Of a stretch of 40,426 nt of DNA, positions 1 through 40,426 are shown one piece after another. Origin of the DNA: Candidatus Jettenia ecosi (lineage in GTDB: Bacteria; Planctomycetota; Brocadiia; Brocadiales; Brocadiaceae); NCBI GenBank assembly GCA_005524015.1, contig SULG01000024.1, forward strand, positions 1 through 40,426, in the 5' to 3' direction. Position 1 is the first letter of the stretch; each line of letters opens with the position of its first letter. The translations under genes were made by a program, and so were the position numbers. Under the pieces are notes generated by a model that saw only the letters and a list, made by a program, of their open reading frames with translations, was not told the origin of the DNA and did no database searches.

Positions 1-49
1 GGTTGCAGCTTTGCTGCACGATGCATCTTCCTGTTATTTGCAAAAATTT

Positions 50-472
50 TCATATGATTTTAATATTTTCTTCAACATATTGCAATAATAAGACACTATA
101 GGATACGAATAAGGGATTGGGTTTTGGTATAGGCAAAGGCAAAGGCGGCGGTGTTGGTGGAGACGGCGGAGAGTGTACTTGTGCTAATGCCCGTAGTAAT
201 ATCGCATTATTATATAAATTCAGATGTTTAACGTGTATGGGGATATTCTTACTACAAACAGCTACATCATCTCTCAATTGCTCATCACTATTAACTTCCC
301 TTACGCAATCCTCTGACTTCACAGGAAGATTATAAGAACTCTCCATTGAAATTTGTGAGGCAACCCATACTGATGTGTCATAAGAGGCACATACAAACAG
401 CGAAAGTAAAACTATTCTATTTAAAAATACGTAAAAACCTGATTTGGCAAAGCTAAAGAATATTTTTCTCAT
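50..472 (-). CDS. Small exported proline-rich protein of unknown function
   Basis: I do not recognise this protein. The N-terminus has basic residues followed by a hydrophobic stretch (about residues 12-30) that looks like a signal peptide or membrane anchor. The middle is polar. About residues 102-119 form a proline-rich run of PP and PxP units, and the tail is hydrophobic. Two cysteines (in EDCVRE and AVCSKN) lie in the polar part. A purine-rich Shine-Dalgarno (AGAGAGG) sits about 7 nt before the ATG, which is the best evidence that it is translated. It stands alone. The proline run may be a linker or wall-spanning segment. It could also be a chance ORF. Confidence 0.45.
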   Translation of the reverse strand: MRKIFFSFAKSGFYVFLNRIVLLSLFVCASYDTSVWVASQISMESSYNLPVKSEDCVREVNSDEQLRDDVAVCSKNIPIHVKHLNLYNNAILLRALAQVHSPPSPPTPPPLPLPIPKPNPLFVSYSVLLLQYVEENIKII

Positions 473-680
473 ACATTTACCTCTCTTTCTCTAAGCTTTT
501 TATTAAAAAACAGGATAAATTACTCAAAATGAGATTCTATTGGTAGTGTTTACAGGGGATAAGCAGTTACCAATCATGAAGCAAGCGTATTCTAAAGTTG
601 CGCAAATACTTAGCCATACCTATCAATTTTGTACCTTCTTTTGAGTAATTATGTTTATAAAAACAAAAAAGCCTTACAAC
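473..680. other. Intergenic, no gene seen
   Basis: AT-rich spacer between the divergent leader of the small exported protein and the first MITE-like element. I see no open frame with a ribosome binding site and no strong hairpin. Confidence 0.4.
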
Positions 681-911
681 TATAGTACTTCAAGGATGAA
701 ACCGAACATATCCTCAATAGAGGAAAGACTACCCTGCCAGTTATTGCGAGGGTCTTTCCCGAAGCAATCCTTTACAAGTTTCAGAAGAGATTGCTTCGGG
801 AAAGACCCTCGCAATGACATGCTTAGAGATTCCGTAACGTTCCCTTATACCAGCATACAACCAAAGACTCATGCACCACATTTTGTTCGGTTTCATCTCT
901 TGGATGCTATA
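681..911 (+). mobile_element. MITE-like palindromic element, copy A
   Basis: A non-coding element of 231 bp with imperfect terminal inverted repeats. The left end reads TATAGTACTTCAAGGATGAA then ACCGAACA; the right end is the reverse complement type, TGTTCGGTTTCAT then CTTGGATGCTATA. Inside is a long hairpin whose arms (TTGCGAGGGTCTTTCCCGAA and GCAATC, against their complement) match over 26 bp around a short loop. Two further copies with the same termini occur in this window, one inverted. No transposase is encoded, so it would need to be mobilised in trans. An ORF across it is an artefact of the palindrome. Confidence 0.75.
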
Positions 912-1044
912 ACATGCAAGAGGTTTTTATGAGGAGAGGTAAAATTTGATTGATTTTTTAGGAGGATACAGTAACCTACCTGGTAAAAACCTGTCAGAAA
1001 AGACAGGAGAGAGGCTGGTCAAGAGAAAGTGAACAATCACTATT

Positions 1045-1072
1045 GTAGTGGCAAGACACGCCTTGCTACTAC
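1045..1072. repeat. REP-like hairpin upstream of the transposase remnant
   Basis: Stem GTAGTGGCAAG, loop ACACGC, then CTTGCTACTAC; eleven pairs with one G-T. A near-identical hairpin lies just beyond the transposase remnant, so the two bracket it as REP sequences bracket RAYT genes. Confidence 0.6.
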
Positions 1073-1186
1073 ATATGTAGTATGCAATGGGGAATGTGGC
1101 AACTAAAAAACTGATTTATTCCTATGATTGATAATAAGACGTAGATGGATAATCCTGCATGAGACCTCACAAATCCATTCGATTAA

Positions 1187-1363
1187 AAAGAAGTCTGGCA
1201 GTGTAATTATTATGAACATATAATTCGAAACCCGGAGGAATTACATCACATCAGAGAGTACATCTTTGCCAATCCATTGCGATGGCACATGGACAAAGAA
1301 AATCCAGATGGAATTCCTGATGAAAAAGAGAAGAAATTTTGGGAAGATTTTTCATACCTATAA
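1187..1363 (+). pseudogene. C-terminal remnant of a REP-associated Y1 transposase (RAYT)
   Basis: The frame reads KEVWQCNYYEHIIRNPEELH, then HIREYIFANPLRWHMDKENP, and ends FWEDFSYL before TAA. This is the conserved C-terminal block of IS200-like, REP-associated tyrosine transposases: the WQ.NYYEHIIRN.EEL helix and the REYI.NPL.W motif. A TAA stop lies in frame immediately upstream (1184-1186). The HUH part with the first two histidines is absent, and no start codon or ribosome binding site is present. It is therefore a decayed fragment. Hairpins on both sides resemble the REP substrates of such enzymes. Confidence 0.75.
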
Positions 1364-1370
1364 AATACCT

Positions 1371-1398
1371 GTAGTGACAAGGCGTGCCTTGCCACTAC
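1371..1398. repeat. REP-like hairpin downstream of the transposase remnant
   Basis: Stem GTAGTGACAAGG, loop CGTG, then CCTTGCCACTAC; twelve positions with one A-C mismatch. It is the partner of the hairpin upstream of the transposase fragment. Confidence 0.6.
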
Positions 1399-1537
1399 AA
1401 TTCCGATACATATAGAATTTGCTATACCTGACATTTGAGAAGTTTTTGTACGTTCTGTAATTTCAAGGACTTAAGAAACGGATGTTTTTATTGCTCAGTT
1501 AATGAAATCCTGAAATAACAATAGCTGAGCAATTGGA

Positions 1538-1567
1538 CCTCTTGAATGTCAGATTCAAGAGGTTTTT
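1538..1567 (+). terminator. Rho-independent terminator
   Basis: Perfect 9-bp stem CCTCTTGAA / TTCAAGAGG with a 7-nt loop followed by TTTTT. The T-tract is on the plus strand only, so it would end transcription coming from the transposase remnant. It does not serve the minus-strand kinase. Confidence 0.65.
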
Positions 1568-1662
1568 ATGAAGATATGGTGTATATTTTCATACAACGGC
1601 AGATAAGACGGATATCCTGAATTATTTCGCCTTTGATGCCACAATCTATCAACCATGAAAAA

Positions 1663-2724
1663 CTATTTATTCTGCTTAAGAAGAAAAACCTCCCGAATGG
1701 CAGGTAAAATAATTGAAATTTTAGTATACTTTCCTTCAATACTATTAATAGTAAGTTTACCACCGTGGTCATTTACAATTCCATAAGACAGATACTTAGC
1801 CCTAATCCCATTCTCTGTTATATAGGCAGGTATGCCAGTACCGTGATTATAAAAAGTAGTTTTTACAAATTTATGCTCATGCATAGTTATTTCTTCAGCC
1901 AGAATCTCGAGAATTTTATTCCTATGTGATTTTGAATATTTTTGATTCAGGGCATATCGTGCATTACTGATAAGATTCATGAAGACTTCCTGAATTTCCT
2001 GGAAATTTACGAGTATTTTTGGCAAATTATCAGGAATGTTCAGCTTTATTTTTATACAATCTTTTCGTAATTGTGTCTCTGCAAGGGTAAGAATAGCAGA
2101 TACTATTTCGTGTATACTGGCCAAAGTTTTTTCTTTTCCATCACTGCCTTGAGCAAAAGAAATAAGTTTGCTAACGATATTCGCTATGCGGTCTCCTTCC
2201 TTGATAATCCGGCTGGCAAGATTTTTTTCTCTGCTTCCTTCACTGCTTTTATTCAATAAAATCTGGGCACAATTAATAATACCTGTTATGGGATTATTGA
2301 TTTCGTGGGCTACACCTGCTGTTAGTTCACCTAAGAGCGCTAAATATCCCGATCGCACAGTATCCCTTTCAAGCTTTACCCTTTCAGTCATATCTAAAGC
2401 CATTCCTAAGATACCAATAATGTCACCATTTTCGTCTTTTACAGGAAGCTTAATTGTATAGAAAATTAATTCCTGTCCATCTTTCCAATATCTCCATTCC
2501 TTATCTTTTCTTTGTCCCGATCTTATAACTTCCTTATCATATTCTCTATATTCTTCAGCAATATCCTTAGGGAAAAAATCGTAGTCCGTTTTACCTGCAA
2601 TTTCCCCTGTTTTTATATGTAAGTATCTGGCAAAGCTCTCGTTACAAAATAGGTAGATTGATTTTTCATCCTTATAGAATATTTTTACCGGAAGATTCTC
2701 AAGGAGTAATTTGCATTCATCCAT
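1663..2724 (-). CDS. PAS-domain sensor histidine kinase with damaged ATP lid
   Basis: Soluble sensor kinase without membrane segments. A PAS fold covers about residues 1-115 (FYKDEKSIYLFCNE, GILGMALDMTER). The dimerisation and phosphoacceptor helix carries LTAGVAHEINNP with His140. The N box is MNLISNARYAL (249-259). The ATPase domain is abnormal: the G1 box reads NHGTGI instead of DNGxGI, and the F box (IFEPFFTTK) is missing. Where the G2 box should be, the frame reads ENGIRAKYLSYGIV. Another frame of the same DNA (about 1790-1808) encodes GLGLSI, the expected G2 box. A deletion plus a second, frame-restoring indel seems to have removed the lid. No response regulator is adjacent. It may be a degenerate or regulatory-only kinase, or a sequencing or assembly error. 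Confidence 0.8.
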   Translation of the reverse strand: MDECKLLLENLPVKIFYKDEKSIYLFCNESFARYLHIKTGEIAGKTDYDFFPKDIAEEYREYDKEVIRSGQRKDKEWRYWKDGQELIFYTIKLPVKDENGDIIGILGMALDMTERVKLERDTVRSGYLALLGELTAGVAHEINNPITGIINCAQILLNKSSEGSREKNLASRIIKEGDRIANIVSKLISFAQGSDGKEKTLASIHEIVSAILTLAETQLRKDCIKIKLNIPDNLPKILVNFQEIQEVFMNLISNARYALNQKYSKSHRNKILEILAEEITMHEHKFVKTTFYNHGTGIPAYITENGIRAKYLSYGIVNDHGGKLTINSIEGKYTKISIILPAIREVFLLKQNK

Positions 2725-3635
2725 AGTATATTTGAAATCGTTACAGGATTAAGCCTTTTCTGTAATATCAAAAGGAGAAAAAAAGGTTAAAAAATCCAGA
2801 TTACTATTGCTCTATTTAGTTAAAAACATCTATACGGAATGAAATGAAGTAGTAACTTATCGGGCTGTGGATATTTTCTTAGTATTACCGAAGAGTGCTT
2901 ATAGCATCTTTGCTTTTGAGTAGGAATCAACACCTTTAAGAGATTATTTTTCGTTCAACAAATATATTTTAGATAAAATTTTTTAAAAAAATTTTTTTTG
3001 ATATAATATCAGACTGCTTTGTAACAGTCTCGTAAAAAACATCAAAATACAGTTTTCCCGTAAGGATTTTAGGCGGGTTAAGATCGTATAAACTCTCTAT
3101 AATAAGCCCATTATATGGCTTTTTACTAAACCTATTTTTTTACTTGTAGCAATTCGCTACATCTGTACGTTTCATAAGTATCTGACCATACATTTTTGCA
3201 CAATTTTTCAGCGTGTTTTTTCACTGTGTTCCCAAACAGTGTTTGGGAACAAGATGTTCTCAACAAGATGCTCCCCGTAGATACTCATACGTTAATTGTA
3301 CTGAGCCTGATGCGGAGAACATGTCTTTCCTTGATAAACACAGGTACAAAAACTCGCGGTCTGGCACTTATTAGAAAGAACAAGCCCATTTACATGATCG
3401 ATTTGATCAATTTTCATAAATAGCTAAGGCATCACAGTATCCTTTATCTTTTTAACAGGTCTTCTTAAAGTACTTTTCAATTGGGTTCATAATCTACGAA
3501 AAAGTTTTAATCTAAAATTATCGTTTTCTTAAAGGTTTTCATTCATTAAGACATTTAACATATCGGTTGATTATATAGAGAATTTCTGTTTATTCAACAA
3601 AAAAATATAGAAAAATTTTATATCGCAAACAAATT
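2725..3635. other. Long AT-rich intergenic region with one REP-type palindrome
   Basis: This region separates divergent genes (kinase to the left, XRE regulator to the right). It has poly-A/T runs near 2980-3000, a weak AAGCC/GGCTT hairpin at about 3103-3124 and a perfect palindrome at 3228-3250. A 75-codon frame at 3196-3423 starts beside that palindrome, lacks a Shine-Dalgarno and resembles nothing I know, so I do not call it. Confidence 0.5.
3228..3250. repeat. Short perfect palindrome
   Basis: GTTCCCAAAC, AGT, GTTTGGGAAC: a 10-bp perfect inverted repeat with a 3-nt loop and no T-tract. Palindromes of this kind are dispersed in many genomes. Its role here is unknown. Confidence 0.5.
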
Positions 3636-4124
3636 ATGCAAGACATCTTACAAACAGCATTTAGAGAAGTATTAAAAAAATATATAGAAAGAAAAAAGGC
3701 TCAAAAAATGAATCAAAAAGATTTTGCAAAAATCATAAAATTATCGGGAACCGAGTTAAGCAATATATTAACAGGACAAGAAAATATAGGGAAAAAACGA
3801 TGGCATGATATAGTTGAAAAATTAGGCTCATCATTTGACGTTGATGTTAAAAAAAAGGTTATAGAACTGATAGAAGAATCATTAAAAGAGAACTCTGTAA
3901 AAGGTAAAACGCAATCCGAATATCTGGAAAAATATAAACCTTTTGAATTGGAAGAACAAAAATATATTGGTCTATTAATTGAAATTTTCAGAGGTTCAAA
4001 CAAAAAAAATATAAGAGCCCTTAAAGAGAATATCGGGGCATTTTATGATACGCGCAATATAAAAACGGAAACAGAAACAAATGCCATACAAAACGACCAT
4101 ATAAAAAAACAACATACTTGCTGA
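3636..4124 (+). CDS. XRE-family helix-turn-helix protein
   Basis: Residues about 20-70 form a Cro/CI-type helix-turn-helix: MNQKDFAKIIKLSGTELSNI followed by LTGQENIGKKRWHDIVEKLG. The first helices and the SGTELSNILTG recognition segment are clear. The C-terminal half is charged and helical, with no recognised domain, and ends in a polar tail. Base use is markedly more AT-rich and lysine-rich than the neighbours, which fits horizontal transfer or phage origin. No good Shine-Dalgarno precedes the ATG. No toxin or phage partner is adjacent, so its target is unknown. Confidence 0.75.
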   Translation: MQDILQTAFREVLKKYIERKKAQKMNQKDFAKIIKLSGTELSNILTGQENIGKKRWHDIVEKLGSSFDVDVKKKVIELIEESLKENSVKGKTQSEYLEKYKPFELEEQKYIGLLIEIFRGSNKKNIRALKENIGAFYDTRNIKTETETNAIQNDHIKKQHTC

Positions 4125-4221
4125 ATTAGCCAAAATGGGAAAATTACTTTGTTTAAGATGTTGGCGGGGAGCACCCCATGAGTGCTATTTATAATATGAA
4201 AAGCCATTATGATTAAAAAGC

Positions 4222-4259
4222 GAAAAGCCTTGTTCTTGTGATTCGAGAGAACAAGGCTT
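4222..4259 (-). terminator. Terminator of the rubredoxin-trxB-ferritin unit
   Basis: Perfect 12-bp stem AAGCCTTGTTCT / AGAACAAGGCTT with an 11-nt loop. On the minus strand it is followed by TTCGCTTTTTAATC, a usable T-tract. It lies 37 nt past the last minus-strand stop. On the plus strand it may also stop readthrough from the XRE gene. Confidence 0.75.
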
Positions 4260-4295
4260 CTTGTCATATAACGAGATTATCTTTCTTATTTCCTT

Positions 4296-4739
4296 TTAAT
4301 CTTCCCGAAAGACAATATCATCATAATACAATTCAAGCCTGTGCTTATGTTTTAGTTCTTCCTGAGCCAAAATCTTGCACAATTTTTTTATATCAGCATT
4401 ATCGGCCGATTTGGCCATGCTAACATAAAAGTTATAGGATTTCTGCTCTTTCTTCATAGCAACGATGAGCACATCCTGAAAGTCTTTAACTTCTGTAATA
4501 TCCTTATCAACCAAATACTCAGTAATATGGAGATCCTGAATTTTTTCAGGCTTAAATTTTTTAATCTTAGAGGCATCAAAATTTTCCAACATCTCCTTAT
4601 GTTTCAACTCTTCCTCGGCAAGTTCCTTTATCCATACTTTCGAGGCCGCATCCTTAACAAACTGTAATGCATTCATATAAAATTTATATGCTTTATCTTC
4701 TTGTTCCGCGGCTTGTTTAATAATCTCTTTTACATCCAT
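4296..4739 (-). CDS. Ferritin-like di-iron (rubrerythrin-type) protein
   Basis: A compact four-helix protein of 147 residues with two repeats of the ferritin-like iron-ligand pattern. These are Glu14 (EQEDKAYKFY) with E44-LK-H47 (EEELKHKEML), and Glu98 (KEQKSYNFY) with E128-LK-H131 (QEELKHKHRL). This is the rubrerythrin arrangement without the rubredoxin domain. A di-iron peroxidase or iron-handling role in the cytoplasm is the family expectation. A strong Shine-Dalgarno (GGGAGGGGGG) precedes the ATG. It is the last gene of a minus-strand unit behind trxB (66 nt gap) and ahead of a terminator. A neighbouring rubredoxin could be its electron donor. Confidence 0.85.
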   Translation of the reverse strand: MDVKEIIKQAAEQEDKAYKFYMNALQFVKDAASKVWIKELAEEELKHKEMLENFDASKIKKFKPEKIQDLHITEYLVDKDITEVKDFQDVLIVAMKKEQKSYNFYVSMAKSADNADIKKLCKILAQEELKHKHRLELYYDDIVFRED

Positions 4740-4805
4740 TACTCTATTCCCCCCCTCCCTTCAATAGTTAAGTTACTATCACGTATAACCATACCGATAT
4801 TAGAT

Positions 4806-5750
4806 TTATTTCTTTATTTTGCCTAAGGATTTTAATTCTGTCAACTTATGTTCAGCCGCAATAGCTGCAGTAACCCCTTCCCCAACGGCAGTTGCAATTT
4901 GCCGGTAAGAATTTTTTCGAACATCACCGACAGCATACAGTCCCTCAATGGCTGTTTCCATATGGATGTTTGTCTCAATATGGCATCCGGTATCTACACA
5001 GAGCAAATTGCCTAAAAAATCTGTATTCGGCGAACTTCCGATGAAAATAAAAACCGCTTGACAGGGAAAATCCTTTTTCTCTTTCGTTAGAACATTTTGA
5101 GTAGTAACCCCTTCAATCTTCTCTTTGCCGTTAACACTTTCAACTATAGTGTTTAATACTATACTTATCTTTGGATTTGAAAAGGCATCGTCGAGATAAA
5201 TCTTTGTAGCCCGAAACTCATCTCTCCTGTGTATTATCTTAACTGAATTGGCATATTTGGTAAGAAAAATGCCTTCTGTGATAGCAGAGTCGCCTCCTCC
5301 AACAACAACAACATCTTTACCCTTATAAAACGCTCCGTCGCAGGTGGCGCAATAGCTAACGCCATTCCCATAAAACTCCTTCTCGCCAGGCACCCCTAAT
5401 TTTTTGGGATCTGCGCCAGCAGCCAAGATAACGATATGGCTGGCGTATTTGCCGGTATCGGTCGTAACAATTTTTAAGCCATTTTCCAAATCTAATTTCG
5501 AAACTTCCTCATACCGAATCTCTGCGCCAAACCGTTTGGCCTGCGCCTCCATTCTCTGTACCAAATCAACACCGGTAATAACCTCAGGAAATCCTGGGTA
5601 ATTTTCAATGAGGTCGGTGCCGATTAACTGACCTCCCAGATATCTCTTCTCGAGAATCACCGTCTTAAGCAGGGCACGACAGGTATAGACAGCGGCGGCA
5701 AGGGCGGCCGGTCCCCCTCCCACAATAACTACATCATACTCTCTATTCAC
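4806..5750 (-). CDS. trxB: Thioredoxin reductase (NADPH, FAD)
   Basis: Flavoprotein that passes electrons from NADPH to thioredoxin-type partners. It shows the FAD dinucleotide-binding motif VVIVGGGPAALAAAVY near the N-terminus, the redox CATC motif, the NADPH motif VVVVGGGDSAITEG and the C-terminal FAD segment GLYAVGDVRKNSYRQIATAVGEG. I prefer the GTG start. It overlaps the upstream cytochrome stop as GTGA, indicating translational coupling, and it places the active cysteines at 134 and 137, matching classical TrxB spacing. An in-frame ATG 39 nt upstream (5789) would add an unusual 13-residue leader inside the cytochrome gene. Context with rubredoxin, a tetraheme cytochrome and ferritin-like proteins suggests peroxide or disulfide stress defence. 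Confidence 0.93.
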   Translation of the reverse strand: MNREYDVVIVGGGPAALAAAVYTCRALLKTVILEKRYLGGQLIGTDLIENYPGFPEVITGVDLVQRMEAQAKRFGAEIRYEEVSKLDLENGLKIVTTDTGKYASHIVILAAGADPKKLGVPGEKEFYGNGVSYCATCDGAFYKGKDVVVVGGGDSAITEGIFLTKYANSVKIIHRRDEFRATKIYLDDAFSNPKISIVLNTIVESVNGKEKIEGVTTQNVLTKEKKDFPCQAVFIFIGSSPNTDFLGNLLCVDTGCHIETNIHMETAIEGLYAVGDVRKNSYRQIATAVGEGVTAAIAAEHKLTELKSLGKIKK

Positions 5751-6352
5751 ATTCCCTTTAATCCTTTCATTGCATTTAAAACTTGCCATCCATAAAAATT
5801 TAAGGCAAACTGTTTTTTTTCAATATGACATGCTAAACATTGCTTCGTTCCTTCCGTAGCCCAATTGCGGGTTACAAATGCAGTTTTAGACCTTTCTCCT
5901 TTTCGTGTTAACTTTTCCTTTCCTGCATGGCAAAAATTACATTCCGTTCCCATAACCTCAGAAAGCTCAAACATCTTCCTGGCCTGTTGTTCATTTTCCT
6001 TATAATGCTTCAGATCAATATGACAATGGTCGCATTCAACACCCAGCGCAACAGAAGCCTTCATCATTTCCTTTGATTTCTCCCCTGCTTCTGTAAAAAC
6101 TGTTAAATCTTCATTATGACAAAAATTACAATCAACACCCAGGAGAGATGTCATCCTTTTTATCAATGCTTCTCTCTCTTCTTTTGTGCCTTTAAAGTAA
6201 GGATTTGAGTAGGTAACGCTTGGTGTGCTTTCCCTTCTCTGTTCTGTATCCGATAAAGCGTAACTCTCAAAGTAAGGTATCGCAATACCCGCGATAACTA
6301 TATATATTCTCAAGTTTTTCTTTCGAAATAGTTTTAGCATACATGCTACCAT
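5747..6352 (-). CDS. Exported tetraheme c-type cytochrome
   Basis: Four CxxCH heme-attachment motifs are visible: CNFCH, CDHCH, CNFCH and CLACH, evenly spread through about 100 residues. A hydrophobic segment after LFRKKNLR acts as signal peptide or anchor, so the protein sits outside the cytoplasmic membrane (periplasm or anammoxosome side). The spacing recalls multiheme cytochromes related to the reaction-centre cytochrome subunit family, but I cannot fix the family. The longest frame starts with TTG (6385); ATG at 6352 or 6340 gives a more normal signal peptide. The stop overlaps trxB as GTGA. Electron transfer in nitrogen or stress metabolism is likely; the partner is unknown. Confidence 0.88.
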   Translation of the reverse strand: MVACMLKLFRKKNLRIYIVIAGIAIPYFESYALSDTEQRRESTPSVTYSNPYFKGTKEEREALIKRMTSLLGVDCNFCHNEDLTVFTEAGEKSKEMMKASVALGVECDHCHIDLKHYKENEQQARKMFELSEVMGTECNFCHAGKEKLTRKGERSKTAFVTRNWATEGTKQCLACHIEKKQFALNFYGWQVLNAMKGLKGM

Positions 6353-6423
6353 AAAATTAAAGTATAATAAAAAACAACAACCCAAATGGCGTTTGGATGG
6401 GAATATACCGACGGTTAAGGTTT

Positions 6424-6585
6424 TTAATCAAGCTTGTCAAACATATCTCTGCCAGCGCCGCAGGATGGACAAATCCAATCATCTGGTAAATCCTCAAAAG
6501 ACGTTCCGGGTTTTACACCATTATCCGGGTCTCCCTTTTCCGGGTCGTATACATAGCCACACACCCTGCATTCCCACTTTGACAT
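6424..6585 (-). CDS. Rubredoxin
   Basis: A 53-residue rubredoxin with the two iron-binding loops [19 protein letters not shown] and [14 protein letters not shown], so all four cysteine ligands are present. The ATG preceding SKWECRVC has a good Shine-Dalgarno (GAGGAG). A longer upstream frame runs into the terminator hairpin and is rejected as the start. It is the first gene of the unit with the tetraheme cytochrome, trxB and a ferritin-like protein. It probably supplies electrons to one of the rubrerythrin-type proteins nearby. Confidence 0.95.
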
Positions 6586-6617
6586 GTATTTTTTCTCCTC
6601 AATGTTTAATAATAAAT

Positions 6618-6647
6618 ATTTTACACTACATTCTATGAGGTTATCAA
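6618..6647 (-). promoter_or_regulatory. Promoter of the rubredoxin operon
   Basis: Minus strand reads TTGATA, an 18-nt spacer, then TAAAAT, ending about 33 nt before the rubredoxin ATG. It lies just downstream of a strong terminator, so it starts a new transcription unit. Confidence 0.55.
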
Positions 6648-6658
6648 TCTTTAAAAAC

Positions 6659-6697
6659 AAAGAAAGTGCAAAAGACCCCTTCTTTTGCACTTTCTTT
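6659..6697 (-). terminator. Strong bidirectional terminator
   Basis: Perfect 17-bp stem (arm AAAGAAAGTGCAAAAGA), 5-nt loop, and T-rich flanks on both strands. It lies 24 nt past the stop of the class II cytochrome gene, so it ends that unit and insulates the rubredoxin promoter. Confidence 0.85.
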
Positions 6698-6720
6698 TTC
6701 GTTCATACTGCACTCAAAAC

Positions 6721-7248
6721 TTAACGGTTTTCAATAGGTATTTGCTTATTCCGAAGGTTCTTATGGCATTCGAAACAGGTCTTTTCTATCATCGTTGTGA
6801 AAGATTTAAGGGTTGCCCCTTCATCGTTCGACTTTGCAGCTTTTTGAATTTCTAATGCTGATGATGCAATATTTTTTAAATACACATCAAAATCCTCTTT
6901 TAATTTTGTAATCTTTTTAGAATCACTTGGGTCTATATTGGCGCGTTTATACCAAGGATTCTCCTTTGGATCCACCAGAAAGAATGTTTCGTTTATCTTA
7001 TAGCTTTGATTTACAACTGCGCCTGCCTCCTGCGCGACATATTTAAAATTCCCTGCCAGTATTCCATCAAGAATATTTTCCATATGGTTTGCTATCTCAT
7101 TCATCAATGCCCTGGTAGGTTCTATAACTCGCTCATGAGGAGCAACTTCTTCCTCATCTGCTGAAACCAGAGGAAAGTTAATACCATTTCCTAATCCTAT
7201 CAGACTCAAACCTAATAAACCAATAGTTAAAAACCCCATCCTTTTCAA
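6721..7248 (-). CDS. Class II (c'-type) cytochrome c, paralog 1
   Basis: A 175-residue exported protein with a clear signal peptide (FLTIGLLGLSLIGLG) and a helical body. It has a single heme motif, CFECH, starting at residue 158 near the C-terminus. A C-terminal heme on a four-helix bundle is the hallmark of class II cytochromes (c' and c556), which in other bacteria bind NO or shuttle electrons. The TTG start is supported by AGGAG seven nt upstream; the following ATG is too close to any Shine-Dalgarno. It is clearly related to the next upstream gene (both share LE/EIQKAA...TCxxCHK). Near anammox-like redox genes, NO handling is a reasonable guess. Confidence 0.85.
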   Translation of the reverse strand: MKRMGFLTIGLLGLSLIGLGNGINFPLVSADEEEVAPHERVIEPTRALMNEIANHMENILDGILAGNFKYVAQEAGAVVNQSYKINETFFLVDPKENPWYKRANIDPSDSKKITKLKEDFDVYLKNIASSALEIQKAAKSNDEGATLKSFTTMIEKTCFECHKNLRNKQIPIENR

Positions 7249-7293
7249 GGTACATCTCCTTTCTAAAAATGATAAAAAATAATATACAGGGCT

Positions 7294-7320
7294 AATAGTA
7301 TCCTCCGAATGTATACTATT
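7294..7320. promoter_or_regulatory. Inverted repeat, possible operator
   Basis: AATAGTAT, 11-nt spacer, ATACTATT: a perfect 8-bp dyad in the leader of the class II cytochrome gene. No T-tract follows, so a protein-binding site or an mRNA hairpin is more likely than a terminator. Confidence 0.4.
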
Positions 7321-7441
7321 TTAGCATAGGGTTCAATGGTAAAATAACGGATGAAATTTCTCATATCACTGCAACCCTATGGATAAACTATCTATCTCCG
7401 TGTTTATTTAGTCATTTATATTTAGTGGTAATTGAAGTAAT

Positions 7442-7566
7442 AGTTCACCGCAGAGGGCGCCGAGAACGCAGAAAAATAAAGGAAAGAGAGAAATTTTGTA
7501 TAATACTTCTGCTTATACCTCTCTTACATTCTCAGCGACCCCGGCGTTCTCTGCGGTGGGCTGAAC
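7442..7566. repeat. Dispersed inverted repeat of the CACCGCAGAG type
   Basis: The left arm AGTTCACCGCAGAGGGCGCC and following GAGAACGC is answered about 65 nt later by GGCGTTCTCTGCGGTGGGCT and GAACT. Repeats with this CGCAGAG...GAACGC core occur in many environmental bacterial genomes. It is non-coding. Confidence 0.6.
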
Positions 7567-7731
7567 TGTTACTCATTGACTTCAATGAGCATGGCAGAAA
7601 GAAACATACTTCATATATATCAAAAGAGCGAAAGAGTGCAGGTAATTTATCATCTGCACTCCCTTGCCAATTCATTACTCAAAATTTGAAAAGACCTCGC
7701 CGCCATTCAATAACTTTCAGATAGTATTTTA

Positions 7732-8274
7732 TCACTCATGCATCTTTTTGTGGCAATCGAGACATGTGTTTTTTATCAAACCCGAAAAGGCATCAAATGT
7801 TGTTTCCTCATTTTTTGAATCCGCCGCTTTTTGGATCTCTTCCAGGGATGCATCTATTTTTTTGAAATAGCTTAAAAAATCTGCTCTTAATTGTTTAAAT
7901 TTCTCTAAATCTTCCGGCTGCAAATGGGAGGTTTTGGGATCTTTCTCATATGCTGCAATATCCAAGCTTTGAGGGAAATAGGTATTAATAATCTGCTGAC
8001 CTTTTTGTGAAATGGCGGTGGCGTTTTCTTTAACAGATTCAAAATTACCTTCTAATATCGCAGTGAGTAACGCATTTACCCTGTCCCTTATCTCCAATGC
8101 CATGTTTCTCAGAGGTAACTTAACATCTTTATGCCACATAGCTTCATATTTATGATAAATCATTTGTCCTTCACCTGTCCCTGCATAAGCGGTTGAAGAC
8201 CGGACGATATTTGCTGACCCTATGAATACTACAAAACCTAAAAGACTTATACTCAAAAATATTACCTTTTTCAT
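7732..8274 (-). CDS. Class II (c'-type) cytochrome c, paralog 2
   Basis: A 180-residue exported protein with signal peptide (VIFLSISLLGFVVFIGSA), a helical body and one heme motif, CLDCH, starting at residue 171, ten residues from the end. It shares with paralog 1 the NALL/ILDGIL...GNFE/K, EIQKAA and C-terminal TCxxCHK features, so the two arose by duplication. The Shine-Dalgarno AAGGAGG is strong. About 480 bp separate the pair, so each may be expressed on its own. Electron transfer or NO binding is the family expectation; the partner is unknown. Confidence 0.85.
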   Translation of the reverse strand: MKKVIFLSISLLGFVVFIGSANIVRSSTAYAGTGEGQMIYHKYEAMWHKDVKLPLRNMALEIRDRVNALLTAILEGNFESVKENATAISQKGQQIINTYFPQSLDIAAYEKDPKTSHLQPEDLEKFKQLRADFLSYFKKIDASLEEIQKAADSKNEETTFDAFSGLIKNTCLDCHKKMHE

Positions 8275-8397
8275 ACAAAACCTCCTTCTTACCTAATAAT
8301 AATTTAAAGCAAATAGAGTTATCACTGTGTCGTTAAATAATCCTCCTTTCTCGTATCATGGATTTTCTGAAAAAAATAAATCACAAAGATTACCAAT

Positions 8398-9819
8398 TTA
8401 TACAGAAGCGCCTTTTATATGCGGCTCAGTCATAAAAGCAGGAGATAATATCTGGTCTAATTGATCTGCAGGAATGAGTTTGTGCTGCTGAATAATCTCT
8501 TTTACAGATTTCCCTGTCCGCATCGATTCTTTTACGATATCAGCCGCTTTTGAATATCCTATAATAGGATTCAGAATGGTAACGATTCCCAAACTCCTAA
8601 TGGCATAGTCCCGGCATTTATCCACATTTACCGTAATACCATAAATACATTTCTCATGAAATATCCGTGCAGCATTTGTAAGAATGATAATGGAATCAAG
8701 CAGCTTGTGCTGAATTAACGGCGTCATAACATTCAGCTCAAATTGTCCGGCCTGGGCAGCCAATGCTATTGACATATCGTTGCCCAAAACAGAAAAACAG
8801 ACCATATTCATCATTTCAGGAATAACAGGATTAACCTTTCCTGGCATAATAGATGATCCTGGCTGCATTGCAGGCAAATCGATCTCCGCCAGTCCTGTGT
8901 TTGGTCCGGAATTCATTAATCTCAGGTCGTTTGAGATACGGATAAGTTCCACAGCTAAAGTGCGGAGAGATCCAGAGTGTTCGACAAAAGGCGCACTACT
9001 TTGCGTGGCCTCAAACCGATTCTTTGATTCCCTGAGGTCAAGATTGGTCATCTTTCTGAGCTTTTCAATAACTTTGTGAGCAAACTCCGGATGAGTGTTA
9101 ATTCCTGTGCCTACAGCGGTTCCACCGATTCCTAATTCTTTTAAGCCTTCACTTGCCTTTTCAATGCCTTTGGTCGCTTTAAACAGGGATTCCGTATAGC
9201 CAGAGAATTCCTGTCCTACCCGGATAGGCACAGCATCGTGAAGATGTGTACGGGCTGATTTTATCATTGAATCAAATGATTTTGCTTTCTGATTAAATAC
9301 CTCAATCAGGATATGCAAGCCCTTAATAAGTTTTTTAGATAACTGTAACGCTGCGATACGCATTGCAGTAGGATAGACGTCATTGGTGGATTGTCCATAA
9401 TTCACATGGTCGTTCGGATGCACGATGGAATAATCGCCTTTTTCACCACCCAGCATTTCGATTGCAATATTAGCAATAACTTCATTTACATTCATATGAT
9501 GTGATGTTCCTGCCCCTGCCTGGTATACATCCACCAGAAACTGTTCCTGAAATTCACCATTCAATATGCGATCACATGCCAGAATAATCATGTTACCAAT
9601 CCTGCTATCGAGGCAACCGAGTTCTACGTTCACCATAGCAGTTGCCTTTTTTATATGAACAATGGCCAGGGTAAATACCGGCTGAGATGTTTGACCACTA
9701 ATGGGAAAATTCTCAATAGCCCTGACAGTTTGGATTCCGTAGTAGACCGTTGCAGGAACGCGCATCTCGCCCAGGGTATCTTTTTCGGTACGGAATGAAT
9801 CTATCTTTCTTTTGCTCAT
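8398..9819 (-). CDS. aspA: Aspartate ammonia-lyase
   Basis: Deaminates L-aspartate to fumarate and ammonium. All marks of the aspartase/fumarase superfamily are present: TSHHMNVNEVIAN (105-117), GQSTNDVYPTA (142-152), the HLHDAVP region (192-197) and the signature GSSIMPGKVNPV (321-332). The length (473) is normal. Aspartase is favoured over fumarase C by the overall sequence pattern and the C-terminal region. Its ATG overlaps the stop of the upstream ferritin-like gene as ATGA, so the two are translationally coupled. This is an unusual partner for a metabolic lyase. Ammonium and fumarate production could feed nitrogen or redox metabolism. Confidence 0.92.
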   Translation of the reverse strand: MSKRKIDSFRTEKDTLGEMRVPATVYYGIQTVRAIENFPISGQTSQPVFTLAIVHIKKATAMVNVELGCLDSRIGNMIILACDRILNGEFQEQFLVDVYQAGAGTSHHMNVNEVIANIAIEMLGGEKGDYSIVHPNDHVNYGQSTNDVYPTAMRIAALQLSKKLIKGLHILIEVFNQKAKSFDSMIKSARTHLHDAVPIRVGQEFSGYTESLFKATKGIEKASEGLKELGIGGTAVGTGINTHPEFAHKVIEKLRKMTNLDLRESKNRFEATQSSAPFVEHSGSLRTLAVELIRISNDLRLMNSGPNTGLAEIDLPAMQPGSSIMPGKVNPVIPEMMNMVCFSVLGNDMSIALAAQAGQFELNVMTPLIQHKLLDSIIILTNAARIFHEKCIYGITVNVDKCRDYAIRSLGIVTILNPIIGYSKAADIVKESMRTGKSVKEIIQQHKLIPADQLDQILSPAFMTEPHIKGASV

Positions 9820-10358
9820 GCTTTTTTACTTACCATATTTACCCATAGATCATAAATACGTCCTTCGTTCCCGGCCTCCCAAAGCTCTGTATTCTCAAGA
9901 TATTCAAGCGTATTTTTTAAAATAGCGCAATGTATCTCCTCCTCACTGGCAAGGAAATGATACACATCCTTTTCCCTTCTGTCATGCGCATCTTTAGCAG
10001 CTTGTTCATAAAATTTAATTCCATTTTCCTCTATCGTTATAGCCAGCTTCACAGCTTCTATATCGTTTGTGTTTGCATTTATCTTTTGTTTTAGCTCATC
10101 GCCCATATCCTGAAAGATATTCATGAGCCTCTCCCTGGGATTTATTGTAGTTTTTTCCCTTTCCTGAACAGCCTCTTTATGGGTAAACAATAAGGTTTTG
10201 ATCCTTTTCGCATGCATTTTTTCATCTTCTATAAAAGATCGGAACATAGCCTTACCCATAGGATGAAAGGTTTTGGATGCCATATCAGTATAGAATTTTA
10301 TCCCGTCTATTTCCATCTGGAGTGCAATTGATTTTATATCCTTTAAAGCCTCGCTCAT
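9816..10358 (-). CDS. Ferritin-like di-iron protein (rubrerythrin family)
   Basis: A 180-residue helical protein with two ferritin-like halves. The first has MEIDGIKFYTDMA and FIEDEKMHAKRI (ExxH); the second has TIEENGIKFYEQAA and ASEEEIHCAIL (ExxH). These provide the carboxylate and histidine ligands expected for a di-iron centre. There is no rubredoxin or zinc-ribbon domain. Shine-Dalgarno AAGGA lies 7 nt before the ATG. It follows the zinc-ribbon rubrerythrin-like gene by 32 nt and overlaps aspA, so it belongs to one unit of three or four genes. Peroxide reduction or iron buffering is likely. Confidence 0.85.
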   Translation of the reverse strand: MSEALKDIKSIALQMEIDGIKFYTDMASKTFHPMGKAMFRSFIEDEKMHAKRIKTLLFTHKEAVQEREKTTINPRERLMNIFQDMGDELKQKINANTNDIEAVKLAITIEENGIKFYEQAAKDAHDRREKDVYHFLASEEEIHCAILKNTLEYLENTELWEAGNEGRIYDLWVNMVSKKA

Positions 10359-10390
10359 TGTATATCCTTAAAATTGAAAATTTAAATTAT

Positions 10391-10747
10391 TTATTGCGGA
10401 AGGGATTTTATTGAATAATCATTAGCTATATCAACAAGAGCAAATTTCTGGCAGCACAATGAACACCGTTCCTCATTTCCCACCGAAGGCATCTTCCCAA
10501 AATTAATCTCCCAGCCACACATAAGACAATAGAAACTCACATCATGATTATCAGACTCAATATCTCTGATAATTCTCCCCATAGCATCCCGGTGTCCCTT
10601 AGCTGCCCTTGCCAGATGTTGAAAAGTTTCTTTTACCTTAATATCTTTCGAAGCAACGGCAAGCTGGTTATATACATGTTCTTGCTCTTCCTCTACCTCT
10701 AAATTTTCCTCCAGGAATTCCAGTATAGATTTATACCCTTCTCTCAT
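10391..10747 (-). CDS. Rubrerythrin-like protein with C-terminal zinc ribbon
   Basis: A helical N-terminal part (EEEQEHVYNQLA and FQHLARAAKGHRDAM) resembles half of a ferritin-like bundle. It is followed by a CxxC pair at 74/77 (CLMCGW) and another at 95/98 (CSLCC), a rubredoxin-like or zinc-ribbon knuckle. Classical rubrerythrin has a full four-helix domain, so this one may dimerise to complete the bundle. The Shine-Dalgarno GAGGAGAG is strong. It sits between the 60-residue helical protein (19 nt gap) and the larger ferritin-like protein. An electron-carrying or metal-sensing subunit for them is possible. Confidence 0.75.
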   Translation of the reverse strand: MREGYKSILEFLEENLEVEEEQEHVYNQLAVASKDIKVKETFQHLARAAKGHRDAMGRIIRDIESDNHDVSFYCLMCGWEINFGKMPSVGNEERCSLCCQKFALVDIANDYSIKSLPQ

Positions 10748-10766
10748 CTGTATCTCTCCTCATTAT

Positions 10767-10949
10767 TTAAGATAATCTACTCAAATGGTCTTCCAGTTCT
10801 GCTTTATGCTGTATTTCGTTGTGCAGAATACCCTCAAGCAGGGCATTTATTTTAGGATCACGAAATACCTTAATCTGATCGCTGTATCTTTCAATGGATA
10901 TATCTTTTTTTTGTATCGCCAATTTTATATTTTCAATATCTTTACTCAT
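10767..10949 (-). CDS. Small ferritin-like helical protein
   Basis: A 60-residue protein predicted to be two helices. It contains LLEGILHNEIQHKAELEDHL, which carries an ExxH motif of the rubrerythrin type, and an upstream IERYSDQI helix with a possible ligand Glu. It looks like one half of a ferritin-like bundle and might assemble as a dimer or with the zinc-ribbon protein encoded next. A good purine-rich Shine-Dalgarno (GGAGGAAGGGG) lies upstream. It is the first gene of the minus-strand ferritin/aspA unit. Confidence 0.7.
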   Translation of the reverse strand: MSKDIENIKLAIQKKDISIERYSDQIKVFRDPKINALLEGILHNEIQHKAELEDHLSRLS

Positions 10950-11228
10950 TTCTTCATTTCCCCTTCCTCCAAAAGTAATGTTTTTAAGTTACACTCATTT
11001 TATAATCAATTATTATACCAAAATGTTGCCTTTTGAAAATTACACTCAAATATATCCTACTTATAATCAATGCTTGTATTTACAAGAAATGTACAATCAA
11101 AAAAATTTAAATTCTCAAGCAACTTATTTCAAGAATTTTAGACCGAAAATCCATTTCTTTAGATTTTTATCCTTTGGTTTAATACATTTTTGAATAAAAC
11201 TCCAAAGTTTACTTCAGCAATTTAACTG
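10950..11228. other. Divergent intergenic region upstream of the ferritin unit
   Basis: Together with the riboswitch leader to its right, this region separates the minus-strand ferritin unit from the plus-strand amidase. A minus-strand TATAAT occurs at 11012-11017, about 62 nt before the first ATG, with only a weak -35. Two direct repeats overlap or precede it. No open frame here is credible. Confidence 0.5.
10989..11071. promoter_or_regulatory. Paired operator-like repeats in the ferritin promoter
   Basis: TTACACTCA...TATAATCAAT occurs at 10989-11010 and again at 11040-11071, with an insertion of several nt inside the second. The first copy abuts the candidate -10 box and forms an AT-rich dyad with it. 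The site is suited to a redox or iron regulator, but the spacing does not match the PerR or Fur consensus. Confidence 0.35.
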
Positions 11229-11256
11229 TTGACAATACAGGATTTCAATTTATAAT
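11229..11256 (+). promoter_or_regulatory. Consensus sigma70 promoter of the amidase leader
   Basis: TTGACA, 16-nt spacer, TATAAT: both hexamers are perfect. Transcription should begin near 11263, just before the c-di-GMP aptamer. Confidence 0.85.
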
Positions 11257-11266
11257 GATTTTTAAC

Positions 11267-11394
11267 ATAATGGCAGCCTCCAAGTGGTTGAGAGGACAAA
11301 AGTAAGGGATCTTTAACCTGTTGTATATTCAAATGAAGTAACACAAACAAATACCATACATAAAGTTCTTAAGATAGCCTTACTGCCGAAGATG
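11267..11394 (+). ncRNA. Cyclic-di-GMP-I (GEMM-I) riboswitch aptamer, divergent
   Basis: The leader carries the GEMM-I landmarks in order. These are GGCAGCC (usually GGCAAACC), a short hairpin CCTCCAA..TTG.GAGG, GGACAAAAG (usually GGACGCAAAG), GTAAGGGATCTTTAACC, a long variable arm, then AAGATAGCCTTACTGCCGAA. The same order is seen in the second, more canonical copy upstream of the pilus operon. The tetraloop is GTGG rather than a strict GNRA and the GC of GACGCAAAG is lost, so affinity may differ. The 3' arm CCTTAC pairs with GTAAGG at 11302-11307 in the aptamer. Confidence 0.75.
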
Positions 11395-11428
11395 TTCTTT
11401 GATGAATATTTTCCCTGTAAGGTTTTTT
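11378..11428 (+). terminator. Riboswitch expression-platform terminator
   Basis: CCTTAC of the aptamer 3' arm can pair instead with GTAAGG at 11417-11422, followed by TTTTTT. An inner stem GAAGAT/ATTTTC stabilises the hairpin. Because the same CCTTAC is used by the aptamer, the two folds exclude each other. Ligand binding should prevent termination (an ON switch); this is inferred from pairing only. Confidence 0.65.
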
Positions 11429-11507
11429 ATTTATAGATGGATATGAAAAAAAGCCTGCTTCGAAAAAAGCCCGTGTATTACTCAATAAAAATTTTTAGGT
11501 TAAAAAT

Positions 11508-12173
11508 ATGCGAAAACATGAAAGAATTATTCAATATCTTTCGCTGACTGCAACGGTAGTCGCTACATCCGGACTACTCATTTCCATACCCTCTTTTAAT
11601 AATGTAAAAATCGAAAAATCCCTCCCTTTTTTCAACTTTTCCAGATTAAAAGGATCTTCTTCTGAATTGAATCTTGTTAGCATTTGCCGTACTGATGTAA
11701 GCGAAAATCAGTGGAAATATATTGTTATTCATCACAGTGCAACTGAAAAGGGAAACGCGGCTCGATTTGATAATTATCACAGGAATAAGAGAGGCTGGGA
11801 ATATGGTCTTGCGTACCACTTTGTAATTGGAAATGGCTCATTCTCGGGAGATGGAGAAATAGAGGTTGCTGAGCGATGGAAAAAACAGATACATGGAGCA
11901 CATACAGCAAATATGGCCTGCAATCGTGTGGCAATCGGGATTTGTCTGGTTGGTGATTTTGAAAATGGAGGCGCTCCTACCGGTAACCAACTCGAATCGT
12001 TAGTTAAATTAATCCAATATCTCTCAAGAAGATATACCATTTCTGTATCAAATATATTATTACATAAACAGGTACATCAGAAGGGCACAGCTTGTCCGGG
12101 TAAGAATTTCCCATTTGCCGAACTTAAGATGAAGCTTCTGCAAATGGCCTCAAATCCGACCAACCATATTTAG
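11508..12173 (+). CDS. N-acetylmuramoyl-L-alanine amidase (amidase_2/PGRP fold)
   Basis: Zinc hydrolase that cleaves the bond between muramic acid and the stem peptide. After an N-terminal hydrophobic anchor or signal (about residues 10-30) comes the domain from about residue 68. Metal ligands are visible as YIVIHHSAT (His75), LLHKQVHQKGTACPG (His186 and Cys196), and the AYHFVIGNG and RVAIGICLVGDF strands are typical. The catalytic site is intact and faces the cell wall. The gene is preceded by its own promoter, c-di-GMP riboswitch and terminator, so it is probably induced or repressed with lifestyle changes. It may open the wall for the pilus machine encoded convergently. Confidence 0.92.
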   Translation: MRKHERIIQYLSLTATVVATSGLLISIPSFNNVKIEKSLPFFNFSRLKGSSSELNLVSICRTDVSENQWKYIVIHHSATEKGNAARFDNYHRNKRGWEYGLAYHFVIGNGSFSGDGEIEVAERWKKQIHGAHTANMACNRVAIGICLVGDFENGGAPTGNQLESLVKLIQYLSRRYTISVSNILLHKQVHQKGTACPGKNFPFAELKMKLLQMASNPTNHI

Positions 12174-12189
12174 GAATACCGGATTTACC

Positions 12190-12537
12190 TTATTTTATTT
12201 GTGTCTTTAAGAGTTCAGCTTTCACATCTTCAATAGATGCGCCAAAGGGTTTCCCGTAGTGTTGTAATTTTTTATCATACTTATAATTTCTTGCAGCCAC
12301 TAATCCCAGACTTCCGCCCTGAAAATATTCATAAACCATGATAATCTGTTCCTCAGTGTCCACAAGGTAAAATGGTTGTCTACTCCCTAATTGTCCGCCC
12401 ACTACACCAAAAACCTGTTGCGCACTTCCGTCTCCCTGAGCAATAACATAATTTGTTGTATTCCTGAAAATCAGGATCATAAGCAACAAGGCAATAATAA
12501 TAAGCAAGAACGTATTCACCTTATCCATTTTACGCAT
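12190..12537 (-). CDS. Small membrane-anchored protein at the end of the pilus operon
   Basis: 115 residues with one N-terminal transmembrane segment (FLLIIIALLLMILIF), then a glycine-rich stretch (FGVVGGQLGSRQPFYLVDTEEQ) and a charged tail. I do not recognise a family. FYLVDTEEQIIMVYEY looks like a short beta-hairpin. GGAGG precedes the ATG by 4 nt. It follows the secretin by about 50 nt and is the last gene of the c-di-GMP-controlled unit, so a pilus accessory role is inferred from position only. Confidence 0.65.
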   Translation of the reverse strand: MRKMDKVNTFLLIIIALLLMILIFRNTTNYVIAQGDGSAQQVFGVVGGQLGSRQPFYLVDTEEQIIMVYEYFQGGSLGLVAARNYKYDKKLQHYGKPFGASIEDVKAELLKTQIK

Positions 12538-12588
12538 AAGACCTCCATGAATAATAACTATGTTATTTGTTTAACGAGTATAGATAAC

Positions 12589-14790
12589 TTAAGGGTTATT
12601 TAAATCTGTCACATGAAACTTTTTATTCGATATGCTACTCAGAAAATCTGCTTCTTGCTCTTCTTTGATAATAATAGTTGGTTTTAAAAGAATGATTAAA
12701 TTTGACTTTCTGTTATTCTTCAAACTTCGGGAAAACAGCCTCTTTAGCAGAGGTATTTTCGATAATACGGGAATGCCCGTTGTCTGATCATCCTTGTTAA
12801 TAGAACCAAGTCCGCCAATAATAAGCGTGCCTTTGTCAGGCACACAAACTGTTACCGATACCTGGGAAACATTTATTGTCGGCAATTGAACCGTTGAGGT
12901 AGGAGGTATGTTAACAACCCCTGTGCCTCCAGTCGTAAGGGTTGTATCGGTGCCAACTCCGGTAAAAGTAAACGATTCTATTGTCTCAATTTGAAACACG
13001 GAAGGAGTTACTTCCAGATAAATGTACTTTCTGTCTGCACTCACAATAGGTCTTACATCAAAGGTTGTTCCTTCGGGAATTGTGCCAATAACAGGAGTTA
13101 CGACACCTTCGGCAACGGAAGTACTTTGAATATAATTCGTGGTTTTAACAACAGCAATATTACCACGCTGGGTATTAGAGAGTGTTATTCGCGGTGATGT
13201 AAGTATTTCAGAATCTTTGCTTTCCTGGACAGCGCGTATAAATCCTTTTAGCATACTATTATGCAAGATGGAATAATTGAGCGAAAGCCCGCTGCCAGCG
13301 ACTAATTCACTAATATCTGTTTCAGCGCCTGTATCGATAGAGGTATCATCACTAAAAAATTTACTGAAATTGCTGCCTATATCCTCAAGAAATTCATCGG
13401 TAACGGAAATAAAACGGGCTTCAATATTTACCTGAAGGTTCTGTGATGACCTTAAAGAAGCCAAAAGGTTCTCAATCTGCTTATGAGCGAATTTACTATT
13501 AACCACTACGAGGTCTCCCGGATGACCCGCCCTTGCAATGATACTTCCTTCACCCTGACCAGGAATATTCATGTGCCGTTGACCATTGGATGTAGCAGCG
13601 CCAATGACATGAGTACGATATGACCACGATGCTGGTTCGATAGTGGTGACAATCAATTCGATCAGGTCCGATACCCGTTCCGAAGGATCTTTTGTTTTAA
13701 CCGTTTCTTTTTTTCGCATGCTCAATTGAGAGGAAGATGCTGTAATATCAAATTCAAGGGGATCTTTATCATCCAGATTGATTAATATATCCCTTACATC
13801 ATAGACTCGTAGTTCCATTTTTTGTTTATAAATATGCAAGATATCCCCTTCAATCACATATTCATATCCCTTTGGCAGGATATACTTCAAAGCTACTCTT
13901 AATGGCACATCTTTCAGTTTTAAGGTAATAAGAACATCTCCTGCTTCTGAATCAATAATCATATTAATATTTGTCTTTTCCCTTAAGAAGATAATAACAT
14001 CCTTCAAAGGTGTATCTAAAAACTCAAAGGAGATGATCATATTCAGGGCATCTTCAATTTCCTTTGGAGGGGCGCTTTCCACAGGATTGAGATTCATTTG
14101 AAGTTGTTTTGTCTTTCTTTTATTTTCTTTTACAATCTTATCTAAATCGGGAAGTATGCGATCTGAAGCATCTTTCCATTGTTCTTTTGCAGGAAATCTC
14201 AGGATTTCTTGGTGAGGGATGGATAATTCTCTCAGATATTCGTTGCTTTTCAACTTTTCTTGCGCATCGATAGTTTTTAAATATTCTGTAATATGCTCAT
14301 GCCTTATATCATTTAGCTTTCCTTTTATATATAACACTTTTTTATTCAGAGGGTCTATCTTAAGCATGAAATCTGATATTTCTGCAGCATCATCATATCG
14401 CCTCTCGTAAATGGCAGTGTACACATCCCCCAGTAAAGCTGATATATCTTTATGCGCAGGAGGAGGTGCAGCTATCGTTTCTTTTTGCGCGTCAATGTTG
14501 CTCTGTATTTTAGATAGCATCTTCTTTCCCTCAAGGCATTGTCGTGATTCTTTCAGTAATATTTGCGCCTCTCTATTGGCAGGTTCTAACAAAATAGCTA
14601 ATTCCAGCGCCTCAATAGCATTCGGATAATCTTTTAGCTCAAAATATATTTTAGCAATCTTAAGATAGTGATTGTTGAGCGTCGTAGATTCTGTTTTTGA
14701 AGCATCCTGTGCGCCTATTTGATTCGATGCAGAGAGCAACAAAACTATGTTTAAGATAATGATTAAGATTATATTTACCATATTCTGCAT
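12589..14790 (-). CDS. Secretin (PilQ/GspD-like outer-membrane channel), Amuc_1098-like
   Basis: A 733-residue exported protein. Signal peptide LIIILNIVLLLSA; tetratricopeptide-like helices about 35-150; a secretin/TonB short N-domain (FLDTPLKDVIIFLREKTNIN, then LKDVPLRVALKYILP); and the secretin pore domain with VPDKGTLIIGGLGSINKD, GIPVLSKIPLLKRLFS and NLIILLKPTII near the C-terminus. It would form the multimeric outer-membrane gate for a type IV pilus-like or type II secretion machine. The TPR front end, and its position after PilM-, PilO- and Amuc_1099-like genes, match the pilus-like operon of Akkermansia better than Gsp systems. Confidence 0.9.
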   Translation of the reverse strand: MQNMVNIILIIILNIVLLLSASNQIGAQDASKTESTTLNNHYLKIAKIYFELKDYPNAIEALELAILLEPANREAQILLKESRQCLEGKKMLSKIQSNIDAQKETIAAPPPAHKDISALLGDVYTAIYERRYDDAAEISDFMLKIDPLNKKVLYIKGKLNDIRHEHITEYLKTIDAQEKLKSNEYLRELSIPHQEILRFPAKEQWKDASDRILPDLDKIVKENKRKTKQLQMNLNPVESAPPKEIEDALNMIISFEFLDTPLKDVIIFLREKTNINMIIDSEAGDVLITLKLKDVPLRVALKYILPKGYEYVIEGDILHIYKQKMELRVYDVRDILINLDDKDPLEFDITASSSQLSMRKKETVKTKDPSERVSDLIELIVTTIEPASWSYRTHVIGAATSNGQRHMNIPGQGEGSIIARAGHPGDLVVVNSKFAHKQIENLLASLRSSQNLQVNIEARFISVTDEFLEDIGSNFSKFFSDDTSIDTGAETDISELVAGSGLSLNYSILHNSMLKGFIRAVQESKDSEILTSPRITLSNTQRGNIAVVKTTNYIQSTSVAEGVVTPVIGTIPEGTTFDVRPIVSADRKYIYLEVTPSVFQIETIESFTFTGVGTDTTLTTGGTGVVNIPPTSTVQLPTINVSQVSVTVCVPDKGTLIIGGLGSINKDDQTTGIPVLSKIPLLKRLFSRSLKNNRKSNLIILLKPTIIIKEEQEADFLSSISNKKFHVTDLNNP

Positions 14791-14827
14791 GTGTACTCTT
14801 TTAAAATAACCCTGCCAAAAATGTCTC

Positions 14828-15628
14828 TCAATGAGTTAAAGAGGTATTCGTTAGCGGATGAACAATAACTGTTTCCGTCCCCAGATTTACAAATTCTCCT
14901 ATCCACAAGTCATACGATTTGCCTTTTTTATATTCAAACACAATTTTTGAAGCTGAAATCATCTCTGCCTCCTCTGTAAGTGAGGTACCTAAGAAATTAT
15001 TCTCTTTATCCCGAAGAATACTTGACCTTTTCATCATAAGCGGCTTTTGCGCAAAAGGAGCTATTTCGATCAACTTACAACGAGTATCAAAATCTATTGT
15101 TTCTCCTCTGATTGTCTTTTTCTCACCTATGGTTTTCCCCTTTTCGACGATAAAACTTTTCGTCCACCAGACATCCTTATACAATCTCCTGACCTGAATC
15201 AAGGCTAGTTCCGGAGTACCTCCTTTAAAGATAAATTCTCTATCTCCCGGGACATCAACCTTTAAATGCGGATAGGCTTGTAATTCTGCTTTCTTTAATA
15301 AGTCTTCCATTGTAATATCCGAGATTGATTCTCCTTTTGCTGGCTTACGAAAGACTTGGAACTGTTGCAGGAAATTTGCCTTGGGCGGCGTTGCGAATCG
15401 CAATTCGAGCTGCATTGCCTCTTCGAATTTTGTACTTATTGCCGGAGGTCCGCTCATCTTTAGTTTTCTTTCGATAACATCCGATAGTGATTGTAATTTT
15501 GTATTAACCTTATGCGTTTTTCTTTTTAATATCATACTGGCAGAGAACACCGTATAGATAAAATAACCTACCGCAATGCCGAGAACAAATTTCTCAACAT
15601 ATTTAAATAGAAAGTTCTTTGGGCTCAT
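14828..15628 (-). CDS. Pilus-complex inner-membrane protein, Amuc_1099-like
   Basis: One transmembrane helix near the N-terminus (FVLGIAVGYFIYTVFSA) is followed by a periplasmic region. A linker and a folded C-terminal part contain a beta-rich KIVFEYKKGKSYDLWIG stretch. I assign the name from operon position and architecture, not from a diagnostic motif. A GTG 48 nt upstream (15676) is possible, but the ATG giving MSPKNFLFK places the membrane helix normally. Neither start has a strong Shine-Dalgarno. In type IV pili the equivalent slot is held by PilP, which links the inner-membrane PilN/O to the secretin. Confidence 0.65.
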   Translation of the reverse strand: MSPKNFLFKYVEKFVLGIAVGYFIYTVFSASMILKRKTHKVNTKLQSLSDVIERKLKMSGPPAISTKFEEAMQLELRFATPPKANFLQQFQVFRKPAKGESISDITMEDLLKKAELQAYPHLKVDVPGDREFIFKGGTPELALIQVRRLYKDVWWTKSFIVEKGKTIGEKKTIRGETIDFDTRCKLIEIAPFAQKPLMMKRSSILRDKENNFLGTSLTEEAEMISASKIVFEYKKGKSYDLWIGEFVNLGTETVIVHPLTNTSLTH

Positions 15629-15682
15629 GATTCTATAAAAATAGCAATAAAAATTTATATTTCCTGCGGTAAGCACTCTTAC

Positions 15683-16588
15683 TTATGTTTTATAGTCAAT
15701 AACATACGCATCAATAGTAACACCAATCACGGGATACGATACGGAATGGTTAGCATCCTGGATTAAAACATCTCCATCTTCGTCTGGTGGATCAGGATTA
15801 AGATTTTTATCTGTACTTACGATACTAATGCCCTCGATAACAAACGGAATATCCGATTTAAGAATTTCATACAAGAGGAATTCTATACAATCTGCCCGTA
15901 ACTCAACGGTAAGGGTAACAGGCACAACGGTATAAAGATGCGCAAAAGAGGGATCGTACGAGGATGATACTTCCCGGAAACGAATCTCTTTGATTCCGGT
16001 AATTCCTGTGGTATTTGTGGCAACATGAACGAGCGATTCTATGATCCAGAATTTTTTTTGTACTGGTAAGATAGTATCCCACACCGGGATATCATATCCC
16101 CAGCTTTGAAATGGCAAAACACCTTCACTCATAGCAATATTATGTGTTCGTATCTTTGCTAATAATGCGGAAGTTCTTTTTACATACTCATTCTTCCAGA
16201 GCGCCTCATCCTCTATTTTAGTAAAACCTTTTTCTGTATCTCCTATTACAAAAAGGGTTTCTAGCAGATCATCTCTTCCTTTAAGAAAGGATCTGCATTT
16301 TCCAATTTCTTCTTCATACAGATCTTTTTCTAATTTTTTTGATTCAATCCATGTATTGTTGTAAATATTTTTTTTTAAAGTATATTTTTCCAATGCAACG
16401 GATAAATCCTCCAGGGCTTTGTGACTTATTCTGTATTGATTTGAGAGTGGATAGATATAGACAAATAACAGAATAATCAAGCTAAGAAAACCCATGCTAA
16501 TGGCTATCCAAAAAACTAATCGTCCGGAAAAAATACCCGAAAAGACATTCTTTAATTGTGAGAAATTCAGGTCTTTGCCAATATTCAT
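15683..16588 (-). CDS. PilO/Amuc_1100-like pilus assembly protein
   Basis: 301 residues with an N-terminal transmembrane helix (FWIAISMGFLSLIILLFVYIYP). It is followed by a coiled-coil region (about 55-120) and an alpha/beta domain containing repeated strands such as VPVTLTVELRADCIEFLLYEIL. Short cytoplasmic tail, single helix, coiled coil and ferredoxin-like fold is the PilO layout, and the size matches Amuc_1100-type proteins. It should dimerise with a PilN-like partner in the periplasm. A repeat-containing gap of 162 nt separates it from pilM. Confidence 0.7.
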   Translation of the reverse strand: MNIGKDLNFSQLKNVFSGIFSGRLVFWIAISMGFLSLIILLFVYIYPLSNQYRISHKALEDLSVALEKYTLKKNIYNNTWIESKKLEKDLYEEEIGKCRSFLKGRDDLLETLFVIGDTEKGFTKIEDEALWKNEYVKRTSALLAKIRTHNIAMSEGVLPFQSWGYDIPVWDTILPVQKKFWIIESLVHVATNTTGITGIKEIRFREVSSSYDPSFAHLYTVVPVTLTVELRADCIEFLLYEILKSDIPFVIEGISIVSTDKNLNPDPPDEDGDVLIQDANHSVSYPVIGVTIDAYVIDYKT

Positions 16589-16606
16589 ACATTAGGCCTT
16601 CTATAG

Positions 16607-16668
16607 CTTTTATCTCTTATTAAATTAATATGCGGGACAAGGCTTTAGCCTTGCTTCTCCGACTGAAT
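16607..16668 (+). repeat. Dispersed repeat R2, copy 1
   Basis: Begins CTTTTATCTCTTATTAA and contains GGACAAGGCTTTAGCCTTGC and TTCTCCGACTGAA. Related copies occur near 20.6 kb (inverted) and 24.7 kb. It lies inside the pilus operon, between the PilM- and PilO-like genes. Confidence 0.6.
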
Positions 16669-16716
16669 ACATGCACCGGGTTAGTAATAAGGCCAGTACC
16701 AGACAGATACAAACCC

Positions 16717-16741
16717 GTAGAGGCGCAAGATTTTGCGTCTC
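16717..16741. repeat. GTAGAGACGCAA-type palindrome, degenerate
   Basis: GTAGAGGCGCAAGATTTTGC followed by GTCTC: an imperfect version of the perfect hairpin near 24.57 kb. It sits just past the stop of the PilM-like gene. Confidence 0.5.
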
Positions 16742-16750
16742 CCCCGTATC

Positions 16751-18523
16751 TTATGATCTCTCAGAGGAAGTTGAAGTTCCAGGTACTGCTAACAGATTTT
16801 CCGTTTCCAACTGTATCTCATGGTATGATTTTATAATCCAACGTATTTCAAAGCTGATATAACCTTCCCGTCCATCCTTATGTTCTGTCTGACGACATGA
16901 GCCTGGAACAATTTCTACATTTTTGAATGCCGGAACTTTTTGATCAAAAAGGGTTACCCCCTGAAGGGGTTTCAGGATATGTTCTTCTATAAAACCCACA
17001 CTCGGATCTCTGCTTTCCCCTTTTATATCCATAAGAAGCAGTTTTTGGGTAATTGCAGATTTTACCGGCGCGTTTATCTTTTTCGTTTGAAAAAATGCTG
17101 ATGATGCCTGTTTCTCACTATTTCCAATCTTTACGGTATCCGCATCTATCCATGAGGATTGTATACTCGTTACGGATACATTATCGGGTATCAAAGCCAG
17201 TAAGGTATCCAATACTTCCATCCAAAAAAACCGGGAAGAATCAAGAGAGGAGATAAGATCCAGCGCAGATTTGCTTGTTTGTGCCTGGGCTTCAACATCC
17301 TTATATCTCCCTTCAAGCCCTTTTATATTTTGCAATATTTTTTGGTGATAACTCTGAGAGTTATTCAGATGATTAATTTGCATATGTAATCCACAGTATT
17401 GAACAATAAGTGATAAAGCAAAACAACCAATACTGGCTGCGGCATAAGGCTTTTTCTTAGATATCTCTACCGCTTTGATTAATTCTGGTGGTAATAAGTT
17501 TATCTGTATTCGGCCTAATTTTAGGCCTTGCAGCGCAAGTCCTAAAGCAGTGTTTAAATTCACCAGGTTCTCAGTAAAATAGGCAGGATTAATAGTATCT
17601 GATACTTTTAAATTATTCAGAACATTAAGAACTTTTACCTCATATTTAAAATTATCGGCTATAAAGTTTATATTGAGTGGATCTTTAAATTTGCTTCCCG
17701 TTAAGAGAAGAGTTTTAAAGCAAACAGTATCTTTCGTTAAGGATTTATAATATTCCATTGATCTCTGTATTTCCTTCACAAGATCAGTATTTATTGTGGA
17801 AAAGGAGACGCTTCTCAACCAAAGACGTAAGTTGTCAACAATGATCAAATCCGTATTTTCAGTTTCCCCATGTATGATTATCGTTGCGCCTCCGATGTGC
17901 TGATCAAAAAGAGCAAGGTTGTAGATAGCCAGGGGTGTAACCTGTAAGGCGTTTATCCTGGGTTTAAGGGATGCAATATTTGTCAATATATAATCAAGCG
18001 TTGTTCTTTTTGATGCGAAAAGTCCAATTTCCATGCTTTCCATATCAGGACTTATATCAGATAGCTGCTGGTAGTCCCATATAATATCTTTAAAATCAAA
18101 AGGAATTTGTTGTTTTGCCTCGTAATTAACAATATCTTTTACTTGCTTCCGGTCTACAGGGGGAATGCTGATAAATCGGGACAATATAAAATGTCCTGGG
18201 ATAGATACCAGAATAGTATCTGACCTGGTAATACGATGCTTTGCCAGAAAAGTTTGAACAGCCTCTTGAATGTGTGTTGATTGTAAAAGATCTCCATTCG
18301 GCGGTACTGTAGAATATTCAATAACATCAAAGTCTTCCACCTGTAAACAACCGGATACTTGCGCAATCTTTACTGCCTTAAGAGCATAGCCACCAATGTC
18401 TAAGCCCCATGCAGTTTTTGTCTTATTCTCTTTAAAGGCCTGTGAGAATTTTCGAACCTGCGGCAGCTTCCGAATAGGTAAGCTAAACTTTTTGGAATCA
18501 ATTCGTAAAGAAGGAAGTTTCAT
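16751..18523 (-). CDS. pilM: PilM-PilN-like fusion (actin-fold ATPase plus membrane segment), Amuc_1101-like
   Basis: 590 residues. The N-terminal 350 residues are a PilM/FtsA actin-like ATPase: AWGLDIGGYALKAVKI phosphate loop, VSIPGHFILSRFISIP, IVNYEAKQQIPFDF. A transmembrane helix follows (AASIGCFALSLIVQYCGL), then a coiled-coil periplasmic part (MQINHLNNSQSYHQKILQNI and on) and a C-terminal fold, as in PilN. A single chain would therefore replace cytoplasmic PilM and bitopic PilN. It is the first gene of the operon, 50 nt after the riboswitch terminator. No clear Shine-Dalgarno is seen before the ATG. Confidence 0.88.
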   Translation of the reverse strand: MKLPSLRIDSKKFSLPIRKLPQVRKFSQAFKENKTKTAWGLDIGGYALKAVKIAQVSGCLQVEDFDVIEYSTVPPNGDLLQSTHIQEAVQTFLAKHRITRSDTILVSIPGHFILSRFISIPPVDRKQVKDIVNYEAKQQIPFDFKDIIWDYQQLSDISPDMESMEIGLFASKRTTLDYILTNIASLKPRINALQVTPLAIYNLALFDQHIGGATIIIHGETENTDLIIVDNLRLWLRSVSFSTINTDLVKEIQRSMEYYKSLTKDTVCFKTLLLTGSKFKDPLNINFIADNFKYEVKVLNVLNNLKVSDTINPAYFTENLVNLNTALGLALQGLKLGRIQINLLPPELIKAVEISKKKPYAAASIGCFALSLIVQYCGLHMQINHLNNSQSYHQKILQNIKGLEGRYKDVEAQAQTSKSALDLISSLDSSRFFWMEVLDTLLALIPDNVSVTSIQSSWIDADTVKIGNSEKQASSAFFQTKKINAPVKSAITQKLLLMDIKGESRDPSVGFIEEHILKPLQGVTLFDQKVPAFKNVEIVPGSCRQTEHKDGREGYISFEIRWIIKSYHEIQLETENLLAVPGTSTSSERS

Positions 18524-18572
18524 ATTACTGTTATGAAAGAGAAAGATTTCCGTGCATCAGAGTAAATTCTAT

Positions 18573-18630
18573 AAAAACAAAAAAGCCTTACTCCGAAAAC
18601 GTGTATACAAACAGTTTCGGCAGTAAGGCT
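18573..18630 (-). terminator. Riboswitch expression-platform terminator of the pilus operon
   Basis: On the minus strand AGCCTTACTGCCGAAAC pairs with GTTTTCGGAGTAAGGCT, followed by TTTTTTGTTTTT. The 5' arm is a near copy of the aptamer 3' arm (GCCCTACTACCGAAC), so alternative pairing between the aptamer and terminator is plausible. Confidence 0.8.
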
Positions 18631-18654
18631 CTTGTTTGTTTTATCTGTATTTAT

Positions 18655-18780
18655 CATGTTCGGTAGTAGGGCTATCTTTAATTCATAGCAGAGTGCATCC
18701 TTATGCGTCTCTGCCAGTATGGTTAAAGATCCTTTACTTTGCGTCCCCTGATCACTCAGGGTTTGCCTTTATCGTTCTGT
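18655..18780 (-). ncRNA. Cyclic-di-GMP-I (GEMM-I) riboswitch aptamer
   Basis: Canonical on the minus strand: AAAGGCAAACC, hairpin CCCTGA-GTGA-TCAGGG with a GNRA tetraloop, GGACGCAAAG, TAAAGGATCTTTAACC, then a long variable hairpin (GGCAGAG...CTCTGC). It ends AAAGATAGCCCTACTACCGAACATG in order. These are the receptor, tetraloop and ligand-junction elements known for the Vc2-type aptamer. It lies between a near-consensus promoter and a terminator, 130 nt before the pilus ATPase gene, so the operon should respond to c-di-GMP. Confidence 0.9.
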
Positions 18781-18801
18781 ATCTATGATCTAGTGTTTGC
18801 T

Positions 18802-18830
18802 TATATAACATCCGTAATGTTCCAAGTCAA
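18802..18830 (-). promoter_or_regulatory. Sigma70 promoter of the pilus operon
   Basis: Minus strand TTGACT, 17-nt spacer, TATATA. The start would fall near 18795, about 15 nt before the aptamer. It lies downstream of miaA, so the pilus operon is transcribed independently. Confidence 0.8.
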
Positions 18831-18904
18831 ACAAAAACTAGAAATACTTTAGACTATAAAATCTCCTTAAACTCAATTTCTCCAGGAAAACTGTCTCTTC
18901 GGGT

Positions 18905-19843
18905 TCATGTATTTACCTTACCGGTAAATTGCTCAAGTACCCTTTCTGACAGACGTGTTATATCATTATCCGGGGATACATGAATCCAATGGATGCCTGA
19001 AAAACTCCGGAACCAGGTCATTTGCCTTTTTGCAAACCAGCGCGTTCTTTTTTTCATTACCTCTGTAGCCTCATAAAGGGTATATTTCCCGCTGAAATAA
19101 TTAATAATCTCTTTGTATCCAAGCGCCTGAGAGGCCTGTTTACTTAACCCTGATGGATTATGCAATAAAGTCCGTACTTCATCTATAAGTCCACGAAGAA
19201 GCATACGGTCTATACGTGCTTCTATACGCTTATACAAGATATCACGATCGTGTTCAAGAGCAACTATCAGACAATCGTATTTCGGATTCTTATGGCCAAA
19301 TTGAGTTTGAAAAGAAGAGATGCGCTGCCCTGTCGTCTTATATACCTCCAGCGCCCGGATAACCCTTTTTTGGTCATTCGAGTGTAGCTTCGTGGCAATC
19401 TCGGGATCTACCTCGATAAGTATTTTGTGAAGGTAATCGGAACCTTTTTCTTCGGCAACAGATCTTAAGTAGTTCCGGTATTCCCAGTCCGCCGGCGGCC
19501 CCTCAAATAAACCGTCTGCAATAGCCTTTAAATAAAGAGCTGTTCCACCTACAACCATACATGGCTTGCTCTGTTGATAAAGTTTGGAAATAACTCCTTC
19601 TAAATCTTTCACATATTGTCCTACACTATATTCCTCCCACGGCTCTACAATATCAATTAAATGATGCGGAATGGTATTTCTTGCGATACGGGAAGGTTTT
19701 TCTGTGCCGATATCCATACCCCGATATACCAACATAGAGTCAGCGGAAACTATTTCAGCGCCAATACTCTCTGCAATCTTTAATGCAACATCCGTCTTCC
19801 CGCTCGCCGTAGGTCCTGTAAGTATCCAAATAGGAATAGCCAT
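18905..19843 (-). CDS. miaA: tRNA dimethylallyltransferase
   Basis: Adds the dimethylallyl group to adenosine 37 of tRNAs reading UNN codons. All landmarks are present: P-loop GPTASGKT (10-17), SADSMLVYRGMDIGTEKP, the HLIDIVEP motif, VVGGTALYLKA, NDQKRVIRALEVYKTTG, the ALGYKEII block and the arginine/lysine-rich TRWFAKRQMTWFR near the end. The length of 312 is normal. No clear Shine-Dalgarno precedes the ATG. It is the gene upstream of the pilus leader but separated from it by a promoter. Confidence 0.96.
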   Translation of the reverse strand: MAIPIWILTGPTASGKTDVALKIAESIGAEIVSADSMLVYRGMDIGTEKPSRIARNTIPHHLIDIVEPWEEYSVGQYVKDLEGVISKLYQQSKPCMVVGGTALYLKAIADGLFEGPPADWEYRNYLRSVAEEKGSDYLHKILIEVDPEIATKLHSNDQKRVIRALEVYKTTGQRISSFQTQFGHKNPKYDCLIVALEHDRDILYKRIEARIDRMLLRGLIDEVRTLLHNPSGLSKQASQALGYKEIINYFSGKYTLYEATEVMKKRTRWFAKRQMTWFRSFSGIHWIHVSPDNDITRLSERVLEQFTGKVNT

Positions 19844-20156
19844 AAGAGTTGTACAAAAAGTATATTTTCTTTAAAAGAAAGGATTAAGAGCTAAAAATTC
19901 ATCACTTTTGCTATTGTAAATAATTTACAGGGAATGTGCACGTATAAAAATAACGGTAGGAATGTACTCTGTGTTTTAAGAGTAAGGCAGGGCTTTATAG
20001 CCTTGCAAGGGCGAAAACTTGAAGATTTGCCATCCATTGGTAAAACTATAGTGATCAACGATTGAAACCAGACAGCATATAGCGGAGACAAAGTTTTGTA
20101 AACCACATGTTCTCCGGTATTGTGATCAATATATGTATGTATAGGAATTTCAATTC

Positions 20157-20188
20157 TGTAGGGCAGCCCTTTAGGGTTGCTATCCCCA
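20157..20188. repeat. Fragment of dispersed repeat R2
   Basis: TGTAGGGCAGCCCTTTAGGG then TTGCTATCCCC; the reverse complement of the right half of the copy near 24.74 kb with few changes. Confidence 0.55.
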
Positions 20189-20216
20189 CTCACTCGTTCT
20201 GGCGGAGGAGCAAAGC

Positions 20217-20448
20217 TATAGCATCCAACATATGAAACCGAACAGAATGTAGGGAAAGTTGAATCTTTGGCTCATAGGTAAGTGTGTGAAATGGAGAGGA
20301 TTCTTAACATGTCATTGCGAGGGTAGTGTCCGAAGCAATCCCTTGAATATTTTAGAAGAGATTGCTTCGGAAAATACCCTCGCAATGACAGACAGGGTAA
20401 TCCTTCTTCAGTTGATGATATGTTCGGTTTCATCATTTGGATACTATA
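20217..20448 (-). mobile_element. MITE-like palindromic element, copy B (inverted)
   Basis: 232 bp. Its left end TATAGCATCCAA...GAAACCGAACAGAATGT is the reverse complement of the right end of copy C; its right end TGTTCGGTTTCATCATTTGG plus ATACTATA matches the left end of copy C. The internal hairpin arms are CATTGCGAGGGTAGTGTCCG / CGGAAAATACCCTCGCAATG extended by AAGCAATC / GATTGCTT. The opposite orientation shows the family is not a tandem array. Confidence 0.78.
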
Positions 20449-20570
20449 AACAGGCTGTCCGAGAATTACTTTGAGCACTAGATGCTATACTATATATTGA
20501 CCGATTGTATTAATATTAGACAATAAATAGTATATGTTTAAGGTTGCCAATGAATTCTCGGACAACCTGT

Positions 20571-20604
20571 AAAGCCTTGCCCTACGTGTTGATAAGAGAT
20601 AAAA
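20571..20604 (-). repeat. Dispersed repeat R2, inverted end fragment
   Basis: On the minus strand it reads CTTTTATCTCTTATCAACAC then GTAGGGCAAGGCTTT, matching the left end of the copies near 16.6 and 24.67 kb. Confidence 0.55.
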
Positions 20605-20901
20605 GCGCCGAATGCCTAATTTATCTAATCCCATAGGGATGTCATGATTATAGAAAAAGCAGAAAAAAGCCCTTCAACCCCGAAGGGGTGGCATGGGATA
20701 TCTGCGTTGAGATGTCATCCCTTCGGGATTTCATGGTAGGGTATATTGTACCCAGAATCATTTCGCACTTTCAGGGTTGAACGCCGTATGTTCGGTTTCA
20801 TACAGAGGGTACTGCAGCTTAAACGTATGGTGCAATTGAAAACGATTGTACCAGCCTGAAAAAACCACTTACCTACTAATGAAAAATCCTATACCATCAA
20901 A

Positions 20902-23418
20902 CTAATCCCGTGATTTTTCTTCGTGAAAAGAAGAGTATGTTATCCCGTTCTTATCTATGGTAAATGTTATAGCCCCTTCACGATGCGCCTGCAGGGTTTT
21001 GATATGATTCTTTTGCAGGATATTCAGCGTAGTATGAGAGGTAATAGTGTCACTTGAATTAATAAAGGAGTATACTGGTTGCACAGCCTTAATAAACAGT
21101 TCCAGGTTATGGAGAGAGGAACCATGATGAGGTATCTGAAGTATTGTCGACTTGATTCCTGCCGGCCTTGACAAGATCGATTCTATGCCCTGTTCCTGGA
21201 TATCAGCACACAGGAGTATTGTATGTCCAAGGTATTCAATTTTTAAAACACATGAATGATCATTTATTGGGATAGTATGAGAATGAAAAGGCGGAGGATG
21301 TACTATTTTTACCACTGCAGGCTCAAAACCTTTTAAGTCATCGCCGGAAGAAAGAGCATCGGTACAAATATTCCTTTTATCAAGCATGGAGAGTATTCTT
21401 TGACCCACATTTGATGAGAAAAGATGGCGCTGTGAATAAACAGATTTTACAGAAAATCTTTCAAGAAGAGATGGCAGACCGTTCCAGTGGTCCTCGTGCC
21501 CGTGAGAGAGAATTATCAGATCAATCTCTTTGATCTTTTGCCTCCATAAAAAGGGCGCTACAATATATCTTCCCACATCATGATTTTGCCACGAGCCAAC
21601 ATCATACAAGATATTTTTCCCGTTTGGAAATTGAATCAAGGTAACTCCACCATGTCCTACATCTAAGCAAGTAATCGTTAAAGAATTTTTGGGAAATTTG
21701 AGTATGGTGGCGAAAATCAAAATATGAGCGATCAGAAGACCCCATATCACAATCCGGGCAATATCCAAAGACAGATAGTTGTGATAGAGAAGTAATACAA
21801 TACCTGTGTAATAAAGAATAATTTCCGTCGGTGAAGGTCCAACAACATAAAAATACGAGTAGGGTAAGGATGCCAGGTTTGAGACAAGTGATTCTAATAC
21901 TATATCTGTATGAGACGCCAACCATGCAGATGTCGCTGCCAGGGGAGGACATAGTATCCCCAGCGTCAATAGCACAATACCACAAACGATAATGACCCAG
22001 AAGAATGGGAATACCAGGATATTCGTGATGACGATAAACGGTGTAACAAGATGAAAATAATAAGCCGTGAGAGGTACGGTAGCCAGCCATGCAGCAAGAG
22101 AAATACAGATAGATTTACGGAGATATTTTTTTAGAAAAAACAACCGCCCCCGCTCGGTCTTTACTTGTAGCTTCTCTATAAATAAAGCAGTTTTAAATAC
22201 TGTGCCTTCAATTTTTGATGGTCCATAAACAATACCCATCGTTGCCAGTACCGATAGCTGAAATCCGATATTAAAAAGATCTGATGGATTCCTTATGAGG
22301 ATAAAAAATATGGCGGTAAAGATACCGCTGGTAATATCCCACTGCCTGCGTACTAAAAAGCTACAGAAGAAAATAATGGCCATGATACTGGCGCGCAGCA
22401 CCGGTGGATTAAGTCCTGTTAAAAAGGCATAGAGAATAATGATAATAAGAATAATCCCTGTTGACAGTATTTGGTTGATCCCGAATAAACGTAACGGCAA
22501 AAGCACGGTAAAAACCACAATCCCCACATTAAAGCCGCTAATGGCTATGAAATGGATGATGCCTGTTTTCATAAAATTATCAATCACCTCGCCTGAGAGG
22601 TCAACCCTGTTGCCTAATAATATACTGCTGATCAGGGGCGCACTGTTACTGAAGGTATGGGTATAAATGGTATTATTCAGGTAATTGTTTAATGCAAAGA
22701 GAAAACTATATATCCAATTCGTATGATACGAGTCTTTAACTTTTATATTATTCGTATGTACCACAGTCATTAAACACCGGATTGATGGCATTTGCCCCTG
22801 CAAATATCTTTTGTAATCAAATTCACCCGGATTGGCAGGAGATTTTGGAAGGAATGCAGAACCAAAAAGCTCCAGCCTCTGACCATACACTAACCTGTTT
22901 AAAATAGGGAGGGGATTGTTCGTTTGTATAAGTTGATCTTTTGATAGATAGAGATTCACTTTGATAGCGCCGGATATGTTTTTCCATCCCGATAGAGTTT
23001 CTATTTTTTCTGCCTGGAGAGTAAAAGACATCTTATAGTCCGGTTTATAAAAAGTGTGTTTTGGTTGGAATTGAAGTAACCGCTTAGTTAAGGTATCCTC
23101 ATCCAGGATAATGGGTGGATTTATAATAATTCCTGTAATGCGTTGCAGGGATTTCCGGGTAGTTAATACATGCTCAATATGATTGACAGGCAGAGATTCA
23201 GTACGGCAATCATAATATGCCATTGATAATGCAATAAGAAAGACTGGCAAACAGGGGATCAAGCATGCGGTAAGTTTATGGAAACATAAACAGAGAAGAC
23301 AAAATATCCACTGAAGAAAGACTATACTAAATGTAATATAAATAGGAATCTTTATGAGATGTCCCAGATATATACCACATATAAATAAGAGAGTAATAAA
23401 AACAATGGGACGCTTCAC
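20902..23418 (-). CDS. comEC: ComEC/Rec2-type DNA uptake channel protein
   Basis: 838 residues. The N-terminal part is a short hydrophobic region followed by an extracytoplasmic domain (about 60-220). The competence domain is a set of transmembrane helices with FIAISGFNVGI and PVLRASIMAIIFF. The C-terminal metallo-beta-lactamase-like domain has SHGHEDHWNGL (ligands 639-644) and IPHHGSS. In other bacteria ComEC carries single-stranded DNA across the inner membrane and may trim the second strand. The start is GTG with no obvious Shine-Dalgarno. With the pilus-like operon about 2.4 kb away it makes natural transformation conceivable, but no ComEA or DprA is in view. Confidence 0.93.
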   Translation of the reverse strand: MKRPIVFITLLFICGIYLGHLIKIPIYITFSIVFLQWIFCLLCLCFHKLTACLIPCLPVFLIALSMAYYDCRTESLPVNHIEHVLTTRKSLQRITGIIINPPIILDEDTLTKRLLQFQPKHTFYKPDYKMSFTLQAEKIETLSGWKNISGAIKVNLYLSKDQLIQTNNPLPILNRLVYGQRLELFGSAFLPKSPANPGEFDYKRYLQGQMPSIRCLMTVVHTNNIKVKDSYHTNWIYSFLFALNNYLNNTIYTHTFSNSAPLISSILLGNRVDLSGEVIDNFMKTGIIHFIAISGFNVGIVVFTVLLPLRLFGINQILSTGIILIIIILYAFLTGLNPPVLRASIMAIIFFCSFLVRRQWDITSGIFTAIFFILIRNPSDLFNIGFQLSVLATMGIVYGPSKIEGTVFKTALFIEKLQVKTERGRLFFLKKYLRKSICISLAAWLATVPLTAYYFHLVTPFIVITNILVFPFFWVIIVCGIVLLTLGILCPPLAATSAWLASHTDIVLESLVSNLASLPYSYFYVVGPSPTEIILYYTGIVLLLYHNYLSLDIARIVIWGLLIAHILIFATILKFPKNSLTITCLDVGHGGVTLIQFPNGKNILYDVGSWQNHDVGRYIVAPFLWRQKIKEIDLIILSHGHEDHWNGLPSLLERFSVKSVYSQRHLFSSNVGQRILSMLDKRNICTDALSSGDDLKGFEPAVVKIVHPPPFHSHTIPINDHSCVLKIEYLGHTILLCADIQEQGIESILSRPAGIKSTILQIPHHGSSLHNLELFIKAVQPVYSFINSSDTITSHTTLNILQKNHIKTLQAHREGAITFTIDKNGITYSSFHEEKSRD

Positions 23419-23486
23419 GGTATAGTATTTGTAAATATTTTACAATAAAATTTTATTTAAACTATATGCTGTAAAACGATTATCTC

Positions 23487-23917
23487 TCAGTTCCTTTTTA
23501 TGGAAGCAAGGAAGGTGTTAATCTGGTTTACAAATGCTATGAGATTATCTTTATTCTCTACCGTTATATTATAAAGCTGCTCATTATTAATAACCCAATA
23601 TCTGTGGATAATGTTATTCCTTAGATCTACTATTTGACGGAGTTTATGAGTAAGGGAAGCAGATAGTATCCCTGCTTTTCCTGTTTTCACGATACAATCC
23701 ACATATCCCTCACATGGTATTCCTTTTATCTTAGCTAAAAGAGCTGACATATATCAGCTATCGCTTCTACAGCTTCTATCAGTAAATATTTCAAAGCCAA
23801 GGGGCTCTTTGGATCTGAAAGAAACGCTTCTTTTTCTACCGTAACGAGCGTTCCTATCTGGTCATATATACTCAAGACATCTGCTTTTGCTTTTGCAATC
23901 CTGTCAACATCTACCAT
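23487..23917 (-). pseudogene. hepT: HepT-type toxin (DUF86) split by a frameshift
   Basis: The N-terminal frame (from 23917) reads MVDVDRIAKAKADVLSIYDQ...KYLLIEAVEAIADICQLF and stops. The continuation is in another frame: LLAKIKGIPCEGYVDCIV ... LRQIVDLRNNIIHRYW. Joined, these make a normal HepT with the RxxxxH catalytic motif (RNNIIH). A single missing base at about 23735-23745, where ADICQ[H]LLAKIKG is expected, explains the break. The second half has an ATG (23750) that overlaps the first frame, so reinitiation could still make a C-terminal piece, but it would lack the front helices. It lies next to mntA, the antitoxin partner. Confidence 0.78.
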
Positions 23918-23925
23918 ATATATCC

Positions 23926-24342
23926 CTATACACTCATCACAATATTTCTAAAATGAACATACTCCCGGTATTTTCTACCTACCTTTTCAATAAAATCAGT
24001 CCTCATATCTTCTGATCTGCTAAGGAGCACACTACCCTTCCTCAAGATTGCCATTTGAAATGCAACAGAAGCCCTGTTTATTATCCTGACTTCAACAGGA
24101 TAGCCTGTCTTTTCCCTCAAATCGCATGATAGATCTGATTCAGTCTTCAACTCTTCAACAGGCTCTTTCATAAAGAGAGCAATATCAATATCCCTAAAAC
24201 CGTTATCTTCCATAAAGGAACCGTGAAGATAAGCAAAAATGATATCCTCCCTTTCTAAAAGATAATTCGTGATTATCTCGGTCAGCCTTGCTTTCGCTTC
24301 TTTATCGATTTTATTTTCTTTTAAAAATCTTTTTTCAATCAT
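23926..24342 (-). CDS. mntA: MntA-type nucleotidyltransferase antitoxin
   Basis: 138 residues with the minimal nucleotidyltransferase motif GSFMEDNGFRDIDIAL (Gly41-Ser42, Asp51, Asp53) and a later strand VEVRIINRA for the third acidic or structural position. Proteins of this family AMPylate and so silence the HEPN toxin HepT. It is transcribed with the broken hepT 8 nt downstream. Since the toxin looks dead, the pair may be in decay, or the frameshift may be an error. Confidence 0.85.
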   Translation of the reverse strand: MIEKRFLKENKIDKEAKARLTEIITNYLLEREDIIFAYLHGSFMEDNGFRDIDIALFMKEPVEELKTESDLSCDLREKTGYPVEVRIINRASVAFQMAILRKGSVLLSRSEDMRTDFIEKVGRKYREYVHFRNIVMSV

Positions 24343-24559
24343 AAAATGAAATCATTATCGTTAATAAAGAATTTGGACTACGGAGGAAAGAATACCACCA
24401 GATGAGAGGATAAAGCAAGAAATTTCTCAAGTATTTCAATGGGAGAATGAACTTCCTGAATATTTAAATTAGGGTGGGTTGTAAAAGGCAAAACTCAATG
24501 ACTTTTCTTTTTTACCCCCTGCTCTCCCAGAATGGGACTAAGGGGTGGGTTCGTTCCCT

Positions 24560-24589
24560 TGTAGAGACGCAAAATCTTGCGTCTCTACA
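24560..24589. repeat. Perfect GTAGAGACGCAA palindrome
   Basis: Arms TGTAGAGACGCAA and TTGCGTCTCTACA with an AATC-type centre; 13-bp perfect stem and no T-tract. A degenerate copy lies after the PilM-like gene. Confidence 0.6.
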
Positions 24590-24665
24590 ATCAGGGTTAG
24601 GGGTGTATTAACGGTATAATGAAAAACTTTGAATTTCTTAAACATTTAAATAAGGCCATAGGCAA

Positions 24666-24760
24666 CTTTTATCTCTTATCAAACGTAGGGTAAGGCTTCA
24701 GCCTTGCCTCTCCGCCTGAAAGTGTACAGGGGATAGCAACCCTAAAGGATTGCCCTGCAT
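24666..24760 (+). repeat. Dispersed repeat R2, longest copy
   Basis: CTTTTATCTCTTATCAA at the left, GTAAGGCTTCAGCCTTGC in the middle, and AGGGGATAGCAACCCTAAAG followed by GATTGCCCTGCA at the right. Both internal segments are palindromic. Confidence 0.6.
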
Positions 24761-24948
24761 GAACATTAACATTGGTTTTTATCTTTAGCATATTTTATTT
24801 CAAAGGCAGAGCAGAAATGTTATAATCATCACGAAAATCAATAGCTTCATGAACAAGACCTCTGAACAATATACAAAGTATTGAAACGCTCTTTTCACCC
24901 TCGATCTTAACCTCAATTTTTCATAACAATGCCTTACTGGAGATAGCC

Positions 24949-25497
24949 ATGCTCAAAACCAGAATAACATACACCTACAACGATTATGCCAACATGGACA
25001 ACGATAAAAGATATGAGCTTATTGAGGGGGAATTGTATATGGTACCGTCACCTGGTTTTTATCATCAGACTATCTCAATGAACATTTCTCATCCTCTGAA
25101 AATATTTGTTAAAGAAAACGACCTCGGTATCGTTCTCTACACCCCTTTTGATGTAGTCCTGTCAGAAACTAATGTAGTACAGCCAGATATTATCTTTATT
25201 TCCAAAGAAAGAATAGGGTTGATAACAGAAAAAAATTTACGAGGCGCACCTGATGTGGCTATTGAGATATTATCCAGGAAAACCAGAGAAAGGGATAAGT
25301 TAGTAAAAAAAAGACTTTATATGGATCACGGTGTAAAGGAATTCTGGATAGTTGACCCTGATAAGAAGACAATCGAAATTATGGTATTGAAAGAAACAGG
25401 TTTTGATACCGTTGGCATATACTTTATTGATGATGAACTTACTTCACCTCTTTTACAAGGTTTCAGGCTTAATCTAAAGGAAGTATTTTTATCATAA
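24949..25497 (+). CDS. Uma2-family (DUF820) putative restriction-like endonuclease
   Basis: 182 residues with the PD-(D/E)xK-type core of this family: KRYELIEGELYMVPSP, VVQPDIIFIS, APDVAIEILS, then RDKLVKKRLYMDHGVKEFWIVDPDKKTIEI. The acidic and lysine residues of the nuclease core are intact. The family is abundant in cyanobacteria and planctomycetes, often in multiple copies beside repeats and mobile DNA; its cellular target is not known. It begins the plus-strand run with the GT4 gene 24 nt later, so they may be cotranscribed by chance. Confidence 0.88.
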   Translation: MLKTRITYTYNDYANMDNDKRYELIEGELYMVPSPGFYHQTISMNISHPLKIFVKENDLGIVLYTPFDVVLSETNVVQPDIIFISKERIGLITEKNLRGAPDVAIEILSRKTRERDKLVKKRLYMDHGVKEFWIVDPDKKTIEIMVLKETGFDTVGIYFIDDELTSPLLQGFRLNLKEVFLS

Positions 25498-25521
25498 ACA
25501 TGATGTATCTAAAAATACCCT

Positions 25522-26661
25522 ATGAAAATTGCCATTAATACAACCTCTGCCGTTGCAGGTGGTGGCATCACATACATAAAAAACCTTTTAACCTATTTAT
25601 CAAAAATAGATACAAATCATCAATATCTTATACTGACGACATCTACCGGAAAAGAAAATTTCTATTTCCAGCATCCCAATTTTACCTTTATATCTTTTAG
25701 AATACCCTCACAAAATTCTCTTTTACGTATTCTGTGGGAGCAATGCATTTTACCATCCTTTTTAAAAAAAGAAGGAGTGGATATCCTTTTCTCTCCCGGT
25801 AATATATGTCCTTTCTTTACTCCAATCCGAAATGTAGTCATGATACAAAACGTCGAACCATTCAGCGACAATCTTTTGATAGAAAAAGGCTTAATCCAGA
25901 ATGTAAGGCTCAAACTGTTAAAACGGTTAACTATAGTATCAATTAAAAGGGCACACAGAGTCATTTTTCCTTCAATGAATGCGCGTACCCTTATAGAGAA
26001 GATTGGAACTTCCGTTAAACATGCGGAAGTCATTTACCACGGCATTAACAAAGAAATATTTCGCCCTTATAGCGAAGACAATATACTGCATCAATTTAAA
26101 AAAAAATATGGTTTAGAAAAATTTATTCTTTATGTATCTCACATTCAGCGGTATAAAAATTTCCTGGAACTTATAAAAGCATTTGTATTGCTAAAAGGCA
26201 AAATAAACAATGAAATTCAACTTGTTTTTGCAGGGGAGTGTTTTGATAGAGAATATCATGATGAGATAAAGGCTTTTATAGCAGAGCACAGATATGAGAA
26301 CCGCATTATTTTTTTAGGTAATATTCCTTATGAGGAATTACCGTATCTCTATTCTTCCTGTATACTATTTGTTTATCCTTCAACCTGTGAATCGTTTGGG
26401 ATGACTCTGGTAGAAGCAATGGCCTGTGGCGCTCCAGTACTTGTTTCTAACAAAGAGCCAATGTCAGAAATATGTGGTAATGCAGCTATGTATTTTGATC
26501 CAGCCAATCTGAATGAAATAGCCGATGTAATATTGAGAACATTAAAGAATCAAGAGTTAATCTCTGCATTGAGGAAAAAGACACTAGAAAGAGCAAAAAT
26601 CTTTTCATGGGAGAATACAGCTACAAATACTTTACAAATTTTTGAAAGCAGTGCTATATGA
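25522..26661 (+). CDS. Glycosyltransferase family 4
   Basis: 379 residues of GT-B fold. The N-terminal domain opens with TTSAVAGGGITYIKNLL, and the acceptor loop includes HGINKEIFRPYSE. The C-terminal nucleotide-sugar domain has LYVSHIQRYKNFLELIKAF, VFAGECFDREY, LGNIPYEELPYLYSSC and the EX7E-type motif ESFGMTLVEAMACGAPV. It probably adds a hexose during surface polysaccharide synthesis at the cytoplasmic membrane face. It converges on the minus-strand sugar cluster, with an AT-rich weak hairpin between. Confidence 0.92.
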   Translation: MKIAINTTSAVAGGGITYIKNLLTYLSKIDTNHQYLILTTSTGKENFYFQHPNFTFISFRIPSQNSLLRILWEQCILPSFLKKEGVDILFSPGNICPFFTPIRNVVMIQNVEPFSDNLLIEKGLIQNVRLKLLKRLTIVSIKRAHRVIFPSMNARTLIEKIGTSVKHAEVIYHGINKEIFRPYSEDNILHQFKKKYGLEKFILYVSHIQRYKNFLELIKAFVLLKGKINNEIQLVFAGECFDREYHDEIKAFIAEHRYENRIIFLGNIPYEELPYLYSSCILFVYPSTCESFGMTLVEAMACGAPVLVSNKEPMSEICGNAAMYFDPANLNEIADVILRTLKNQELISALRKKTLERAKIFSWENTATNTLQIFESSAI

Positions 26662-26722
26662 AATTTTGTAAACACCAGTATATCTTACTATTCTACAAAT
26701 TTTCTCTTCAACAAATCCTTAT

Positions 26723-27511
26723 CTATCGATAAATACGTTTCTTCCATAGATAACCTCTAAAAGTTGATAAAGTTCTTCTTCCAAAAATTTTTAAAATAAT
26801 CTTTCTTAGTAAATACCGTACAAAGCTGTTTGTACAAATAATAGATTCGCTAACAACTGATGAAAGTTTATATGACCTCCGGATTGCCCAATCGTCGAAG
26901 TTAAAAGTTGTACCTTTTCCACCTGCTCGCATACGAACAAAGACATCGTCGAGTATAATCCATGGAACGTTAGCCTCAAGACATCTCAGTACAAAATCAT
27001 AATCAGCACTGAATCTATAACGGGTATTAAAGAATCCTACGCGCTCATACACATTACGTCGTACGAATGTAGCTGGGTGTTGAATAGTCATATTCTTACG
27101 CAGGTAGAGTAAACTCGATCTCAAAACTACTTTAGTACCACCAGGGGAATCTTCCCAGACTTCTATCGATCCAGAAACGATACCAACATCTGGATTACGT
27201 AAGAATACAGAGTTAATCCGTTCCAGTGTACCCGGTAACCAGACATCATCGCTATTGAGGACAGCAATAACATCACCGGTTGCGCGTCTAATACCCTTAT
27301 TCATGGCATCATATATGCCATTATCTGGCTCTGATTGCCAGCCCGCCATAGCTATGGGATATTTTGCAACGATAGTTCCGGTATCATCTGTGGATTTTCC
27401 ATCTTGTATAATAATTTGAAGATCAGGCCAATCTTGGCTAATGACACTCTTCAGTGTATCCTCAATAGTCTTAGCGCTATTAAAAGTAGAAATGATTACA
27501 CTAACTTTCAT
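26723..27511 (-). CDS. Glycosyltransferase family 2
   Basis: 262 residues with the GT-A signature VSVIISTFNSAKTIEDTLKS, the QDGKSTDDT loop, SEPDNGIYDAMNKGI and the metal-binding LNSDDVW (DxD-type). FSADYDFVLRC carries the likely catalytic base region. There is no large membrane domain, so it is a soluble or peripheral transferase. It is the most downstream gene of the minus-strand polysaccharide run; the donor sugar cannot be read from sequence. Confidence 0.92.
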   Translation of the reverse strand: MKVSVIISTFNSAKTIEDTLKSVISQDWPDLQIIIQDGKSTDDTGTIVAKYPIAMAGWQSEPDNGIYDAMNKGIRRATGDVIAVLNSDDVWLPGTLERINSVFLRNPDVGIVSGSIEVWEDSPGGTKVVLRSSLLYLRKNMTIQHPATFVRRNVYERVGFFNTRYRFSADYDFVLRCLEANVPWIILDDVFVRMRAGGKGTTFNFDDWAIRRSYKLSSVVSESIICTNSFVRYLLRKIILKIFGRRTLSTFRGYLWKKRIYR

Positions 27512-27607
27512 CTGAAATATCTTAGAGTTTTTTAATCATGTATATAGGGTTTATTAATACATCCTTGAAATACTAAGAATCTACTGGCAATAGCGAAAGC
27601 TCAAGCA

Positions 27608-28792
27608 TTATATCAACAGATAATTTTCACGTTTTAATATCTTTATGGTTTCATCCCAAACAGCATTTACCGAAATTTTTGTTACGCAAGGCGCAGCGTT
27701 GCCTTTTGGGATAGGATAAATGCAATGCCAATTACATCCAAAACAATTCATCTTATGTACAACTGGTACGGGTAGTATCTTTTTTGCTTCCATTTCCAAA
27801 CGATATGGCATAAACCGTCCAAAATGTCCACCTCCTAAAATACACACTGCTTGCGTCGATACAGCAGTCGCCATATGTATAGCACTCGTTTCGTTTCCAA
27901 TTACTACACGTGCACCACGGATAATTGCAGCCAACTCTTGCAGAGAAGTGCGCCCTACCCAGTTCTGCAGTGGGACATCTACATCCTGTACCAACCTCTT
28001 ACCCAGCAATTCCTCTCCATGTCCACCACATACAAACCCAACCCATCCAGTATTCTGATAAATTCGTACTGCTAACTCCTTGAATTGGGATAAAGGCCAT
28101 TGCCTAATCTTTGCACTTACACCAGGAAACAATATATAATAATCCTTAAGGTTAATATCAACTGGTATAGTACAGGATGGTAGCAACTCAGGAATGCCAG
28201 CTCTGAAATCTGCCAAGCCAAGCCCACGCATGAATTCTGCATTACGCTCTAATTCCATGAGCGGTTCTTTGGTTGCTGGTATAAGCCGGGTGTACCAACG
28301 GTCGCTAATACGTTTTTGCCATGGATTTATATTTGAGTAATCTCCTTGAGAACCGATTCTCTCTTTTGCACCACTGATTTTTACTATGGCATCTCCAAAC
28401 AAAAATTCACGTGAAAATACAGGCTGAATAACCATATCAAAACCAGCCTGACGGACTTTTTTCATCATCTTGAAGCGATAGGTTATGTTTCTCAAAAATT
28501 TGTGTCTATCAAGCAACCATACTTCTTCAAAATAAGGTGTTTTCTCGGCAAGGGAAGTCCATGCTCGGTTTCCTAAAAGCGTAATTTCATGCCCTCTTTC
28601 AGGAAATAACTCCCTAAACCTCTTCGCTGCATCGAGCCAAAGAATAAAGTCACCAATGGCATCGAGCCTAACCAAAAGAATATTTTTTTTTAATTTTTCA
28701 TGCCTTTGGCTATAGAAAATCAAGACGAGGCTATCGATTAGCAACAGGAGTTTACAATAGACCAACCCCAAAATCTTTAGGATGAATTGCAT
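27608..28792 (-). CDS. Glycosyltransferase family 9 (heptosyltransferase-like)
   Basis: 394 residues: NILLVRLDAIGDFILWLDAA is the N-terminal signature of ADP-heptose:LPS heptosyltransferases. The C-terminal domain has FPGVSAKIRQWPLSQFKELA, GFVCGGHGEE, WVGRTSLQELAAIIRGARVV, IGNETSAIHMATA and LGGGHFGRF. An N-terminal hydrophobic stretch may anchor it to the membrane. A C-terminal cysteine cluster (MNCFGCNWHCIYP) is typical of a subgroup. It suggests lipopolysaccharide-like or heptose-containing glycan synthesis. Confidence 0.9.
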   Translation of the reverse strand: MQFILKILGLVYCKLLLLIDSLVLIFYSQRHEKLKKNILLVRLDAIGDFILWLDAAKRFRELFPERGHEITLLGNRAWTSLAEKTPYFEEVWLLDRHKFLRNITYRFKMMKKVRQAGFDMVIQPVFSREFLFGDAIVKISGAKERIGSQGDYSNINPWQKRISDRWYTRLIPATKEPLMELERNAEFMRGLGLADFRAGIPELLPSCTIPVDINLKDYYILFPGVSAKIRQWPLSQFKELAVRIYQNTGWVGFVCGGHGEELLGKRLVQDVDVPLQNWVGRTSLQELAAIIRGARVVIGNETSAIHMATAVSTQAVCILGGGHFGRFMPYRLEMEAKKILPVPVVHKMNCFGCNWHCIYPIPKGNAAPCVTKISVNAVWDETIKILKRENYLLI

Positions 28793-28801
28793 TATTTTGA
28801 A

Positions 28802-29584
28802 TTATTTTAATTCTACTCTAGTAACCTTCTTATAATCGGCTTGGATCAATGATTTCTGGTTAAAAATCATATTAACTAAAGCAGCTACCTTATGTCTGGA
28901 TAGTACGTTGAATAAAAACGGCGAAATCTTTTTCTCAGCCAACAGATGAAAAGATCTTCCATTAGAGTATATATTTAAATTAAATTTTTCTGCTATAATA
29001 GACAATGACTTTTGGGAATAAAAAGATACATGCTGCCCGTGATCAAGACCATAATACCACCAGTCATTTGGCATTGGAGTATTTGCAGGGACTAACTGAG
29101 TAGTAAAAAGGATATTCCTGGAGAATGATAGCATTTCTTGTATTTCATCGATTGGGCTTGCCAAATGCTCAAAAACTTCAAACGCTGTAAGCAGCTCATA
29201 CTGACAACTTCCATTACTCTTAGATTCAAAATCTTGAGCAAAAAGATTTGGGCAATATTTATCATAATGATAAAAATCAAATCCAATATCTCTCATCATA
29301 CGGACAAATAACCCATAACCTCCTGCGTAATCAATGAATTTTACATTCCTGTTAAAAAAAGCAAACACAAGAACCTTTACTATTCTACAGAAAGTTATAC
29401 TTCTGCTGACCAACCCTATATCGCTCCTATTAATTACATCAGAATATGCCTCATCAATCCAATACGGTTCTTCTGTTTGAATGAAACCACAATGGTTACA
29501 TCTAAAATATTTGATATCGTACTTCTTCAGAACCTTAGCTCTTGAGAATTCAGGGGATTCTAAATCGCAAATTTTACAATTCAT
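28802..29584 (-). CDS. Class I SAM methyltransferase with N-terminal zinc site
   Basis: 260 residues. The N-terminus has a CKIC...CNHCGF four-cysteine knuckle seen in sugar and lipid methyltransferases of polysaccharide loci. The Rossmann core shows KFIDYAGGYGLFVRMMRDIG (motif I), a following YDKYCPN strand and LLTAFEVFEHLASP (motif II/III). It likely methylates a sugar intermediate. It is 9 nt from the GT9 start, so cotranscribed. Alternative: methylation of an acyl carrier or lipid. Confidence 0.85.
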   Translation of the reverse strand: MNCKICDLESPEFSRAKVLKKYDIKYFRCNHCGFIQTEEPYWIDEAYSDVINRSDIGLVSRSITFCRIVKVLVFAFFNRNVKFIDYAGGYGLFVRMMRDIGFDFYHYDKYCPNLFAQDFESKSNGSCQYELLTAFEVFEHLASPIDEIQEMLSFSRNILFTTQLVPANTPMPNDWWYYGLDHGQHVSFYSQKSLSIIAEKFNLNIYSNGRSFHLLAEKKISPFLFNVLSRHKVAALVNMIFNQKSLIQADYKKVTRVELK

Positions 29585-29620
29585 AGGTAAAGTATCGGAT
29601 TTTAACTTTAAGAAATCTCT

Positions 29621-30544
29621 TTATAACTTATTTAAGATTTTCTTAAATTTATTTATCACTCTTATTGGTGTCGAGTTAATTGAGAAATGAACTTTTTCTG
29701 TATATTTATCTGCCATTGCATCATGTATTAAATATCGTGGGTGTAAAAGAGGAAACTCAAGGGATTCTGTCCTCATATTGGCAAAAGCATTTTGTCCAGA
29801 TGTATGTGTTGCCTCTGTATTAAATCCTATATTTGATACCAGGTTTGAATTTGGTAGAATAGCTAATGCCCCTTGCATCCAGCAAGCAAAAGCCCATTGA
29901 TAGTCCCACGTATTAATCTTGCCCTCAAATGTTGCTTGGAAAACCCCTTCCCAGTGTTTGGCTAATCTTGAATCTCCTAGGATATCTTCTAGCCATTTAC
30001 CATCTCGAATTAAGGGCCATGCTCTCATCTCAACATCATAATATTGCCATGCCCTACTCCAAGAAGCCCAACCCCAGATATGGTTATATCGGGAAAAATA
30101 GTAACTATTGTTTGTCCGTTTTTTGCCAAATTGGAAATTTATACCGCCAATCATAGCAATACGCTCATCACTTCGATACTTTTCTAATAATTCCTCACAA
30201 AAGCGAAAGAAGGTTGGATGCGGAAGACAATCATCTTCAAGAATAATTGCCTCTTCAACGGTATCGAACACCCAATCCAATCCACTCGATATGCGTTGCT
30301 TGCAACCCATATTTATATCGGAGTAATTTTTCAACACTTCGCAATCCCAATCTACCCGATCAATAATTGCACGGACTGCTGCACACTTTTCCACTTCACC
30401 TGAGCGATCTGCACGAGGACCATCGGCAACGACCAATAGCTTTGGTGGCTTCGCTTGGCGAATAACCTCAAAAACCTTTTCTGTAGTATCAGGCCGGTTA
30501 AAAATTAAAAAAACGACTGGAGTTTCTAGCTTCCAATTAGGCAT
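29621..30544 (-). CDS. HlpA-like glycosyltransferase (GT-A, family 2-like)
   Basis: 307 residues. Opening TPVVFLIFNRPDTTEKVFEV, then LLVVADGPR and EEAIILEDDCLPHPTFF with a DD/EDD metal site. IWGWASWSRAWQYYDVEM is characteristic of the family once named hemolytic protein HlpA. Current family knowledge treats these as nucleotide-diphospho-sugar transferases in capsule and O-antigen loci. A true hemolysin role is unlikely here given the neighbours. Confidence 0.88.
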   Translation of the reverse strand: MPNWKLETPVVFLIFNRPDTTEKVFEVIRQAKPPKLLVVADGPRADRSGEVEKCAAVRAIIDRVDWDCEVLKNYSDINMGCKQRISSGLDWVFDTVEEAIILEDDCLPHPTFFRFCEELLEKYRSDERIAMIGGINFQFGKKRTNNSYYFSRYNHIWGWASWSRAWQYYDVEMRAWPLIRDGKWLEDILGDSRLAKHWEGVFQATFEGKINTWDYQWAFACWMQGALAILPNSNLVSNIGFNTEATHTSGQNAFANMRTESLEFPLLHPRYLIHDAMADKYTEKVHFSINSTPIRVINKFKKILNKL

Positions 30545-30558
30545 TCAAACACCGTTAA

Positions 30559-30933
30559 TCATTCAACTCTATGTATATCTGGATTGTTAGCAATGATTTT
30601 TTTAGATAGGCAATTTATCCATCTTGAATCTTGGAGTATATAAAAAGTATGGTTTATTAAAGGTTTTATGGTAAAAACATCACCAGACTTAACAACCTTT
30701 TCATTAGGTTCTCCTACTCGTTTATCATTTTCAATTCTTTGTGTGATAACTTTAATCTCACCATCTAGTATTATAAAAATTTCTTCAGTATCTTTATGAT
30801 AGTGATTCCCACGTATTGCCCCAGAAAAAGAAGTTATCATATTAAATTCTTTCCATTCTCCAAAATTAATTAAGCCCTCCAGCAATCCCCTTTCATCTCT
30901 ATGGATAAAATATCTGTCAATTAGCTTTATCAT
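30559..30933 (-). CDS. Cupin-fold sugar-modifying protein (FdtA/WxcM-like)
   Basis: 124 residues of cupin fold: RDERGLLEGLINFGEWKEFN, then GAIRGNHYHKDTEEIFIILD (metal histidines in HYHKDTEE) and the second motif KSGDVFTIKPLINHTFY. Such single-domain cupins beside RmlD-like reductases act as nucleotide-sugar ketoisomerases or epimerases; the exact reaction is uncertain. It overlaps the upstream reductase by 17 nt, so the two are coupled and probably act on one substrate. Confidence 0.8.
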   Translation of the reverse strand: MIKLIDRYFIHRDERGLLEGLINFGEWKEFNMITSFSGAIRGNHYHKDTEEIFIILDGEIKVITQRIENDKRVGEPNEKVVKSGDVFTIKPLINHTFYILQDSRWINCLSKKIIANNPDIHRVE

Positions 30934-31801
30934 CTGAAACCTCTTGTTTCATGTACTCATAAAAATTCTTTTTCTGATGAGACTTAGTAAAAGCAGATTG
31001 CACTAATGATAGATCTTTCTTCAATAAAGAACTCTTAAAATCCACTATTCCCGGAATTAATTTAGCTCTTCTCTCAGGTATAAAGCTACTTAATAATAGA
31101 GCTAAATCGTATCTACTTAATCTTTTCTCACCAACGATATGTATAACTTTATTATGTATCTTGTCATAATCCCACACCAGCCTTAGTATCATTTCATTTA
31201 AGAATCTAATCGGTGTTGGTGTAAAAAAAGTATTGTTAAAAAGTTTTACTTCCTTTTGATTCTTTATTGATTCCAGAAACCAATCAAAAAAAATTCCACC
31301 CCTCCCCATTACAGCTGATGGCCGAACAATTTTAAAATCTATATTTGATTGCATAAGTAATTGTTCAGCTAGTACTTTAGTTTCACCATAGTTAGTATTT
31401 GGTTTTGGATTATCAATATCTTTGTAATATCCCCGTTCTCCATCGAAAACATAATCAGAAGAAAAGAAAATAACCTTTGTATTAAGTTTATTAACGGTAA
31501 CTATCTTTATAATATTCTCTACAGGTTTTGTATTAAGTGCATTTGCATAGTTAAAGTCTTCCTCACATCTCTTAACATCCTTGGTTCCCGCCAATAAAAT
31601 AATAAAGGATGGTAGATTGATCAACAAATAATGTTCTATACAACTTTCATTGGTTATATCCAAAAATTCATAATGAGGATTTTTTTTATGTGAAAAGAAA
31701 GTTCCTTTTATTGTAAAATTTTCTTTGAGTTGTATATCCAAGAAATTAAATAAATAACTTCCAATAAACCCTGAAGCCCCAATTATACAAATGGTCTTCA
31801 T
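30917..31801 (-). CDS. NAD-dependent sugar reductase (RmlD-like SDR)
   Basis: 294 residues of the extended short-chain dehydrogenase fold: cofactor motif CIIGASGFIGSYLFNF at the N-terminus, FFSSDYVFDGERGYY and the catalytic NYGETK (YxxxK). The pattern is that of dTDP-4-dehydrorhamnose reductases. RmlA, B and C are not in view, so the substrate could be another 4-keto sugar. It lies 3 nt from the radical SAM gene and overlaps the cupin. Confidence 0.85.
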   Translation of the reverse strand: MKTICIIGASGFIGSYLFNFLDIQLKENFTIKGTFFSHKKNPHYEFLDITNESCIEHYLLINLPSFIILLAGTKDVKRCEEDFNYANALNTKPVENIIKIVTVNKLNTKVIFFSSDYVFDGERGYYKDIDNPKPNTNYGETKVLAEQLLMQSNIDFKIVRPSAVMGRGGIFFDWFLESIKNQKEVKLFNNTFFTPTPIRFLNEMILRLVWDYDKIHNKVIHIVGEKRLSRYDLALLLSSFIPERRAKLIPGIVDFKSSLLKKDLSLVQSAFTKSHQKKNFYEYMKQEVSDDKAN

Positions 31802-31803
31802 AT

Positions 31804-33174
31804 TCAGACCTTTAACTTGCTCATAATTGTATCCCTTCCACCATCATATAACTTATAATTGCTAAGTATCTCTCCTCTTTTTTCTTCAGCTAGCCGATTA
31901 TACATTTCTGTACCTGGAAAAGGTACGCAAGTAGCTAACTGATAACTCCTCATTATACTATGCTTACTATATTCAAGGTCTTGTAATATTCTTATATCCC
32001 TTTGATAAATCTCATCAGTTTGCCCTGGTAAATCCTTCATCATTGTTAAATGAATCATAAGTTGTGGGTGTTTACTAGTAATGTATTTTAAAGTCTTTAA
32101 AAAATCAGTTCGCTCTAAACCTTTTTTAATATTCTTCAAAATTCCCAAATCAAAAGTTTCAATGCCAAATCTCATTCCTACGCATCCGCTATTTACCATT
32201 TTATCATATAACCAATTGGGTGAACAATCTAGACGTCCCATCATAGTCCATGGAAGTCTTATCTTTGCTAATTCACCACATAATTTGCTTATACGCTCAG
32301 TTCCTAAATTAAATGTATCATCATCAAAGAATATACTTTTATAGCCATATTTTCCAATAGCCTCTTTTATCTCTTGTACTATCTTCTCGAGTTTTCTCAG
32401 CGATACTTTTCCTTGATACATTGTCTGTGGCCAGAGACAATAAGTACATTTGAATGGACATCCTTTACCGCCCCATATTTGTAATTGTGGCCGTACTGTA
32501 GGCATTGTAGGATCATAATAATTTGTTGCAGACCTGTAGTCTCTAAAAGGAAATGGAATAGAGTCTAAATCTGTTACAACGGAAGATTCATAAATACCAG
32601 GTTCTTTAGTACGCGCCATTTCCAAACTACTTATAATATATTCTCCTTTTAACAAATATTTTACAAATGGATATTCACTATTAATTTTATCGTAACTTGA
32701 GGATACATGCGGGCCTGCCATTGCTACATCAGCAAAATCAGATATTGTTTTTGCTATCCAGATATCAATATCGAAAGTAGGTGTAGATGTTTCAATCACA
32801 ACAATATCTGGTGATTCGTTCTTTACCTCTTTAATAAAATTATTATAAGAGTATTCCTCCTCTGCAACTGAATCAATGATATTTACATCAATCCCATTGG
32901 ATTTTAAAAAAGCGGCAGAATAACCCATAATAAAAGGGTAATGGGGACCTCCATGAGGTTGATCCATAGTCCAAGGCCATCTTGAACCAGCTCTTACTCC
33001 ATATCTAACGCCTTTTCCTAATCCAATATACTTATGTAAGATGGTAAATATTCTACTCATTCCCGGAATTTTTCTATATTCAGGTTTAAAAACAAATCCT
33101 TCAATTTTAAAATCATTTTCAGAAGACGAATTCTCAGATCGTATAACAGGTGGATTAACAAAAAGAATTTTCAT
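31804..33174 (-). CDS. B12-binding-type radical SAM enzyme
   Basis: 456 residues. The N-terminal domain has the cobalamin-type Rossmann order: KILFVNPPVI, PHYPFIMGYSAAFLKSNGID, PDIVVIETSTPTFDIDIWIA, AMAGPHVSS. The radical SAM core has the 4Fe-4S motif C239-PFK-C243-TY-C246, then SIFFDDDTFNLG and GMRFGIETFDLGIL. Such enzymes perform methylations or rearrangements on unreactive carbons; in a sugar locus a branched or C-methylated sugar is plausible. Its ATG overlaps the CgeB-like gene stop, so they are coupled. Confidence 0.88.
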   Translation of the reverse strand: MKILFVNPPVIRSENSSSENDFKIEGFVFKPEYRKIPGMSRIFTILHKYIGLGKGVRYGVRAGSRWPWTMDQPHGGPHYPFIMGYSAAFLKSNGIDVNIIDSVAEEEYSYNNFIKEVKNESPDIVVIETSTPTFDIDIWIAKTISDFADVAMAGPHVSSSYDKINSEYPFVKYLLKGEYIISSLEMARTKEPGIYESSVVTDLDSIPFPFRDYRSATNYYDPTMPTVRPQLQIWGGKGCPFKCTYCLWPQTMYQGKVSLRKLEKIVQEIKEAIGKYGYKSIFFDDDTFNLGTERISKLCGELAKIRLPWTMMGRLDCSPNWLYDKMVNSGCVGMRFGIETFDLGILKNIKKGLERTDFLKTLKYITSKHPQLMIHLTMMKDLPGQTDEIYQRDIRILQDLEYSKHSIMRSYQLATCVPFPGTEMYNRLAEEKRGEILSNYKLYDGGRDTIMSKLKV

Positions 33175-34136
33175 ATTATCTCTTCTATATAGGAATATAA
33201 CTCTTTCACTCTCTTTTCAATGGAAGCATGTTTGATAACATATTCATAGCCATTCTCTGCTATTATCTTCCTCTCGTTTTCGTGAGATAGATAATATTCA
33301 ATTTTCTCGGCTAAATCCTCATCACCCTCTGTAAATACCATACAGTCTTTCATTGTTTCTTCAGCAACTGCAACTCTATCAGTAATCAAGAATCCCTTAC
33401 AGGCTAAAACCTCAAATGTTCTAAGAGTAATTACATCCCAATTAACACAGTCCTGGGCTGTACAGTTTAGATTTATTTTCGCATTGCTATACAGAACAGG
33501 TACTTTTTCTTGAGGGATCTTACCTTGAGATATCTTCTGAAATATTCTTTTATATTCGGAAACTTTTCTCCAATTTTTCCAGAATCTTAATCTTGCTTTT
33601 GGTATTTCCCAGTTGCCAAATAATCCAAAATTATACTTCACAGCAGGGAACAAATATTTAGTAGTTCTACACTCACCTTTAATATCATTCCCAATATATG
33701 CAACCTCAAATGTATATTTCCTTTCAGCCTTTCGTGGATAAAAGGTATCCAGGTCAACTCCAAAAGGTAGAAAAATACCTGAAAAACCCGAATTTTTATG
33801 CATGCTTAAGAGTTTTTTAGATATAAAAGCATAACCGTCATATCCAATCTTCTGGAATTCTTCAAGAACCTTATCTGATCCTTCACCATAAGCATTTTGC
33901 ATGTAAGAAATATGCCTCTTTGCCCAATTGTCATTAGGTTTTGTACCATTAAGATAAATCATTACATCTAGTTCTTCATTTGGTAGATAATTAGGTGCGT
34001 AGAGTTCTGCAAACTTTATTCCCTTAACTTTTCTTAGAGCATGGCATATGGATTCTCCATAAAGTTCATCACCTAGAACATTACTGTTTGAGTTTAAAGA
34101 TCCTTTGCTCCATTTTATATAAAATCCAATTTTCAT
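33171..34136 (-). CDS. CgeB-like glycosyltransferase
   Basis: 321 residues of GT-B type resembling the CgeB/YkvP group. N-terminal SKGSLNSNSNVLGDELYGES, middle VAYIGNDIKGECRTTKYLFP, and the C-terminal donor-site segment KINLNCTAQDCVNWDVITLR followed by TFEVLACKGFLITDRV and the late HASIEKRVKELYSYI. It probably adds a sugar to the surface glycan. It is the first gene of a tightly packed run of minus-strand genes (ATGA overlap with the radical SAM gene). Confidence 0.82.
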   Translation of the reverse strand: MKIGFYIKWSKGSLNSNSNVLGDELYGESICHALRKVKGIKFAELYAPNYLPNEELDVMIYLNGTKPNDNWAKRHISYMQNAYGEGSDKVLEEFQKIGYDGYAFISKKLLSMHKNSGFSGIFLPFGVDLDTFYPRKAERKYTFEVAYIGNDIKGECRTTKYLFPAVKYNFGLFGNWEIPKARLRFWKNWRKVSEYKRIFQKISQGKIPQEKVPVLYSNAKINLNCTAQDCVNWDVITLRTFEVLACKGFLITDRVAVAEETMKDCMVFTEGDEDLAEKIEYYLSHENERKIIAENGYEYVIKHASIEKRVKELYSYIEEII

Positions 34137-34242
34137 TTTATTATTTTCAATTAAGGCTACATCTATGCCTTATTTAGGAATTATTATGTACCCTTTAATA
34201 AAATGTAATTTATAGAAAAAAGCTACTGAAGGAAGTTTAATT
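34137..34242. other. Intergenic, no gene seen
   Basis: AT-rich spacer between the CgeB-like gene and MITE-like copy C. No promoter stands out clearly, although transcription of the downstream run must begin in or beyond this interval or read through from the flippase gene. Confidence 0.4.
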
Positions 34243-34503
34243 TATAGTATCCAAATGATGAAACTGAACATATCATCAACTGAAGAAAGATTACTCTGTC
34301 TGTCATTGCGAGGGTATTGTCCGAAGCAATCTCTTTTTGAGATACTGGAATTAACAACCCCCTGGCCCCCTTTGATAAGGGGGATTCTTCGGATACTACC
34401 TCGCAGTGACATTGTTAAGGATTCCGTATGTTTCATACATTTACATACAACCAAAGATCAACTTTCGCCACATTCTGTTCGGTTTCATCTGTTGGATGCT
34501 ATA
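34243..34503 (+). mobile_element. MITE-like palindromic element, copy C with nested repeat
   Basis: 261 bp. Termini TATAGTATCCAAATGATGAA + ACTGAACA and TGTTCGGTTTCATCTGTTGG + ATGCTATA match copies A and B. The inner hairpin (CATTGCGAGGGTATTGTCCG) is interrupted at about 34351-34387 by CAACCCCCTGGCCCCCTTTG ATAAGGGGGATTC, a different palindromic repeat common in environmental bacteria. The right end lies 24 nt from the ancestral stop of the methyltransferase gene. Confidence 0.75.
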
Positions 34504-34526
34504 ACTCCTTATCTGAGATTTATAAA

Positions 34527-35426
34527 CTACTCTTTAATTTTTTGATATACACAGAGAATGTCTATAGGCCCAGCTCGATAAAGTAATTTATATTTTTTAG
34601 TCAAAAATCCTCTTCCACCTTTTAGATAAAAATTATCAGATGCTTCACCAATATATGTTAGTTGTCCCCTCCATGGCGCCTTGAGTCTCCTGAGCTACAT
34701 GCTGAATAATTCCCTGTCACCAATATGTGTTAGTTGTCCCCTCCATGGCGCCTTTAGATATAAAAGGCCATTTTTTCTAAGTAAAGGATGTATATTATTA
34801 ATAAATATTTCTGATGAATTCTCTACGTGCTCTAAGACATCGATACAGTATAATCCATTAGCTACATTCCATCCTTTAAAAGACATTACATTATATAATG
34901 AGATAATATCTTGTAATTGGTGTTTTTTTATCCTAAATCTGATAAATTCGTTTATGTCATTTTCCACATCTAGTAAAATTATTTTAGAATTTATCAATTT
35001 CTCAATGGCAAAAGCAAAACTTAATGAACCCGTACCACAACCATAGTCTATTAAAGTATCTTTATTGTAAACTTCTTTAGTAAAGTATTTATGTATTATC
35101 TGAAAATTTATGGTATCGAAATGTTGGTTCAAAACATTTGCACATATATTATATTTTGCGTAATCATCTTTCCAATCTGTATAAAAAGATTGGACATCCT
35201 TTTTATTTTTAAAGAGTAACATTTCTTTTTCAGCCCAGAGTTTAGCAAAATCAATCACATCATTGGTTGTTATACCTAAATATTCTTTTACATCCTCTAT
35301 ACTCATTACTAAGCTTTTCGTCATCAAGTATCTGAAATTGAATACAAATGATTTTACACATCTAGATTTTAATCGATAATTTATTAATGCAATCATATCA
35401 TAAATTTTATCAATTTTTCTAAACAT
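34527..35426 (-). pseudogene. SAM methyltransferase interrupted by a 72-nt in-frame duplication with amber stop
   Basis: The readable frame starts at 35426 (overlapping the flippase stop by 8 nt) and carries KDTLIDYGCGTGSLSFAFAI (SAM motif I), ILLDVENDIN, and GLYCIDVLEHVENSSEIFIN. It stops at TAG 34695-34697 after LKAPWRGQLTHIGDRELFSM. The same frame continues LRRLKAPWRGQLTYIGEASD and runs to KIKE and TAG at 34527. LKAPWRGQLT(H/Y)IG is thus present twice, exactly 72 nt apart, and the ancestral C-terminus is intact beyond the amber codon. The truncated form of 243 residues may still fold, since the Rossmann core is complete. Confidence 0.8.
34647..34754. repeat. Direct duplication inside the methyltransferase gene
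   Basis: A 36-nt unit (CACCAATAT, then GTTAGTTGTCCCCTCCATGG and CGCCTT) occurs at 34647-34682 and 34719-34754 with one A/G difference. The 36 nt between them hold the amber codon. Confidence 0.85.
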
Positions 35427-36759
35427 GTTTGTGTTTTTTTAATAAATAATAGATAGACTCAACAAAAGCAAACAAAATTCTTTTATCCACAAAAATTCCA
35501 AGAAAGATAGTCGGCAACAGGTAACTAATTACCGTCGCAATAGCAGCGCCAGCAGGGCCATAGATTTTAATAAACCAGAGATTTAAAACTATGTTTGATA
35601 TTGCGCCAACAATTGTACCAATCAGGCTAACTCTAACGGTTCCGTCAATTACATATTTTTGACTGAAGACAATGCTCATGCTAACTATAATACTTGAATA
35701 AATATGTATAGATAGTATTTTTGCAGCCTCTGCATAGCCATCACCGAATAAAACATGAATGATACCTTGGCTAAAACTTGCAATAATAACACTCAACAGT
35801 AGAGCACCCCAGAAAAAATATCCCATTACAATTTTTAACTTATGATAGAAATTTTCTTCTGATTCATGATAAGCCCGGATCAAAGTTGGATAAATGGATG
35901 ATGCAATTGCCGTCGGTATAAAATACCAAAGTTCAGATATTCGAACGGCAGCAGAATAAGTTCCGACAGCCTCATTCCCTACCATATTGCCGAGCATTAT
36001 CTGGTCGATTCTCATATAAATTGCTATTGTCGCTCCCGATAAAACTAGTGGCCAACTATCACTAAGCAGCTTCTTTGCCCATGAAAAATTTCCCCACCAG
36101 GTTTTTGGTGTATAGCCATGTAATTTATACGCGATTGTTAGCCCTATTGCACCAAGGATGATTTCTGCTAATCCAGCGAATGCAAAAGCAATTAATGGTG
36201 CCCTAATGAAAATTAGAACAACTTTTAAGAGAGCAATGAGTAAGAAAGCCGCATTCTTTGCATAAACAGTGTATTTTGATTGTACCTGCGATTGAAACCA
36301 GAAATCAATCGTATCAAACGCCTGGAAAATCATCCCGAACGCTATAATACCAGCTAGCCAGTGGATTAGATCATCATGATGATGAAGAAAAAAAATAGTT
36401 CCTATTATCAAGAGGAATGTTACTATCCCTCCTATAAGTTTGAGTATAAAGGCAGTGCCAAGTATTTCATTCTTACAAGATGGATATCGAACAATATCCC
36501 GTACCACAATTCCATCTAATCCTAACGTAGCAAATGCACCAAATAATGAGACAAAAGCGATTACATAGCTGTAGAGTCCAAATTGCTCTGGCCCAAGATA
36601 CCGCGCAATCCATACTCCAACAAACAACCCAACACCCATACGTAGTATCTTATCAATAAATAACCAGCCGGTGTTTGCTAGTATATTTTGTAAATTAGCA
36701 CGGCCTTCTAACCTAATACGAAAGAATGATGGCAGGTATTTAATTAAGGTTTGATTCAT
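35419..36759 (-). CDS. Wzx-like oligosaccharide flippase
   Basis: 446 residues with about 12-14 hydrophobic helices spread through the length. The N-terminal NTGWLFIDKILRMGVGLFVG and VWIARYLGPEQFGLYSYVIA are typical of the polysaccharide biosynthesis protein family. It would move lipid-linked glycan units from the cytoplasmic to the outer face of the membrane, so the locus is of the flippase-dependent type. No Wzy polymerase is recognised in the window. The stop overlaps the damaged methyltransferase start. Confidence 0.9.
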   Translation of the reverse strand: MNQTLIKYLPSFFRIRLEGRANLQNILANTGWLFIDKILRMGVGLFVGVWIARYLGPEQFGLYSYVIAFVSLFGAFATLGLDGIVVRDIVRYPSCKNEILGTAFILKLIGGIVTFLLIIGTIFFLHHHDDLIHWLAGIIAFGMIFQAFDTIDFWFQSQVQSKYTVYAKNAAFLLIALLKVVLIFIRAPLIAFAFAGLAEIILGAIGLTIAYKLHGYTPKTWWGNFSWAKKLLSDSWPLVLSGATIAIYMRIDQIMLGNMVGNEAVGTYSAAVRISELWYFIPTAIASSIYPTLIRAYHESEENFYHKLKIVMGYFFWGALLLSVIIASFSQGIIHVLFGDGYAEAAKILSIHIYSSIIVSMSIVFSQKYVIDGTVRVSLIGTIVGAISNIVLNLWFIKIYGPAGAAIATVISYLLPTIFLGIFVDKRILFAFVESIYYLLKKHKHV

Positions 36760-36826
36760 TTCTGCAAGGGGAAAAATGTTAATTGACGATTTTCTGTATT
36801 TTGCGGGCTTATTATCTTGGTTATAA

Positions 36827-38069
<1,243 letters not shown>

Positions 38070-38076
38070 GTGCTTT

Positions 38077-38126
38077 CAGGTTGGGTTATTTGACCCTAGC
38101 CTAAACCTCAACCTCAACCTTAGCCT
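38077..38126. repeat. GGTTGAGG array, right of the four-helix fragment
   Basis: CAGGTTGGGTTATTTGACCC followed by CTAAACCTCAACCTCAACCT: in inverse orientation to the left array and running over the gmd stop codon. Confidence 0.6.
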
Positions 38127-39262
38127 AATATAAACTTATTCTCCGTCCAATGTATCCCTTTCTCTTTTAATGCCCTCTTCCCTTCACCGGGGGTATTCAT
38201 GCCTATAAGCTCCATATCAGAATCAACCATGATTTTAATAAGCTCTTCAAAGGTAACTTTTGGCACCCAGCCTAAATTCTTCTCTGCTTTGATAATATCA
38301 GCCCGTAAAAAATCAACCTCTGTCGGCCTAAAATACTTAGGGTCTATTTCAATAAGCGTATCTCCAACTTTTACATGGGGAGTTAAAGTTTGAAGATGAT
38401 AACTTAAAGATTTTACTATACCCTTTTGATAAACCTCCACGCCTTTCCATTCTATTTCGATTCCAGCATATTTGAAGGCAAGCTCCACAAATTCCTTTAC
38501 TGAATGGCTTTCACCGGTGCCTATTACATAATCATCTGGTTTATCCTGCTGAAGCATTAACCACTGACATACCACATATTCGGGAGTAAAACCCCAATCT
38601 CTCTTTGCTTCGAGATTTCCCAAATACAACTTTTTCTGTTTTCCCGCAATTATATACGCAATTGCCCTTGTTATCTTCCTCGTTACAAAAGTCTCGCCTC
38701 TTCTTGGCGACTCATGATTAAATAGTATCCCATTACAGGCAAACATATGGTATCCATCCCGATAATTGGCCGTCATCCAGTAAGCATAGACCTTAGCCGC
38801 AGCATACGGACTTCTTGGCCTGAAAGGCGTTATCTCGTTCTGAGGAGCCGGGGCATCCCCAAACATTTCACTACTGCTTGCCTGATAAAATTTGGTTTTA
38901 ATACCACTTCTCCGGACAGCTTCCAGTATCCTGGTAGTCCCTAAACCGGTAATATTTCCCGTAAATTCAGGCATATCGAAACTCACCCGTACATGGCTCT
39001 GAGCCGCTAAATGATAAATCTCATCAGGCTGAATATTGTAGACAAGATTCGTTACCTGACCTGAATCAGAGAGGTCTCCATAGTGGAGGAAAAGACGTGC
39101 CTGGGGGTCGTGAGGGTCGAGATAGAGGTGATTAATCCTGTCAGTATTAAAGGTACTGGAACGACGAATAAGACCGTGGACCTCATAGCCATTCGACAGG
39201 AGAAACTCTGCCAGATAAGAACCATCCTGGCCCGTAATCCCTGTTATCAATGCCCTCTTCAT
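38120..39262 (-). CDS. gmd: GDP-mannose 4,6-dehydratase
   Basis: Converts GDP-D-mannose to GDP-4-keto-6-deoxymannose, the substrate of fcl. The cofactor loop is [20 protein letters not shown]; catalytic residues appear in [11 protein letters not shown] and [12 protein letters not shown] (YxxxK). [19 protein letters not shown] and [16 protein letters not shown] are diagnostic for GMD. A length of 380 is normal. It lies 282 nt upstream of fcl, with the truncated gene and repeat arrays in between, and is the first gene of the GDP-fucose branch. Confidence 0.97.
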
Positions 39263-39558
39263 ACTATTTTATATTTTCTCTAAAATTTTTTGGTAACAAT
39301 TTCTCTTTTTGAAAAACCCATATACTTGGTGGAGAAATGGAGAGTAACGCACCCACGATTCAAAACTTCAATCTTTTAAATATTTTTGAACAAACTGTCA
39401 ACAAAAATTAAAATTTCTATAGCGATTTAAGTCATAGAAGAATAAAAAAAGCTATCTTATAGAGTCAAAACGACTACGCTAAGATAGCTTTTTCTAACCA
39501 ATAAATATCTACTGATTGGTTTTCTAAAAAACGACTTTTTATTTACGAGATACAAATA
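39263..39558. other. Intergenic with one strong terminator
   Basis: Leader of gmd on the left and the tail of the small basic protein on the right. Apart from the terminator hairpin I see no frame with a ribosome binding site. Confidence 0.5.
39445..39494 (-). terminator. Bidirectional terminator after the small basic protein
   Basis: Stem AAAAAGCTATCTTA / TAAGATAGCTTTTT with an inner AGTC/GACT pair, T-tract on both strands. It lies about 65 nt past the stop of the 32-residue gene, which supports that gene being transcribed. Confidence 0.8.
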
Positions 39559-39657
39559 CTACTTATACTTTCCAACTCTTCTACCCTTGCATCCCATTTT
39601 CCCATGGTTTGCTCGCTTACTACGCCATGTTAATCTTATTCTTCTCTTATCTCTCAT
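39559..39657 (-). CDS. 32-residue basic protein, bL37-like ribosomal candidate
   Basis: The translation begins MRDKRRIRLTWRSKRANHGK and ends MGCKGRRVGKYK. About half the residues are Arg or Lys and there is no hydrophobic core, as in tiny ribosomal proteins that thread into rRNA. The SKRANHGK element resembles the ANHGKRP motif I recall from actinobacterial bL37; this is from memory and unchecked. GAGGGG lies 9 nt before the ATG, and a strong terminator follows. It is too short for ordinary gene calling. Alternative: a nucleic-acid-binding peptide of other function. Confidence 0.65.
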   Translation of the reverse strand: MRDKRRIRLTWRSKRANHGKMGCKGRRVGKYK

Positions 39658-39865
39658 GTTAATTACCCCTCATTTTACCTTTCTAAAATTTCAGTATTGT
39701 ACTATCTTTTTAACCATGCTGACTTATATAACATGAACCATCTTGTACAAAGGATAGTTACATCAAACGTCCCCCGTATAAATTAAAATATAAAAACGTA
39801 AAAGTACCCTCAGTATACATATTTAAATCATTGAGGATATTTTTTCAGTTATTTCTCAAGAGGTT

Positions 39866-40096
39866 TTAGACTTCTTGCTTATTTTCCTGTTTGGCAACTT
39901 CTTTCTCAAGAGTTATCTTTTGCGCACTTTTACTGCTAGACTCTTCTACATCTTCCTCGACTCCCTTTACACCTTTCTTAAACTCAACAATACCACGCCC
40001 CAGCGATTTCATCACCTCAGGAAGTCTCTTACCAAAAATCAGCAGCGCTACAATCAGGATGATAAGCCATTCCCAACCACCTGGCATACTAAACAT
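39866..40096 (-). CDS. tatA: Twin-arginine translocase subunit TatA/E
   Basis: A small protein with one N-terminal membrane helix ([17 protein letters not shown]), the [22 protein letters not shown] hinge and amphipathic helix, and an acidic then lysine-rich tail. This is the standard TatA layout; it forms the pore for folded proteins. The ATG giving MFSMPGG is preferred: AAGGAGG lies 7 nt before it, whereas the ATG six nt upstream (40102) is too close to that Shine-Dalgarno. No tatC is in view. Confidence 0.93.
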
Positions 40097-40426
40097 ATAC
40101 ATGCCTCCTTATATAAAATTCTAAAAACAACTATTTGTGATTATATCCGTAGACCGATAAAAATCAATGAATTTTCAAAAATAACCTTTCACTGGTTCAA
40201 TCGTCTTCGATTGAATCAATCCGGAAATTTAATTCTTAAGTAGGGCAGATTAAGCGATAGTGAATTTGCCTTTTCTGGAAATAGTAGTGGTGGATTTGGC
40301 GTAAAAACCAATGCCTTAACCCACTCTCTACTCATACCTTGTGACTGTAACTGCATCTCTCAGGTTAAGCACTGAAAAACAGAGTTTGTCAGTGCCACCC
40401 CCCGAATATCGCTTAAGTTACGCTTA
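40097..40426. other. Right-edge region without a recognised gene
   Basis: It contains a TTCAATCG-TCTT-CGATTGAA hairpin at about 40197-40216, and a 10-bp inverted repeat, TTAAGCGATA at 40250-40259 and TATCGCTTAA at 40407-40416, which may be the ends of a small element. Short minus-strand frames such as one ending in NLPYLRIKFPD and one ending in STTTISRKGKFTIA lack a start or are broken by stops. Confidence 0.4.

Follow-up and report, generated by a model that had tools for sequence, protein, structure and literature searches.

A c-di-GMP-I riboswitch with a probable OFF-type terminator ahead of a pilM operon in the anammox bacterium Candidatus Jettenia ecosi

The window analysed here, a stretch of 40,426 nt from Candidatus Jettenia ecosi, carries on its minus strand an operon that begins with a gene for a PilM-like protein of 590 aa (16751..18523). 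The protein matches PF11104 (1.3e-16), solved structures of PilM (1.7e-25), and the Amuc_1101 family (3.9e-48, under the family cut-off). The next gene (15683..16588, minus strand) encodes a 301 aa Amuc_1100/PilO-like protein (p301) with a membrane helix, a coiled coil, and a ferredoxin-like domain; its AlphaFold model (pLDDT 67) had the Amuc_1100 crystal structures as the top Foldseek match (8e-7, probability 1.0), followed by PilO. The other members are a conserved 282 aa protein (p282; 14828..15676, minus strand) with orthologs in L093-L095, for which a structure search of the model gave no confident match, and a secretin of 733 aa (12589..14790, minus strand; PF00263, 2.8e-26). Upstream of pilM, and outside the controlled unit, lies miaA (18905..19843, minus strand; TIGR00174, 1.3e-91), a conserved neighbour whose order with pilM is kept in relatives. 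Relatives retain the order comEC-miaA-pilM-p301-p282-secretin within the stretches compared. The initial annotation had labelled this an Amuc_1098-type operon. The label is reasonable in that genes for a PilM-like protein, an Amuc_1100-like fold, and a secretin are found together; however, the curated NCBIfam cut-offs for Amuc_1101 (164.7 versus 650 bits) and Amuc_1098 (65 versus 750 bits) were missed, and the secretin is closer to MshL/PilQ than to Amuc_1098. Genes for T2SSE-type ATPases occur at other places in the genome, which makes it plausible that the operon serves a pilus or secretion machine.

The region between miaA and pilM contains a plausible sigma-70-like promoter (18802..18830, minus strand), composed of TTGACT (18830-18825), a spacing of 17 nt, and TATATA (18807-18802), with an extended -10 TG at 18810-18809. 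This is the -35/-10 pair that had been read earlier at this site, and similar boxes recur in the orthologous leaders, as TTGAC(A/T) with a TATATA-like or TAAGAT-like -10 occupies the same place in five of six, the window counted; leader L073 has a comparable pair farther upstream. A consensus promoter scan missed the site because its rule demands T as the last -10 position.

Downstream of the promoter, an Rfam covariance search of the whole window returned one match only, to the c-di-GMP-I (GEMM-I) family RF01051 at 18777-18659 of the minus strand, scoring 59.5 bits (gathering score 35; E 2.7e-9) and spanning the full model (1-87). The score, well above the threshold, agrees with the GEMM-I aptamer proposed for this strand, and all of the motifs named for it were located: GGCAAACC at 18767-18760, the GTGA tetraloop at 18755-18752, GGACGCAAAG, and AAAGATAGCC...ACCGAA. 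The P2 hairpin, CCCTGA-GTGA-TCAGGG (18746..18761), was delimited from the Rfam structure, the 5' strand of P3 (AGTAAAGGATCTTTAA, 18723..18738) from the Rfam alignment and the fold, and the native P3 3' arm with the pocket strand (AGCCCTACTACCG, 18661..18673) from the Rfam alignment. Canonical pocket letters are kept in the GGC, GCAAAG, and ACC strands, which we take to correspond to positions G20, A47, and C92 of the Vc2 structure, and these letters are conserved over three genera. Across the six orthologous pilM leaders, compensatory pair changes were observed in P2 (two) and P3 (one), and helix pairing is kept in 95.8% of cells, compared with 31-55% in slid controls. By covariance model, the element is a genuine member of the c-di-GMP-I riboswitch class, and would be expected to bind c-di-GMP.

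The GGC variant of the class, RF03167, was ruled out for the window, as the match (58.3 bits) falls below the gathering score of 59 and the sequence has A where the variant consensus has G, at the A47 position. Orthologous pilM leaders that score 59-65 against RF03167 also have A there. A47-type anammox aptamers, namely the window element (18777-18659) and those of L059, L060, L068, and L070, score at or just above the threshold of the GGC variant, so that RF03167 can mislabel canonical c-di-GMP-I members.

The aptamer is followed by an intrinsic terminator, with 50 nt left between its end and the start codon of pilM (18523). The terminator stem (18630-18584, minus strand), whose folding energy is about -22 kcal/mol, is formed by a 5' arm, hereafter T (AGCCTTACTGCCGAAA, 18615..18630), delimited from the sequence and from duplex energies against 45 control terminators, and a 3' arm, hereafter H (18584..18600); the U-tract (18573..18583) comes next. 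Both the strength of this terminator and its distance from the PilM-like gene had been anticipated by the initial annotation. The T arm is a near-copy of the native 3' arm of the aptamer and is complementary to the 5' strand of P3 and to AAGGC of the pocket. A consensus terminator scan missed 18630-18573, probably because the loop exceeds 8 nt, the limit of the scanner, and called P2, read on the plus strand, a terminator.

All three genomes of the window's genus, along with G003 and G012, carry a riboswitch in the interval from miaA to pilM, a placement that extends to two Brocadiaceae genera besides the window's, and in a Loosdrechtia genome (G005) one is found in front of pilM. The miaA-pilM gap is about 280-400 nt in the carriers where it was measured; in most other family members the two genes abut or lie close to each other, with no RF01051 match in the 1.5 kb upstream. 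A search of public genomes for PilM gave no hits with a single protein query and 25 hits with an alignment query. Among the nearest relatives are contigs from Candidatus Loosdrechtia aerotolerans and from Candidatus Kuenenia hertensis (Brocadiaceae), which supports the earlier description of the genome as anammox-like. The deep forks of the PilM tree are without resolution, and it is compatible both with one gain followed by losses and with several gains. In the Kuenenia-like regions L088, L090, and L091, and in L089 (g8), a GEMM-I element lies upstream of a set of helix-turn-helix, AAA ATPase, TPR, and CvpA-like genes; this set precedes miaA-pilM, placing the elements several kb upstream of pilM.

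The genome as a whole has 28 RF01051 matches (L001-L028), 26 of them above the gathering score, and between 1 and 56 were counted in relatives of the family. Nearly all genomes outside the order carry 0-3 matches in a sample of 392 Planctomycetota genomes, in which ten candidates per genome were scored and high counts are lower bounds. Clostridioides difficile 630, whose c-di-GMP riboswitches number 12 of class I and 4 of class II, is said to have a particularly large number (PMC6366702); by this covariance count, 28 copies is unusually large for a genome. GGDEF domain matches (nine) are far fewer. One GEMM-I element precedes a response regulator-GGDEF-methyltransferase protein (L004:1501-3087), a possible case of feedback on c-di-GMP synthesis. 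Many copies (L020-L028) have long, near-identical insertions within P3 (GTGGACAGTGTTCGTGAACAGTGTCAG...), which suggest that GEMM-I spread by duplication inside the genome. The literature searched, with most subscription journals outside its coverage, contained no treatment of c-di-GMP riboswitches in anammox bacteria, and within it the earlier remark that use on such an operon in an anammox-like genome is little described holds.

On reading the sequences, two terminator designs were recognised among the leaders of this genome, and their description is new here. The first layout, seen in about a dozen GEMM-I leaders other than the window's, uses the 3' arm of the aptamer itself (AGCCUUACUGCCG) as the 5' arm of the terminator, so that a formed aptamer would exclude termination, an ON design. 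In the second, a terminator with a separate 5' arm follows some 30-50 nt past the aptamer and can therefore form beside an intact aptamer, an OFF design. The window belongs to the second layout, its terminator 5' arm AGCCUUACUGCCGAA almost copying the native arm AGCCCUACUACCGAA some 30 nt after the aptamer. The second layout stands ahead of the PilM operon, the genome's only DUF1559 prepilin (L009:1501-2518), and polysaccharide export, sugar transferase, and glycosyltransferase genes, while the first is located mainly ahead of genes for secreted proteins and enzymes. For key sites, the layout was taken directly from the sequence by eye; the automatic classification mistook the look-alike arm of the window for the native arm, and its second version missed many bulged terminators. 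A further set of copies, some near each other (L001, L002, L003, L005, L008, and L029), precedes a histidine kinase and secreted proteins of the right-handed beta-helix type. These copies have a CAGCAC segment, for which GUGCUG, directly upstream of the start codon, is a possible pairing partner. As this segment faces the ribosome-binding region, a third group of leaders (L001, L002, L003, L005, and L008) seems to act on translation.

Folding of the window leader showed that the T-H terminator can form together with an intact aptamer. The duplex between T and the 5' strand of P3 has an energy of -8.9 kcal/mol, equalled by none of 45 unrelated terminator arms, and in five of six pilM leaders this duplex is better than all 45 controls. 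Leaders of the Kuenenia type, which are of other sequence (P3 AUGGGUCUU, T AAGACCCA), retain the complementarity, at about -16 kcal/mol versus -6.4 for controls, and in 14 of the 16 leaders the T-P3 duplex exceeds the ligand-free aptamer in stability. In the window, the ligand-free aptamer is favoured by 2-3 kcal/mol over the state in which P3 pairs with T, so that the energy model alone predicts a small fraction of molecules in the latter. In the ensemble of RNA that still lacks H, the prediction pairs about half of the T arm with the AAGGC pocket strand, a pairing stronger than that with P3, though modest against control arms, 9% of which do as well. The P3-T duplex as sole antiterminator is thus weakened for the window, where the ensemble favours pairing with the pocket strand. 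Folding support for an OFF switch is strong in the Kuenenia-type leaders and marginal in the window, and common descent of the dispersed copies could explain part of the resemblance of T to the aptamer.

Considering these results, we favour, with reasonable though incomplete confidence, a c-di-GMP-I riboswitch whose transcription-termination platform switches the pilM-Amuc_1100-like-p282-secretin operon OFF. From the putative promoter, the RNA would start near 18795, and the aptamer would then fold and bind c-di-GMP. The ligand-bound aptamer would retain its own 3' arm and pocket sequence, leaving T free to pair with H and stop transcription before pilM. In the ligand-free state, T would pair with AAGGC of the pocket strand (18769-18765) or with the 5' strand of P3, the terminator would be delayed, and RNA polymerase would read into pilM. 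Bound ligand would also block the pairing of T with the pocket, so both routes predict the same OFF outcome. We infer from this arrangement that c-di-GMP represses the pilM operon, high levels lowering expression of the pilus machine and low levels allowing it.

This OFF switch has to be weighed against an aptamer that binds c-di-GMP but stands before a nearly constitutive terminator, and so attenuates at a fixed level and switches weakly or not at all. The low energy of the terminator (about -22 kcal/mol) would suit such an element, as would the fact that, for the window and for most leaders related to it in sequence, the ligand-free aptamer is more stable than P3 paired with T. In C. difficile 630, 5 of 16 such riboswitches were found to be non-functional (PMC6366702). 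However, the complementarity of T to the aptamer exceeds that of controls and is kept in divergent pilM leaders, and pocket letters are kept across three genera, so we regard fixed attenuation as rather unlikely. An ON switch, with c-di-GMP raising pilM expression, is improbable: in the window, a terminator with a 5' arm of its own follows the aptamer at about 30 nt and can form with the aptamer intact, so that binding would not remove it, even though about a dozen other GEMM-I leaders of the genome have the ON layout and the precedent on a pilM operon, that of Geobacter metallireducens, is an ON switch (PMC9262584). Still less probable, and hardly to be expected, is another cyclic dinucleotide, such as 3',3'-cGAMP, as the ligand. 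At the position that we equate with G20 by our own assignment, the window and all five orthologs have G and not A. It is a change of G20 to A that makes GEMM-I accept cGAMP (PMC6274999), although the GEMM-I-type pilM riboswitch of G. metallireducens does sense this molecule (PMC9262584).

In a broader perspective, which we put forward tentatively as somewhat short of an even chance, Brocadiaceae anammox bacteria may have a large RNA-based c-di-GMP regulon with tens of riboswitches per genome, in which the same aptamer is wired ON, where its 3' arm doubles as a terminator arm, or OFF, where a separate look-alike arm stands behind it; in the genome of the window, pili and polysaccharide genes would be on the OFF side. 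Aggregation into granules is basic to how anammox bacteria live in nature and to their use in industry, and to our knowledge little is known about how these bacteria control their surface structures. The pilM riboswitch and some 27 other matches, set against nine GGDEF domains, provide a directly testable list of c-di-GMP targets for organisms in which both cultivation and genetic manipulation are difficult. In addition, the two terminator layouts offer a natural series for how one aptamer becomes an ON or an OFF switch.

The riboswitch class is known, with a precedent for GEMM-I before pilM in Geobacter, and the setting described here is seemingly largely undescribed. The window element shares with the RF01051 class a full-length match, the canonical pocket letters, a P2 with a GNRA tetraloop, and a position upstream of a surface-appendage operon, and differs in the long P3 insertion of the window's genus, the look-alike terminator arm, and being one of 28 in its genome. 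The operon has in common with the pilus-like Amuc_1098-1102 cluster of Akkermansia the PilM-like gene, the Amuc_1100-like fold, and the secretin; it differs in falling below the NCBIfam cut-offs for Amuc_1101 and Amuc_1098. The pilM riboswitch of G. metallireducens, which likewise combines a GEMM-I-type aptamer and a terminator before a pilM operon, is an ON switch for cGAMP whose aptamer and terminator are mutually exclusive (PMC9262584), whereas the separate terminator and the pocket letter G of the window predict OFF control by c-di-GMP. In Cd1, the flgB riboswitch of C. difficile, an OFF switch, the antiterminator is formed by the aptamer 3' arm and a switching strand (PMC9262584, PMC6366702). 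As in Cd1, the class I aptamer of the window can coexist with the terminator, by folding, and OFF logic is predicted, with an antiterminator that is marginally stable; unlike in Cd1, its switching strand resembles the aptamer 3' arm and would pair with 5' sequences of the aptamer.
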